Positions 1 through 64,000 of a stretch of DNA of 64,000 bases are shown here, piece by piece. How positions within the stretch are numbered: the stretch's first letter is position 1; each line of letters starts with the position of its first letter. The DNA lies in assembly GCF_032362555.1 (NCBI RefSeq), contig NC_083534.1, positions 3,395,001 through 3,459,000 of the forward strand. The letters run 5' to 3'. The notes beneath the pieces were generated by a model that did not search any database, was not told the DNA's origin, and saw only the letters and a program-made list of their open reading frames with translations. Source of the DNA: Amyelois transitella. Taxonomy: Eukaryota > Arthropoda > Insecta > Lepidoptera > Pyralidae. A program made the translations under genes and the position numbers.

Positions 1-405
1 TGAAAAGACTACCATAAAGACAGCCACGTTCAGCTGTTTGGCTATCGCATTTGGACAGTCATGAAAAGACTACCATAAAGACAGCCACGTTCAGCTGTTT
101 GGCTATCGCATTTGGACAGTCATGAAAAGACTACCATAAAGACAGCCACGTTCAGCTGTTTGGCTATCGCATTTGGACAGTCATGAAAAGACTACCATAA
201 AGACAGCCACGTTCAGCTGTTTGGCTATCGCATTTGGACAGTCTTGAAAAGACTACCATAAAGACAGCCACGTTCAGCTGTTTGGCTATCGCATTTGGAC
301 AGTCTTGAAAAGACTACCATAAAGACAGCCACGTTCAGCTGTTTGGCTATCGCATTTGGACAGTCTTGAAAAGACAGCCACGTTCAGCTGTTTGGCTATC
401 GCATT
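1..405. repeat. 61-bp tandem satellite, about 6.5 units
   Basis: Units start at 1, 62, 123 and so on with a 61-bp period and very few differences. The last unit is internally shortened. Each unit contains the GCCACGTTCAGCTGTTTGGCT segment of the interspersed family called R1 below, so the array probably arose by amplification of an R1 fragment. It runs off the left edge, so its full size is unknown. It lies in the intron next to the transferrin exon at 433-560. Confidence 0.95.
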
Positions 406-432
406 TGTAATATAAATAGGATTCGTACTCAC

Positions 433-560
433 TAGACCTGCTCCTCATTTCGTTTGTGACCAGCACGTCGATCTTCGCCCACTGGGCTGCCACCAGGTCT
501 TCGGGGCTGAACACTCCGAAGTCTACTGAACCTTTGCTGATGCGACGAAGGCAGTCCAGT
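433..560 (-). CDS. Transferrin-family gene, third coding exon (partial gene)
   Basis: Read on the minus strand, this exon follows a TCCTTTCCAG acceptor and ends at a strong GTGAGT donor (432-427). It encodes 42 codons beginning LDCLRRISKGSVDFGVF and continuing SPEDLVAAQWAKIDVLVTNE. This is the N-lobe start of transferrin/melanotransferrin proteins, which bind ferric iron outside cells or at membranes. Phase 2 in and phase 1 out fits the exon at 1451-1559. Where Tsf1-type proteins have an aspartate iron ligand in a V-D-P-E-D context, this protein reads F-S-P-E-D, so the ligand may be missing; that comparison is from memory of the family. The downstream exons lie beyond position 1. Confidence 0.85.
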
Positions 561-564
561 CTGG

Positions 565-805
565 AAAGGATAGAATAGAATAGATTTGTTTTCAAAATTG
601 GATACAAAGTATTAGTTATTGATGTCACATAGTCCATTCTGGAAAGGATAGAATAGAATAGATTTATTTTCAAAATTGGATACAAGGTATCACTTATTGA
701 CGTCACATAACTTAAATCTAATTATAACTACTATCCCGCTTCTAAAGCACATGTGTAGAAGAAGCGGAGGAACAAACTACACTGCAGCATTTTTATCGGA
801 CGTCA
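565..805 (-). repeat. SINE-like family R2 copy with duplicated tail
   Basis: R2 runs from GCTGCAGTGTAGTTTGTTCCGCC to a tail of (TATTC)n. This copy is in the same orientation as the transferrin gene. Its tail, with the adjacent TCCTTTCCAG, occurs twice (about 561-595 and 638-672). The inner tail supplies the pyrimidine tract of the transferrin exon acceptor at 561-562. Confidence 0.8.
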
Positions 806-931
806 AGCCCATCGCCTAAAAAAGAATCCCAAGTTTGTAAGCCTATCTCTTAGTCGCCTTTTACGACATCCATGGGAAAGAGTTGGAGTGGTCCTATTCT
901 TTTTTGTATTGGTGCCGGGAACCACACGGCA
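806..931 (-). repeat. R1 interspersed element, 5' half
   Basis: R1 is a non-autonomous element of about 260 bp. In its own orientation it begins GTGCCGTGTGGTTCCCGGCAC, which folds into a hairpin, and ends with a GACGTGATTATATGTATGTATG tail. This copy holds the hairpin end only. A further fragment of the same end lies at 1004-1024. Confidence 0.85.
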
Positions 932-1450
932 AATTTTAAATTTTTATTTATATTGTTAATTTAATTATGGATGACCATGGTCTCCAGCCCCCAAAACTGT
1001 TTAAGTGCTGGGAACCATACGGCACTATAAAAACAAATACCGTAAAAACCTTTCCTTTTTGCCATTTAATTTCTAGTTAAAAAAAAATGTTATGGGTGGA
1101 CAACCCTTATCACTAAGGGGTATGAAAAATAGATATAAGCCAATTCTCAGACCTACTCAAAATGCTCACATAACTTCACGAGAATCGGTCAAGCCGTTTC
1201 GGAGTAGTACCTACGGGAACGAACATTTACGAGAATTTTATATACATACAAAGATATTGTTGTGAAAAGGTGGACTGTATGATTAGATTAAATAAAATTA
1301 GATATTATAATGAAAAATGACAAAACTTGTGAACAGTCGAAATGGTACTTTTTATTGGACATTAGTGACAGACATAAAAAATTAAAGAAAACATAAGGGA
1401 AACAAAAAAGGTTGTCATAAAAATAGTTCACAACAGATATCAGTACTAAC

Positions 1451-1559
1451 CTGTCTGTTCCAAGCACACACTCGATACCCGACTTCTCCCGATCTAAAAC
1501 AGGACAGTGCCGGGCCGCGCGCTTGTACGCCCCTCGCCCTTCGACCACGCATAGTCGCA
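1451..1559 (-). CDS. Transferrin-family gene, second coding exon
   Basis: After a TTTAATTTCAG acceptor the minus strand reads TG then 35 codons beginning RLCVVEGRGAYKRAARHC and ending GIECVLGTD, with a GTTAGT donor. The Arg-Leu-Cys-Val start followed by C-P and E-C cysteines is the standard opening of a transferrin N-lobe. Phase 2 out joins the exon at 433-560 through an Arg codon. Phase 2 in (two leading bases) joins the signal-peptide exon at 6505-6589 through a Leu codon. The subtype is most like insect Tsf2/Tsf3 rather than Tsf1, but this is not decided. Confidence 0.88.
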
Positions 1560-2650
1560 CTGAAATTAAAAAAAAAAATAAAAAAAATCATAGGCAGGAG
1601 CTATTGATTAATTTGTATAGAAAAATAAAGTATTTTTGTTAGTTTGTTAGTAAAACTGTGGTCTGATAACTTTTATTATAATTATTAAATTTAATGAATT
1701 AATTAAAATAATGTTTATTGAAATGCTATAATTATTGGTTAATGATTAATAATTAATTAAAATTTAATAATTTTAATTAATTTATTTCGCGATTATCCAA
1801 TCGGTAGTTAATTATAAAGAGACAACAAACAAACAAATAACTTTTGCATTTATACTTATTAGTTAGGATTTATAATAGACACCTTTACCCCAAAGTGCGT
1901 TCGTCAAGGCCAAAAATATATTAAGTCAAAATTAATAATTATGTAGGCATTTAAGTAGGTATAGTATTTATATGAAAAAATTAATTAAAATTTGACCCAA
2001 AACCTCTACACAGCCTTGGAACGGATTTAAGTAGATACCTCATTTATTCATTCATACTGCACTATTGTCTTAGCTTGACAGGTAAAAAATTATAATCCAT
2101 TGATCGCCTACGCTTGTCCCTAATCGTTTAGTAAATTAATCGATCAAATTATGTGTTTAGCATCGCCTACTTACAAAGTAAAATGATTGGGTAATCTTTA
2201 ACTGCTCATACATAATGCAATTATTAATTTAGAAGTTTAATTTACAGCGAAATGGAAATCTATCTATCTAATATATTTAAACGAGCAATTCTTTTTTTTT
2301 TTATTTATTATCATTCCAAAAAAAAAACATCAATTACAATGGTACACATAATGCATTAGGTTAAAACCACAAAGGTTTGTTGTGTACTAATGCAGTACAT
2401 ACTTGCAATGCTTGTATATATATAATCAGGATCTCGGAAACGGCTCCAACGATTTTCATGAAAGTTACAGATTAGGGGCTTTTCGGTTCAAGGAATCGAT
2501 TTATCAAGGTCCTAGGTTCGAGAAAAGCTCGGTTCCCAAGATATACATATAATCATTTTAAAAACCGCGTTTTGAGAAACTATATCAGCGCCCGTCTCTG
2601 GCAGACCGAGCAAAGCTCGGTCAACCGGGTACTTAGTTTAATACCAGTAG

Positions 2651-2803
2651 AAAAAAAGAATTGTACCACTCCGTCTCTTTCCCATGGATGTCGTAAAAGG
2701 CGACTAAGTGATAGGCTTACAAACTTGGGATTATTTTTTAGGCGATGGGCTAGCAACCTGTCACTATTTGAATCTCAATTCTATCATTAGGCCAAATAGC
2801 TGA
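2651..2803 (+). repeat. R1 element, central part
   Basis: Matches R1 from the ACCACTCC..CCCATGGATGTCGTAAAAGGCG region to AATAGCTGAA. Both ends are missing. Confidence 0.75.
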
Positions 2804-3111
2804 AAAGCACTTAAAGGTGATTATATATGCATTTGCAATGACGCGAAGGAAGGAAACAGGAAAAATAAATGCGAGTTAATTTATTTGACAACTTGATTAC
2901 TTGTAAACTAGAAATAGTTGGGTAAAACATTCAACGGTCACGTGATCATCACCTATGTAGGTAAAACCAGAGGTAATCATCATCCTGTAATATGTCCGGG
3001 TTACATCCTCATCACTCTGGAGAGTCACCCCCTTTTTAAGCCCCTCTCCCCCTTTTTTGCAATTAAAATGAGGGCGTTCTTCATCAGGGTCAACTCAACC
3101 TCTTCTTGTAA

Positions 3112-3395
3112 CTCCTGGCTTTAGTCCCGGTTGCATCCTCACCACTCTGGAGAGGAGCCCGGGGTATGCCTTTGACCATGGATCCTGGATTGGGTGAGTC
3201 AGGGTTTTACACGAAGCGACTCCCGTCTGACCTCCTGGTGGACCTGGTGTTCTTTGAATAAATTCTTTTTACTTTTACTTTTACTTTTTACTTTTTACCT
3301 CCGCAACCTTTGCAGGGGAACCTAACCCGTATCGGATCGATCATGGTTACATCCACTCGCTTGAATGTGCAGGTTTCCTCACGATGTTTTCTGTG
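3112..3395 (+). repeat. R3 interspersed repeat
   Basis: R3 reads CTTTAGTCCCGGTTGCATCC, then CTCTGGAGAGGAGCC, TTTGACCATGGATCCTGGAT, GACCTCCGCAACCTTTGCAG and GAATGTGCAGGTTTCCTCAC. Four long copies occur in the window (here, 4490, 9176 and 48795). Its class is not known to me. Confidence 0.75.
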
Positions 3396-3426
3396 GTAAG
3401 TTTTATTTATTGTGGAGTAAAGATTA

Positions 3427-3811
3427 TCTATACTAATTTTATAAAGCTGAAGAGTTTGAAAGAAAGAAAGAAAGAAAAATATTTTATTTGATATCACAAA
3501 CTTAACTATACTAAGTAACAGATTTTACAATTTGTGCGTTTTTGTGAATATCAAAAAGTTATCATTATCATTGTTTGTTTGTTTGAACGCGCTAATCTCA
3601 GGAACTACTGGTTCGAATTAAAAAATTCTTTTTGCGTTGAATAGACCATTTATCGAGGAAGGCTTTAGGCTATATAACATCACGCTGTAACCATAAGGAG
3701 CAAAGAAATAATGGAAAATGTGAAAGAAACGGGGAAAATTATTCAACCTTGAGAGCTTCAATGATGCCCAAAATAACTATTCCACGCGGACGAAGTCGCG
3801 GGCACAGCTAG
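3427..3811 (+). mobile_element. Helitron, lepidopteran non-autonomous type, with an insert
   Basis: Starts TCTATACTAATTTTATAAAG after A and ends GCACAGCTAG before T. A (GAAA)n stretch and about 100 bp of unrelated AT-rich sequence interrupt it near its 5' end. Confidence 0.85.
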
Positions 3812-3924
3812 TCAAGATTCAAACGAATTTACTTATTGTAGACAAAAATAAACATAAGTACACTTATTAGCATATATTTTCCTGACACGTTAAAAATATC
3901 ACGTCACACACAGCCTGGGTTTCT

Positions 3925-4056
3925 ATCACTATTTGAATCTCAATTCTATTATCAAGCTAAAAGGCTGAACGTGGCCTATCAGCCTTTTTAAGACTGTTCG
4001 GCTCTGTCTATCCCGCAGGAGATATAAGTATACGTGATTATATGTATGTATGTATT
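3925..4056 (+). repeat. R1 element, 3' half with (ATGT)n tail
   Basis: Runs from the CACTATTTGAATCTCAATTC segment to the GTGATTATATGTATGTATG tail. Confidence 0.75.
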
Positions 4057-4489
4057 ATTGTATAATGAAGGGAAAGGTCAATAAACTATATAGTTTCATC
4101 TTTATATCTAACGGGGTAGACATAACCAATAGTCCTGAAAATATTAGCGCAGCTCGTAAAGTAAATGATTTAAAATGTGCTACAAAAAGACAAGCTTCCT
4201 CATATTTTCAGTAAATAACTGGAACAAAAAATTACAGTTCTGAGTAACATACTCGTAACAAGGTTTAGTAACCGGCGCGGGCGCAGGTATTCCCCATACA
4301 ACTTGTGTGTTGTGAAACAAGTTTCCTCATTAATAATCCTTCTTTCCTTATGCCTTGAGGTTGCCGGCATTTAAAATTAGAAAGAAATGAAAATTTTTTC
4401 CTTATTTAATTAAAAACTTTACTTATAGAAAGGATTTAAAACAACCACAAAACTTCTTTTTTGACTAGTGTGGGGAAAAAAATCTTTTT

Positions 4490-4705
4490 CCTCCTGGCTT
4501 TAGTCCCGGTTCTATCCTCAACGCTCTGGAGAGGAGCCGGGGTATGCCTTTGACCATGGATCCTGGATTGGGCGAGTCAGGTTTTTACACGAAGCAACTC
4601 CCATCTGACCTCCGCAACCCTTGCAGGTAAACCTAACCCGTATTGAATCGACCATGGTTACACATCCAGTCGCCTGAATGTGCAGGTTTTCTTCCTCGCG
4701 ATGGG
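4490..4705 (+). repeat. R3 interspersed repeat
   Basis: Second R3 copy, from CTGGCTTTAGTCCCGGTTC to GAATGTGCAGGTTTTCTTCC. Confidence 0.75.
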
Positions 4706-4775
4706 AGGAGACGATTATTTTGAGTTAAAAATTTTTAATGGCTATTTTTCTTTATTCAATAAGTTATCTATCTTC

Positions 4776-4967
4776 TAAATATCACTACATAGTATAAAAC
4801 AAAGTCGCTATTTTAGTCTGTTTGTCTGTATGCTTAAATCTTTAAAATTACGCAACGGATTTTGATGCGGTTTTTTGTAACAGGTAGAGTGATTCAAGAG
4901 GAAGGTTTTTATGTATAATTTTTTCCGAATTTTGCACCCGTGCGAAGCCGGGGTGGGTCGCTAGTAA
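4776..4967 (+). mobile_element. Diverged Helitron-like element
   Basis: Contains CTACATAGTATAAAACAAAG near the 5' side and ends GCCGGGGTGGGTCGCTAG before T, the CTAG terminus of Helitrons. The 5' boundary is approximate. Confidence 0.5.
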
Positions 4968-5430
4968 AAGTATAAAGTGAATGACTGACTGACATATTAA
5001 CACTCGGCTCAAACCGCTGAGTTTAGAAACCTTGAAATTTGGCGTGTAGGTTCTAATATGTGGTCTAGGAAACCGCTGGGTCTAGACTTGAAATTTGGCG
5101 TGTATAAGGTCTAGGGCTGCACTAAGAGAGGATTTCCCAAAATTCCCGCGGGAATGTGTATTATGGTGATTTTATTGTTGAATGCGGGTGTCCCCTAGTG
5201 TTTGCTATTATAAAATAAATTAAAATACTTAAGTTTTTAAGTAGCAATCAATTTATATTATTCGAGTGCTATGTAAGATACTCCGTATTGATGCAAAATT
5301 ATATAAAAAAGATGACCACAGTCCGGTTTTGTGACCTTGGCGGTGGCCGCGTGACCTCACAATGTTTCACAAGTAAATAATGTGTGTTCAATTTCCTTAA
5401 GACAATAGTGGTTTGTCGTGATAAATCTTC

Positions 5431-5528
5431 TACATACATACATAAAATCACGCCTCTTTCCTGGAGGGGTAGGCAGATACTACATCTTCCCACTTACCAC
5501 GATCCCAGCATACTTTCCCTTAATCCAC
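5431..5528 (-). mobile_element. RTE-like LINE 3' end fragment
   Basis: The inverse of the tail CTACCCCTCC..GAGGCGTGATTTTATGTATG, preceded by a CGTGGTAAGTGGGAAGATGT-like segment, as at the end of the LINE at 44636-45700. Confidence 0.7.
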
Positions 5529-6504
5529 ACAGAAGTATGTATATATATGTATATATAATATAAATATAATGTTTCATTTTTAATTTACCTACGAAGAACT
5601 TGGTTTGATTTTACGTATTTTTTTTACCCGCATATTCGCCTTAACTAAGTATAAACCGATTTTGATAACTACCAAATTATATTTTGTTAGAAAGGAATAA
5701 AGGCCAAGAGCGGCTTCCAAGGTTGTCTCATAAATAAATTCATTACGTCAATATTTTATTGGAATTTGGGAAAAATTCAGGAGATAAATAAATAAATAAA
5801 TCATTTAGGTATCTACGATTTACAGGACCTACAAAATTTATAAATTTATTATGAGTTTTGTTTCTTTTTTCTCTTTTTTTTTTGTTATAATGACAAAAAA
5901 TAAAAACATGTTAAAACATTTAAAACTTTTAGATAAATTTGTTCTCGAAATACTGTTAAAAAAATAATAATTACAAAATTATATACATATTAGATAGTAT
6001 CTACCTAAATAAGGCAGTTTCGGTATTATTTACGTTCGTTATTTTTTTTTTTTTGGCGGACGTGCTGACTTTTCAGTATCCGATTCCTAATTTAAAAATT
6101 CAAGAAGAAGAACAGTGTATGGGTGATTAAAATATTGAGTAACCACAGATTTTACCAAAAGCACAATTTTTTCTATATCTGTGCCATATTTCATGAAAAT
6201 CAGTCCAGTAGTTTTGGACCTTTTTTGGTTACAAACATACAAAAATATGTACAAATCTTTTCTCTTTATTAATGGTGTGGATATGGATGAAGGCAATAAA
6301 AGTGTATAATACCTAATTAGCCCTAGGCTAACGTGTATACCTATAATTATTAACACAATTTTCAAGTATAGGTATTATACCAGTTTACAGTTTTCTATAA
6401 AAAAAAGTTTACTTTAAATTTTTCAAGTTTTTTAAGCAGTGTCATTTTATTTCCTTGTTTTAATTTATTAGTAGGTAGGTTTTTCAAAAATGGTATATTC
6501 TTAC

Positions 6505-6589
6505 AGTTTCCATTAGTTCCTGAACCGGTCCCTTGTGAATGAACACCACTCAAAAAATACACAAAAAATATCACAGCTAATTTTGGCAT
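6505..6589 (-). CDS. Transferrin-family gene, first coding exon (signal peptide)
   Basis: ATG at 6589 opens MPKLAVIFFVYFLSGVHSQ, a typical signal peptide of about 18 residues, followed by a short Gly/Ser/Thr/Asn linker. After 28 codons and one base comes a GTAAGA donor (6504-6499). One base out plus the two bases that open the 1451-1559 exon gives a Leu codon and then RLCVVEG. The joined protein therefore starts as a secreted transferrin should. The link over 4.9 kb rests on phase agreement, donor quality and the expected signal peptide; no transcript was seen. Confidence 0.7.
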
Positions 6590-7745
6590 GTTCGCAGAAT
6601 ATTAAAAAAAAATTGATTAAAAAAAAGTTCTCAAGTTCGCGCCAAAAGTCACGTCATTTGTAAATATTTTTTTAATTGATTAACTTTTTATTAGGACGAA
6701 GCCACACGTCGCCCTTATGCTTATATTAAATGCGAACTGAGTATGTATTCAAGGCAGTATGGTCTTGAAACAACAATATTACAAAAAGGTATAATACAAC
6801 CTGTTTTAAAAGGTCGCTTGTTTAAGCAGAAAGATAAGCATGAGTAAGTTAAGGTAAAGCCTCCTGAATTTACCAGTTTTGTTGCAATATTTTGGGGTTT
6901 TTCGAATACAAATTAGTTTTGACGTAATAGTTAATCACTGTTTAATGATGTAAGCAAGTCAGAGAGCATTTCAATAAATAATAACGAAAAACGGTATAAA
7001 AGTAGGCAGTTTAACTGCCTCTTGATTACCGAATTGTCTAAACAATCAAATATTGCAGTATATAATAGCGTCATCCATTGTTCATACAAACTAGATGCAG
7101 AGGTTGATAAATCTGGCAAACAATTGTGTTGGTTTATTTAATGAACAGATGAATTTGCCCTAAACTTGTACCTACAAAATAAAGATAAGAAAGTGGTTTG
7201 TGATTATTTTTTGATCTTGATCAATATCGTTTACATATACCTACATCAATTACACCTGTGTGGCGAGGGCATGAGTCTGTGGTCTAATGGTTAAGGTACT
7301 CAATATTCATCTTTCCTCACATGGTAGACCCATGGAAATTTCTATTGAAATAAGTAGCACATTTGTACTACAATATTGCGTGATGATGCACAGGTTTATC
7401 CAATGGCCCATTTAGATTCGAAATAAGGCGCTCCTTTCCCGAAGAGTGAGGACCTAACCAGAACACCAGGATAATGGCTAGTAAGTGGCGTGTCGGAAAA
7501 AACTTAAAGTAGTTACTTAGTTACATTTAGGTGGGTAAATCACGATTTCCAGACATAGCATGTGCTACGTAACATAAAAAGATTTGTTTGGGGAATTACC
7601 TCAACGGTCTATATTTTCTTCGGAAGTATGTACCTACCCTAATTTATTAATTGTGCCCTAAGTTAAATTATGATAGGTACCATTGTGTTTAAATTTGAAA
7701 GAACATTTTCAACGAATTAATTTGCCATAAGACTTTTAATATGAT
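6590..7745. other. Intergenic spacer
   Basis: AT-rich sequence upstream of the transferrin gene and downstream of the next minus-strand gene. No coding or repeat feature was recognised. Confidence 0.6.
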
Positions 7746-7751
7746 TTTATT
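7746..7751 (-). terminator. Polyadenylation signal for the basic-protein gene
   Basis: AATAAA on the minus strand, 102 bases after the stop codon of the exon at 7854-8279. Confidence 0.5.
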
Positions 7752-7853
7752 AGATATGTAAATGTAAATAAAATTATATTACACAAACAAGAAATTTTTC
7801 ACAACATTAATGCAGTAATAAGTTTGGTTTTTAAAACCGAATAAGGCGAATTT

Positions 7854-8279
7854 CTACGATACCATAGGTTCGTGTTCCATAGACGAAAAACTATGGTAGC
7901 TGCTCAATGACGGTTCTGTTGTTCCGGGATGTCTTTCCGATACAAAACTCTGCTGAGAGGAACGGCTTGGCTGTTTATAAGGCTTCCTTTTCCAAACGAC
8001 AACATCATCTTTTGTTTCGTCAGAAATTTCCGCGCCAATTTTTTGACACTGACAGCCTTTCGACTTCCATATTTTGGACAATCGGGACGATAATACTTTC
8101 CGCTTCGGATTTCTACGTTTCGCTAAACGATTCTTGATGGTCTGTGATTTTTCTTTCCCTTTCTTTCGGCCGCTGCGACGATGTGTGTATTTCGGAGTAG
8201 GAGCGTCTCTCATTTTTATTCTTTTGTCCGTTTTAGTCAAATGTAGAGCGTCTTTTCTTGACATAGTTACAGCTATTAC
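7854..8279 (-). CDS. Basic protein of unknown function, terminal exon
   Basis: A 141-codon open stretch plus stop, starting right after a TTATTTTACAG acceptor. An internal ATG is at 8264, but the frame is open to the acceptor, giving VIAVT before MSRKDALHLTK. The protein is rich in Lys/Arg in its first half (RRSGRKKGKEK, KRRNPKRK), which suggests a nuclear localisation signal, and in Ser/Glu at its end. I do not recognise a domain. Phase 0 fits the candidate first exon at 10758-10898, giving 188 residues in all. Confidence 0.55.
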   Translation of the reverse strand, partial: VIAVTMSRKDALHLTKTDKRIKMRDAPTPKYTHRRSGRKKGKEKSQTIKNRLAKRRNPKRKVLSSRLSKIWKSKGCQCQKIGAEISDETKDDVVVWKRKPYKQPSRSSQQSFVSERHPGTTEPSLSSYHSFSSMEHEPMVS

Positions 8280-8385
8280 CTGTAAAATAATGTAAAAATA
8301 AGAATGACCACCAACGCCTAGAGCAGTCTACCACCTTTTGTCCCTATTATCGTCAGTCTAAGCTCCCATATAGAATACTTATATA

Positions 8386-8586
8386 TCCTACTACTATTAT
8401 AAAGGCGAAAGTTTGTATGGATGTTTGTTACTCTTTCACGCAAAAACTACTGAACCGATTAGGTACCATGAAATTTGGTATGTAGGTAGCTGAAGACCCA
8501 GAATAACACATAGGCTACTTTTTATCCCAGAGTTCCCGCGGGATTGATAGGGTTTCCATGCGGACGAAGTAGCGGGCAGCCTCTAG
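8386..8586 (+). mobile_element. Helitron, second subfamily
   Basis: Starts TCCTACTACTATTATAAAGG, contains ACTACTGAACCGATTAGGTA, and ends GGGCAGCCTCTAG before T. The same subfamily recurs at 54593-54788 and inverted at 9745-9921. Confidence 0.8.
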
Positions 8587-9175
8587 TGCTGTAATATTCT
8601 TCGCGTGGAAACGTTCCACAGGCAATATGGAAGTCCTTTGAATACCTACATTAAAATTTGCTATGTTTTTTTTTAAGAGCTTTTAATTTTTAGTTGGCAA
8701 GAATTCCTTTGTTTGGGTGTACAGCTATTCGTGTAGAGAGGATTGCGTTGATGGATACCTGCTATTTGATCTGCTATTACGTTAGAAGATCGTTGATGAG
8801 AACTTCCTTATAGTCACGTAGGGTTTTTCACAAACGACACATGACGACGCGTCTCACCAAGGGACTAACTAAGGGAAAAACTAACTAACTCATTGGGACT
8901 AATGCAATAGACGGGTATAAGTATCTCTATTTATCGTGTCCTAAATGTCCACCATTTTGATCACAACTAAGTTTTAGCACATTGTGAAGTACATGGTTGC
9001 TTACTGCTAAATAACACGATATATCGAATCTAGTTGAAACAAAGTAGGAGGTCGCCTACGCTTTGCACCGACCAAATAAATGGGCCGGTACATTAACTAG
9101 TAGTATGATGTCTTCTAGTAGAGAAAAATAGCGAAGCATCGTGTGGAGTGCTTCTGCCCCTTCCACTTCACCTCT
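8587..9175. other. Intron or intergenic stretch without recognised features
   Basis: Sequence of mixed composition between a Helitron and an R3 copy. Nothing coding was recognised. If the two-exon model of the basic-protein gene is right, this is intronic. Confidence 0.5.
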
Positions 9176-9392
9176 TTTCCTCTTGGCTTTAGTCCGTGCA
9201 TCCTCATCTCTGGAGAGGAGCCCGTTGTATGCCTTTGACCATGGATCCTGGATTGGGTGAGTCAGGTTTTTACACGAAGCGACTACCGTCTGACCTCCGC
9301 AACCTTTGCAGGTAAACCTAACCCGCTTGGATCTATAGTTACACATCCAGTTGCCTGAATGTGCAGGTTTCCTCACAACGTTTTCCCACACT
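9176..9392 (+). repeat. R3 interspersed repeat
   Basis: Third R3 copy, with small deletions. Confidence 0.75.
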
Positions 9393-9691
9393 GTAAGACC
9401 ACGGACAATCTGTCAGGAGTGTATCGATGAAGAAGAACTGCTCATATGAGGAATTTGTGTTTGTTCTATACGAATGAAGCCTTCCTCCTCAAACTCACCC
9501 TGGAGGCAGAAGGTCTTTTGTTTAGCTCGTCGTACAACTTCGGACATGCCTGGTTGTGGCGATGGACCCGGTCTATCCTGTTGGCGCTCCGGCGCCCCCT
9601 GGCCTCGTACTCCCCATGGTGATTTGCGGAGAACTGGTCCGCTGCGTTTGGTACTTTCTGCTAAGATTAAGATGTAGTAGTTTGGGGCTGA

Positions 9692-9744
9692 ATGAGAGAG
9701 TTATGAATGTGGATGATGCGAAAGAAGTGTGCAGGGATCGTGGC
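9692..9744 (+). mobile_element. RTE-like LINE fragment (end of ORF)
   Basis: Encodes [16 protein letters not shown] in frame, the end of the LINE ORF seen at 44636-45700. It is cut off by the inverted Helitron that follows. Confidence 0.7.
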
Positions 9745-9921
9745 GTGGAATCCCGCGGGAACTTCGGTATAAAAAGCATTTGTGTAATTCTGGGTCTTCA
9801 GCTACCTACACACCAAATTTCATCGTAATCGGTTCAGTAGTTTTTGCGTGAAAGAGTAACAAACACCCATTCTGACATCCTGGCATACTCACAAACTTCC
9901 GCATTTATAATATTAGTAGGA
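9745..9921 (-). mobile_element. Helitron, second subfamily, inverted
   Basis: Inverse of the 8386-8586 element. ACTACTGAACCGATTACGAT and TCCTACTAATATTATAAATG are readable on the minus strand. The 3' end is truncated. Confidence 0.7.
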
Positions 9922-10270
9922 TGTAATTGAGGTATGAGGCAAGGCTAGTAATACCGGATTTTTGGAAACAGGTATTGACCCTGATGTGAGACCGATACCA
10001 AATGTAGTATCTGCACTGCCGGTACCGGTATTTTGCGGTCAGTATCGTTACTATACCGGTATGGGTAGCGGTAACAAATTATATTACCTCGTTTGATGTA
10101 TTCAAGAGACAATTAGCCGAGCGCATAATCTCATTTTACTGAACTTTTGCTGTTATATTTTGTTAATTAGTGTGACAATGAAATTATTATTTTTTTTTGG
10201 AAAATGAATATGATTTTGTTATAATTTACGAAAATTAGTCTAAGTAGTAGTAGAGTACCTTAATTAGGTA

Positions 10271-10438
10271 CAAACATACATATGGTCACGTCTTTATCCC
10301 TTGTGAAGAAGATAGAGCCAACAGTCTGATCAGCCACGTTCAGCTATTTGGCTTAATGATGGAATTGAGATTCAAATAGTGACAGGTTGCTAGCCCATCG
10401 CTTACAATAAGAATCCCATGATTATTAGCCTTAGGTAC
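10271..10438 (-). repeat. R1 element
   Basis: Tail half, from the (ACAT)n end to the GCCCATCGCTTACAATAAGA region. Its hairpin end is missing. Confidence 0.8.
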
Positions 10439-10475
10439 CCATATGGGAACGATATATGGAGTAGTCCCTTTTTGA

Positions 10476-10699
10476 CGGCCTCTGTGGCGCAGCGGTAGTG
10501 CGCTTGTCTGTGACACCGGAGGTCCCGGGTTCGAATCCCGGCCAGGGCATGACGAGAAAAGAACTTTTTCTGATTGACCAGGGTCTTGGATGTTTATCTA
10601 TATAAGTATTTATTATAAAATATAGTATCGTTGAGTTAGTATCTCGTAACACAAGTCTCGAACTTACTTCGTGGCTAACTCAATCTGTGTAATTTGTCC

Positions 10700-10729
<30 letters not shown>
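10476..10729 (+). mobile_element. tRNA-derived SINE, full length with poly-A
   Basis: The head has a pol III A box (TGGCGCAGCGGTAGTGC) and B box (GGGTTCGAATCC). The body includes GGTCTTGGATGTTTATCTAT and TATCTCGTAACACAAGTCTC, and the tail is A-rich. The head is tRNA-like, but the fixed body and many copies make this a SINE and not a tRNA gene. Other copies are at 16806, 34482, 35297, 43887, 48430, 51829 and 59650. Confidence 0.9.
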
Positions 10730-10731
<2 letters not shown>

Positions 10732-10757
10732 TTTTTAAAAATACCGGGATTACTAAC

Positions 10758-10898
10758 ATTAGCTTTCCTCATGCCTTTCATCGGCTGTGGTAAGTCCTCG
10801 TCCACGATCCTGCACACCGTGGTTACTACGTCATCGTGTTCGCTTGGAACTGCGTACGCGCTGGCAGACGCCTCTTCATTTTCATCTTGCCTCGACAT
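10758..10898 (-). CDS. Candidate first exon of the basic-protein gene
   Basis: ATG at 10898 opens 47 codons, MSRQDENEEASASAYAVPSE and onward to PQPMKGMRKAN, then a GTTAGT donor (10757-10752). It is acidic at the start and basic at the end. It exits in phase 0, which matches the acceptor at 8280. The composition is clearly coding-like. The link to 7854-8279 is an inference from phase, strand and spacing. Confidence 0.45.
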
Positions 10899-10971
10899 TT
10901 TTAGCTCTAAAACACTTATATGTATGAAAAACAAAGTTTAAAACACATTGTTGGATAGGTCTCGAAACATA

Positions 10972-11198
10972 TCTATACTAATATTATAAAGCTGAAGAGT
11001 TTGTTTGTTTGTTTGAACGCGCTAATCTCAGGAACTACTGGTTCGAATTGAAAAAATATTTTTATGTTGAATAGACCATTTATCGAGGAAGAAATAATGG
11101 AAAATTTGAATAAAAAATGGGAAAATTTTTCATCCTTGAGGGCTTCAATGATGCTCAAAATAACTATTCCACGCGGACGAAGTCGCGGGCACAGCTAG
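10972..11198 (+). mobile_element. Helitron, intact short copy
   Basis: Starts TCTATACTAATATTATAAAG after A and ends GCACAGCTAG before T, 227 bp. Internal markers are GAACGCGCTAATCTCAGGAA and CGCGGACGAAGTCGCGGGC. Confidence 0.9.
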
Positions 11199-12098
11199 TC
11201 TTTTCTAACGAACCTTATCTAACTAGCCGGCGGCGTAGCATTGCACGCGAGACGCCTTTTATCGCGCGAAAAACTAAATCGCCGTGTTCCTTTATATTAT
11301 GACGTGAACAGGACAACGATATTTTTTCGCGCGATAAAAAATCATGTTTTACTCGTGGACCAACTAATATAAACGCGCTTGCCATTCTGCGTAGCACGGG
11401 GTAGGTTCGAATATAAATCCTATCCGTAGATACCTACTAATGATTCTTTTCTGAATTAAAAGAACGTTTATTAGTTTGAATGCTAACCGATTCTCTTAAC
11501 GGAAAGGGAAAATACCTAAACTTAGGCACTACCTACATATTTCACTTAGGTAAATTCCAGATGGTGTTTTATTCTTCATCCACATTCATTATAAGTATTA
11601 TTTATTTATTTCTATAGGTACTAGTGTAAATTAATTCAAGTAAAAAATATGTTATTTATTATACATTGGGCGCCGTCTATTTGCCATGACTGTTCAAGGT
11701 TGTATAGTTATAAGTTCCTAATTTTAAGACCAATTACCCTATACTTAGTTGGAAAATAAATGAATATTAATTTACCATGATCCCAGTCGAGGTATATACG
11801 GGAGTAACGTCTTGTATAATGCTAGCTTAAAATATAAGTCGGCAAACTTACTTTTCTAGTAAAAATAATATCAGCGATCAATACAATGGTTTAGTTAACA
11901 TTATTTTTAATATTTTACTTTTTATTTTCAATGAGAACGACTGAATTTTTACATTTTACTTCTCCAATTTGTTTTAAGTGATTTTGATAGCTACTGCTTG
12001 TTTTGTCAAATTGTATTTTAAAAATGAATCAGAAAAAAATGAAATGAAAAAGTCTATTAACAGCACAGAGTGAACATAATGCTGTCATTATAATCCGT
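11199..12098. other. Intergenic AT-rich stretch
   Basis: Contains inverted TATCGCGCGAAAAA / TTTTTTCGCGCGATAAAA blocks around 11260-11340, similar to blocks near 19810-19890 and 36640, so another dispersed element is likely. No gene was recognised. Confidence 0.5.
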
Positions 12099-12285
12099 AC
12101 ATACATACATATAGTCACGTAACTATTCCTTGCGGGGTCTGCTTAATAAAGCCCATCGCCTTAAAAAAAAGGATCGCAATTTTATAAGCCTATCCCTTAG
12201 TCGCCTTTTACGACATCCATGGGAAAGAGATGGAGTGGTCCTATTCTTTTTCGTATTGGTGCCGGAACCACACGGCACTATTATA
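12099..12285 (-). repeat. R1 element with internal deletion
   Basis: Holds the tail and hairpin ends, but the middle is deleted. Confidence 0.8.
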
Positions 12286-12328
12286 TTATAATCCGTAAAA
12301 CAACAGATTTAAAAACATTGCATCCATT

Positions 12329-12518
12329 CATATAATCATGTCTATATCCCTTGCGGGGTAGACAGTGCCAGCAGTCTCGAAAGACTGACAGGCCATGTTC
12401 ATGTGTTAGGCTTAATGATAGATAGAAATGAGAAAGAAGAATCCCAAGATTATAAGCCTATCCCTTAGTCGCCTTTTACGACTTCCATAGAAAAGAGATG
12501 GAGTGGTCCTATTCTTTT
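12329..12518 (-). repeat. R1 element
   Basis: Tail through the TTTACGACTTCCATAG region. The hairpin end is lost. Confidence 0.8.
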
Positions 12519-12721
12519 TTATATTTTTATTTATTATTCATTTTCAAATAAAGAGCCATTTCACAAAAATCATGGTGATGGAGTTGGTAAGGTGCTCGGT
12601 TTAAATGCATGATGCGCAGAAAGGCACAGGTTTGAATTCCAACTTGACCATGTACCATTGTACCAATGACTATTTTAGAAGTTATGTGCATTAGTTTGAA
12701 TACTAACCGATAAATATAAAA

Positions 12722-12815
12722 TAAATATATACGGGTCAAATTACACAGATTGAGTAAGCCTTGAAGTTAGTTCCAGACTTGTGTTAAGAGATAATAACTC
12801 AACAATACTCTTATG
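12722..12815 (-). repeat. SINE 3' fragment
   Basis: The inverse of the SINE tail region, with AGACTTGTGTTAAGAGATAA. Confidence 0.6.
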
Positions 12816-13338
12816 GTGAGGGAAAACATCAGAGGAAGGAAACTTGCACATTTAGACATGAGCTTGACATTCAGGCAATGGTAAGTATAAAAGAGGAGTG
12901 TTATAGTTTTTGAAAAAAGCTAAGAGAGGGTGGAAATCACACTTCGGAAAGCAAATAATAACAGATTCTATTGTTATTATTTATTCAGTAAAAGGCTATC
13001 ACAGTAACCTTATAAATACAGTACATTTTGGACACAAAGATTTGGAACATAGCTGTGCAATCTTTTCCTACAATTTTTTGTTTTATGGTAAGTAACAGGA
13101 AACTTTATATGCCTGTTTTACATCCTTCGGGCACACATTTTTTATCTTGGAAGAAATACTATGTTTCATAAAATAATATCAATAATTTGTTTATAAAACA
13201 GGCACTTATATGGATTTAAACATTATCTTATACATGCTGAGATGCATAAATCCGTGTGATTTAAAAAAAATATACCATCAACACTGATTTATGAAACTAA
13301 TTGAGTCATAAGGAATCTTCTGATCAATTATACTAAAA

Positions 13339-13344
13339 TTTATT
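13339..13344 (-). terminator. SmD1 polyadenylation signal
   Basis: AATAAA on the minus strand, 126 bases past the SmD1 stop codon. Confidence 0.6.
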
Positions 13345-13469
13345 GTATCAAAACACAATTTTCTATTCAATCTTTTAATTAAGAATGACAGACCTTAAGA
13401 ATAGCACTTAAAACTATAATTCACAGATGTCGGATTTGAATTACGCATAGCGAAACAGGAATGGTGAGT

Positions 13470-13847
13470 TTAACGACGGCCCCGACCTCTTCCTCCACGT
13501 CCACCTCTAGGACCTCCGCGACCACCACGGCCTCTGCCTCTTCCGCCTCGAGACCCGCCTCTTGGAAAACCTTCCCGCTTCGCCCTACCTTTTGGCGCGT
13601 CATCTAACAGCAACGTCTCCAAAGGTAAACTGTCTGGTAACAGGTAATACCTGATGTTATTTCCTCTTATACTCAAAGTTTCCAGCTGAAGCTCTTCTTT
13701 GTTTTTCAGCGTAACTTTAACAGCCTTCAAATGCGTGTTCATGGCGACATCGACGCCGGTAATTGTACCGTGTACAACACTTCCATTTTTTAGCTCTATT
13801 GTAACTGTTTCATGACTGAGCTTCATCAAAAACCTGACTAGCTTCAT
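13470..13847 (-). CDS. SmD1: Small nuclear ribonucleoprotein Sm D1
   Basis: Encodes 125 residues from ATG at 13847, uninterrupted. The protein is a core Sm-ring subunit that assembles around U1, U2, U4 and U5 snRNAs in the spliceosome. It opens [20 protein letters not shown]. The Sm1 fold spans about residues 8-47 ([19 protein letters not shown]) and Sm2 about 58-78 ([16 protein letters not shown]). The C-terminal tail from about 94 is an RG/RGG run ending GRGRR, the usual target of symmetric arginine methylation. The length is close to that of other animal SmD1 proteins. It is intronless here and diverges from the coiled-coil gene at 14990. Confidence 0.97.
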
Positions 13848-14333
13848 TTTTAATACGGAATTGTTACAGGACTATAACAAAAACAAGTAAGTTAGTTTCT
13901 TTCTTACGATCACCAAAATTATAACCTCAACTCGTGAAACATAAATATGGCTGTCGCTTCTCTCGCTTTATTTATTAATTATCTTCGTCTATGGTTTTGC
14001 CTTTTATAGCATAGAATTTTAAACACTATTGAAATCTGATGTTGACGTGGCCGTCGTACCATAGTTAAGACTCACAAGTCTCACTATAGCCAAGACTGAA
14101 ATTGTCGTGATGCAGGTTTGTAAATATTACATATATTGGTAATTGACTTTATAGTCTAAGTTGGACAAACACTCTTACATTCAATACTGGAAAATTGAGT
14201 AACTCTGTAGAATTTTTAATAGTGAAACATATTGCATGATAGACGTTGATTCACTAATTACATAGTCTCGTTTATAGCTACTACGTCCAAGCCTTGACTG
14301 TCGTGGCCCAGTCAAGACTAATGAGTCTTAACT
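13848..14333. other. SmD1 upstream region
   Basis: Divergent spacer between SmD1 and the plus-strand gene at 14990. It must hold the SmD1 promoter and perhaps a 5' UTR exon of the plus-strand gene. No clear TATA box was found. Confidence 0.4.
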
Positions 14334-14563
14334 TGTGCCGTGTGGTTCCCGGCACCAATACAAAAAAGAATAGGACCACTCCATCTCTTTCTCATGGATG
14401 TCGTAAAAGGCGACTAAGGGATAGGCTAGCAACCTGTCACTAGTTGTATCTCAATTCTATCATTAAGCCAAATAGCTGAACGTGGCCATTCAGTCTTTTC
14501 AAGACTGTTGGCTCTGTCTACCCCGCAAGGGAGATAGACGTGACCATATGTATGTATGTATGT
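14334..14563 (+). repeat. R1 element, nearly full length
   Basis: Complete from GTGCCGTGTGGTTCCCGGCAC to the (ATGT)n tail, with a short internal deletion. Confidence 0.9.
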
Positions 14564-14989
14564 AACTTAAGCACGCCGGCAAACCCTAACTATGCTTGTA
14601 TTACTCACCTGCGCCTGTGAGTAAGACAAAAGATACACCTTGTCTATGAAATCAGACAGCCGCTGTCACTTTCCCTGCCCCTTGCTCTTCACCCTCTGTG
14701 CCTATATTTTTGTTTTTATTTGAAATTGAACGAATTTATCGTTACATCCTACTTAACTTCTTAAATAATAAAATTAATGTTTTGGTTTTATATAAAGATT
14801 ATTTAGTGCATTATTTCTGTTTCTTGTATTTTATCATAAAGTGGAATACTTTGCACATTTACACAAAGCCAACTTCTGTGAGTGCTTAAAAATCGAATTA
14901 AGTAGGTACTTGGTACAATAAACATTGCACTTACATAGATTTATAGATCACAACATTTATATTCTGTTCTTTTTTGTAAATTCACAGAT

Positions 14990-15385
14990 ATGGCAGACCT
15001 TTTATTAGACGAGAAATGCGAACAGCTCATGAACGTTGTGGTTGATACGCGAAAAAAATTCGGCAAAATGTGTGTCGAATATGAAATGAAAGCGTCGCTT
15101 GTAGAAAATCAGATGTTGAATTTACAGTTGGAAACTATATCAAATCATCGATTCAAGCCTAAACACACGGTCCCAACCGAATTAGATGATACATGTAAGG
15201 AGATAGAAAATTTTACTTCAGAAATTATGCAGCGACAACAGAAAATGGAGATTTTGAAGAGAAGATTAAAAGCTACACAGGAAGTGGTGTTACAGATGAA
15301 GAATGATAATGTTGCCAGTAAGCTGATGGAACCTGTTACAGCCGATGTAATGTTGGCGAGGGCAAAATTAAAGAATTTAAAATGA
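14990..15385 (+). CDS. Small coiled-coil protein of unknown function
   Basis: Encodes 131 residues from ATG at 14990 in a single exon. The base pattern TTCACAG just before the ATG suggests that a 5' UTR intron ends there. The sequence opens MADLLLDEKCEQLMNVVVDT and is mostly predicted helix with heptad-like Leu/Met/Ile spacing (MLNLQLETI; IMQRQQKMEILKRRLKATQE), with a His/Pro-containing hinge at about residues 52-63. Small kinetochore, augmin or centrosomal subunits look like this, but I cannot assign a family. No signal peptide or membrane segment is seen. Confidence 0.8.
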   Translation: MADLLLDEKCEQLMNVVVDTRKKFGKMCVEYEMKASLVENQMLNLQLETISNHRFKPKHTVPTELDDTCKEIENFTSEIMQRQQKMEILKRRLKATQEVVLQMKNDNVASKLMEPVTADVMLARAKLKNLK

Positions 15386-15611
15386 TACTGGTGATTTTAA
15401 TTAATGTCATATTTTTAAAACCCTGGTGGTTGAACTGTTAAAGTGTTTGACTAAATAAGGATGGTGCACGAATTCTAATCTTAATGCTGTTGTGTATGAA
15501 TGACTATTTTCTAAAATATATCGGTAAAGGTATGTACATATGTTTGTTTGATAACCAACGGTTTATAAATTACAGTGACAGTAAAAATGACGCAACATGT
15601 ATGGAAAAAGA

Positions 15612-15617
15612 AATAAA
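15612..15617 (+). terminator. Possible polyadenylation signal of the coiled-coil gene
   Basis: AATAAA about 230 bases after the stop. A second occurs near 15889. Confidence 0.35.
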
Positions 15618-15898
15618 TTTAGTTTCAAAATAACTTATAAATTATCACTAAATGACTTGAACACAACTTGTTATACTACCGCTTTAAAAGAGCAAGTGTG
15701 GAAGAATCGACGGAATAAACTACACTGTACCATAACTCAGGCAACTGGATTTGTAAACATGATCCAGTTTGGGTTAGGTGGGTTACCCAGAAAGATTGCT
15801 TATAGAGGATGTTATGGCTAAAGTATATATTTTATTTAGCAGATATAAATATTTGGACATAAACAATTTTCATCAAAGAAATAATTAAATAAATGTAG

Positions 15899-15945
15899 TG
15901 TATATTCCCTCCGGGAAAGAGGCATGATTTTATGTATGTATGTAA
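15899..15945 (+). mobile_element. RTE-like LINE 3' tail
   Basis: TCCCTCCGGGAAAGAGGCAT followed by GATTTTATGTATGTATG. Confidence 0.65.
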
Positions 15946-16287
15946 AAAATAAAACACAAAATTATTAATTTTAATAATAAGAATATTATTAATTTTATAC
16001 ATTCCACCTTATACAACCGCAATTATTAAATGCAAAAATTTTTAAACGGATTTATTTTTGATTGTTGAATTGGCTCTATCAAGTAAATGCAAGAGCAGTG
16101 CACCCCTCGTTTGATTCAGCTTGTATAACTGGAAGGTTGGTAGATAGGATATTGTCTGTGTCAACCCTGTAACATGACATGTATACGGCTGGTTTCATCG
16201 CTGGTCATACGCGTACTTGACCAGCAGAGCGCTGTGAAACGTGTTACTATAGCATTACGTTGCAAAGTACAGCTTCATCGGCAGTGA

Positions 16288-16441
16288 TGGTCAATGAAAA
16301 TGCTGCAGTGTAGTTTGCTCCGCCTCTTCTACACATGCGCTTTGGAAGCGGTAGTAGTTATAATAAGATTTAAGTGATGTGACTTCAATAAGTGATACCT
16401 TGTGTCCAATTTTGAAAATAAATCTATCTATTCTATTCTAT
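16288..16441 (+). repeat. R2 SINE-like element
   Basis: Nearly complete, from AATGCTGCAGTGTAGTTTGC to the (TATTC)n tail. The tail ends about 12 bp past the kraken stop codon, so the 3' UTR of that gene is largely this element read in reverse. Confidence 0.85.
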
Positions 16442-16453
16442 CATCAAATATCA

Positions 16454-16745
16454 TCATAATTTCGCTCTAAAATGCTTTCTGTCCATAAACTCGACTATGT
16501 GAGGCACCAATTCTCCAGGATGTGTCACGTGCAAATCGTGATACGCATCTATATACACATTAAATACTGTAGGACTATCGAATACGAAGTGTTTTTGGAC
16601 ATATTCCCTCTCTTCCTTGGGTATTTTGGTCTTGGTCCCGTGAATGTTGAGGGTGGGCGGAGGCCTGTGTTGAAGAATGTAGACGAGGGAGTCTTTGAAA
16701 GCCGGGATGTTGAGCATCCGACGCATGATGGGTTGGGTTGATGTT
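16454..16745 (-). CDS. kraken: Kraken hydrolase exon 6 (C-terminus)
   Basis: Follows TTTTACAG and completes an Arg codon. It encodes TSTQPIMRRMLNIPAFK through the HDLHVTHP histidine block to the stop at 16454. Confidence 0.93.
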
Positions 16746-19700
16746 CTGTAAAATTAAATTGCATTTTTAGAATGTGCTTCCAAAGGATTTTTTTCTATAC
16801 AGGACAAATTACACTTTTTTTTTTTTAATTACTTAGAGTGAGTTAGCCTCGAAGTAAGTTCGAGACTTGTGTTACGAGATACTAACTCAACGATACTAAG
16901 TATATTTTATAATAAATACTTATATAGATAAACATTCAAGATCCAGACCAATCAGAGACAGTTTTCTCATCATGCCCTGGCCGGAATTCGAACCCGGGGC
17001 CTCCGGTGTCACAGAAAAGCGTACTACCGCTGCGCCACAGAGGCCATGAAGTAACCTTCCTGTAGCTGTACATTATTTATTTTTCAATTTTCTTGATCTA
17101 TAATTTCTTTGATCGATTCTATTACGTTTTATAGTCTACAGAGTAGACAGAGCCAACAGCCTTGAAAAGACTGAAAAGCCACTTTCAGAAACAGTCACTA
17201 TATGAATCTCAATTATATCAGTAAGCCAAACAGCAAAACGTGGCATATCAGTATTTTCAAGACAGTCGGCTCTTTCTACCCCGCAAGGGATATAGACGTG
17301 CTTATATGTATGTATGTATGTTTCCTTGATTGCCTTACAATGATGCCATGTTTTTCTTCATTACAAGACCAGAATTAAAACTTGCGCCAGATGAATATGC
17401 TCCTATTCCTTTTACGACATCCATGGGAAAGACGTATTGAACACATTCTTAAGCGCCGGGAACCGCACGGCGTTTACCTGACGAGTCCGTTCTCAGCTGC
17501 CACCATGGACCGCGACAGCACTGTCTCGGCCTGCTGCCGAGTCAAGTTGCGAGTGCTCATCGTGGATTCTATGAGCTGATCGCGCGAGAACAACCTTGGG
17601 GGTGCCCTGAAATGTAAATAAGTAAATGCTTTATTGTTCACTAAAGGAGTACATCTATACTAATATTATAAAGTTGAAGAGTTTGTTTGAACGCGCTAAT
17701 CTCAGGAACTACTGGTTCGAATTGAAAAATTCAGATGGTGTAGTAATAGCGGCAGGTTGCTAGCCCATCGCCTTAAAAAGAATCCCAAGTTTGTAATCCT
17801 ATCCCTTAGTCGCCTTTTACGACATCCACGGGAAAGAGATGAAGTGGTATTATTCTTTTTTGTATTGGTGCCGGGAACCACACAGCACAGCGCTGCTCCA
17901 ATATTTTCTTGTGTAACTATGAAAAAAAAAATAAGTTTAAAAAAAAATCTATCAACTCACCCGTTGTACAAATGATAATGGTCGTAATAATATTCATGAC
18001 ACCACTTAAACCAGAACGCGTGGGCTTCGTTCAGATAATAATATGCTGTCAACGCTAGCAGAGGATCTATTTTGATGATCCTCTTGATTTTACCGGGGTA
18101 AAGATGGTGATACAAAGATGCTGTAAGAAATATAACAAATAATTTGTACAACATAAACACTCGCACCTTACTAAATCAAAAAACAAACTAAATTGAAATT
18201 GCTTCATCCGTTTGTGAGCTATGATACCACTAACAGACAAACACGACAAACTTATAACACCCCGCTTTTCCCGTCGAGGGTTAAAATGCGTGAACAATGC
18301 ACGTGGAGGTATTGATTCAAATTATGCTGTGTTATGTACCTACATTAGTTTAAGTGCCAACCAATGCTCTTACGATGAGGGAAAACATCGTGAATAAACC
18401 TGCATAACTGACTGAAAATGCAGGTGCAACCATAAAGATGTGGGGATCCTTTTTAAAGTGCCGTGTGGTTCCCGGCACCAATACAGAAAAGAAAAGGACC
18501 ACTCCATATCTGGATTCCATGGATGTCGTAAAAAGCGACTAAGGAATAGGCAAGTAAACTTGGGATACTCCATTTAGGCGATGGGCTAGCAACCTGTCAC
18601 TATTTGAATCTCAATTCTATCATTAAGCCGAACAGCTGAACGTGGCCTATCGGTCTTTCAGCTCTGTCTTCCCCACAAGCACTAAAGACGTGGTTATATG
18701 TATGAAAGCCTTACCAATTAAACATCCCATGGAATGTGCCACACACATGAAGCTCCTCCACTGCAAATGGTTAACTATATCCTTAATGGTTTCCACGACG
18801 AAGGCTTGCTGGACTAGCAGACTGGTGGCGACGTGATCCGATTTGCCGTGCCCTGAAAATTAGACGAATTAATAACTTTTGTGAAAGAGAACGGCTTACA
18901 ATCGATATCTTCCTTTTTTAAGACGGTTTAAACCTTCTCCTAAGTGTATCTAAATAAACATTTTCCTGAAAACCGCATCAAAATCGGTTCAGCGAAACGC
19001 GAGATAATAGCAGACAAACATACATAATACATAACATACAGGTGAAACTGAGAACCACCTTTTTTGGAGGTGTTAATTATATTGTTTGAAGTTCGAGACT
19101 TGTGTGTCATTAGATACTAACTCTACATATTTTATAATGATTACTTAGGTATACTTACAAATGTATGAACCGATTTTGATGCAGTTTTCAGGAAAGTGTT
19201 TGTTCCACTTAGGAGAAAGTATAAAAAATTTAACCGACTTCACAAAAACAGGACTTCGATTGGAGGCGGTTCTATTTTTACCAAAGTTATTTTAACTACC
19301 TATAATAAAGGACATTTTCATCAGATCTCACCAGGAAAGTCGAAGCTGACATAGTGATACGTGTCCGGCAGTAGAGACACCAAAGGTTCGAAGGTGGCCG
19401 CCGAGTCCATGTAGCCGTGTACCAGGAGAACTCCTGGCTTGTACCTGTCTCCCCAGCTGATTACTGCAATAAGTATAAATATACATATATACGGGACAAA
19501 TTACACGGATTGAGTAAGCCTCGAAGTAAGAGACTTGCGTTACGAGATACTAACTCAAATATACAAATTCTCGTGTCACAATGTTCGTTCCCGTACTCCT
19601 CCGAAACGGCATGACCGATTGTCATGAAATTTTGTGAGCATCTTGAGTAGGTCTGAGAATCGGCCAACATCTATTTTTACGTTTATTAATATCAGTAAGT

Positions 19701-20393
19701 TTATATATTATTAATGATGTTCACAAGCCAATGCCTTTATTTACATACTCGTGCCCATACATACATTGGGCACGAGTATATCCTTAGATTCTTTCGCTCC
19801 TTAGTCGCCGTTTTTTCACGCGATAAACTGTCGCTATTTAGCTTTTAATTATGACGTGAAACGGACCAGCGATTGTTTATCGCGCGATAAAAATGTCGTA
19901 GCGTGCGATGTAGAACATACTCAACATCTACCTACCCCGAAGTTGAGATGGACGAGACATATTCTAACCACACGGTACAAACCAGAAACATGGGTACATA
20001 AAAACACGCCGCTTTCCAGGAAGGGTAGGCAGGCAGAGTCTAAATCTTCACTTCAATTGTTTTTCACTTTTCGTGACTAGCGATCCATAGCGATCATACA
20101 AACTCAAGTAGGTACCTACAAAATTTTGCTCGTGAAATGGTTTGTATGTAGAAATTTACCGTAACATACAAAAATGATTGATTTTAAATGATGATAAAAT
20201 GTAAAAGCCTGTCTTAAATTGAAGCACTTTAATAAAGGACTACAATTATTTACTTAGGTACCTGAAGATAATTTGGGTTAAACAACTAAATTAAAAATAT
20301 ATAAATAAAATTAAAATTATGCTGGCAATACTTACTCGCAATTTTTCCCCATTTTGTATTTAAAAACCACTCTTTAGTTAATTTTGCTTTCAT
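16454..20393 (-). CDS. kraken: Kraken/SERHL-type serine hydrolase, complete six-exon gene
   Basis: Exons on the minus strand are 20336-20393, 19332-19463, 18715-18852, 17961-18120, 17478-17606 and 16454-16745. All introns are GT-AG and the phases agree, giving 302 residues. The protein is an alpha/beta-hydrolase. The oxyanion strand is VLLVHGYMD (about residues 31-39), followed by FDFPGHGKSD (60-69) and the nucleophile elbow AHSMG with Ser104. A cap with STMSTRNLTRQQAETVL and a final AYHDLHVTHP block (from residue 273) carries the likely catalytic His. This pattern is that of Drosophila kraken and vertebrate SERHL, predicted intracellular or peroxisomal ester hydrolases of unclear substrate. 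No signal peptide is seen. Confidence 0.93.
16806..17046 (-). mobile_element. SINE, inverted copy
   Basis: Full tRNA-like head (17046 side) and body, in kraken intron 5. The A-rich tail lies at 16806-16836. Confidence 0.9.
17136..17321 (+). repeat. R1 composite: two opposed 3' parts
   Basis: A short inverted tail segment (GTAGACAGAGCCAACAGCC) runs into a forward copy that ends in (ATGT)n. Confidence 0.7.
17403..17471 (-). repeat. R1 hairpin-end fragment next to a splice donor
   Basis: CGCCGGGAACCGCACGGCG marks the R1 5' end. On the transcribed strand it begins about seven bases inside kraken intron 5 (donor at 17477-17476). Confidence 0.75.
17478..17606 (-). CDS. kraken: Kraken hydrolase exon 5
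   Basis: Encodes APPRLFSRDQLIESTMSTRN and on to MVAAENGLV, between TTTCAG and GTAAAC. Phases are 2 in and 2 out. Confidence 0.93.
17654..17741 (+). mobile_element. Helitron 5' fragment
   Basis: TCTATACTAATATTATAAAG start and GAACGCGCTAATCTCAGGAA, cut off by the R1 copy that follows. Confidence 0.8.
17743..17887 (-). repeat. R1 element, hairpin half
   Basis: From the GACAGGTT-like middle to ATTGGTGCCGGGAACCACAC. Confidence 0.8.
17961..18120 (-). CDS. kraken: Kraken hydrolase exon 4
   Basis: Encodes SLYHHLYPGKIKRIIKIDPL through HEYYYDHYHLYN, between TTACAG and GTGAGT. Phases are 1 in and 2 out. Confidence 0.93.
18459..18706 (+). repeat. R1 element, nearly full length
   Basis: From GTGCCGTGTGGTTCCCGGCAC to GTGGTTATATGTATG. 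The tail ends about seven bases from the kraken exon 3 donor (18714-18713). Confidence 0.85.
18715..18852 (-). CDS. kraken: Kraken hydrolase exon 3 (nucleophile)
   Basis: Encodes HGKSDHVATSLLVQQAFVVE through WRSFMCVAHSMGCLI, with Ser104 in AHSMG. TTTTCAG acceptor, GTAAGG donor. Confidence 0.93.
19332..19463 (-). CDS. kraken: Kraken hydrolase exon 2
   Basis: Encodes ISWGDRYKPGVLLVHGYMDS through HYVSFDFP. TTGCAG acceptor, GTGAGA donor. Confidence 0.93.
19488..19562 (-). repeat. SINE 3' fragment
   Basis: Inverted SINE tail with TTACGAGATACTAACTCAA, 25 bp from a kraken exon. Confidence 0.6.
20336..20393 (-). CDS. kraken: Kraken hydrolase exon 1
   Basis: ATG at 20393 opens MKAKLTKEWFLNTKWGKIA, then a GTAAGT donor. 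The single base out and the TA opening exon 2 make an Ile codon. Confidence 0.85.
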
Positions 20394-21528
20394 TTTAGCA
20401 TCCGTTTCTTATCTTAGACTGAAGTACATAAAGTAGTGTAATATTTTAAAATTTGCTGAATTAATTAATTTACACTTTTATTTTTAAGTTTCTCTTTTGC
20501 ACATTGTATTTGTTTTTGTTCAATAATACCTACTAGAGCTTATTTTATTAACCCCGCAAAAACAATAACTTTCTTATTTACGTATACTTTAGTCGGTAGA
20601 TTAGATACCTATTTACTTTTAATATTTATGTAGTTTGTCTCAACATAATACAATCACATCACGCACACCACAAATAATGAATGTATAAAATATTATTATC
20701 TACGTTTATCTAATTATTATTCGCCAAAGAGATAATCGCGTATATCCAGACAGTATTAACTATCAACTAAATCATTTGCTATTTGGAATTTGTACAGGTG
20801 AATGTTTTTATCAAGGTTAAAGTCAAAAGGCGAATGGAAGGTTTTCGTCATATTTATTTTGTTATCGGGCATATATAGCTCATTTACGCTTTTCTGTTGT
20901 CGAACTTGTCGATAAAACTGAAAACAATTATCTACTTTTGAATTGTACTAGTTTATGAATGAATGCTAGTATTTTTGCGTAGAATTGATTGATCATGAAA
21001 TGCATGAATGTATCAATCAAACTATAAAAACACAGATAAAAATTTGAAATGACGTCACGTTAAGTTCTCAGCTCTTTTTTTTTTGTTTTTTTTTTTATCG
21101 CTAAGCGATGATGTTCACGGCCATGGATACATCTTTTTAAAAATAATTTAGTGTTAAAGTGTGTAAGTATTTTGGCAGCATGTATAAGATATACACCGAG
21201 ATAAGCTGGGGTTTTATTTGAAAAGAATAATCATTATTTGGCGCATATATGACATTTATTTGACATCAAAGTTACATTGATAGTGGCATTCACAATAGCA
21301 ATCAGCATGAAGCCCGACACGTTTTTCTTTAGGATTTAGAAAAATAATCGTTGCTAAGCAGTTTCGTTTGTATGTTGCCTAGCAGCTCAGTTGGGCGGTA
21401 GAATATATCATATCGTCTTTATTTCCAGGCTGGGTTTGTTTAGCTAAAAAACAGGAGTTCAAACGAAAATAGGAATTTGGGAAAATAGTGGTGATCTCAA
21501 AGGTTTTACGCTTATTTTTTAGCCCACT
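20394..21528. other. Divergent promoter region of kraken and PEBP genes
   Basis: AT-rich with no repeat family recognised. TTTTTTTAG just before the PEBP ATG could be the acceptor of a 5' UTR intron. Confidence 0.45.
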
Positions 21529-22089
21529 ATGGCGAATGTACAAGGACTTTTCAAGGAACATTGCATCGTTCCGGATGTTATAAATATGGCTCCTTCTGAA
21601 TTGCTGGACGTTCAATATACAAGTGGAGTTCGCGTCGAAATAGGCAAGGAATTGACTCCTACTCAAGTAAAAGATAAACCAGTTGTGAAGTGGGCGGCTA
21701 AGGAATCTGAATATTATACTTTGGCTATGGTGGACCCCGATGCTCCAAGTCGTGAGAATCCTAAATTCAGAGAATGGCATCACTGGCTTGTAGGAAATAT
21801 TCTCGCAAACAATTTAGAGAAAGGAGAGGTTTTGTCGGATTATATTGGCTCTGGGCCACCCAAAGGAACTGGGCTCCACCGCTACGTATACTTGCTTTAC
21901 AAGCAACCAGAAAAATGCAACTTCTCAAAAATTCCAAAGTTGCCCAATAATTCTGGTGATAAAAGAGGCAAGTTTTCGATCTCAAAATTCGCTCAGCAGT
22001 TTAAACTTGGAGTGCCAATAGCTGGAAATTTTTACGTTGCACAATATGATGACTATGTGCCAAAATTGTACGCTAAACTAAAAGGTTAA
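21529..22089 (+). CDS. Phosphatidylethanolamine-binding protein (PEBP) family
   Basis: Encodes 186 residues from ATG at 21529 in one exon. The family's ligand pocket is present: DPDAPSR (residues 69-75), HHWLVGN (84-90) and GSGPPKGTGLHRYVYLLYKQ from 107. Family members bind phospholipid head groups or act as modulators of kinase pathways such as Raf. The predicted location is cytosolic, since no signal peptide is seen. Length is normal for the family. No intron interrupts the coding part, which could be natural or could mark an old retrocopy; the frame is intact. Confidence 0.96.
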   Translation: MANVQGLFKEHCIVPDVINMAPSELLDVQYTSGVRVEIGKELTPTQVKDKPVVKWAAKESEYYTLAMVDPDAPSRENPKFREWHHWLVGNILANNLEKGEVLSDYIGSGPPKGTGLHRYVYLLYKQPEKCNFSKIPKLPNNSGDKRGKFSISKFAQQFKLGVPIAGNFYVAQYDDYVPKLYAKLKG

Positions 22090-22099
22090 ATAATACCTG

Positions 22100-22105
22100 A
22101 ATAAA
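22100..22105 (+). terminator. PEBP polyadenylation signal
   Basis: AATAAA 10 bases after the stop codon. Confidence 0.6.
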
Positions 22106-22140
22106 AACAAAAAAAATTGGTTTCTATTTAAAAAATTAAA

Positions 22141-22341
22141 TCGATCGATTCATCGCTTTCATCATAATTTTTTAGTGTGAACGCATCCAAAGCTAACGTC
22201 AAGTTGTCTATGGCCGATCGATATTTCCGCCTCCGCGTGACAATTTCATTTTTCGGCCCGTCGCTCCGCCATTACACTTTGGAGTTTTGAGTAAATTGGT
22301 CGTTGACTGCGTACAGTCGTCAAGCGCCGCGCGTTATCAGT
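22141..22341 (+). promoter_or_regulatory. eIF1 promoter with DRE-like and initiator motifs
   Basis: Repeated ATCGATCGAT and GCCGATCGATATTT (near 22141-22152 and 22212-22225) resemble the DRE element of insect housekeeping promoters. TCAGT at 22337-22341 fits an arthropod initiator. There is no TATA box. Confidence 0.35.
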
Positions 22342-22413
22342 GACAGCTTACAAAGTTGAAGTGCGTCGTATCGCAGTGTTTCGTTGGAACAAAGAGAAGG
22401 CACGTTCAATCGT

Positions 22414-22746
22414 ATGTCCATCCAGAATCTCAACACATTCGATCCATTCGCCGATGCTATTAAAAGCTCGGAGGACGACGTACAAGATGGTTTAGTCCAC
22501 GTCCGAATCCAGCAGCGGAGCGGGCGCAAGACGCTGACTACGGTGCAGGGTCTGTCATCCGAGTATGACCTGAAGAAGATAGTGCGGGCATGCAAGAAGG
22601 AGTTTGCGTGCAACGGGACCGTTGTGGAGCACCCGGAGTACGGCGAAGTGTTACAACTGCAGGGCGATCAACGAGAGAACATTTGCCAGTGGCTGACGAA
22701 GTCTGGTCTGGTTAAGCCCGACCAACTGAAGGTGCACGGCTTTTAA
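22414..22746 (+). CDS. eIF1: Translation initiation factor eIF1 (SUI1)
   Basis: Encodes 110 residues from ATG at 22414 (MSIQNLNTFDPFADAIK). The frame stays open upstream without an ATG, so this start is preferred and matches the family's N-terminus. The protein binds the 40S subunit near the P site and helps choose the start codon. The SUI1 domain covers about residues 25-105, with VRIQQRSGRKTLTTVQGL, the ACKKEFACNGTV loop and the GDQRENICQWL helix. It is intronless in the coding part. Length is normal. Confidence 0.97.
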   Translation: MSIQNLNTFDPFADAIKSSEDDVQDGLVHVRIQQRSGRKTLTTVQGLSSEYDLKKIVRACKKEFACNGTVVEHPEYGEVLQLQGDQRENICQWLTKSGLVKPDQLKVHGF

Positions 22747-22798
22747 GCCAATCTATATCATGAAAATCATTATAGTCTGTCGATGACGCGCGTGTTAT

Positions 22799-22804
22799 AA
22801 TAAA
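22799..22804 (+). terminator. eIF1 polyadenylation signal
   Basis: AATAAA 53 bases past the stop. Further copies lie near 22967 and 23027. Confidence 0.5.
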
Positions 22805-23478
22805 ACCCTTCGAATATGTATTTAGAAAGCATCGACGTTTACAGAGAGAGGACTGGCAGGCCTTTCAGGCCCTCGCCCCGTGCCTTCGTTACTCCCATGT
22901 GTAAAGTGTACGCCGTCTAAAGTCTTTAGTTGCAATTTCAAACCGAACGAGGATACATACATATAATAAATAATACACGTTTTTTTACGACATTGTATTT
23001 TTTAAATTTCTGTAATGATTGAATTAATAAATATGTTTTTGTATATGTGTGCTCTTTTTTTTTTTGCTGTGGTGGCAAACAAGCTACATAACGGGAAATT
23101 TGCGAGACTGCCAACGCACGCCCAACCCAACGCCAGTGAAAGTTTCCACTCCACTTGTGTTAAATTCTTAATAACAATCGTAATGTTGACTCATTCGCAG
23201 CTATTGAGTCATTGTCTGTGATTTTTCTGTTAGGTTATGTTTTCCTAATACAATAAAGATCGATCAATCTAGCCAAGGCCAATTTGTGATACATTAAAAT
23301 AACGAGGTATGAATGACGTATTTGTATTGTTTTGTTATTTCTATCTGATGAATAAATTCCAATAATCATAATGCTGGTCGCGCACGCCCTCTGTTGGGCT
23401 CTTTTCAAAATATAAATACCTGTCTATAGCTGGAACTTAGCGATTAATATCTCTTACCTATTTCCTCAATCGTAAAAA

Positions 23479-23636
23479 TCTATACTAATATTATAAAGCT
23501 GAAGAATTTGTTTGTTTGTTTGAACGCGCTAATCTCAGAAACTACTGGTTCGAATTGAAAAATTCTTTTTGCGTTGAATAGACCCATTTAGCGAGGAATA
23601 ACTTTTCCACGTGGACGAAGTCGAGGGCACAGCTAG
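23479..23636 (+). mobile_element. Helitron with internal deletion
   Basis: TCTATACTAATATTATAAAG start, GCACAGCTAG end before T, 158 bp. Confidence 0.85.
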
Positions 23637-24006
23637 TTTTATTAGGTATCTCCATAGTAAATTAATCGTCTCCCGTATCCCCCCTTTTCGCCTTAACTTC
23701 CTTATTCCTTTACAAGCAATAAAAATAGTAACTTATTATGTGTAGCAATCTCTTATTTAAATCCGACTGAAAAATATGATGCTAAAAACATAATTCTAAA
23801 ATACCATGCGGCATGCGAATCAGCATTATTTGTGTTACTAGGCGCGTCTGATTATCATACTCAAGAGCATTAGTCAACACAACGGCCTTCACTGGGTAAT
23901 ATTAGTAATCTACCGGTAAATAAATAAGTACCTACTTAGCTAATTATAAAAGTATAATTATAATAATGTGATTAGATTCCAAGTAGTTACGAAATGTAAC
24001 TTCTTA

Positions 24007-24225
24007 TCTATACCTATTAATATTATAAAGCTGAAGAGTTTGTTTGTTTGAACGAGCTAAACTCCTACTGGTTCGAATTGAAAAATTCTTTTTCTATTGA
24101 ATAGAACATTTATCGAGGAAGGCTTAAGACTATTTATCATCAAGCAGCAACTCTTAGGAGCGAAGAAATAATGGAAAATGTGAAAAAAAAAACCTGGGAA
24201 TATTCATCCTTGAGAGCTTCAATCA
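24007..24225 (+). mobile_element. Helitron, 3' truncated
   Basis: TCTATACCTATTAATATTAT start. It loses its end where an R1-derived piece (GGTAGATCGAGCTAATAGTC) is joined at about 24226. Confidence 0.8.
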
Positions 24226-24530
24226 ATGGGTAGATCGAGCTAATAGTCTTGAAAAGACAAAAGACCACGCTCAGCGGGACTAGCATGGCGCGCCACCTAC
24301 AAAGGAATACAGGGTTTTTTTTTTGCAAATCCACAGGAACTGAGTTTTTAACGGGATAAAAATCTCTACCCTTTATCCTACTCTAGCCTCTTAGTTATAT
24401 GCAAAATTTCAAGAAGATTCTGAAACTGGTCAACAGTCAACTTACTCAGTCCCGATCTTGATTATAGGTTATAGCTACCGGTTACTCTCTAGAGAACTGA
24501 CTGGGGATGTAACCGGTATTAACATACATA

Positions 24531-24787
24531 CATACATATGATCACGTCTATATCCCTTGTGGGGTAGACAGAGCCAACAGTCCTGAAAAGAATGATAGGC
24601 CACGCTCAGCTATTTGGCTTAATGATTGAATTGAGATTCAAATAGTGACAGGTTGCTAGCCCATCGCCTAAAAAAATAATCCCAAGTTTGAAAGCCTATC
24701 CCTTAGTCGCCTTTTTACATCATGGGAAAGAGATGGAGTGGTCCTATTCTTTTTTGTACTGGTGCCTGGAACCTCATGGCACCGGTA
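24531..24787 (-). repeat. R1 element, full length
   Basis: (ACAT)n tail at the left and GGTGCCTGGAACCTCATGGC at the right. Confidence 0.9.
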
Positions 24788-25492
24788 TTAACGCCAGGAG
24801 AAAGAACAAGAAAGGAGTTTGGAGTTAAATGCACGCGACCGCAGTCTTTGCCTCAATATGCTCCCGTATATTGATTTGTGGAAATTAAATTTGTTATCAC
24901 CGTCAGGAAGTATTTTTGATAGGTGAAATTAAAAAAAGAGGAATCATCAATTAAAGTAAGCATTTATGTTCTTTCTCTTACGTCCTTTGAACTTAACTGG
25001 AGTAGTAGAAAAAAGAGAGATGTTAATAAGGGAGCAAATGTTTGTGCGGTTACACAAACATCTGCTTCAGTCCAGCCACTAATCTTTTAAACACAACGCT
25101 TCTCAGTTGATTACTAGGAATCTAATTTCCTTGTTAGCTGATTATGTACTTGAGTAGCGTTTTGTTTGTACTAGGTGTATAAGTTACGTTATGTTTACGA
25201 TAAAAACAAAACGCTACTGATGATTTCAGCGAACCGAAACGTCACTTTGACATTTTACGACTAAGTTTAGTAATTTTTTTTGTTGTAAAATCAAAAATTA
25301 ATAACAATAGAAATATTAAAGTAATCGTTTATTCGCGTTAAAATGATGTTTCAGTGAAATCTTTATGAAATAAGTATTTATTCTTTCGTATAGGTAGGCA
25401 ATATATAAATTTTTTATTGTTTTTTACAACGATTGGCTAGAACGTTAAAAAATTTAATATTCGCGTATTTTGATCGATTTTCCCTTGTATTT
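24788..25492. other. Upstream region of dynactin 1
   Basis: AT-rich spacer with no gene recognised. TCAGT at 25494-25498 could be the transcription initiator, giving a 5' UTR of under 40 bases. Confidence 0.35.
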
Positions 25493-25532
25493 TTCAGTTT
25501 TCGTGTAGTCAGAAGGATAATAAGTAGTGAAC

Positions 25533-25706
25533 ATGTCAGAAAAACTAACTTTAGGGCAGCGTGTAATCGTAGTAGGTAAAGATGTGAAGGGCTCTGTCGC
25601 TTACATAGGATATCCGACGTTCGCTACTGGCAAATGGATTGGAGTGATTTTGGACGAGCCAAAGGGCAAGAACAACGGCACCGTGCGGGGACACGCTTAC
25701 TTCAAT
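25533..25706 (+). CDS. DCTN1: DCTN1 exon 1: CAP-Gly domain
   Basis: ATG at 25533 ([13 protein letters not shown]) is preferred over an in-frame GTG two codons earlier. Carries [17 protein letters not shown] with the GKNNG microtubule/EB-binding motif. Ends in phase 0 at a GTGAGT donor. Confidence 0.96.
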
Positions 25707-28700
25707 GTGAGTTTTGTTTTGGAAATAAATAATTTATAATATTCAACTAATATCTCTTCCATTGCAATGCTCAAAAGTTTTCTTATACAGAGTGTAGCAT
25801 ATTGTGCTGTTTAATATCATACTAACTTGTGTCGAATTACACTCCTTAACGCGTGTTAAAGTAGAGGATGAAAATTTTAACAATTGAATCCATTTTTGTT
25901 TTAAAAAAATGGCAAAATTCTCAATTGCTGTTTTAAGCATACCATATTATTATCTAGCGACCTGCTCTAGCGTCGCACGGGTATTTTCTCTGGAATCACT
26001 CTATCTATGAAAAACAGTCCATTAAAATCTGTTGTGTAGTTTTAAAGATCTAAGCATACAGACAGACAGAGGGACAGACACAGGAAGCAACTTCGCATTA
26101 TATACATTAAGTAGCTTTCCATGATGATACCCTTTATGATATACATCTCATCCACACTATTAATAAATAGACATTTATTATATAATAACATTTTATTTTT
26201 GTATGTTTGTAACAAATAAACTCAAGAACTCCTAGACTCATTTTCATGAAATTTTTCACAAAAATATTTCCCACTTTTGCGAAGCTGAATTGAATGCTAA
26301 TTTTATATTTTCATGAATTATAACCACAATTTCAGTGTGAAGAGAACTATGGTGTCTTCGTACGTCAGACCCAGATCCAACTGCTGGATGCAGAGGACAA
26401 TCCGATGGAGACGTCAATGTCCTCGATGACGTCATCAACTCAGGAGCCTAGGGCTACGGCCTCGAATCGTCGACTTAGCAGGTACGTTACTGTCTTGATG
26501 TCTGGTATTGGGTATATTTCGCCAACAAAAAGAAAGAATATTTACAATAAAAACCTTTTTGTTTTCTTTCACAAAACATTAACCAGCGAAGCTAATAGTC
26601 ACACAAATATTGTAAGACCCAATTCCGCTGTGTAGATAAACATGACAAAATCAGTTTAAGCTACTAAAATTGGTAAAAATATCTACATTACTCCACTTTT
26701 TATGTAAATATTCTATTTCTTTTTTTGGCAACATTGATTGAAATCTATTTGGCAAAACTTTATGGTTCTTTAGTTTATAGTTTATCAAATGTTTGGGCGG
26801 TAATTAATTCATTTATAGTACTAATTTCAAGGTTACAATTTCATAAGGTGTAAGTTTAAAATTATTATCAAATGAAAGAGAAGCATGTGTTTTTTTAATC
26901 ACAAATCTAATACTAACTTATTGACATATTTAGTTATAGATTAGCCATTATAGTTTAATCATAACATATAAATAAATTGTTCTATAATATAATTCTTTAC
27001 TGAAATATTCCCTTGCAAATAATATCAAACCAAATGTACTGAAATAATTTTCAGCTTTCAATAATTTTTGCAATGGACCATAATTTAATCCAAACTTAAT
27101 TATTTGAATTTAGTTGTAAAAATTGTTGTTATATAAATATGTTGTGGTATCAGGAATTTACCGGAACTGTGGTTTAAGTTACTGTCAAATATTGTATCCA
27201 CTTTATGTGTGTACCAACAATAAAGTTTAAATAAATAACTACTAATTGTGTGATAAGTCCTCAAATGGCAACACCGAGTCCAAGCCCGGAGCGGCGCCCG
27301 ACTATCACAGGGTACACAGTATACATTCGTTACAGAATGCAAGTGAAGTATGATTACTATGCTAGTTCATTTGTTTTTGTTACAAAACCAAGTAATATTC
27401 CCACGCTAAGTCGTCATGATACCCCAAAGTTAGACTGCATAACATTTGACATAATGATCATTTCGCATAACGTTTTACACGGTGGAAAGTTATGAGAAAT
27501 GATGCTTATGCCAAAAAATCTTTTGCAGTTTTATATTAATATTGTCAAAAGAATCTTCAATAGAAAGAAAAATAAAACATGGCGCATTAAATGTACCCAC
27601 ATTTTATTTGAATTTGGAAACGAAAAATTGTCAAATTTGGCGCTTGGTTATATCCAAATTTAACAAATGCTCGAATTTCAAAATCCAACGCCATTGAAAC
27701 TTTTTGAAGTAAAATCTATTGTATGTAGTAGTGATGTAGTGTGCATGCAACACATTACCGACATTTTAATATTAGAGTGTGTGCGTGTTTAACGAGATTT
27801 GTTTCTCTTGCTAGTATAACTGTGGCCCAGAGATCTAGACCGACCACGTGAGTATTGTCATGTAGAACCGCACCGCTGTTTGCTTTGTGCACTTTCTGTT
27901 CTTTTTTTTTTGTTTTTTGTTTTTCTTTTTTTTTTTTTCTAGCCAGTTTGTAAATAGATTTAATGCGCTACAGTACTAGTATTATGTGTGTTAATGTTTT
28001 TAAAATCATGATTAATACAGTAACGAAATTTAGGTAGTCTCGTTCTTTTGTTTATTTTGTCTTGGGTTCAAATCCTGTGGGATACATTTAATTAAGATGG
28101 TATTTACCTAATAAATAAGATGTCGTGTTTCGGTAGTGCATTTTATGCTGTTTGTCTGAACGTACAGTTGTTCAGGTACCGAAATACTTCCAATGTATTT
28201 CAATGTATCGTATCAAATTCAAAAGTTAACAAACCAGCATGATGTGTTTGCTTATTACACTTTTTTTTAACCTTTTTTAACGAACAGTTTTATTCGAACG
28301 AGACAGAATTCGCTTTTTATGAAGCTCCCTTTTTTTAAATTTATTTTGACAGTTCACGAAGAAAGCTTGTAATGTATTTGGCGGTATTAAAATTCGGAGT
28401 TTTGAAAGAGTTCATCTGTTTGGTATTTCAAATAGTTGTAATGAAATTACTTAATATGTCATCGTTGTCTCATGAAAATGACATTAAAAGTTGAATTCTC
28501 TCGCCATATATTCAACGTTGACTAGTATGGGCAGGACATCCATTCTCAAAACTACATGTGATATACACATATAAATTCTATATCTGAACTTTAATAAGTG
28601 AGGTGTCAACATTATTTAAATCTTGTCTTTCTAAACATCGCATTTATTATCGCCGAGTACAATCTGTTTGGTTTATAAGTGTAAGAGAGTATGTATACAG

Positions 28701-31700
28701 TATCACTATTTTTATAAGTTACGTCAATGAATGGCGCAGAATTCTAATGGCGCGAAAATAATTGAGCCAATCAGAGCGCGCTATTTGAACGCGCGAACTG
28801 AACTGTCCGCAATTGTACATCTATTAAGAGCGAGATAGCGGGAGAAATTTCGTTTTTGGATTTTAAGTTTAACGTACTTGTAATAAGGTCGTTATTTTAT
28901 TGAGTTTTCGTTCGGTTTGATTCGGCGGTAGGTTGCGCTATTCTGCGCCATCTAATATTGCCGAGGCGACTTCTAAAACTGGTAATACTGTTATTATTTA
29001 ACTAACTTGCTAATGAATGAATAATGTTTAACATGACTAACATTTTGGGACACTGAAGGGTGCGTCGGAAGGCGTCACCGGCGCAGACCAAGTCCGGAAC
29101 GTTGTCTATGTCGAGGTAATAAAAAAAAAATTGAAAACCATAAACAGCTTTCAAGCACTGTACGCACTGTATACCCACGTAACCGCTAACGCATAATTCC
29201 AAATTCGAAATGTAATCTGGCTGGTTATTGTTTAATTTTTTTAATTTGGAAATGTCATATGTCTGTTCTTAATTTGAAATCGCGTTTGACAGCAAATCTG
29301 ACATATACAGAGACAGAAAATGTTCGTATTATGTCTTGTAACATTATTGTACCAGCACATAAGTTGCAATGACGGCTGTATTCATAGTTCTTTTAATCAC
29401 CAGCCCTGAACCTACTATACCACTTTGCTTGTCATTTGTATTTTTATATAGTTTTACCTGTACAGTACAGTGACAGATATCAACCTACTCAAAATCACTG
29501 CAAATTTGCCTCTGTGTACGCCATAGAGTTTTATTCAGGGCAACTTGATATGCGGTTGACTGTACATTTAATTTAGTGTTTAAATGCTTTCTACCAATTC
29601 TTAAACTAACAATAGTAATAAAACATTTTATGATTAAAATATATTTTTAGATTTCTGAAGTCAAGAATTAATGTTTTTAATTTGTTGTAAGAAATACATA
29701 TACATAAACGTGTAAACATTTCATTTTCTTGTCGCGGGCCAACTGGAAGAAATTTCTCTAGAAATAAGCAGTACCCTTGTACTAAATTTCTCTTTAGTTT
29801 AAGTTCTATTCTTATTTCTTCCTTGATGTACATAAATATATATAAATAAATAAAACTTAGTTATAATTTTAAAAAAAGAAACAGTTGATTACATTTCGAT
29901 TTTATTCCACAATTTCGCGTCACATAACATTTTTGCATTATTTTAATCGCACATTAATTTTTCTGACGTTTTATTACCGGTGTGCCATCCCATAATTTTT
30001 ATCAGTATTATGTATATTTAAAGAATGCATAACTTATTTTTGGCATAATTATCGTTATATATACATTTTTATACATATCATGTTATGCGAAATGATGATA
30101 ATGTCAATAAAAGCATTATGCAGTAAAATATCACTAATTATACCAAGTTTATGAAAGCGCCTTGGGTAAGCCGTTTGGTAACACGAACATACTTAAATGA
30201 CGCACATTCAGTTGCCTGAATGTGCTTGTTTCCTCACAATATAAGTACAGTTCCGCATTTATAGCAAATAAAGTATTTGTAAAGTATCTGCCGTGTGGTT
30301 CCCGGCACCAATACAAAAAAGAATAGGACCACTCCATCTCATTCCCATGGATGTCGTAAAATGCGACTAAGGGATAAGCTTACAAACTTGGGATTCTTTT
30401 TTAGGCGATGGGCTAGCAACCTGTCACTATTTAAATCTCAATTCTATCATTAAGCCAAATAGCTGAACGTGGCCATTCAGTCTTTTCGACTGTTGGCTCT
30501 GTCTACCCCGCAAGGGATATAGACGTGACCATATGTATGTATGTATGTATGTAAAGTATTTGTATTGTATTGTAGCGAACCGCGATGGACTTTGTTTATT
30601 GTTTTTATACACACACAGTGTTTTCATTAACACGTATACATACATATAATCACGTCTATATCCTTTGCGGGGTAGACAGAGCGAACAGTCTCAAGACTAA
30701 TAGGCCACGTTCAGCTGTTTGGCTGATAGGATTGAGATTCAAATAGTGACAGGTTGCTAGCCCATCGCCTAAAAGAAGAATTCCAAGTTTATATGCCTAT
30801 CACTTAGTCGCCTTTTACGACAACCATGGTAATATGATGGAATAGCCCTATTTTTAATCGGTGTCGGGAACCACACGGCATTTTTTTTTAATATGCTTGT
30901 ATTTATTATTGCTTTGTTCTAACGAGTGACAGGGTTGAGATAAATCGCAAAGGATTTTGCTATTGTCTGCGGTGTAAGGGGATGTTAAAGTGATGTTATA
31001 TTTAATTTAACGTTTGTTATTGTATAAAATTAATCATGATCACAAAATAATACGTATAGTAGCAATTGACGTGTCATTTTAAAGATCATTTTACTTTTTA
31101 ATGTTTACGAACAGCTATTTGAACATACATACATACATATAGTTTATATCATTTGCGGGGTAGACAGAGCCCGCAGTCTCGTATTGACTGAAAGGCCACG
31201 TTCATATTATGTTAAAGAATATTAGAGAAAAATAAATAAATAAAAATGACGCGTTAATTGCTTTCATTATCACCAAACTATATTTTTTAAGATAAACACT
31301 GTGGGAATTACCTGTCAATTCACCAAAAAAAAAGCAGCTTTTGTAGCTAATAATTAGAAAATGCGAACACAGATTTTAAATTCTCCACTTTGTTCCTTTT
31401 GCTAAAGACGCGTTCCGATTGGCCGAGGTATTCGCTGAGCATTGTACTAACACAGTTAAGCTCGACTCTAACTGTCGTTTTCTCATCGTAACGATGCTCC
31501 CCCCCTCAGACCCCCTACCGTCCCAGCAGAGGCACCGTGCCGACATTCTCGCGTACATACTACGCGTTCGCCGGCGAACGCAAAGAAGTAGGACTAGTGG
31601 CCGGTTCACTAGGTACCGCCCCGATGGATCCGCCACTTTGTCAGGCCCTTATGGCAGTTGAACACTAGGTTCAACCTACACGGGTGGCGTCAAAGCCGAG

Positions 31701-34700
31701 GTTCGTCCCACACTGGGAACCCTTTGAGCGGCCACTGCGTCGGCAGGAGGCCCTTCAGGCCCCGCCACTAAAAAGTCCGGTTAAGTTGTAAAGCCCTTCA
31801 GGCGACAACAAGATATTACATAAAAAAAAAAAATATCGATGCTTGTAGCTCGAGGACGTCCCTAGCGAGCAGTCGGCAGTCGCTGACCTCCTACGCTTCC
31901 CCCACTGCCGAGAGGGCGTCGTCACCTGACCTGGTCAAGAGAGCATCTTTTGTTGAGGTAAGTACAAATATAGGTATATCTTCTTCCCAGTTCTCATTTG
32001 GTGTAGGTAGAGATTATGATTTGCATTTGTTACAAGACTTAAACAAGGGTTGCTTGTTCAGTTTGGCGTCATTTCACTCCATCAGTTAGCTCAGAATGAT
32101 GGAAGAGTTATCGTCTAACCGGTTGACTGACGGACTGATGGTCCAGAATGATAAAAATCTAATATATCACTTGCGAATGACAGCAGACTGATGCCAATCA
32201 CAGTCATTAACAACAGAATGATTAAAAAATATTTGATTTTCGTCATACTGACCGTTCAGTGCGTTTTGATGATTATAAAGAGCACATAGAGATAGTCTTA
32301 TAAACTTGGGATTCTTCTTTTAGGTGATGGTCTAGCAACCTGTCACTAATTGAATCTCAATTCTATCATTCAAGCCAAACAGCTGAACGTGGCCCATCAG
32401 TCTTTTCAAGACCGTTGGCTCTGTCTACCCCGCGAGAGAAACAGACGTGATTGTATGTATGTAGGATAACATTAAATTAGTTTAGTTACTAACAATTTTC
32501 TTTTGTTTAAAAATTGGCAAAGCAATTGGCGCTTAATCAGGACCATGTTGTCATACGAGTGGTATTCGAAATTTTTATAGCAACGACATTTGGTTCGTTT
32601 TATTTTAATTGAATCGTTTTGATTATAGATTTTAATAAAACCACCCCATGTATTGATAGATATATAAGGCTCTGCTTATTAAGCGTTGTTATTTGCAATT
32701 AATGATATCCATATCAGTTTCCATCTGTTTTGTGCTGTTTTGCATGTTTTACTCTTGTGGTGCAATAAACAGTTTTGTGTATTCCAAATTCAAAATTCAT
32801 ATTCAATTTTTTTTTCTAAATTTGGATAATTATGAAGTTGACTTTATTGAAGAAAATGCGGCAGCGCAGTTTGTTACCGCTTCCTCTACACTGACGCTTC
32901 GGAAGCGGCAGTAAACTTAGTTTTAATTAATTTATTCCACGTCAATCAATGTTGTATGTATACTATAAGATTTGACAATTATTAGGTGATGTTTTACGAG
33001 TAATGTATTGCGATTTGTATCTTGATCAAATTAAGGACGTCCTGGTAAAGGGTCAGGTCAAAAGTACCCGAAACCGCCGAGCTTGCATGAAGAGAGTTAT
33101 GTATGTGGATGAAGCGAAGGAAGTATGCAGAGATCGTGGCAAGTGGAAAGAGGTAGTCTCTGCCTACCCCTCCGGGAAAGAGGCGTGATTTTATGTATAT
33201 ATGTATGTATTGCGATTTGTTTTATTGGAGTCAAAAGGAATAACCGTTCACATTGGAACAGTTCCAATTGACTTCAATGTGGCGGCAGGGCCTTAGATAA
33301 ATGTTTCAAACCTTAAATAAAAAATGCACCAATACAAAAAAGAATAGGACCACTCCATCTCTTTCCCATGGATGTCTTGAAAGGCGACTAAGGGATAGGC
33401 TTACAAACTTGGGATTCTTTTTTAGGCGTTGGGTTAGCAACCTGTCACTATTTCAATCTCAATTCTATCGTTAAGCCAAATAGCTAGACGTGGCCACTCA
33501 GTCTTTTCAAGGCTGTTGGCTCTGTCCACCCCGCAAGGGATATAGACGTGACCATATGTATGTATGTATGTAACCTTAAATACCCTGTTGGCAGACCGGC
33601 TTCGTGGGGACCCTCACTCCTCAGTTCACCCCGGGGCAGAGCATCACCTCGCCGCAGCCGACGACATCAGCCGAAGACAAGATGGCCAACTTGCAGGCAC
33701 AACAAGAGGTGAGTCAGTCAGAAGTCAGTCTTCCTCGTCTTATCGCCAGGGTAAGTTGGTGAACATTGAGCTTGCAGCCAGGAACTCGCTCGAAGGTGAT
33801 GATCAGAGATCGGAATAGGTAGATTGATTTTATGTATTTGCATCATGAATTACCCGTAGAAAGCATAACATGGATAAGCCTCTTTTCCGGGATTCCATTT
33901 CAGTACTTACAGTAAACTACATTGTCCGCGGGTAACATAGGACTACAATTTACGTGAACGAAGTCGGGGGAAAACAGCTACCACTGATATATTCTTCATC
34001 CCACTAGTAAAAATTCCGGAAAAATCTTAATAATTTATAAATCCCGCTATCCCTAACGGAGTCATGTCCATATTAATATATACGTTTCAGTTCATTGACC
34101 CCAATTCAATCTACCCATTCCGATCTTTAGTGATGATAGTTCAGCTGTCAGTCAAGGTCGCGTCCTTCCTCGAGAGGAGCCCGGGGTCTGCAAGTTAACT
34201 AGATTGGATAATGAACCCTGGTATAAGCCTATCCCTTAGTCGCCTTTTACGACATCCATGTGAATGAGATGGAGTATTCTTTTTTTAATTGGTGCCGAAA
34301 ACCACACGGCACAACAAGTGGTCAGTCAGTCAGAAGTCAGTCCTGGTCAAAATACCTGGGTCAGGTTAGCGAACCTTGATCTCTGATGTAGCTTATTTAT
34401 GCTACAAGGGAATTTCTTTAGTGTTGACAGATTATTATCTTCTTGATAAACAAGGATATTTTTCGGATATACATATATTGATTAGCTCTGTGTGTCAGCG
34501 GTAGTGCGCTTTTCTGTGACATTGAAGGTCCCGGGTTCGAATCCCGGTCGGGGCACGATGAGAAACGAAACTTATCTCATTGGCCTGGCTCTTTGGGATG
34601 ATTATCTAAGTATGTTTATAAACTTAGGTACTTCGAGGCTAACTTTATATGTAGTGGTGATCTTTTTCAGGTTTTTTTTAAACCTATTTCAGACACTATT

Positions 34701-37602
34701 CTCTCACAGTTTCCAATTCCATTCTTTTGTATTTGCCTAGTTTTAAGGATAACTGTACAAATTGTGTGAGATAAATGAATAAACGTAGAAAAAAAATCTG
34801 TGTGAGTTGTCTCGTAGGTATACATTTTTTATTATTTTTTATCTTTTTAAGACTGTTGGCTCTGTCTACCCCGCATGGGGTATTGACGTGACCACATGTA
34901 TGTATGAATGTACCTTATCTTCATTACAACCACCTGCGCTCATCTGATGATCTATTGTCTTCACTCAAATAAACCTGTCATTATTAACCAGATCATAATA
35001 ATTTTAAGATCACCAGTCTCAAATCGGAAGTGGAGGATCTGAAGGAGAAGTTGGAGACCCTCAAGGTGCGCCGCGCCGAAGACAGGGAGAAGCTGCGTGA
35101 ATTGGAACGCATTAGACTTCAGCTGGAACAGGCTAATGAGTTCAAGACGAGGATAATGGAGTCGCAAGCGCAATTGCAAAGGGATCTGCAGAGGGCGAAG
35201 CAGGAGGTTTGATATTATTTTTATTTTTTCTTTTTATTTATAGAGACTAATCCTAAATAAATCTTAATAAATAAGACTTATCTTAATGAAATAGAGACGG
35301 CCTCTGTGGCGCAGCGGTAGTACGCTTGTCTGTGACACCGGAGGGCCCGGGTTCGAATCCCGGCCAGGGCATGATGAGAAAAGAAAAATTTTTTTGGGTC
35401 TTGGATGTTTATCTATACATATAAGTATTTATTATAAAATATAGTATTGTTGAGTTAGTATCTCGTAACACAAGTCTCGAACATACTACGAGGCTAACTC
35501 AATTTGTGTAACTTGTCTCGTATATATACATATATTTATTTAAGTGTAAGTTGCCAGTAGCGAAAAGGTGTGTTTATGTGTGTCTTTGCGCCAGTTTGAA
35601 TTTGGAATTGGCTAATAGTACGAGAACGGACAAAGCAATCGGTTCGATTTTTTAAAACGACACTTCACTTCTACATCCGTTGCGGGATAGACAGAGCCAA
35701 CAGTCTTGAAAAGACTGAAATGGCCACGTTCAGCTATTTGGCTTATTGATAGAATCGAGATTCAAATAGTGACAGGTTGCAAGCCCATCCCCTAAAAGAA
35801 GACTCCAAAGTTTATCAGCTTATACTTCAGTTGCCTTTTACAAAATCCACGGGAAAGAGATAAAGTGGTCCTGTTATTTTTCAATCGGTGTCGGGAACAG
35901 CACGGCAAAAAATAACGCAAAAATTTTACATACATACATATGATCACGTCTTTATCCCTTACGGGGTAGACAGAGCCAACAGTCTTGAAAAGACTGATAG
36001 GCCACGTTCAGCTGTTTGGCTTAATGATAGAATTGAGATTCAAATAGTGACAGGTCGCTAGCCAATCGCCTTAAATAACAATCTCAAGCTTACCAGCCTA
36101 TCCTTCAGTCGCCTTTTACAAAATCCACGGGAAAGAGATAAACTGGTCCTATTATTTTTCGATCGGTGCCGAATCGCAAAAAAAAAAACGCCAAAAATTT
36201 CAATATCTTTAACACCCAAAAAACAAAAATTAGTCATCATGCCTCGTCGTTGGTCAGGTCCGGGAAGCCCAAGAGGCTTTGGAGGTCCACAACGAGGAGA
36301 CGGCGGAGCTCCAGGAGGCGGCCGAAATGGCGGCGCTGGACAAGGAGATGGCCGAGGAGAGGGCGGAAGCCCTGCAGCTGGAGCTGGAGCAGTGCAGGGA
36401 GAAATTGGAGGAGGCCACTTTGGATTTGCAGCTCATGAGGGCGGAAATGGAGGCGGGCGGGAACATACGTGAGTTTCTGGTGTTTTTTTTTGTTAGAAAA
36501 TAATTTAAAAAAAAAAAATTTATATAAAAAAAAATCGGTTTTTGAAAAAAAAAATGTGTAAGATAACAAAATCGAAAATCGTGTTTTTTTTTTAATATTT
36601 TAAAAGATAGCCCACGTAGCAAGGTCGGCGCGACGCCGTTTTCATCGCGCGAAAAACTATCTAAGTATGTCCTGTTCCACGTCAAAGTAAAACAGTAAAT
36701 AGTGACAGGCTGCTAGCCCGTCGCCTAAGTGAAGAATCCCAAGTTTATAAGCCCTATCCCTAAGTCGCCTTTTACGACATCCACGGGAACGAGATGGAGT
36801 GGTCCTATTCCTTTTTTTTTATCGGTGCCGTGAACCACACGGCAGTTAACAGTTTTTATAACCGTTAGTTATCGTTATATACGTTATACGTTGAAATCCT
36901 CGCTCGCACTTTCGCTAATTCTACGCTTGGAAAATAAAATATTAATATGTAATGTTGCCTTAAATAAATAAATAAAAACACAGGGCACACACTCTACTCG
37001 CTTCAAAGCACTATGTTTTATTATATGTGTTTATAAAACATATATTATTTATTATCTTTTTATTTAGGTCTTGGATGTTTATATATATTTATACTCCTGT
37101 ATTCCAATATTATCTTTGAAACATAGTATAATATCTTCATATTTCGATATATATATATAAATTTAAAATTAATCGAATATCTTATAATAACACAAGTCTC
37201 GAAATTACTTCGGGGTTAACTCAATCTATGTAATTTGCCTTATAAAAATATTTTTTTATATATGATATGATAACTTATATATTGATTAAAACCTGCACAT
37301 TTATCGTTATTAAACGACCATTTACCAATTTACCAATAACAGTTTTATTAAATTTATTTACATATTTTATTTATTTTTTGACATATTTATTTATTTTTTA
37401 GATAAAAATAAAGCACAGAAATTGCCTATTCCTGTACGTATATAATTATATTTCGGTTGGGTTATTCAGTCAGTTGTAATATCATAAACATTTGTATAAA
37501 TATTGCCTGACACACAAATGCATTTTCATAGTTTTTTTTAATCAGATTTTTGGTCTTCTCCATTCAGTCATATAATATATATAGATGTGTGTTTAGTATC
37601 AA

Positions 37603-37636
<34 letters not shown>

Positions 37637-40600
37637 ATATTTAAGTTTTTTTTTTATGTCATATTTAGTTGTAGTTAAATTATTTTTTTGTTGTTATTTT
37701 ATTGTAGCATTCACTGTTTTTATTATTATTTATGCATAATTATACGATAGTTGACGAAGTATATGTCATAAGTTCCTTCTCTTTCTAACTCCAAGGTTAA
37801 CCAATAAGTTAGAAAGAGTAAGAAGGCATATATCTTATCAACGTTCGTAAATATACCGCCGGTTCAATTTGGTAAAAAAAAAAAAAGAAAATAATTGATT
37901 TTATGATATTGATCGTAACGAGACATGTCTGTAGGAAATAATTTATATTCTTTAAAAACAGTGAATGTTTTATTTTTATTTTTTATTGTGTTGTTTTGTT
38001 TTGCAATGTCCGCGACGAATGACGACATTCCTCTCAATTCCCCATATTACATACAAAGTCACGCCTTTTCCCCGGAGTGCTAGGCAGAGACTACATCTTT
38101 CCACTTGCCACGATCTCGGCATACTTAATTCGCAAGCTCGGCGATTTCGGGTACTCTTGACCTGACCCACTATCATCATCACTCCTTTGCCACTATCTTA
38201 ACAAACTCCACCACGTGTTAAAACTCTCCTCCCTCCCAAAATTAAGACCCCCACCAGACACAGACAGACGGACACTCTACACGTGTGACGTGTTAACACC
38301 CTCCACAACTATCTTAACAAACTCCACCACGTGTTAAAACTCTCCTCCCTCCCAAAATTAAGACCCCCACAAGACACAGACAGACGGACACTCTACACGT
38401 GTGACGTGTTAACACCCTCCACAACTATCTTAACAAACTCCACCACGTGTTAAAACTCTCCTCCCTCCCAAAATTAAGACCCCCACAAGACACAGACAGA
38501 CGGACACTCTACACGTGTGACGTGTTAACACCCTCCACAACTATCTTAACAAACTCCACCACGTGTTAAAACTCTCCTCCCTCCCAAAATTAAGACCCCC
38601 ACAAGACACAGACAGACGGACACTCTACACGTGTGACGTGTTAACACCCTCCACAACTATCTTAACAAACTCCACCACGTGTTAAAACTCTCCTCCCTCC
38701 CAAAATTAAGACCCCCACAAGACACAGACAGACGGACACTCTACACGTGTGACGTGTTAACACCCTCCACAACTATCTTAACAAACTCCACCACGTGTTA
38801 AAACTCTCCTCCCTCCCAAAATTAAGACCCCCACAAGACACAGACAGACAGACACGCTACACGTGTGACGTGTTAACACACTCGTCCACTACCTTAACAT
38901 ACTCCACCACTATCTTAACAAACTCCACCACGTGTTAAGTCACTCCTCCCTCCCAACGTTAAGACCCCCACAAGACACAGACAGACGGACACGCTACACG
39001 TGTGACGTGTTAACACACTCGTCCACTACCTTAACATACTCCACCACTATCTTAACAAACTCCACCACGTGTTAAGTCACTCCTCCCTCCCAACGTTAAG
39101 ACCCCCACAAGACACAGACAGACGGACACGCTACACGTGTGACGTGTTAACACACTCGTCCACTACCTTAACATACTCCACCACTATCTTAACAAACTCC
39201 ACCTTGGTTAAGTCACTCCTCCCTCCCAACGTTAAGACCCCCACAAGACACAGACAGACGGACACGCTACACGTGTGACGTGTTAACACACTCGTCCACT
39301 ACCTTAACATACTCCACCACTATCTTAACAAACTCCACCACGTGTTAAGTCACTCCTCCCTCCCAACGTTAAGACCCCCACAAGACACAGACAGACGGAC
39401 ACGCTACACGTGTGACGTGTTAACACACTCGTCCACTACCTTAACATACTCCACCACTATCTTAACAAACTCCACCTTGGTTAAGTCACTCCTCCCTCCC
39501 AACGTTAAGACCCCCACAAGACACAGACAGACGGACACGCTACACGTGTGACGTGTTAACACACTCGTACACTACCTTAACATACTCCACCACTATCTTA
39601 ACAAACTCCACCACGTGTTAAGTCACTCCTCCCTCCCAACGTTAAGACCCCCACAAGACACAGACAGACGGACACGCTACACGTGTGACGTGTTAAAACA
39701 CTCGGCCACAACCACTTAACATAATTTGTCACTATCTTAACAAACTCCACCACGTGTTAAAACTCTCCTCCCTCCCAAAGTTAAGACCCCCACAAGACAC
39801 AGACAGACAGACACGCTACACGTATGACGTGTTAATACCCTCGTCCACAACTTAACATACTTTGTCACTATCTTAACACACTCCACCACGTGTTAAGAAC
39901 TCCACAACTATCTTAACAAACTCCACCACGTGTTAAAACTCTCCTCCCTCCCAAAATTAAGACCCCCACAAGACACAGACAGACGGACACTCTACACGTG
40001 TGACGTGTTAACTAAGCGTGCGGGTGTGTGCGCTCTGATAGAGCACCCGTACGCAGAGGACGGCGCCGCCACCGGCTACGAGATGCGGCAACTGCAGCAG
40101 CAGAACGTGCGGCTGAGAGACACCCTGGTCCGCCTGAGGGATCTGTCCGCTCACGATAAGCACGCGATAATGAAGATGAACAAGGTAAGTTTGATGGTGG
40201 AATAGTTGGTGGAGAATTTTTAATAGGTACTGGCAATGTAAGAAAATTTTTTTTTTTTTTTTACGGTCAGTATTTGAGAATCTTAGTGAAATACTCGTAG
40301 TAAAATTTAATTATTAATTTTAATATAGCTTTGTATTTTTGTGTATACCAGTAGGTATTTTTTTTTGGAGCATTTTAGTAGTCAAGACACAAAAATTCAA
40401 ACAATTGAAATTTTAATTTTCGTATTGAATACTGGAAGGTTTGAACTGGAAGGTTGTTGTTACTGGCCAGAATTACTCTAATCAATTTATTTTTGTCAGA
40501 CATAAGTAACAAATTGTTGGTAGGTAAATTAAAATAAAATATTAGCTCGCTGTGCTGCGCCGTTAGGCATAAAAATCATTAAATACTTATTTATTATCAG

Positions 40601-43600
40601 AATTTCTAACAAATTTTGAATAAATAACGAACAAAGGTTGTGAAAAAAACTGTTTTAAACGGAACTCATAATAATTCTTACCAGGATCTGGAGCAATATA
40701 AATCAGAAATAGCCGAGCTGAGTCGCACTAAAGAGAAGCTCTCCAGCCGAGTGGAAGAGCTTGAAGCCCAGGTGGCTGACCTCAGGGAACAGGTGGACGC
40801 GGCCCTTGGTGCTGAGGAGATGGTGGAGCAGTTGGCTGAGAAGAAGATGGCGTTAGAGGACCAGGTGAGAGGGATATAGGTCTACTAGGAGAGAATCTAT
40901 TGCAGAAGATGGTAGTGAAGGTAACTGACCTCAGGGAACAGGTGGAAGCCGCTCTCGGTGCTGAAGAGATGGTGGAGCAGCTGGCTGAGAAGAAGATGGC
41001 GTTAGAGGACCAGGTGAGAGGGAGATAGGTCTTCTAGGAGAGAATCTATTGCAGAAGATGGTAGTGAACGTAACTGACCTCAGGGAACAGGTGGACGCGG
41101 CCCTCGGCGCTGAGGAGATGGTGGAGCAGCTGGCTGAGAAGAAGATGGCGCTAGAGGACCAGGTGAGAGGGAGATAGGTCTATTAGGAGCCAAGCTATTG
41201 GAGTAAATAACGGTCTTCTATAAGGGAAGCTATTCAAGAGGGCGGTGAAGGTAACTGACCTCAGAGTTCACTTGGACTTGGCCCTCGGCGCTGAGGAGAT
41301 GGTGGAGCAGCTGGCTGAGAAGAAGATGGTGTTAGAGGACCAGGTGAGAGGGATATAGGTCTACTAGGAGATAATCTTTTGAAGGAGATTTAAGTGAAGG
41401 TAACTGACCTCAGAGAACAGGTGGACGCGGCCCTCGGCGCTGAGGAGATGGTGGAGCAGCTGGCTGAGAAGAAGATGGCGTTAGAGGACCAGGTGAGAGG
41501 GAGATAGGTCTTCTAGGAGAGAATCTATTGCAGAAGATGGTATTGAAGGTGGCTGACCTCAGAGAACAGGTGGACGCGGCCCTCGGCGCTGAGGAGATGG
41601 ATGAGCAGCTGGCTGAGAAGAAGATGGCGCTAGAGGACCAGGTGAGAGGGAGATAGGTCTACTAGGAGAGAATCTATTGCAGAAGATGGTAGTGAAGGTA
41701 ACTGACTTTAGAGAACAGGTGGAAGCGGCCCTCGGCGCTGAGGAGATGGTGGAGCAGCTGGCTGAGAAGAAGATGGCGTTAGAGGACCAGGTGAGAGGGA
41801 GATAGGTCTACTAGGAGAGAATCTATTGCAGAAGATGGTATTGAAGGTAACTGGCCTCAGGCAATAGGTGGAAGCGGCCCTCGGCGCTGAGGAGATGGTG
41901 GAGCAGCTGGCTGAGAAGAAGATGACGCTGGAGGACCAGGTGAGAGGGATATAGGTCTACTTGGAGAGAATCTATTGCAGAAGATGGTAGTGAAGGTAAC
42001 TGACCTCAGAGAACAGGTGGACGCGGCCCTCGGCGCTGAGGAGATGGTGGAGCAGCTGGCTGAGAAGAAGATGGCGCTGGAGGACCAGGTGAGAGGGAGA
42101 TAGGTCTATTAGGAGCCTCGCTATTGGAGTAAATAACGGTCTTCTATAAGGGAAGCTATTCAAGATGGCGTTGAAGGTTACTGACCTCAGAGAACAGGTG
42201 GAAGCGGCCCTCGGTGCTGAGGAGATGGTGGAGCAGCTGGCTGAGAAGAAGATGGCGTTAGAGGACCAGGTGAGAGGGAGATAGGTCTTCTAGGAGAGAA
42301 TCTGTTGAAGAAGATTTAAGTGAAGGTTACTAACCTCGAAGAAAAATACCAAGTGGTTCAGACTGTGCGCTGATTTGTCAGTCAGTCATTCACTTTCTTC
42401 TTTTATATGCTGCAGTGTAGTTTGTTCCGCCGCTTCATCTACACATGCGATTTGGAAGCGGTAGTTGTTATAATTAGATTTGACAGATGTGACGTCAATA
42501 AGTGATACCTTGTATCCAATTTTGGAAATAAATCTATTCTATTCTATATATATTTAGATTAGCAACCCGACTCGTCTTCGCTCGCATTAATGATAAATTT
42601 CAAACAAACATTCACCCCCCATTTTTTTTATTATAGGGGATGAATTGTTAAAAAAATTGTTTTGTTTGTTATAACGCGGGTTTTACCTATATGCATTCCA
42701 AATTTAATTCTAATCGGTCCAGCGGTTTAGCCGTGAAAGTGGAACAGACAGACACACGAAATTAGTAACTGTTTGACCAAGCGCTCGACCAAATTTATAT
42801 GTATTCAATTAAATCAACCTTGAAAATTGATCAGGTTTATCAATATAAAAACAACAAATAACGGTTTAGTTGACATCTCGCCTTTTCACGTATTTCGGCA
42901 TTATCTTAAGTCGGGTGGTGCTGGTGGGGCTTAGAGAGTGAAACGAATAACTTCCTGATAGATTTATTGCCAATAGAATAATTTACAATACATATGTATA
43001 TGCGCGTAACCGATAAAGTTCACGAGACGATTAGAAAAGGAGGGGATTCGTTCGCCATTCGCTCTACATAAAAATGCAATTCAGCAAGTTTGCATTACGT
43101 CGCATTATTATCACGTCTCTTAACTTGGCTCTAACTAGACAACATCACCTACTCTGCCCTGGTATAACTAAAATGCCGTTATAAATAAAATAAATTAATA
43201 ATATTAAATAAATAAATAAAATCTGCCAAATCCTTGTTTTTAAGTAAAACGTCAAAAACTGCGGTAAAAATTCAAACTGATGCCATTCATCAATGAGAAC
43301 GCCTATTTATTACTTAAAGGTAGGTACCAAAAAGTCGTATATACAGATCGAAAGAGATTTTTTTTTCTTATTTTACTGGTAAAAAAAAAGGGTGTAAATC
43401 CTGATGTCAGATAACGGCATTTTAGTTATACCACGGCAGTACCTACTTGTCTCATGCTGTATTTCGTCACATCAGGTGGAACAGCTGAAGCAGGACGTGT
43501 CTGAGCTGGAGGCCCTGCAGGAGGTGCACGAGCAGCTGGTGGAGTCCAATAGGGAGCTGGAGATGGACCTGCGCGAGGAGTTGGAGATGGCGCACGCCGC

Positions 43601-46600
43601 CACCAGGGAGGTAGGTACCCGAAGGTTGCCCTGCAAATGTTGGTTGGTAACTGCAAATGTTGGTTGGTAACTGCAAATGTTGGTTTTTCTTTTTCTCTTC
43701 TTCTTTACTCCGTTGTGGCGTACTCATAATTCTTCCTTATATCCCTTACATATTAGCATGTATCCCTTACGGGGTAGACAGAGCCAACAGTTCACGAAAA
43801 AAGCCACGTTCAGCTGTACGGCTTAATGATGGAATTGAGATTCAAATAGTGACAGGTTGCTAGCCCATCGTTTAAAAGAAGAATCCCGGTCAGGGCATGA
43901 TGAGAAAAGAACTTGTTCTGAATGGTCTGGGTCTTGGATGTTTATCTATATAAGTATTTGTTATAAAATATAGTATCGTTGAGTTAGTATCTCGTAACAC
44001 AAGTGTCGAACTCACTTCGATGTTAACTCAATCAGTGTAATTTATCCCGTATGTATATATATATGTATATATTTATTTATTTATTTATCCAGGCTGTAAG
44101 AGAGAGGGAAGCCGCCATGGAGACCATTATGGACCGTGACACCACCATAGTGAAGTTCAGGGAGCTGGTGCAGAAGCTTGGGGAGCAGCTGCAGGAGCTG
44201 AAGAACCAGGTCGAGTCCAAACAAGGTGACTACATGCTTTTTTATGTACACTATCTACACTAATATTATAAAGAGGAAAACTTTGTTTGTTTGGTTGTAA
44301 TGAATAGGCTCAAAAACTACTGGACCGATTTTAAAAATACTTTCACCATTCGAAATCTACATTATCCACGAGTAACATAGACTATATTTTATTTTGGAAA
44401 AAATAGGGTTCCGTAATAATATATAAAAATAATTGGCAAAACAGCGTTTGCCGGGTCAGCTAGTTACATATATGTATGTATGTACATGTGTGCCGTGTGG
44501 TTCCCGGCACCATTACAAAAAAGAATAGGACCGCTCCATCTCTTTCTCACGGGTGTCGTAAAAGGCGACTAAGAGACGTTCGACGACGTTTAGGCCACGT
44601 TCAGCTTTTTGGCTTGACGATTGAATTGAGATTCAACATACATACATACATACATAAAATCACGCCTCTTTCCCGGAGGGGTAGGCAGAGACTACCTCTT
44701 TCCACTTGCCACGATCTCTGCATACTTCTTTCGCTTCGTCCACATTCATAACTCTCTTCATACAAGCTCGGCGGTTTCGGGTACTTTTGACCTGACCCTT
44801 TACCAGGACGTCCTTAATTTGATCAAGATACGTTCGTCTAGGTCTTCCCCCTCCGACCTTTCCCTCCACACTCTCCTTGTATATCTGCTTAGTCAACCTG
44901 CTTTCATTCATCCTCTCCACATGACCGAACCATCTTAACATACCCTTTTCTATTCCTGTAACTACATCTTCTTTCACATCACAACATTCCCTTATCACGC
45001 TGTTCCTTATCCTGTCACTCAATTTCACACCCATCATACTCCTTAACGCTCTCATTTCCACTGCATTTATTCTGCTTTCATGCTTCTTTTGCCATACCCA
45101 ACTTTCACTCCCATACATTAATGTCGGGACCAACACGCCCCTGTGCACAGCCAGTCGAGCCTTTTTGGATAGTTTCTGACTGCTCATAAAGGCATGCAAA
45201 GCTCCATTCACCATGTTCCCCGCGTTCACTCTCCTTTCAATATCACTATCATACTTGCCATCTGATGTAAACTTTGATCCTAGATATACAAACTCTTTCA
45301 CTTGCTCCACTTTTTCTCCTCCAATCAAAATATTACATGCTGTCATTTCTTTCTCCATTTCAAAAACCAGTGTTTTAGTTTTACTTACGTTCACTTTCAT
45401 TCCTTTCTCTTTTAAAGCTTCATGCATACAGTTTACCATCTCCTGTAACTCCTCCGCTGATGACGCCAGTATAACCTGATCGTCGGCATAGAGCAGACAT
45501 TTGACGAGTAACTCATTCATCCTTAATCCACTTTTAGACTCTTTCAAATCTGTCAAACAGCTATCCATAAATAGGTTGAACAGCCACGGTGACGCAACAC
45601 ATCCTTGCCTAACGCCTTTCTCAATCTTAAACCACTCAGTGTGCGCTCCGTTTATCCTGACACAAGCACTCGAATCCTCATATAAGGATTTCAGTGCATT
45701 GAGATTCAAACAGTGACAGGTTGCTAGATGGATCACCAATCCGTGAGGTTATATCTCTATGTCGCCTAAAACAATTCTTTTTTATTCAATATCGGTTTAG
45801 GCATTCGTCTAACATCTCACCTGATGAAGACGAAGATATCACCAAACTGTGAGGTTATATCTATATACATACATATACATACATACATACATATAATCAC
45901 GTCTATATCCCTTGCGAGGTAGACAGACCCAACAGTCTCAAAAAGACTGATAGGCTACGTTCAGCTATTTGGCTTTAAGATACAATTGAGATTTTAATAG
46001 TGACAGGTTGCTAGCCCATCGCCTAAAAGAAGAATCCCAAATTTATAAGCCTACCCCTCAGTCGCCTTTTACGACATCCATGGGAGCGAGACGGAGTGGT
46101 CCTATTCTTTTTCCATTGGTGCCGGGAACCACACGGCACTTGTATCTATATTTATAATACTATCTTCCATCACAGGTTCCCCAGCGCCAAGTACGGAGCA
46201 GGAATCGAATTCGGAACCCTCCACTCGTAATTCGCCTCCCGTGGAACTGGGCTCACTGGTCCACTTGTCCAAGGCTTCGACAAGGTCCATAGACCTTCAG
46301 CTGAGGGCTCTGGAGCTGAGTCAGGCAAGGGCGAGAGCTGATATGTTGGCCGCTTGCCTGCCTGACCATTTTATGTCGCCATCTGGTGAGGTTTTTTTGA
46401 TTTAATCATTTAATCATTTATTTGTTCCTTGAATATGTTCACAATACAGTTTCTGTTAACACACATTCTACCTTTGAAGGCGTCGGAATTATGTATATAT
46501 ACATGTATTTTAAATAAGCAGCGTAATAGGCTCTGTCTTATTATTACCATTTTGTCATTTTAATGTCAAATAATAATAAATTTGTCAAATTATAATATTA

Positions 46601-49600
46601 TAATTAAAAAAAAAAGAAATTGAAAATTAATTAAATTGAGAAAAAATTAAGTAAAATTCATTAATGTCAAAATAAATATGATAACTACAGTCAATGAAAT
46701 ACTTCCAAATGTCATAAAAATAAAATATCATTGTTACATTAATTTAAATTAAAATTTGGCATTAAATAGAATTTATGGTTAATCGTAGGTTAGTCTATGG
46801 TTCATCTATACTAATGTTATGAAACTGAAGAGTTTGTTTGTTTGAACGCGCTAATCTCAGGAACTAATGGTTCTAATTGAAAATTCTTTTGTGTGTTGAA
46901 TAGACCATTTGTCGAGGAAGGCTTTAGGCTGTATAACATCACGCTGCAACTATTAGGAGCGAAGAAATAATGGAGAATGTAAAAAATATCGGGGAAAATT
47001 AGGTATTCATCCTTGAGGGCTTCAATGATGCCCAAAATAAACTATTCCACGCGGACGAAGTCGCGGGAACAGCTAGTACTTCGGGCACTTTTGACCTGAC
47101 CCTTTACCAGGACGTCCTGTTACTGTTACCACCCAATACAGTACTACCACTTTAATAAGTTACACCGATGTACCTGCGCAGAAATCAATTTTTGTCATGG
47201 CGCAAAAAATCTGCGCCAATCATAGTGCGCCATTTGAACGCGGGATCAAAACCGTTCGCTATTGGCTAAGTCTGGAGTTCGCAGGAGCGCCACAACTGCA
47301 CAGCGTCGCAGTAGTCGGTAATGAGCGAGATACACGACTCCTGTTGTTTTGGGATTTAAAATCCTATGTAGTAGCAATAAGTTCGTTATTTTACTAATGT
47401 TTTCATTCGGCCAGATTCGGCGGTCGGTTGTACTATTCTGCGCCGTCGAACAATGCCGATGTAACTTAAAAAAGTGGTAGACCTGTATATTAATAGATTT
47501 AATGATTTCACATCAAGGTGACCACGACGCGATCCTGCTGATACTCCTCCTCCAGCGGCTGTACACCAAGTCGGAAATCATCCTGGGTCAAATCCGGGAA
47601 CGGTTCCCGGCCGTGAACGTGTGGGACCGGGAGGCGGTCACCAAGTCACACACGGCTGTGCAGTACAGCTTCCGTTGTCAGCTGGAGTACCAGCTTCACA
47701 TGATACAGGTATCTGTATATATTACACCAGGATACTGACTGACTGACGAGTCAGACATCATCCCGGGTGAAACCCGGGAGCGGTTCGCGGCCGTGAATTG
47801 AGAAAAATTATAACTGTTACTTGAGGTAAGGTTTCTGTACTCTCGACTGTATATCTCTATCAAAACATTCTTAAAACATACATATGGCCACGTCTATGTC
47901 CCTTGCGGGGTAGACAGAGCCAACAGTCTTGAAAAAACTGAATGGCCACGTTCAGCTATTTGGCTTAATGTTAGAATTGAGATTCAAGTAGTGACAGGTT
48001 GCTAGCCCATCGCCTAAAAGAGGAATCCCAAGTTTGTAAGCCTATCCCATAGTCGCCTTTTACGACATCCATGGGAAAGAGAGCGGAGTGGTCCTATTCT
48101 TTTTTTGTATTGGTGCCGGGAACCACACGGCACTCAAAACATTCATGTCATTGAAAACATTCTTAAAACTTAATACTAATGTCGTTAATAATTATTGTTT
48201 CATCCCTCAGTGCATAGTGTCAATGTGGTCTTCGGCCCTGGACTCCTGCAGCCCTGAAAATCTCCTCAAAGCAACCTCCGCCCTCCCGGACGCCGCTCAG
48301 CAGGAGCGCTCGCTCGATGCGCTCGCTCAACTGCTCAGAGCGAACGAACTCGATGAGAACTGCTCGCTTGAGGGTGAGTTAATCAATTTGACATATCATC
48401 TACAATTTTCCTCAACAATTAACAACAACAACGGAGAAAAGAACTTTTTCTGATTGGCCTGGGTCTTGGATGTTTATCTATACCTATAAGTATTTATTAT
48501 ATAATGCTGCAGTGCAGTTTGTTACCGCTTCTTCTGCTTGACTGACGCCTTGGAAGCGGCAGTAAACTTAGATTTAAGTAATTTATTTGACGTCAACCAA
48601 GTTTGTTAAACCATTCATTTTGACAATTATTAAGCGATATGAAGTATCCTATAATAATGAATAAAAAATTTCAATTTTGAATTTTTTTAATATAAAATAT
48701 CATATCGTCGAGTTAGTATCTCGTAACACAAGTTTTGGACTTACTTCGAGACTAACTCGATCAGTGTGATTTGTCTATAAAAAAAAATTAGTTACATCGT
48801 CACTCTGGAGAGGAGCCCGAGGTGCGCCTTTGACCATGGATCCTGGATTGGGTGAGTCAGGTTTTTACACGAAGCGACTCCCGTCTGACCTCCGCTACCT
48901 TTGCAGGGGATCCTAACCTGTATTGGATCATGGTGAAAACTGTACTATAGGAATGTCCTGGGCTTTTGCAGCCCCGAATCTCCCCTGAGAGCGAGTTAAG
49001 ATCTGTTGGACGCTCATCAAGAACGCATCAAGAATACAAATTAGGATTACTAATTTGGACAGTGCCTCTTTGTCGGTCGTTCCGCGCTCTCGCTTGCACT
49101 TCAAGCCTTACATGGAACGCCTCAGAGCGAGGTAACGCCGCATGAGTTATGTTTTTTCGCGCGTGCAGCCGGCTCAATCGAATTATAAGACGTTGTCACG
49201 TCGCAAGTTCTTTTCTCATCATGCACGAGCACCTCTAGCTGGCACTTTGAACAATGAATGTGCCGTGTGGTTCCCGGCACCAATACAAAAAAGAATAGAA
49301 TCACCCCATCTCTTTCCCATGGATGTCGTAAAAGGTGACTAAGGGATAAGGCTTGTAAACTTGGGATTCTTCTTTTAGGCGATGGGCTAGCAACCTGACA
49401 CTATTTGAATCTCAATTCAATCATTAAGCCAAACAGCTGATCGTGGCCTACTTTACAAGACTGTTGGTTCTGTCTAACCCGCAAGGGATATAGACGTGAT
49501 TATATGTATGCATGTATGTTGAACAATGACATTGCGCGCGTGCCCCAGGCGTGGAGCGCTGCTGGGGCTACCTGTCGGCCATGTGGGCGGCGCTGGCGCC

Positions 49601-52600
49601 GGCGCGCGCGCCGTGCCGCGACGGCGCGCTGCACGCGGCGCTGGCGCTGGCCGCGCTGGCGCGCGCGCTGCACGCCGACGTCACCGCGCTCTCGCACGTG
49701 CTGCAGGTAGGTACTTCTCTATCTATTAGCATAAAATTTTTTGTCATTATTTTACGTACATAGTATGGCAGTTGCTTCTCTATCTGTTACCATTCAATTT
49801 TGAATCATAATTTTACGTACATAGTACGGCATAGTTACCTTTGTTTAGCCTAATAATTGTTAATTTTGTGTCATTATTTTACATGGCATAGGTACCTTTG
49901 TTTAGCCTAATAATTGTTACGCATAATATTATTTGGCTTCAATAAGCCCGTCGGGATCCGGCACTTGTATCTACACAAAGTAAAATGTATTTCTGTGAGG
50001 ATCATTTTGATGTAAGTTTGATAATATTTGTTAAATTTACTTGTATTAAAATAATTTGGCATAACTTTTTAGGCATATTTCTTTAAGCATACCTTCTATT
50101 AGCATAACCTAACCTAACCTAAGAAGTACTCGCCTTATAGCGCATTACACTACATCTGCTCCGCGCAAAAAATTAAATAGTCTTAACTATATTTATGCCT
50201 ATTGAAATAGTATGCCAAAACCAATTATGCCAAAAAACTATTATGACAAAAAAATAGTATGCGTAACTCGTTATGCCAAACAAAAATAGGGCAAAAAAAA
50301 TTAGTCGAATGAAAGGGGTCCCGCTGCAGGTACTCTGATACTGGATGATACTGGCTGTTAAAGATGATCTTGGTTTGATTTTGAGAAATTGACGGTGAGA
50401 ATTTATGATGGTAAAAGTAAAACTGCACATGCTTGAATATAACACTGAACTGTTATAACTGATTAAGGTAGTTTGACAATAATAAGGTTATGAATTACAA
50501 TGGATGAATGTATTTAGTCATAAGGGTTGTCCACACTTAATATTTTTTATTTAACTAGAAATTACTTAAAAAACTATTTATATTGCAAAACAACGTTCGC
50601 CGGGACAGCCAGTATAGTATATACATAAAATCACGCCTTTCCTTCGAAAAGGTAGGCAGAGACTACATCATAACACGACCACTCCCAACATACATATAAT
50701 AGAAGTGAAATTCTATTCTTAAGCGCCCGAAATCACCCGTTCTCATTCTGTTGCGCTCAATAAAATGACTGACTCAACTAACTGACCTACTCGTCTCGCA
50801 GCCGTCTGATTACACGATCACTCCCAACATCCATATAATAAAAGTGAAATTCAATTCTTAAGCGCCCGAAATCACCCGTTCTCATTCCGTTGCGCTCAAT
50901 AAAATGACTGACTCAACTAACTGACCGACTCGTCTCGCAGCCGTCCGACCGTCAGCTGGAGATCGGTCAGTTGCACGACGACATCACGACCTTTACGACA
51001 TCGCTGCAGCAGCAGCTGAAGAGCATCCGCAGGCGGCTGCCGCCCGGGGTGCGGTTGGACGCCGTCGACATGGATTTGGCGGTAATGTGCAGTTATAGTA
51101 CACATACATACATACATAAATTCCCATACACATATGTATATACATACATACATTACCATACACTTATATACATACATAAATTACTATACACATATACATA
51201 CATAGATACATAAATTACCATACACATATATACATACATACATGCATGCATACATAAATTACCATACACATGCATACATACATAAATTCCCATACACATA
51301 CATACATAAATTCCCATACACGTACATACATACGTATGGTCACGACTATATCCCTTGCGGGGTAGACAGAGCCAACAGTCTTGAAAAGACTGAATGGCCA
51401 CGTTCAGCTGTTTGGCTTAGTGATGGAATTGAGATTCAAATAGTGACAGGTTGCTAGCCCAGCGGCTAAATGGAGAATCTCAAGTTTATAAGCCTATCTC
51501 TTAGTCGCCTTTACGACATCCATGGGAGAGATTTTATTTACAAAACGATAAATAAATGGTAGTCAATCAGTCAGTTTCTAATCTAAAATATCAGAGTCTT
51601 TGTAAGTGTCATTTCTTTTGAGGATAGTAAAATTCTGGTTCAAAATCCTTTTGGCAATTTATTGTCAGTTCTATAAATTGTGGAAATGGCAATAAATTGC
51701 GAAGTCAAACGAGTTGACTGATTAGAAAACAAAATTATAGCGCGATTTGTAAATTCAAGTCGATAAACTACGTCATCTATATACCTAACAAAAATCGAAC
51801 AACATTTTTATAGATAGGATATCCATGACGGCCTCTGTGGCGCAGCGGTAGTGCGCTTGTCTGTGACACCGGAGGTCCAGGGTTCGAATCCCGGCCAGGG
51901 CATGATGAGAAACGAACTTTCTCTGATTGGCCTGGGTCTTGGATGTTTGTCTATATAAGTATTTATTATAAAATATAGTATCGTTGAGTTAGTATCTCGC
52001 AACACAAGTTTCGAACTTACTCCGAGGCTAACTCAATCAGTGTAATTTGTCCGTATATATCATTTAAATGGAGGCTCCTGCCACTAATTTGTTACCCGCT
52101 TGTGAGTTACTTAATAAATATTTTTTCATTTTCATATTTATTTATTTATCCATACAAGTTATTTACTACGATACGATAATTTGGAGTATCACCATTCCAG
52201 TGTATTCCATTCACGTTATTTATGCACACGCCATACCGCTCCAAAATTAATCTCTCCTCTCATGGGTCTACTGGAAGAGATTTCTTTTGAAATAAGTAGC
52301 ACCTTTGTACTAACTAGTATTACTGTTATAAATGCTTCTGTATATAATTTTGTGTACATAAATAAATTGTGTGCCGTGTGGTTCCCGGCACCAATACAAA
52401 AAAGAATAGGACCACTCCATCTCTTTCCCATGGATGTCGTAAAAGGCGACTAAGGGATAGGCTTACAAACTTGGGATTCTTTTTTAGGCGATGGGCTAGC
52501 AACCTGTCACTAGTTGAATCTCAATTCTATCGTTAAGCCAAATAGCTGAACGTGGCCATTCAGTCTTTTCGAGACTGTTGGCTCTGTCTACCCCGCAAGG

Positions 52601-55600
52601 GATATAGACGTGACGGTATGTATGTATGTATGTATGTATAAATAAATAAATTCCCGCCAGCTGGTGGAGCGGCTGCGCGGCGAGTGCGCGCGCGCGCTGT
52701 GGCGGGCGGCGCGCGCGGCGTGGCTGTCGGCGCGCGCCGCCTGCGCCTGCGCCGCCAGCGCGGGCGCGGCCGGCGACGCCGCGCCGCTGCCCGCGCACCA
52801 GCTGCTCGCCGTGTGGGCGGCGGCCGTGGACAAGATATACCAACAGGTATGGTCGCTATACTATTGTTAACAACTATTTTATATATATACTATATGACGT
52901 AATATCGAATTCGTATTGAAATAACTAGTTCTACATTCATTAATGTAGACAATGTGTATTCGTCCATGATTTAGATTTAAGAGATCTATATTTGTACATT
53001 GACGTCCGATGAAAATGCTGCAGTGTAGTTTGTTCCGCCGCTTCTTCTACGCATGCGCTTTGGAAGCGGTAGTAGTTATAATTAGATTTAAGTGATGTGA
53101 CGTCAATAAGTGATACCTTGTATACAATTTTGAAAATAAATCTATTCTATTCTATTCTATTAAAATGTGATCCCTACAGTCGGATCGGTAAAGTGGCAGG
53201 TATTAAATGCATGTGACGCAATAACGCACAGGTTCGAATTCCACCTCGGTTATGTACCGATGACTGTTTTCAAAATTGTGTGCATTAAGCCAGATTTACA
53301 TTAAGAAATTACATACATACATAGCATCACGTCTGTATCCCTTGCGCAGTAGACAGGGCCAACAGTCTTGCAAAGACTGATAGGCCAAGTTCAGCTCTTT
53401 CGCTTGATGATAGAATTGAGATTTAAATAGTCACAAGTTGCTAGCTCATTACCTGAAAGGAGAATCACAAATTCATAAGCCTATCCCTTAGTCGCTTTTT
53501 ACGACATCCATGACATTGACAATTATTAAGCGATATATACATAGTATCCTATAGTAATGAATAAAAATTTTGAATTTTGAATACGTTTTGACAATTATTA
53601 AGCGATATATATATAGTATCCTATAGTAATGAATAAAAATTTTGAATTTTATGAATTTTTGTTACAGGATGACCACGGCCCTATACGCACAATAAAACAC
53701 TCCCTCGCGTCTGTCTCGGCCGATGTCGGCAAGCTGGCCAGCTTCGTGACTCAGAAGGAGTACGATATGATGTCACATACAAACGTGGTGCAGGAGAAGG
53801 TGAGTTATACATACATACATACATACATATAGTGGAAAGAGGTAGTCTCTGCCTACCCCTCCGGGAAAGAGGCGCGATTTTATGTATGTATGTATGTACG
53901 TACATATAGTCACGGCTATATCCCTTGCGTGCTTGACAGAGCCAACAGTCTTGTAAAGACTGATAGGCTCAGCTTTTTAGTTTGATGATGGAATTGAGAT
54001 TCAAATAGTGACAGGTTGCTAGCACATCGCCTAAAAGGAGAATTAAAAGTTTATAAGCCTATCCTTTAGTCGCTTTTTTTGTAAGTTATATAAATAGAAT
54101 AAATAAATAATAAATCTGTGCCGTGTGGTTCCCGGCACCATTACAAAAAAGAATAGGACCACTCCATCTCTTTTCCCACGGATGTCGTAAAAGGCGACTA
54201 AGTGATAGGCTTATAAACTTGGGATTCCTCTTTTAGGCGATGGGCTAGCAACCTGTCACTATTTGAATCTCAATTCTATCACTTAGCCAAGCCATTTGCT
54301 CTGTCTGCCCCGCAAGGGATATAGACGTGACTATATGTATGAATATATATATATGTATATATCAGAAAAAAAAAGAGTCATGGCCTAAATATATGACGTT
54401 TTGCAAATGGATTTAATCAATACAATTCTTTGAATTCCCAGCCTACTCCACCGGTGGTGATCAGGGCTCAAATGGTGAAGAAGCAGTTGGAGGAGACGAA
54501 GACGCTGACCATCAAGCTGGAGAACAAGGAGGCCGACGTCAAGGAGCTGAGGAAGGCGCTCAAGGTGAGCGCGGGTTCGATTCCCCGGACAATCCTACTA
54601 CTATTAAAAGGCGAAAGTTTGTATGGATGTTTGTTACTCTTTCACGCAAAAACTACTGAACCGATTACCATGAAATTTGGTATGTAGGTAGCTGAAGACC
54701 CAGAATAACACATAGGCTACTTTTTATCCCAGAGTTCCCGCGGGACTGATAGGGTTTCCATGCGGACGAAGTCGCGGGCGGCCTCTAGTAGAACAATAAA
54801 TTTTTGCATAGAATAGAACAGATTTATTTTCAAAACTAGCTTTCCCCCGCGACTCCGTCCGCGCGGATGTCGGTCTTCGCGTAGATGGTTTATTTCTCCA
54901 TTTTATTTTCAGTCCGGTCAATTTAGACCAAAAAATAGGAATGAAGCTACATTAATTCCCATCAAGCTGAAAATGAGTATAATTGTTTAAAACACAATCA
55001 AAAGCATTATTTCAAAATTCCCCATGATTCCGGTTTAAAGAAAAAAATTACCCAAGGTCAAAGGTAAGAAAATGGGATTTTCACGATTTTCTTCAAAACG
55101 TTTTATAGGAAAATTACCTCAGACATATATTGTAGATCATAAAGATATCTATAAAAAGGAATCAATATTTTTTTTTCAATAAAGCTACCGTTTCTGAGAT
55201 GAAAATGAAGATGATGATGATTACGATGCAAAAAGTTGCAAGCGTCATAATATGCATAAGCACGTCTCGTATATACTCTATGTAGCAGTAATATAAGTAA
55301 AAATATTGTTCTGTCGGCAATTTTAACTTGAATTCAAAATATAAAATATACATAAGTATAATGAAACCCAGTCCCTTCATTTATACTGTAGTGAAACCTT
55401 GAGACAACATCTGTCTCTCTGTTTAATTGTGTACGTGGCTAGGGTCGTATAGCTGCTTTATCTCAGAATGCTCAACACATGAAATACCGTTAGTCTTTAA
55501 AAATAGTTGTCCTTGCGGGGATACCGTTGTCGGCTATGGACACCACGGCCTCTCATGCCCTAGGAGTGCCGGCCGTTTAGAGCGCCATGCCGCCCTAAAT

Positions 55601-56118
55601 GATATAATCCTCCGTGCTCTTGCCACCATCCATGTTCCAGCCGTTCTAGAACCAAACGGTTTGGCTCAGGATGATGCCATGAGACCGGATGGTATGACTT
55701 TGGTACCCTGGTTGCGCCGTCTCATCTTCAGGTTACTAAATCTAAGGCCGTTCTGCTTCAAATGAGGCAAAAAACCTCAAAAGGCGCAAATATGTAGTTA
55801 TCGGTAATATCTATACTTTTGAACCTTTTGGGGTAGAAACTCTGGGACCGGGGGGCCTATCTGCCCATCAGCTTTTCCGACAATTGTCGAAAAAGCTAAT
55901 TGAGGTATCTCTTGACCGGAGGGCTGGAAATTATCTGGCTCAGAGAATCAGCATTGCCATTCGAATTGGCAATGATGCCAGCCTTCTGGGCACATTCCCA
56001 CATGTTGATGCTCTGCAAGGACTGTACAATTTATAAATTAAATTTTAGTTTGTAGTCATCTTTTTTCTTTCTTTTTACTACGCTTTTTATTAGCTTGGGT
56101 TGTATGTATGTATGTAGG

Positions 56119-56149
<31 letters not shown>

Positions 56150-59100
56150 CGGAATCTTTGACCTTAATTTTCACTGGTTTCTAAACGTCTGATCAACTTG
56201 GAACTTTGCACACGTATTAAGGACCGATGACAATGCAATATTTTGATAAGAGTTTCTCATTATCCTTATTAAAACTGCCAGGATTAATAAATTCATTTTT
56301 AGATCCTTCGTAAGAGAGTAAGAGAGACAGAGCTAGCCATTTCCATACAAGAAACCGAGAAGTTCTGACGTATAAGGAGTCCAAAAAAAATGTAATATAT
56401 TTCCATATAATGTTACTATTAACCTGAGGCTTCTTTATTTCATCGCATTGCTCCATTTAGAATTACCATTAGAAACCATAGTAGAATTAGTAGAATATTT
56501 TAAAACAATAAAAAATATATAAGTAATAAAACAAAAGTAATAAATGAAAATTGAACAACTAAATTTACAAAAATACAAGAATAAAGTTACTACCTACTGA
56601 ACTTTGCGATATTTAATACGTATTTAACATATTAATGCAATTCTTGAATTAACATTAGGTATCTTTTGCCTATTTATAATAGCAACACTGTAATACTCGT
56701 TTGGAAAATGAGTGACAGTTTTTTATGTCAAATAAGTTTTGCAGTAAGTTTTGATTGAATTCGATTCGAACACCTGTAAACTTTCTTTCTGTTGTTTTTT
56801 ACCGGTGCCTGTGTATTTACCTATTTGCACTTTGTTTTGTGCTGATAACTTGTCGTTATTTGGAGTTTGGAATCTTCCGTTGAGTCGAGCTTTGTTCTTC
56901 CGGATATTCGTGTGATTTTATCATCTGAGATTGGACTCTGACTGTGTTTACTGTGTTGTGCAGATATTTTGAGATAGGACTCCTGTAAAAAGTACCTTAT
57001 TATTTGAGATAGGAGTCCCAAGTTTGTGTTTGTTTTTGTGAAAGACAGATTTTACAACAAAAGTGCCACGATGTCTTCAGATAAACTTTGTTGCGTTCCT
57101 GGTTGTAAAGGCAGTGGAGGTATGTTTGAAATATTTTTATTCCTGTATCAATCTGCCTCTTAATCTTGTGGTTTGATTCCTGGCAAGGCCACAATCGAAA
57201 ATTATTACGTTTGCTGGATAGTCAAAAATATTATTAACAGTGATTTATCACTATAAAATTCTTTTCAACTGGGTTTAACAATCATCATACATACATATAA
57301 TCACGTCTATATCCCTTGCGGGGTAGACAGAACCAACAGTCTTGTAAAGACTGATAGGCCACATTCAGCTATTTGGCTTTAAGATAGAATTGAGATTCAA
57401 ATAGTGACAGGTTGCAAGCCCATCGCCTTAAAAAGAATCATGATCATGAGAATATTATGAGATTTAATCCAATCAGGCCACATATAACTTTAAGAAAGTT
57501 AGTTGTGAAAACCTCCGGCGATGGGCGCATGGTTGCGAAAGTCTTTTCTAGTAAGATAGTTATACCAGAAGTGTTTACTTCCAAAAAATAATTGTATAAA
57601 AAAACTAAAAAACTACCCGTTTTATTGCAAATCGAACTAAAAAATAGAAAATAAATAATAGTTTAAAAAAAACTAAAAAACTACGCTTTTATTGCTAATC
57701 AAACTAAATAATCAAACTAAAAAATAGAAAATAAAAATTAATGACAAAGGAATTCAGTAGTAGCAAGTCGAACAATCAGTTTAGTCAGTTGTAGTAGTAA
57801 TTACCTCGGATTAAAATTATAACAAAATTAAATTTATAAACAAAACAATTTAAATCAGAGTAAAAAGCGTGGGGTGCATTTTACTTCATTTTCATAACTC
57901 TCTTGTCATAAATATATGCTAATAGAATGATTTTAATATTTACTACATCAGGCACCCCACGCTTTTTACTCTGATTTAAATTGTTTTGTTTATAAATTTA
58001 ATTTTGTTATAATTTTAATCCGAGGTAATTACTACTACAACTGACTAAACTGATTGTTCGACTTGCTACTACTGAATTCCTTTGTCATTAATTTTTATTT
58101 TCTATTTTTTAGTTTGATTATTTAGTTTGATTAGCAATAAAAGCGTAGTTTTTTAGTTTTTTTTAAACTATTATTTTTATAAGTAGTTTTAGTTTTAATT
58201 TGATTATTGCATTGAATTTGAAAATTGTAATCTCTATTATTGTCCTAAGATGATTTTCTTCACTTATTCTATTTTATTTTAAAATTCTATTTTTTTTAAA
58301 ATAATAAATGCGAAAGTTAGTCTTGAGTGCCACTGCGTAGTGAAAACACGTGTTTATTCTAACCTATTTCAGACTTTTTCAAGTTTAATAATAAAAATGT
58401 TAAAAAAAACGCGCTAATAGTACACTACCTGAGAGGTGGCAAGGAAACGGATGCATATTATGACGCTTGCAACTTTTTGCATCGTTATATCACAGAAACG
58501 GTAGCTTTGTTGAAAAAAAATATTGATACCTTTTTTATAGATAACTTTATGATCTACAATTTATGTCTGATATAATTTTCCGATTTGAAAAACTTTCCGT
58601 TTTAAAGAAAATTGCGATACACCCATTTTTTGCCTTTGACCGTGAGTAAATTTTTTTCCTTAAACCGGAATCATGGGGAATTTTGAAATAATGCTTTTGA
58701 TTGTGTTTTAAATAATTATACTCATTTTCAGCTTGATGGGAATTAATGTAGCTATGTAGTATTTTTTTCATAGTAATTAGTAGCGGCCCGCTTGTGCAGA
58801 AAACGGTTCAAGCCAAAGCCGACTTTAGGCGCTACAGGTTACGGCGCTAAATCCACTGCGGGTAACGCAACGTGTGTTCGCGGTTCTACAGAACAACGTC
58901 TATGGATAAACTGAAAAATTAAGATTTTTTTTTCTTCGTATTTTTTCGGGATAAAAAGTATCCTATTTTACGCCCAGGATAATAAGGTATAATTATACCA
59001 AGTTTCATCAAAATCGAACCGTTAGTTTTCACGTGATGCCTGAACATACAGACAGACAGACAAAAATTTTTTTAATCACATTTTTGTATTTGGTATCGAT

Positions 59101-62100
59101 CCAGTAACACCCCCTGCTATTTATTTTTTCAATATTTTCAATGTACAGAATTGACCTTTCTACAGATTTATTATATGTATAGATTTTTCAATATTTTCAA
59201 TGTACAGAATTGACCTTTCTACAGATTTATTATATGTATAGATTGGATACAAGGTATCACTTATTGACGTCACATATCACTTAAATATAATTATAACTAC
59301 TACCGCTTCCAAAGCGCATGTGTAGAAGAATTTGTATTGATGCTAAAATTTAGTTTAAGCATATGGTTCTTTAATCATTATAGTGTATAAAAATAAATAT
59401 CTTTTGTATATCAGGCCAAACAAGAAGAGTTATCAGAGATGCAGATTCGTAGGGAGCTGGGCGAGAGGAAACTGTCGGCGGCCGCTCGCGACTCCGAGCT
59501 GAGAGCGGAACAGCTGCAGAGGAGATTGGAGGACGCCACTAACCAGCTGAAACGGTAGGATATTCATTTAATACATGCATACATACACATACATACATAT
59601 ACATACATACATGCATACACATACATACATGCATACATAATAAATAAATAAATATATACGGGACAAATAACACAGATTGAGTTAGCCTCAAGTTAGTTCG
59701 AGACTTGTGTTACGAGACTAACTCAACGATACTATATTTTATAATAAATACTTATATAGATAAACATCCAAAACCCAGGTCAATCAGAAAAAATTCGTTT
59801 CTCATCATGCCCTGGCCGGGATTCGAACCCGGGACCTCCGGTGTCACAGACAAGCGTACTACCGCTGCGCCACAGAGGCCGTCATACATACATACACATA
59901 CATACATACAGATAGCGCCACCTAGTGGTTACCGCGATGGCATTAATGCATTTCCATACAAATTCGTGATCACTCGCTCGACGCGTTTTATCGAGTAAAA
60001 CTAGCACTGACACCTTTGACCTTCATTTATTCCGTAACGTGTATTAGCCTTAACAAGTCTTGAATTAACAACGAATATCGGTGTTATTTAAGATAGATAG
60101 GTAATTTCTCTCGCCCATTCCTCTTTCTCACAATTTGGTATGCCCCACACAATACAAGGTGTCACTTATTGACGTCACATCACTTAAATCTAATTATAAC
60201 TACTACCGCTTCCAAAGCGCACGTGTAGAAGAAGCGGCGGAACAAACTACACTGCAGCATTTACACCGGACGTCAATTTACAAATAAAGATCTCTTAAGT
60301 CTAAAGGACGTCCTGGTAAAGGGTCAGGTCAAAAGTACCCGAAACCACCGAGCTAACCGAGCTTGCATGAAGAGAGTTATGAATGTGGATGAAGCGAAGG
60401 AAGTATGCAGAGATCGTGGCAAGTGGAAGAGGTAGTCTCTGCCTACCCCTCCGGGAAAGAGGCGTGATTTTATGTATGTATGTAAGTCTAAATCGTGGAT
60501 GAATGCACATTGTCTACATTAAAATATATGTATATGAATGATCTTCCCTTTGTGGCTGTCAAGCCCTCTACAAGGTCATTTCTCTTACCAACCGATTTCC
60601 AACTCTCTCTCCTCTTATTTAGTTAGTATCTCTCACAAGTTTCGAATTTAATTCGAGGCTAACTCAATCTGTGTAATCTATCCCTAATTTGTTCTTATAT
60701 TATTTTGCAAGAGTACATCTAGGAGCAGAGACTCCTCTTGATAGCTTGATCATCTTGATAAATAAAACTTGATAATATATAGAACAATATTTTGTTTATT
60801 AATAAAGGAACAAAGTGACGTGTGCACACTTGAATTGGTAATCGTGAACTAAATGAAATGAAATTAAGCAGAAAATTCGATATCGTCAATTACGGTAAAT
60901 TGTACTTTGTACAGTATAAAAACACGGCGACGTAAAAGTTCTCTTTTCTCTCTCTCTCTCCACAGCAAAGAGAAAGAGTACGAGGAGACGATGGACCACC
61001 TCCAGCAGGACATTGACTCCCTGGAGCTGGAGCGTGGAGCGTTACGAGACAAGCTGAAGCTGTACGCTAAGAGAGGTTCTCATCACGGTGAGTTGTTTCT
61101 ATATTGGGTGCTTATTATTAAATTCCATCATCAAGCCAAAAAGCTGAACGTGACCTAACAGTGTCTTCAAGACTTTTGGCTCTGTCTGCCCCGCAAGGTA
61201 TATAGACGTGACTGTATGTATGAATATACATATATATATGTATATATATCAGAAAAAGTTACCTACCCCTCCGGGAAAGAGGCGTGATTTTATGTATGTA
61301 TGTATGTATTTTTGATGGCGTAATTTGAATACTAGAGTAATTTGTATGTAATTTATTTTAATACTGACAACTGAAAATAATGAAACAGTTGAAAAATTTA
61401 AACTAGAAAATTGTCTCCGTATTGCGCGTAACTTTTTTATGTGTGAAACATCATGTTATGCGTAATGAAAATTATGCAAAAAAATGTTATGCTGGTTTTA
61501 TTTTTGTCTTTATGTAAAAACTAGATTTAAATACCTACTGATGGATATTTTCTAGCAATTTTCTTAATTTCTATTACAATCGATGAAAGAGGTATTTCGT
61601 TGCCAATTAATTGATGGATTATGTTAATATATAAAGTTAATTTTATTTTATAGATCTGGCGTTGTTAAGTAAGTCGTTTGTTGAGTGAAAATTGTAACAA
61701 CAAAAATGCAAATCTTACCATAGATTTATTTTTCTATAATTTTGATATATGTCTATGGAAAGAGTTGTGAGAGTGTGTTTATAACGTTAGTTTTCATCTG
61801 AGTGTTACAATGATTTAGTGTCGGCATGCATAAAGATTATTTCAATAAGTATATAAGGAACAGATGACTGATCTTCCGACTTTCTTAAAAAAATAGCTGA
61901 AGTCTCTTATCTTAAATTCTTTTGTACATATGTATATAATGGCGTAAAATTCTGTTCTAAAACAAAATGGAAATTCACATCATTATACATTTCATATTTT
62001 AGAATTTTCAAAGTGAAATGCGCGGGCAAAAGTTTTCTTAATATTTTTATGTCAAACAATTATTATGCGAAACGATCTTTATGCGAACCGTGCCGAAAAT

Positions 62101-63420
62101 TTTAAAACTACGTTGTGTGTGCAGCTACTGCCACGACGCCGGCCAGAGACTACTCACGTAAGATTACCTGTCTCGCTCTAACATGCATGCCTTCCCTTAC
62201 CAACCATAGAGCTTCGAAATTGTCGTATTATTTTCTCTAAAAAAAAAAAACTATAGATGTCAATATTGCTTAAATCCGTCGCTTTATTTAAATTTAAGTC
62301 AAATTTATTAAAGTTAATCTAGTTTATCTTCTAAAGTTTTTTCTCTTCTATACTGTCGCGGCCGTGTATTAATGACTTTTTTTTTCTAATGGTGCCGGGA
62401 ACCACACGGCACTGCCGGGAACCACACGGCACATATATAGTTTTGATAATATAGCCTTAAGTCATGTTTCAATGACATAATATAGTGTTTTAATTTTTAT
62501 AGATTTCTTTTTACGCCAAAGTATAGTGAATTTTATATAATTTCCTACATGTAATGTATAACATTTTGTATACAGCATCGCCCGTTCCGGTGTCCGTCAG
62601 AGATTTCTTACGTAAGATTAATGTTTCAGCGCTAACATGCCTTCCCTTGCTTATTATAGGATGCAATTTAGTTTATTTTTATTTAAAAAAAATCATTAAA
62701 CCTATCTCGGGTATGCCGGAAGAGATTTCTTTAGAAATAGACCAGAAACTATGTACTGTTGTTTCTTGTTTATATCATTCCTATATGTTTTCTGTGTAAA
62801 TGAATTGATTTATAAATAAATGATACCTGGGCGACCGAGCGGTGCTCGGGGTACGTTAACAAATATATACGGAACAATTCACACAGATTGTGTTAACCCC
62901 ATAGTAAGTTCGGGGCTTGTGTGCCGGGATACTTGTTCAACGATACTATATTTTATAATAAATAATGTACTTAGTACACCTAGACATACCTTATCATGCG
63001 ATGCGAAAAACCAAAAGTATTGAATGAAAAAAAAATGCTTCAATAAAATTAAATTGTACAAAGCAATCATGACTTTATTTAGTTACAATATTAGTGTTTT
63101 ATTGGCTTGAAAAGCATGCCGCTGATTCGGCCTCCACCCATAGCTATATATATTGCGGCGACCGCCTCTCATTATTAAGAGCTCTATGACCATCCCGCTT
63201 GCTTGTATACAGACTTATGAACGATTAGATTTGTACTAAAATTTAGACGCAATGTTATTTACTTTTAAAAGTATTTTCGTCGCTTTAATATTTTTAATCT
63301 ACATTATAGACTTGTAAAATTTTGTTAACAAAAAAATATTATTATTTCTAATTCTATAAACATATTGTACGTTTTGCATAGCGGTGGTGACTCCAGCCGT
63401 AACGCCTAAAGAAATTAACC
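25533..63420 (+). CDS. DCTN1: Dynactin subunit 1 (p150Glued), 3' end outside window
   Basis: Twenty core exons, all GT-AG with matching phases, encode about 1,037 residues; up to five microexons can add to this. Order: CAP-Gly domain (residues about 10-70), Ser/Thr-rich linker, first coiled coil (about 180-515), the inter-coil globular region (about 585-865), second coiled coil (about 915-1035). The protein is the largest dynactin arm: it binds microtubules through CAP-Gly and dynein through the coiled coils. Human p150 has about 1,280 residues, so roughly the last 200 lie beyond 64,000. Exon ends are 25706, 26481, 31957, 33708, 35206, 36468, 40184, 40864, 43610, 44225, 46385, 47708, 48373, 49706, 51081, 52846, 53799, 54564, 59554 and 61087, then microexons. 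Confidence 0.96.
26336..26481 (+). CDS. DCTN1: DCTN1 exon 2: end of CAP-Gly and linker
   Basis: Opens [20 protein letters not shown], which closes the CAP-Gly fold, then a Ser/Thr-rich stretch to NRRLS. Phase 2 out at GTACGT. Confidence 0.95.
27258..27311 (+). CDS. DCTN1: DCTN1 candidate microexon a (linker)
   Basis: 54 nt, phase 2 in and out, adding [18 protein letters not shown] Ser/Pro/Arg-rich insert at this place fits the alternatively spliced basic linker of p150. The acceptor (GATAAG) is weak, and the donor is GTACAC. Confidence 0.5.
27815..27847 (+). CDS. DCTN1: DCTN1 candidate microexon b (basic linker)
   Basis: 33 nt, phase 2 in and out, TTGCTAG acceptor and GTGAGT donor, adding [10 protein letters not shown]. 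Basic microexons at this spot in vertebrate p150 tune microtubule binding. Confidence 0.6.
27848..30288 (+). other. DCTN1 intron, AT-rich
   Basis: No further exon was recognised. It contains scattered TTATGCGAAA-type motifs near 30080 and runs of T. Confidence 0.5.
30289..30553 (+). repeat. R1 element, full length
   Basis: GCCGTGTGGTTCCCGGCACC to an (ATGT)n tail. Confidence 0.92.
30631..30880 (-). repeat. R1 element, full length, inverted
   Basis: Lies opposed to the 30289 copy with about 78 bp between the tails. Confidence 0.92.
31121..31205 (-). repeat. R1 tail fragment
   Basis: (ACAT)n followed by GCGGGGTAGACAGAGCCCGC and GGCCACGTTCA. Confidence 0.75.
31376..31815. repeat. GC-richer unclassified repeat, probably a degraded retroelement
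   Basis: Sharply higher GC than the surrounding intron, with GGCCCTTCAGGCCCCGCCAC and GCCCTTCAGGCG near its end and an A-rich stretch. Short frames such as [16 protein letters not shown] are readable but broken. It ends 33 bp before a DCTN1 exon. Confidence 0.35.
31849..31957 (+). CDS. DCTN1: DCTN1 exon: Ser-rich linker
   Basis: CTTGTAG acceptor, GTAAGT donor. Encodes [20 protein letters not shown] through [13 protein letters not shown], likely phosphorylated linker. Phase 2 in, 0 out. Confidence 0.9.
32297..32463 (+). repeat. R1 element, 3' part
   Basis: From AAACTTGGGATTCTTCTTTT to the GTGATTGTATGTATG tail. Confidence 0.85.
32850..32990 (+). repeat. R2-related element
   Basis: GCGCAGTTTGTTACCGCTTC, CGGAAGCGGCAGTAAACTTA and CCACGTCAATCAATG define a sister subfamily of R2, also at 48502. 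Confidence 0.7.
33014..33212 (+). mobile_element. RTE-like LINE 3' end
   Basis: Encodes the end of the LINE ORF ([18 protein letters not shown] to SAYPSGKEA), followed by GGCGTGATTTTATGTATATA. Confidence 0.85.
33329..33572 (+). repeat. R1 element
   Basis: The hairpin is partly lost. It ends in (ATGT)n 22 bp before a DCTN1 exon. Confidence 0.9.
33595..33708 (+). CDS. DCTN1: DCTN1 exon: Pro/Thr linker
   Basis: TTGGCAG acceptor, GTGAGT donor. 38 codons, [20 protein letters not shown] to MANLQAQQE. Confidence 0.9.
34211..34312 (-). repeat. R1 hairpin-end fragment
   Basis: TATAAGCCTATCCCTTAGTC to GGTGCCGAAAACCACACGGC. Confidence 0.8.
34482..34820 (+). mobile_element. SINE, diverged copy
   Basis: The B box GGGTTCGAATCC is intact and the A box is altered. 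The body is diverged and interrupted, with an R1 tail piece following at about 34850-34911. Confidence 0.75.
35009..35206 (+). CDS. DCTN1: DCTN1 exon: start of first coiled coil
   Basis: TTTTAAG acceptor, weak GTTTGA donor. 66 codons opening [20 protein letters not shown], with clear heptads. Confidence 0.93.
35297..35535 (+). mobile_element. SINE, full length
   Basis: A box TGGCGCAGCGGTAGTAC and B box GGGTTCGAATCC, with the complete body. Confidence 0.92.
35665..35906 (-). repeat. R1 element
   Basis: Diverged full-length copy. The hairpin end reads GGTGTCGGGAACAGCACGGC. Confidence 0.85.
35930..36172 (-). repeat. R1 element
   Basis: Tail, body and a truncated hairpin end. Shares with the 35665 copy the rare TTTTACAAAATCCACGGGAA variant, so the two probably duplicated together. 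Confidence 0.85.
36258..36468 (+). CDS. DCTN1: DCTN1 exon: coiled coil 1
   Basis: Encodes [20 protein letters not shown], then [20 protein letters not shown], a stretch almost invariant in p150 proteins. Phase 1 out at GTGAGT. Confidence 0.96.
36697..36845 (-). repeat. R1 element, hairpin half
   Basis: GACAGGCTGCTAGCCCGTCG to GGTGCCGTGAACCACACGGC. Confidence 0.85.
37062..37240 (+). repeat. SINE body, diverged and headless
   Basis: GGTCTTGGATGTTTATATAT and ACACAAGTCTCGAAATTACT mark it. Confidence 0.6.
37600..37645. repeat. (TA)n microsatellite
   Basis: Uninterrupted TA run followed by TATAATATATAATAT. Confidence 0.9.
38048..38185 (-). mobile_element. RTE-like LINE 3' fragment
   Basis: Inverse of the LINE end, with AGATCGTGGCAAGTGGAAAG and GTCAAGAGTACCCGAAATCG. 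It directly abuts the satellite. Confidence 0.75.
38188..40013. repeat. 116/137-bp tandem satellite
   Basis: About 14 units. The first block has a 116-bp period (for example 38308, 38424, 38540). From about 38880 the period is 137 bp because of an added CGTCCACTACCTTAACATAC segment. Units contain CACGTGTTAA, CTCCTCCCTCCCAA and ACACGTGTGACGTGTTAAC. The plus strand is poor in G apart from ACGTG and GACAGACGGAC. The array ends 28 bp before the DCTN1 exon at 40042. Frames inside it are open only because the unit has few stops. Confidence 0.96.
40042..40184 (+). CDS. DCTN1: DCTN1 exon: coiled coil 1
   Basis: CTGATAG acceptor, GTAAGT donor. Encodes [20 protein letters not shown] and [19 protein letters not shown]. 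Phase 1 in, 0 out. Confidence 0.95.
40685..40864 (+). CDS. DCTN1: DCTN1 exon: coiled coil 1, parent of the repeat array
   Basis: TTACCAG acceptor, GTGAGA donor. 60 codons, [20 protein letters not shown] to [17 protein letters not shown]. The last 31 or so codons and the following intron start are copied in the array at 40865-42361. Confidence 0.95.
40865..42361 (+). repeat. Tandem array of an exon-plus-donor unit (149/181 bp)
   Basis: Nine copies follow the parent exon and end with GAGGACCAG|GTGAGAGGG at 41013, 41162, 41343, 41492, 41641, 41790, 41939, 42088 and 42269. Spacing is 149 bp except two of 181 bp (copies ending 41343 and 42269), which carry 32 extra intronic bases. A tenth degenerate piece runs to about 42361. 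Seven of nine copies have an AG acceptor followed by 35-36 open codons in phase 0. The copy ending 41492 has TAA and no acceptor, and the copy ending 41939 has an in-frame TAG. Confidence 0.95.
42408..42549 (+). repeat. R2 SINE-like element
   Basis: Full copy, TGCTGCAGTGTAGTTTGTTC to (TATTC)n. Confidence 0.88.
42550..43475 (+). other. DCTN1 intron
   Basis: Begins with a Helitron-like or LINE-tail fragment (CTAATCGGTCCAGCGGTTTA). Nothing coding was recognised until the next exon. Confidence 0.5.
43476..43610 (+). CDS. DCTN1: DCTN1 exon: coiled coil 1
   Basis: CATCAG acceptor, GTAGGT donor. 45 codons, [20 protein letters not shown] to [10 protein letters not shown]. Phase 0 in and out. Confidence 0.95.
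43757..43886 (-). repeat. R1 tail half fused to a SINE
   Basis: GTATCCCTTACGGGGTAGAC to AAAAGAAGAATCCCGG. Its break at AATCCCGG is shared with the SINE B-box region, so the two recombined or one inserted there. Confidence 0.8.
43887..44050 (+). mobile_element. SINE body, headless
   Basis: From GGTCAGGGCATGATGAGAAA to TCAATCAGTGTAATTTATCC. Confidence 0.85.
44093..44225 (+). CDS. DCTN1: DCTN1 exon: end of coiled coil 1
   Basis: TATCCAG acceptor, GTGACT donor. Encodes [20 protein letters not shown] to LKNQVESKQ. Phase 1 out. Confidence 0.95.
44254..44463 (+). mobile_element. Helitron, third subfamily
   Basis: TCTACACTAATATTATAAAG start, GTTTGCCGGGTCAGCTAG end before T, 210 bp. It starts 28 bp after an exon donor. 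Confidence 0.8.
44490..44637 (+). repeat. R1 element with internal deletion
   Basis: GTGCCGTGTGGTTCCCGGCAC to GATTGAATTGAGATTCAAC, joined to the LINE tail. Confidence 0.85.
44636..45712 (-). mobile_element. RTE-like LINE, 3' half with reverse transcriptase ORF
   Basis: An open frame of about 340 LINE-derived codons encodes the reverse transcriptase from [18 protein letters not shown] through the catalytic YADD ([14 protein letters not shown]), [39 protein letters not shown] and [17 protein letters not shown], ending SAYPSGKEA. The 3' UTR is very short, with a GGGGTAGGCAG hairpin region and an (ATGT)n tail at 44636. The 5' part, with endonuclease and early RT motifs, is missing. At about 45700 it joins R1 sequence, which adds false N-terminal codons. 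There is no stop inside, so the insertion is recent. Confidence 0.9.
45861..46139 (-). repeat. R1 element, full length
   Basis: Hairpin end GGTGCCGGGAACCACACGGC lies 36 bp before a DCTN1 exon. Confidence 0.92.
46176..46385 (+). CDS. DCTN1: DCTN1 exon: linker between coils
   Basis: CATCACAG acceptor, GTGAGG donor. Encodes [20 protein letters not shown] then [20 protein letters not shown]. Phases 1 in, 1 out. Confidence 0.94.
46386..46804 (+). other. DCTN1 intron, AT-rich
   Basis: No feature recognised. Confidence 0.6.
46805..47076 (+). mobile_element. Helitron, full-length short copy
   Basis: TCTATACTAATGTTATGAAA start, GGGAACAGCTAG end before T, 272 bp. Confidence 0.9.
47518..47708 (+). 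CDS. DCTN1: DCTN1 exon: inter-coil globular region
   Basis: CATCAAG acceptor, GTATCT donor. Encodes [20 protein letters not shown] to [14 protein letters not shown], as in the p150 globular segment. Confidence 0.95.
47877..48134 (-). repeat. R1 element, full length
   Basis: Complete tail-to-hairpin copy, 77 bp before a DCTN1 exon. Confidence 0.92.
48211..48373 (+). CDS. DCTN1: DCTN1 exon: globular region
   Basis: CCCTCAG acceptor, GTGAGT donor. Encodes [20 protein letters not shown] to [14 protein letters not shown]. Phase 1 out. Confidence 0.94.
48430..48778 (+). mobile_element. SINE split by a nested R2-related element
   Basis: SINE body AAAGAACTTTTTCTGATTGG to AAGTATTTATTATA, then the R2-related insert (48502-48690), then the SINE resumes AAAATATCATATCGTCGAGT. 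The insert must be younger than the SINE. Confidence 0.85.
48795..48935 (+). repeat. R3 interspersed repeat
   Basis: Fourth long R3 copy, truncated at both ends. Confidence 0.75.
49260..49518 (+). repeat. R1 element, full length
   Basis: Ends in GTATGCATGTATG, 30 bp before a DCTN1 exon. Confidence 0.92.
49549..49706 (+). CDS. DCTN1: DCTN1 exon: globular region, extremely GC-rich
   Basis: GTGCCCCAG acceptor, GTAGGT donor. Encodes [20 protein letters not shown] to [10 protein letters not shown], with almost every third base G or C and many GCG codons. Phase 1 in, 0 out. Confidence 0.94.
49707..50640 (+). other. DCTN1 intron with TTATGCCAAA-type repeat
   Basis: Direct repeats of GCATAG.TACCTTTGTTTAGCC (about 49830 and 49890) and scattered TATGCCAAA motifs (50210-50290) suggest a degraded transposon family also seen near 27465, 30075, 61450 and 62060. 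Confidence 0.5.
50673..50950 (+). repeat. 139-bp tandem duplication of a splice acceptor
   Basis: 50673-50811 and 50812-50950 are near-identical and both contain CTCGTCTCGCAG followed by CCGTC. The second copy is the true acceptor (AG at 50939-50940). Confidence 0.95.
50941..51081 (+). CDS. DCTN1: DCTN1 exon: globular region
   Basis: Encodes [20 protein letters not shown] to [18 protein letters not shown], 47 codons, phase 0 in and out. Donor GTAATG. Confidence 0.94.
51102..51330. repeat. ACAT-rich minisatellite
   Basis: Imperfect units of CATAAATTACCATACACATA and (CATA)n fused to the tail of the R1 copy that follows. Confidence 0.9.
51325..51535 (-). repeat. R1 element
   Basis: Tail and body to CCATGGGAGAGA. 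The hairpin end is missing. Confidence 0.88.
51829..52060 (+). mobile_element. SINE, full length
   Basis: Head with TGGCGCAGCGGTAGTGC and GGGTTCGAATCC, with the complete body. Confidence 0.92.
52370..52637 (+). repeat. R1 element, full length
   Basis: Complete, with an (ATGT)n tail ending 24 bp before a DCTN1 exon. Confidence 0.93.
52661..52846 (+). CDS. DCTN1: DCTN1 exon: globular region, extremely GC-rich
   Basis: CCCGCCAG acceptor, GTATGG donor. Encodes [20 protein letters not shown] to [11 protein letters not shown], Ala/Arg-rich. Phase 0 in and out. Confidence 0.94.
53007..53162 (+). repeat. R2 SINE-like element
   Basis: Full copy with a (TATTC)n tail. Confidence 0.9.
53310..53512 (-). 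repeat. R1 element
   Basis: Diverged; tail to TTACGACATCCATGA. The hairpin end is lost. Confidence 0.85.
53514..53650 (+). repeat. Duplicated tail of the R2-related element
   Basis: GACAATTATTAAGCGATATA to AATAAAAATTTTGAATTTT occurs twice in tandem, ending 18 bp before an exon. Confidence 0.85.
53668..53799 (+). CDS. DCTN1: DCTN1 exon: globular region end
   Basis: GTTACAG acceptor, GTGAGT donor. 44 codons, [20 protein letters not shown] to SHTNVVQEK. Confidence 0.94.
53829..53896 (+). mobile_element. RTE-like LINE 3' tail
   Basis: GTGGAAAGAGGTAGTCTCTG to (ATGT)n, meeting an inverted R1 tail head-on. Confidence 0.8.
53897..54075 (-). repeat. R1 element
   Basis: Tail half and body to CTTTAGTCGC. 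Truncated. Confidence 0.85.
54118..54345 (+). repeat. R1 element
   Basis: GTGCCGTGTGGTTCCCGGCAC to GTGACTATATGTATG, with a short deletion. Confidence 0.9.
54442..54564 (+). CDS. DCTN1: DCTN1 exon: start of coiled coil 2
   Basis: TTCCCAG acceptor, GTGAGC donor. 41 codons, [20 protein letters not shown] to VKELRKALK. Confidence 0.95.
54593..54788 (+). mobile_element. Helitron, second subfamily
   Basis: TCCTACTACTATTAAAAGGC start, GGGCGGCCTCTAG end, 196 bp, 28 bp after an exon donor. Confidence 0.85.
54945..55258. repeat. Diverged inverted repeat, left copy
   Basis: AGCTACATTAATTCCCATCA to AAGCGTCATAATATGCAT. Its inverse is at 58451-58753, about 3.2 kb away. The two differ by many substitutions and small indels. 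Confidence 0.9.
55427..56035 (+). pseudogene. Retroelement polymerase C-terminal fragment, broken
   Basis: Encodes [47 protein letters not shown] and [10 protein letters not shown], then after a frame change [38 protein letters not shown] and a stop near 56033. This zinc-binding CG..HG..C tail is common at the end of retroelement polymerases in invertebrates. A central piece is deleted and the frame shifts. Confidence 0.75.
56099..56150. repeat. (GTAT)n microsatellite
   Basis: Nearly pure tetranucleotide repeat, probably the tail of the preceding retroelement. Confidence 0.9.
57071..57119 (+). CDS. THAP-type zinc finger first exon, probably of a P-like transposon
   Basis: ATG at 57071 opens [17 protein letters not shown], then a GTATGT donor. 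CCVPGC near the N-terminus is the hallmark start of THAP C2CH fingers. It lies inside a DCTN1 intron, same strand. No second finger exon (with the later C and H and the AVPTIF-like end) was found nearby, so this is probably a broken or internally deleted transposase gene. Confidence 0.5.
57285..57435 (-). repeat. R1 element, tail part
   Basis: (ACAT)n to CATCGCCTTAAAAAGAATCA. Inserted between the THAP-like exon and the ORF that follows. Confidence 0.85.
57436..57591 (+). pseudogene. Terminal ORF fragment after the THAP-like exon
   Basis: A 51-codon open stretch ending [21 protein letters not shown] then [20 protein letters not shown]. It is protein-like in composition and could be the C-terminus of the same transposase. 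I do not recognise a family from it. Confidence 0.35.
57653..58176. repeat. 225-bp inverted repeat with 74-bp loop
   Basis: 57653-57877 is the reverse complement of 57952-58176. The arms read as identical by eye over the full length. The inner ends are GCGTGGGGTGC and GCACCCCACGC. The outer arm part also holds a direct repeat of AACTAAAAAACTAC.CG-TTTTATTGC with the sequence just upstream (57596-57652). Confidence 0.95.
58451..58753. repeat. Diverged inverted repeat, right copy
   Basis: Partner of 54945-55258. Confidence 0.9.
59126..59243. repeat. 59-bp direct duplication
   Basis: TTTTTCAATATTTTCAATGT to TTATATGTATAGA occurs twice, second copy from 59185, at the end of a retroelement-like tail. 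Confidence 0.9.
59243..59335 (-). repeat. R2 element, partial
   Basis: GATACAAGGTATCACTTATT to AAAGCGCATGTGTAGAAGAA. Confidence 0.85.
59415..59554 (+). CDS. DCTN1: DCTN1 exon: coiled coil 2
   Basis: ATATCAG acceptor, GTAGGA donor. Encodes [20 protein letters not shown] to [13 protein letters not shown]. Phase 2 out. The intron before it is 4.85 kb, the longest here. Confidence 0.95.
59650..59884 (-). mobile_element. SINE, inverted full copy
   Basis: tRNA-like head at 59884, flanked on both sides by (ACAT)n. Confidence 0.92.
60155..60290 (-). repeat. R2 element, inverted
   Basis: ACAAGGTGTCACTTATTGAC to CTACACTGCAGCATTTACAC. Confidence 0.88.
60303..60485 (+). mobile_element. RTE-like LINE 3' end
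   Basis: End of the LINE ORF ([13 protein letters not shown]), with a small duplication (CCGAGCTAACCGAGCTTGC) and an (ATGT)n tail. Confidence 0.85.
60966..61087 (+). CDS. DCTN1: DCTN1 exon: coiled coil 2 end
   Basis: (TC)n CACAG acceptor, GTGAGT donor. Encodes [20 protein letters not shown] to [12 protein letters not shown]. Phase 2 in, 1 out. Confidence 0.95.
61119..61225 (+). repeat. R1 element, 3' part
   Basis: ATTCCATCATCAAGCCAAAA to GTGACTGTATGTATG. Confidence 0.8.
61262..61310 (+). mobile_element. RTE-like LINE 3' tail
   Basis: CTACCCCTCCGGGAAAGAGG then the (ATGT)n tail. Confidence 0.7.
62125..62157 (+). CDS. DCTN1: DCTN1 candidate microexon c
   Basis: 33 nt between TGTGCAG and GTAAGA, phase 1 in and out, encoding [10 protein letters not shown] after a split Ala. 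Its downstream intron start resembles that of microexon d. Confidence 0.7.
62392..62433 (-). repeat. R1 hairpin end, doubled
   Basis: TGCCGGGAACCACACGGCAC occurs twice in direct succession with nothing else of R1. Confidence 0.8.
62576..62611 (+). CDS. DCTN1: DCTN1 candidate microexon d
   Basis: 36 nt between ATACAG and GTAAGA, phase 1 in and out, encoding [17 protein letters not shown] matches the end of microexon c. Confidence 0.7.
62845..62990 (-). repeat. SINE 3' fragment, diverged
   Basis: ATATACGGAACAATTCACAC to TATTTTATAATAAATAATG. Confidence 0.6.
63382..63420 (+). CDS. DCTN1: DCTN1 candidate microexon e
   Basis: 39 nt between TTTGCATAG and GTAAGA, phase 1 in and out, encoding [12 protein letters not shown]. 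Same C|GTAAGAT junction as c and d. Confidence 0.65.
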
Positions 63421-64000
63421 GTAAGATATTTTTGTTTGGAATTGTCGATGTTCTATGTCCGTTCATTGTTGCATGGTCATCACAATACATATTTCCCCAA
63501 AATGCGGGAGATTTTGTTTTTAGGTTTCCTTTTTTATTTTCGTTAATTTACCAAGTAGTGTGTATATGAATGTATAAAATAAGCATGATTGTTAAGATAA
63601 TTTATTTATTTTCGTCTACACAAAAGAAATATGATATTTTTCTTCTTAACTTTCCTTAAGTAACATATTATATCGCTTAAAGTACAAGTTATGTAGGGAT
63701 TTGTTCATCTTTTCTACATTTGATCTATATTTTATTTTAAACATATAGCGAGCGTCGAAAGTAGTTCGTAAGAAATACAGTTTATAAAAATAAATAGGTA
63801 GATATGAACATTAAAAAAATAATAATCTAATCTTCTTCCACAATAAATTGACCAATGACCATATAATGAACATTATAGGAACCATAGAGTTAAATATGTT
63901 GAGTAAGCGGAAGGCGCCTAAAACTAATTTAAATAAGCTTTCTTTACAGGAATGGAACTAATTACATGCCTTGATACATCGTCAATAATTAAGCATGATC
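63421..64000 (+). other. DCTN1 intron, to end of window
   Basis: AT-rich. No exon or repeat recognised. Confidence 0.5.

Follow-up and report, generated by a model that had tools for sequence, protein, structure and literature searches.

Minisatellite-like tandem repeats lying over exon-intron boundaries, termed mirages, have been described in amphioxus, in Adh3 and in the globin genes BflGb6 and BflGb9; the units measure 150–160 bp in one of these globin genes and 157 bp in the other (PMC3087553). According to the same report their length varies between haplotypes, RT-PCR suggests regular splicing to be unaffected, and new introns are proposed to arise from them (PMC3087553). The array presented here shares with the amphioxus mirages the boundary-spanning repeats, a similar unit size, splice signals in many units and diverged copies (81–100% in BflGb6); in BflGb9 it is also the 3′ exon boundary that is duplicated, as in the DCTN1 array (PMC3087553). 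It differs from them in that it lies in a dynactin gene of a presumed insect, has nine copies whose donors are all identical and is known from the DNA of one assembly.

Other systems are comparable in part. In potato RdRp a boundary duplication with a new intron has been detected (PMC4974935). There, as in DCTN1, duplication over one exon-intron boundary brings ready-made splice signals, and a latent site within exon sequence can become the missing splice site; however, the potato duplication copies the acceptor side and its intron was detected, whereas DCTN1 copies the donor side nine times and its intron is only a candidate. Internal tandem repeats of human segmental duplications likewise show a minisatellite expansion that alters gene structure, although their units average 30 bp in 4 copies (PMC2812944). 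Mutually exclusive exon arrays of the Dscam type also hold near-identical exon-like units within one intron (PMC6071210, PMC8042237), but the DCTN1 units come without a copied original acceptor, without inverted repeats of 14 bases or more and without unusual folding. Titles and abstract openings contained no report of a moth dynactin array; the term 'mirage' was outside this search, so no novelty is claimed for an insect mirage.

Results

The end of a DCTN1 exon and its donor are followed by nine tandem copies

The window, that is, the whole stretch of DNA analysed (64,000 nucleotides), contains ten exact GACCAG/GTGAGAGGG sites (the slash marks the splice point), ending at 40864, 41013, 41162, 41343, 41492, 41641, 41790, 41939, 42088 and 42269. 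Their spacings along the array are 149, 149, 181, 149, 149, 149, 149, 149 and 181 (149 bp in seven of nine, 181 bp in two). The dynactin exon end and its donor are present in nine further tandem copies in the following intron, as the original prediction had it, including the two units of 181 bp. Each copy comprises the last 93 bases of the exon and the first 56 bases of the intron (88 in both longer units). The array (40685–42343) and the next exon are laid out as follows:

40685..40864, plus strand, true DCTN1 exon of 60 codons (180 bases), coiled coil 1B; array unit 0 consists of its final 93 bases
40865..41013, plus strand, copy 1, 149 bp; 24-codon frame 40942–41013, 36-codon frame 40906–41013, donor after 41013
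41014..41162, plus strand, copy 2, 149 bp, open
41163..41343, plus strand, copy 3, 181 bp; 24-codon acceptor gone, private differences 7 amino-acid-changing and 0 silent
41344..41492, plus strand, copy 4, 149 bp; 36-codon frame with a stop, 24-codon frame open
41493..41641, plus strand, copy 5, 149 bp, open; GTGGCT common to this copy and the true exon
41642..41790, plus strand, copy 6, 149 bp, open
41791..41939, plus strand, copy 7, 149 bp; CAG changed to a TAG stop directly upstream of the 24-codon frame, and CTGGC in place of the branch-like CTGAC
41940..42088, plus strand, copy 8, 149 bp, open
42089..42269, plus strand, copy 9, 181 bp, open; best-scoring AG of the array at 42197, the 24-codon acceptor
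42270..42343, plus strand, partial tail copy, decayed, without donor; aligns locally with the copy 4 unit over 74 bases
43476..43610, plus strand, next DCTN1 exon, 45 codons; predicted to pair with donor 40864 in the canonical splice, its acceptor ranking at the 97.9th percentile among AGs

A 34-base unit pattern, allowed up to 3 mismatches, matched the window ten times, always in array units, and never in 100 shuffles. The 93-base exon part shows no apparent insertion or deletion in any copy, and copies differ from one another at 2–15 of these sites. The exon differs from the nine copies at a mean of 8.3 of 93 sites, while the copies' own means against all other units run from 4.7 to 10.9; by this measure the true exon end is no outlier among the units of the array. 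Neighbouring copies are barely closer than distant ones (6.9 vs 7.1 differences). Searching the genome (327 Mb, 33 contigs) with the unit gave at least 9 matches, all listed ones inside this array, and with the exon protein at least 12, all listed ones at this locus. Neither a second gene copy nor a spliced retrocopy is among the matches listed for the two queries, so no mRNA structure is revealed by way of a retrocopy. No relatives were found in viral_contigs (viral) or genome_contigs (bacterial and archaeal contigs).

The match to solved dynactin subunit 1 chains identifies the host gene as DCTN1 (dynactin p150Glued), in agreement with the original assignment. When the exon is joined to the next two exons (40864 to 43476), the match extends ungapped over 133 residues (chain residues 397–529), the junction mapping to residues 453/454; the conserved dynactin protein therefore requires no insert. 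From this colinearity, normal mRNA would splice 40864 to 43476, removing all nine copies as intron. Pfam places a Dynactin domain in two downstream ORFs, and its coiled-coil and other matches on the exon itself are all under the curated cut-offs. Coiled coil 1B (CC1B) has been modelled at residues 391–543, with the dynein-motor site at 480–521 and the DIC and LIS1 sites likewise on it (PMC7615804; numbering taken as equal to that of the matched chain). An insert at 453/454 would consequently fall within an interaction hub, ahead of the dynein-motor site. Splice variants described for vertebrate DCTN1 include some that affect exons 5, 6, 7 and 27, others with alternative starts and an intron-22 form (PMC3583065).

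A second tandem array, of 116-bp and then 137-bp units, occupies the preceding DCTN1 intron (38192–40012). Its last unit-like stretch reaches about 40012, some 30 bases upstream of the presumed acceptor 40041; within 40001–40190 the sole short match to it is at 40001–40012, upstream of the exon, which is presumed to occupy 40042–40184. Having its own array, this intron suggests that tandem amplification on such a scale is a local habit.

Splice signals and candidate frames in the copies

All ten donors are identical and stand at the 99.6th percentile of the GTs in the window; the donor is present in 10 of 10 units, the units having been located by that same donor. Donor conservation beyond chance was not found, as the longest invariant run covers 19 of 119 columns, a length reached in 568 of 10,000 column shuffles. 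A phase-0 AG followed by an open frame of 35–36 codons exists in seven of the nine copies, namely 36 codons after CAG in copies 1, 2, 5, 6 and 8 and 35 codons after AAG in copies 3 and 9; a stop interrupts it in copies 4 and 7. The acceptors of this set, TTGCAG/AAG or TTCAAG/ATG (AGG in copy 3), are at

40905, 41054, 41533, 41682, 41980, 41238, 42164

The seven open and two interrupted frames are those originally predicted, and the suspicion voiced with them, that many copies may be decoys, is in our judgement probably right. The spacer of 41 bases described at that time is the donor-to-AG stretch of seven copies only, since in the two 181-bp copies it measures 76. Because 40–50-nt introns do splice in Drosophila, although their acceptors are weaker and the reaction is slower (PMC5762160), 41 nt is short yet possible. 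The idea of a 35–36-codon cassette keeps its open frames but is weakened by low acceptor scores and loss of the heptad register. Other in-phase frames, of 24 and 31 codons, start from other AGs.

The 24-codon frame was absent from the original prediction, as was the amphioxus precedent. Its acceptor, GAACAG/GTGGA, lies inside the copied part of the exon. AG, open frame and donor are kept in eight of nine copies, copy 3 being the sole one without this AG, and the stops of copies 4 and 7 are both upstream of the frame, so they would be intronic in a 24-codon reading. Candidate introns measure 77 nt (109 nt before copy 9), the duplicated segment supplying both the donor CAG/GTGAGA and the acceptor at their ends. 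A branch-like CTGAC motif, counted by eye, precedes the acceptor in seven of the eight copies, with its A at −14. The 24-codon acceptors are at

40941, 41090, 41420, 41569, 41718, 41867, 42016, 42197

Scored with general metazoan frequencies untrained on this genome, the AGs of the 36-codon frame (CAG) rank at the 62nd–75th percentile, those of the 35-codon frame at 21.6 and those of the 24-codon frame at the 72nd–90th; six presumed real acceptors of this gene, picked by eye from reading frames, rank at 60, 80.8, 91.6, 97.9, 98.3 and 99.8. Weak acceptors were considered as proof against splicing and found not decisive, the presumed real acceptor 40041 being itself at the 60th percentile. By a crude hydrophobic a/d count with weights of our choice, the leading V of V-T-D-L stays at heptad position a with an insert of 24 or 31 residues and moves to e with 35 codons or f with 36.

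No inverted repeat pair of 14 bases or more was found at 40600–42500, and three stretches folded no better than their shuffles (z 0.53 to 1.69). These two results show no sign of the competing RNA pairings described for mutually exclusive arrays of the Dscam type. Downstream of the array, AGs 42415 and 42636 (99.5th and 99.7th percentile) score above the true acceptor 43475 (97.9th); the copy donors might pair with them cryptically.

Codon-level constraint is found in shared and exon alleles

Among copies 1–9 pN/pS is 0.29 (codon bootstrap 0.12–0.72), and 0.24 (0.12–0.57) with the exon added; by group it is 0.13 among copies 1, 2, 5, 6 and 8 and 0.58 among copies 3, 4, 7 and 9. Where does this constraint reside? 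Changes private to one copy number 13 amino-acid-changing and 6 silent (N13:S6, P 0.19–0.41 for so few N under neutrality), whereas alleles found in at least two units or private to the exon number N2:S7 (P 0.0004–0.002), a contrast with a Fisher P of 0.042, or 0.08 once clustered changes are merged. Codon-level constraint thus looks to sit in the shared and exon alleles, copy-private changes being neutral in total and uneven by copy. The dN/dS comparison put forward in the original prediction accordingly gives a divided answer, the overall ratio speaking for constraint and the private changes against it. As to the unevenness, the private changes of copies 3 and 7 are 11 N, including one stop, with 0 S, against 2 N and 6 S for the remaining seven copies (P for heterogeneity 0.002, 0.046 or 0.014, according to the way in which clustered changes are merged); on these small numbers, some copies could be constrained exons. 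Alleles absent from the exon include 1 stop among 22, and a neutral stop fraction of 0.041–0.050 predicts about 1.

Direct selection on all copies was considered and rejected. Counting the alleles present in the exon gives N15:S13 (P 0.002–0.022), leaving them out N14:S8 (P 0.07–0.22), and the neutral-looking private changes weaken this proposal further. Outside copies 3 and 7 the alleles number N4:S13 in the true frame and N12:S5 and N16:S1 in the other two; the strong constraint seen in the true frame after this removal (P 0.00003 or less) is not used as proof, because the split was made after the changes of copies 3 and 7 were known.

When the exon is counted in, all four combinations occur at 21 of the 36 informative site pairs, which fits exchange or repeated mutation. 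Sequence appears to pass between the copies and the true exon end, copy 5 sharing the GTGGCT pair with the exon, so the constraint on shared alleles may date from a time when the unit concerned occupied the translated position. Concerted evolution within the cluster but not at its edges would agree with these incompatible pairs and with the decayed tail; yet the first unit is not excluded and neighbours are hardly more alike. Diversity at 4-fold sites (pi 0.184, 0.077–0.299) is about twice that of the spacer (0.084, 0.040–0.132), with overlapping intervals. At 40772–42325, differences among eight of the ten units comprise 17 transitions and 11 transversions in the exon part and 2 and 11 in the spacer.

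Discussion

We think it probable that the array is a minisatellite across an exon-intron boundary, a mirage, largely neutral and spliced out in DCTN1; an ordinary process with an unusual product is most likely what the letters record. Like a mirage, it has tandem units that span the boundary and AG/GT signals in many, though not all, copies. A short similarity between GTGGCTGACCTC in the exon and the intron about 56 bases beyond the donor (GTTACTAACCTC in the tail copy) would let 93 exon and 56 intron bases duplicate, and unequal exchange could then amplify the unit. The splice from 40864 to 43476 expected from colinearity would drop all nine copies from normal mRNA. The true exon end would remain a recombining member of the array, so that copies trade sequence with the exon; judging by the allele pattern, selection on dynactin would filter whatever alleles reach the first, translated position, and changes born inside the array would be largely free. 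A real exon end that behaves as a recombining satellite member would make untranslated copies look, misleadingly, as if they were under selection at the protein level. As the copy donors match the real one in strength, occasional cryptic splicing is to be expected.

What if some copies are exons? Splicing from a donor to GAACAG/GTGGA in the next copy would add 24 residues to coiled coil 1B each time with the heptad register kept, and optional exons of this kind seem to us unlikely, though much in the array is compatible with them. Eight of nine copies retain the AG, open frame and donor, both stops are upstream, the acceptors include the best AG of the array, and V remains at heptad a; in-register length, however, has about a 1-in-7 chance, and CAG is common here (3 of 31 codons), which makes an in-phase acceptor cheap by chance. 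An intron of 77 nt lies inside the 40–80-nt range that includes more than half of fly introns, but the branch A at −14, found in seven of eight copies, is close for that length, the fly mean being −14 in 40–50-nt introns and −23 to −26 in the longer classes (PMC5762160). The acceptors have no pyrimidine tract, and an identical motif inside the true exon (40792) is presumably unused. Over the eight copies the frame counts N3:S7 (P 0.001–0.005; without exon alleles N3:S6, P 0.003–0.014), vs N5:S4 in the 7 codons before it; this partition was chosen post hoc, and all nine copies give N7:S7 (P 0.013–0.055). The insert would also come at 453/454, inside CC1B and ahead of the dynein-motor site. That up to eight such cassettes are used serially, copy-number variants then giving dynactin arms of differing length with register intact, we regard as quite unlikely. 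A cassette of 35–36 codons per copy is very improbable: its seven frames are open and in phase, flies splice 40–50-nt introns, more slowly (PMC5762160), human 43-nt introns are spliced and acceptor 40041 scores equally low, but joining neighbours needs a 41-nt intron in five of seven cases, two of the acceptors fall to 21.6, the heptad register is lost and copies 4 and 7 have stops.

The donors offer a further explanation. If a downstream copy donor were sometimes used, retained intron and an early stop would follow, and dynactin output would be lowered or tuned; read-through beyond 40864 indeed hits a TAG at the fifth codon, and ten identical donors of such high rank are available to compete. 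We nevertheless find this decidedly unlikely, since only the first donor yields a short exon with an open frame, the nearest donor is usually at an advantage in splicing and the invariant run at the donor is not beyond chance. An assembly artefact, or a collapsed or expanded repeat, is a natural concern because the copy number of tandem arrays is error-prone, and one published mirage looked aberrantly assembled in a genome draft (PMC3087553); it is highly unlikely here, as the copies differ mutually, two carry a 32-base-longer spacer and the 327-Mb assembly comes in 33 contigs.

Exon-boundary minisatellites of amphioxus have been proposed as material from which new introns and exons may arise, and for this proposal the DCTN1 mirage, as we read it, would be a clear test case, in which all junctions and protein outcomes can be listed in advance. 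The clarity comes from its nine copies, a structurally understood gene and no second copy among the genome matches listed. Coiled coil 1B being an interaction hub, length changes should matter.

Some neighbouring observations deserve mention. Past the array, a 30-base piece at 42407–42436 has several further occurrences across the window and so looks like part of a dispersed repeat. A 362-codon open frame on the minus strand (44660–45748), inside a DCTN1 intron, has a YADD motif and resembles a portion of a non-LTR reverse transcriptase. An open frame at 22360–22743 has a SUI1 domain (translation initiation factor), and a tandem array with a 61-bp unit (6.1 copies, 99% matches) begins at the window edge and occupies positions 1–375.
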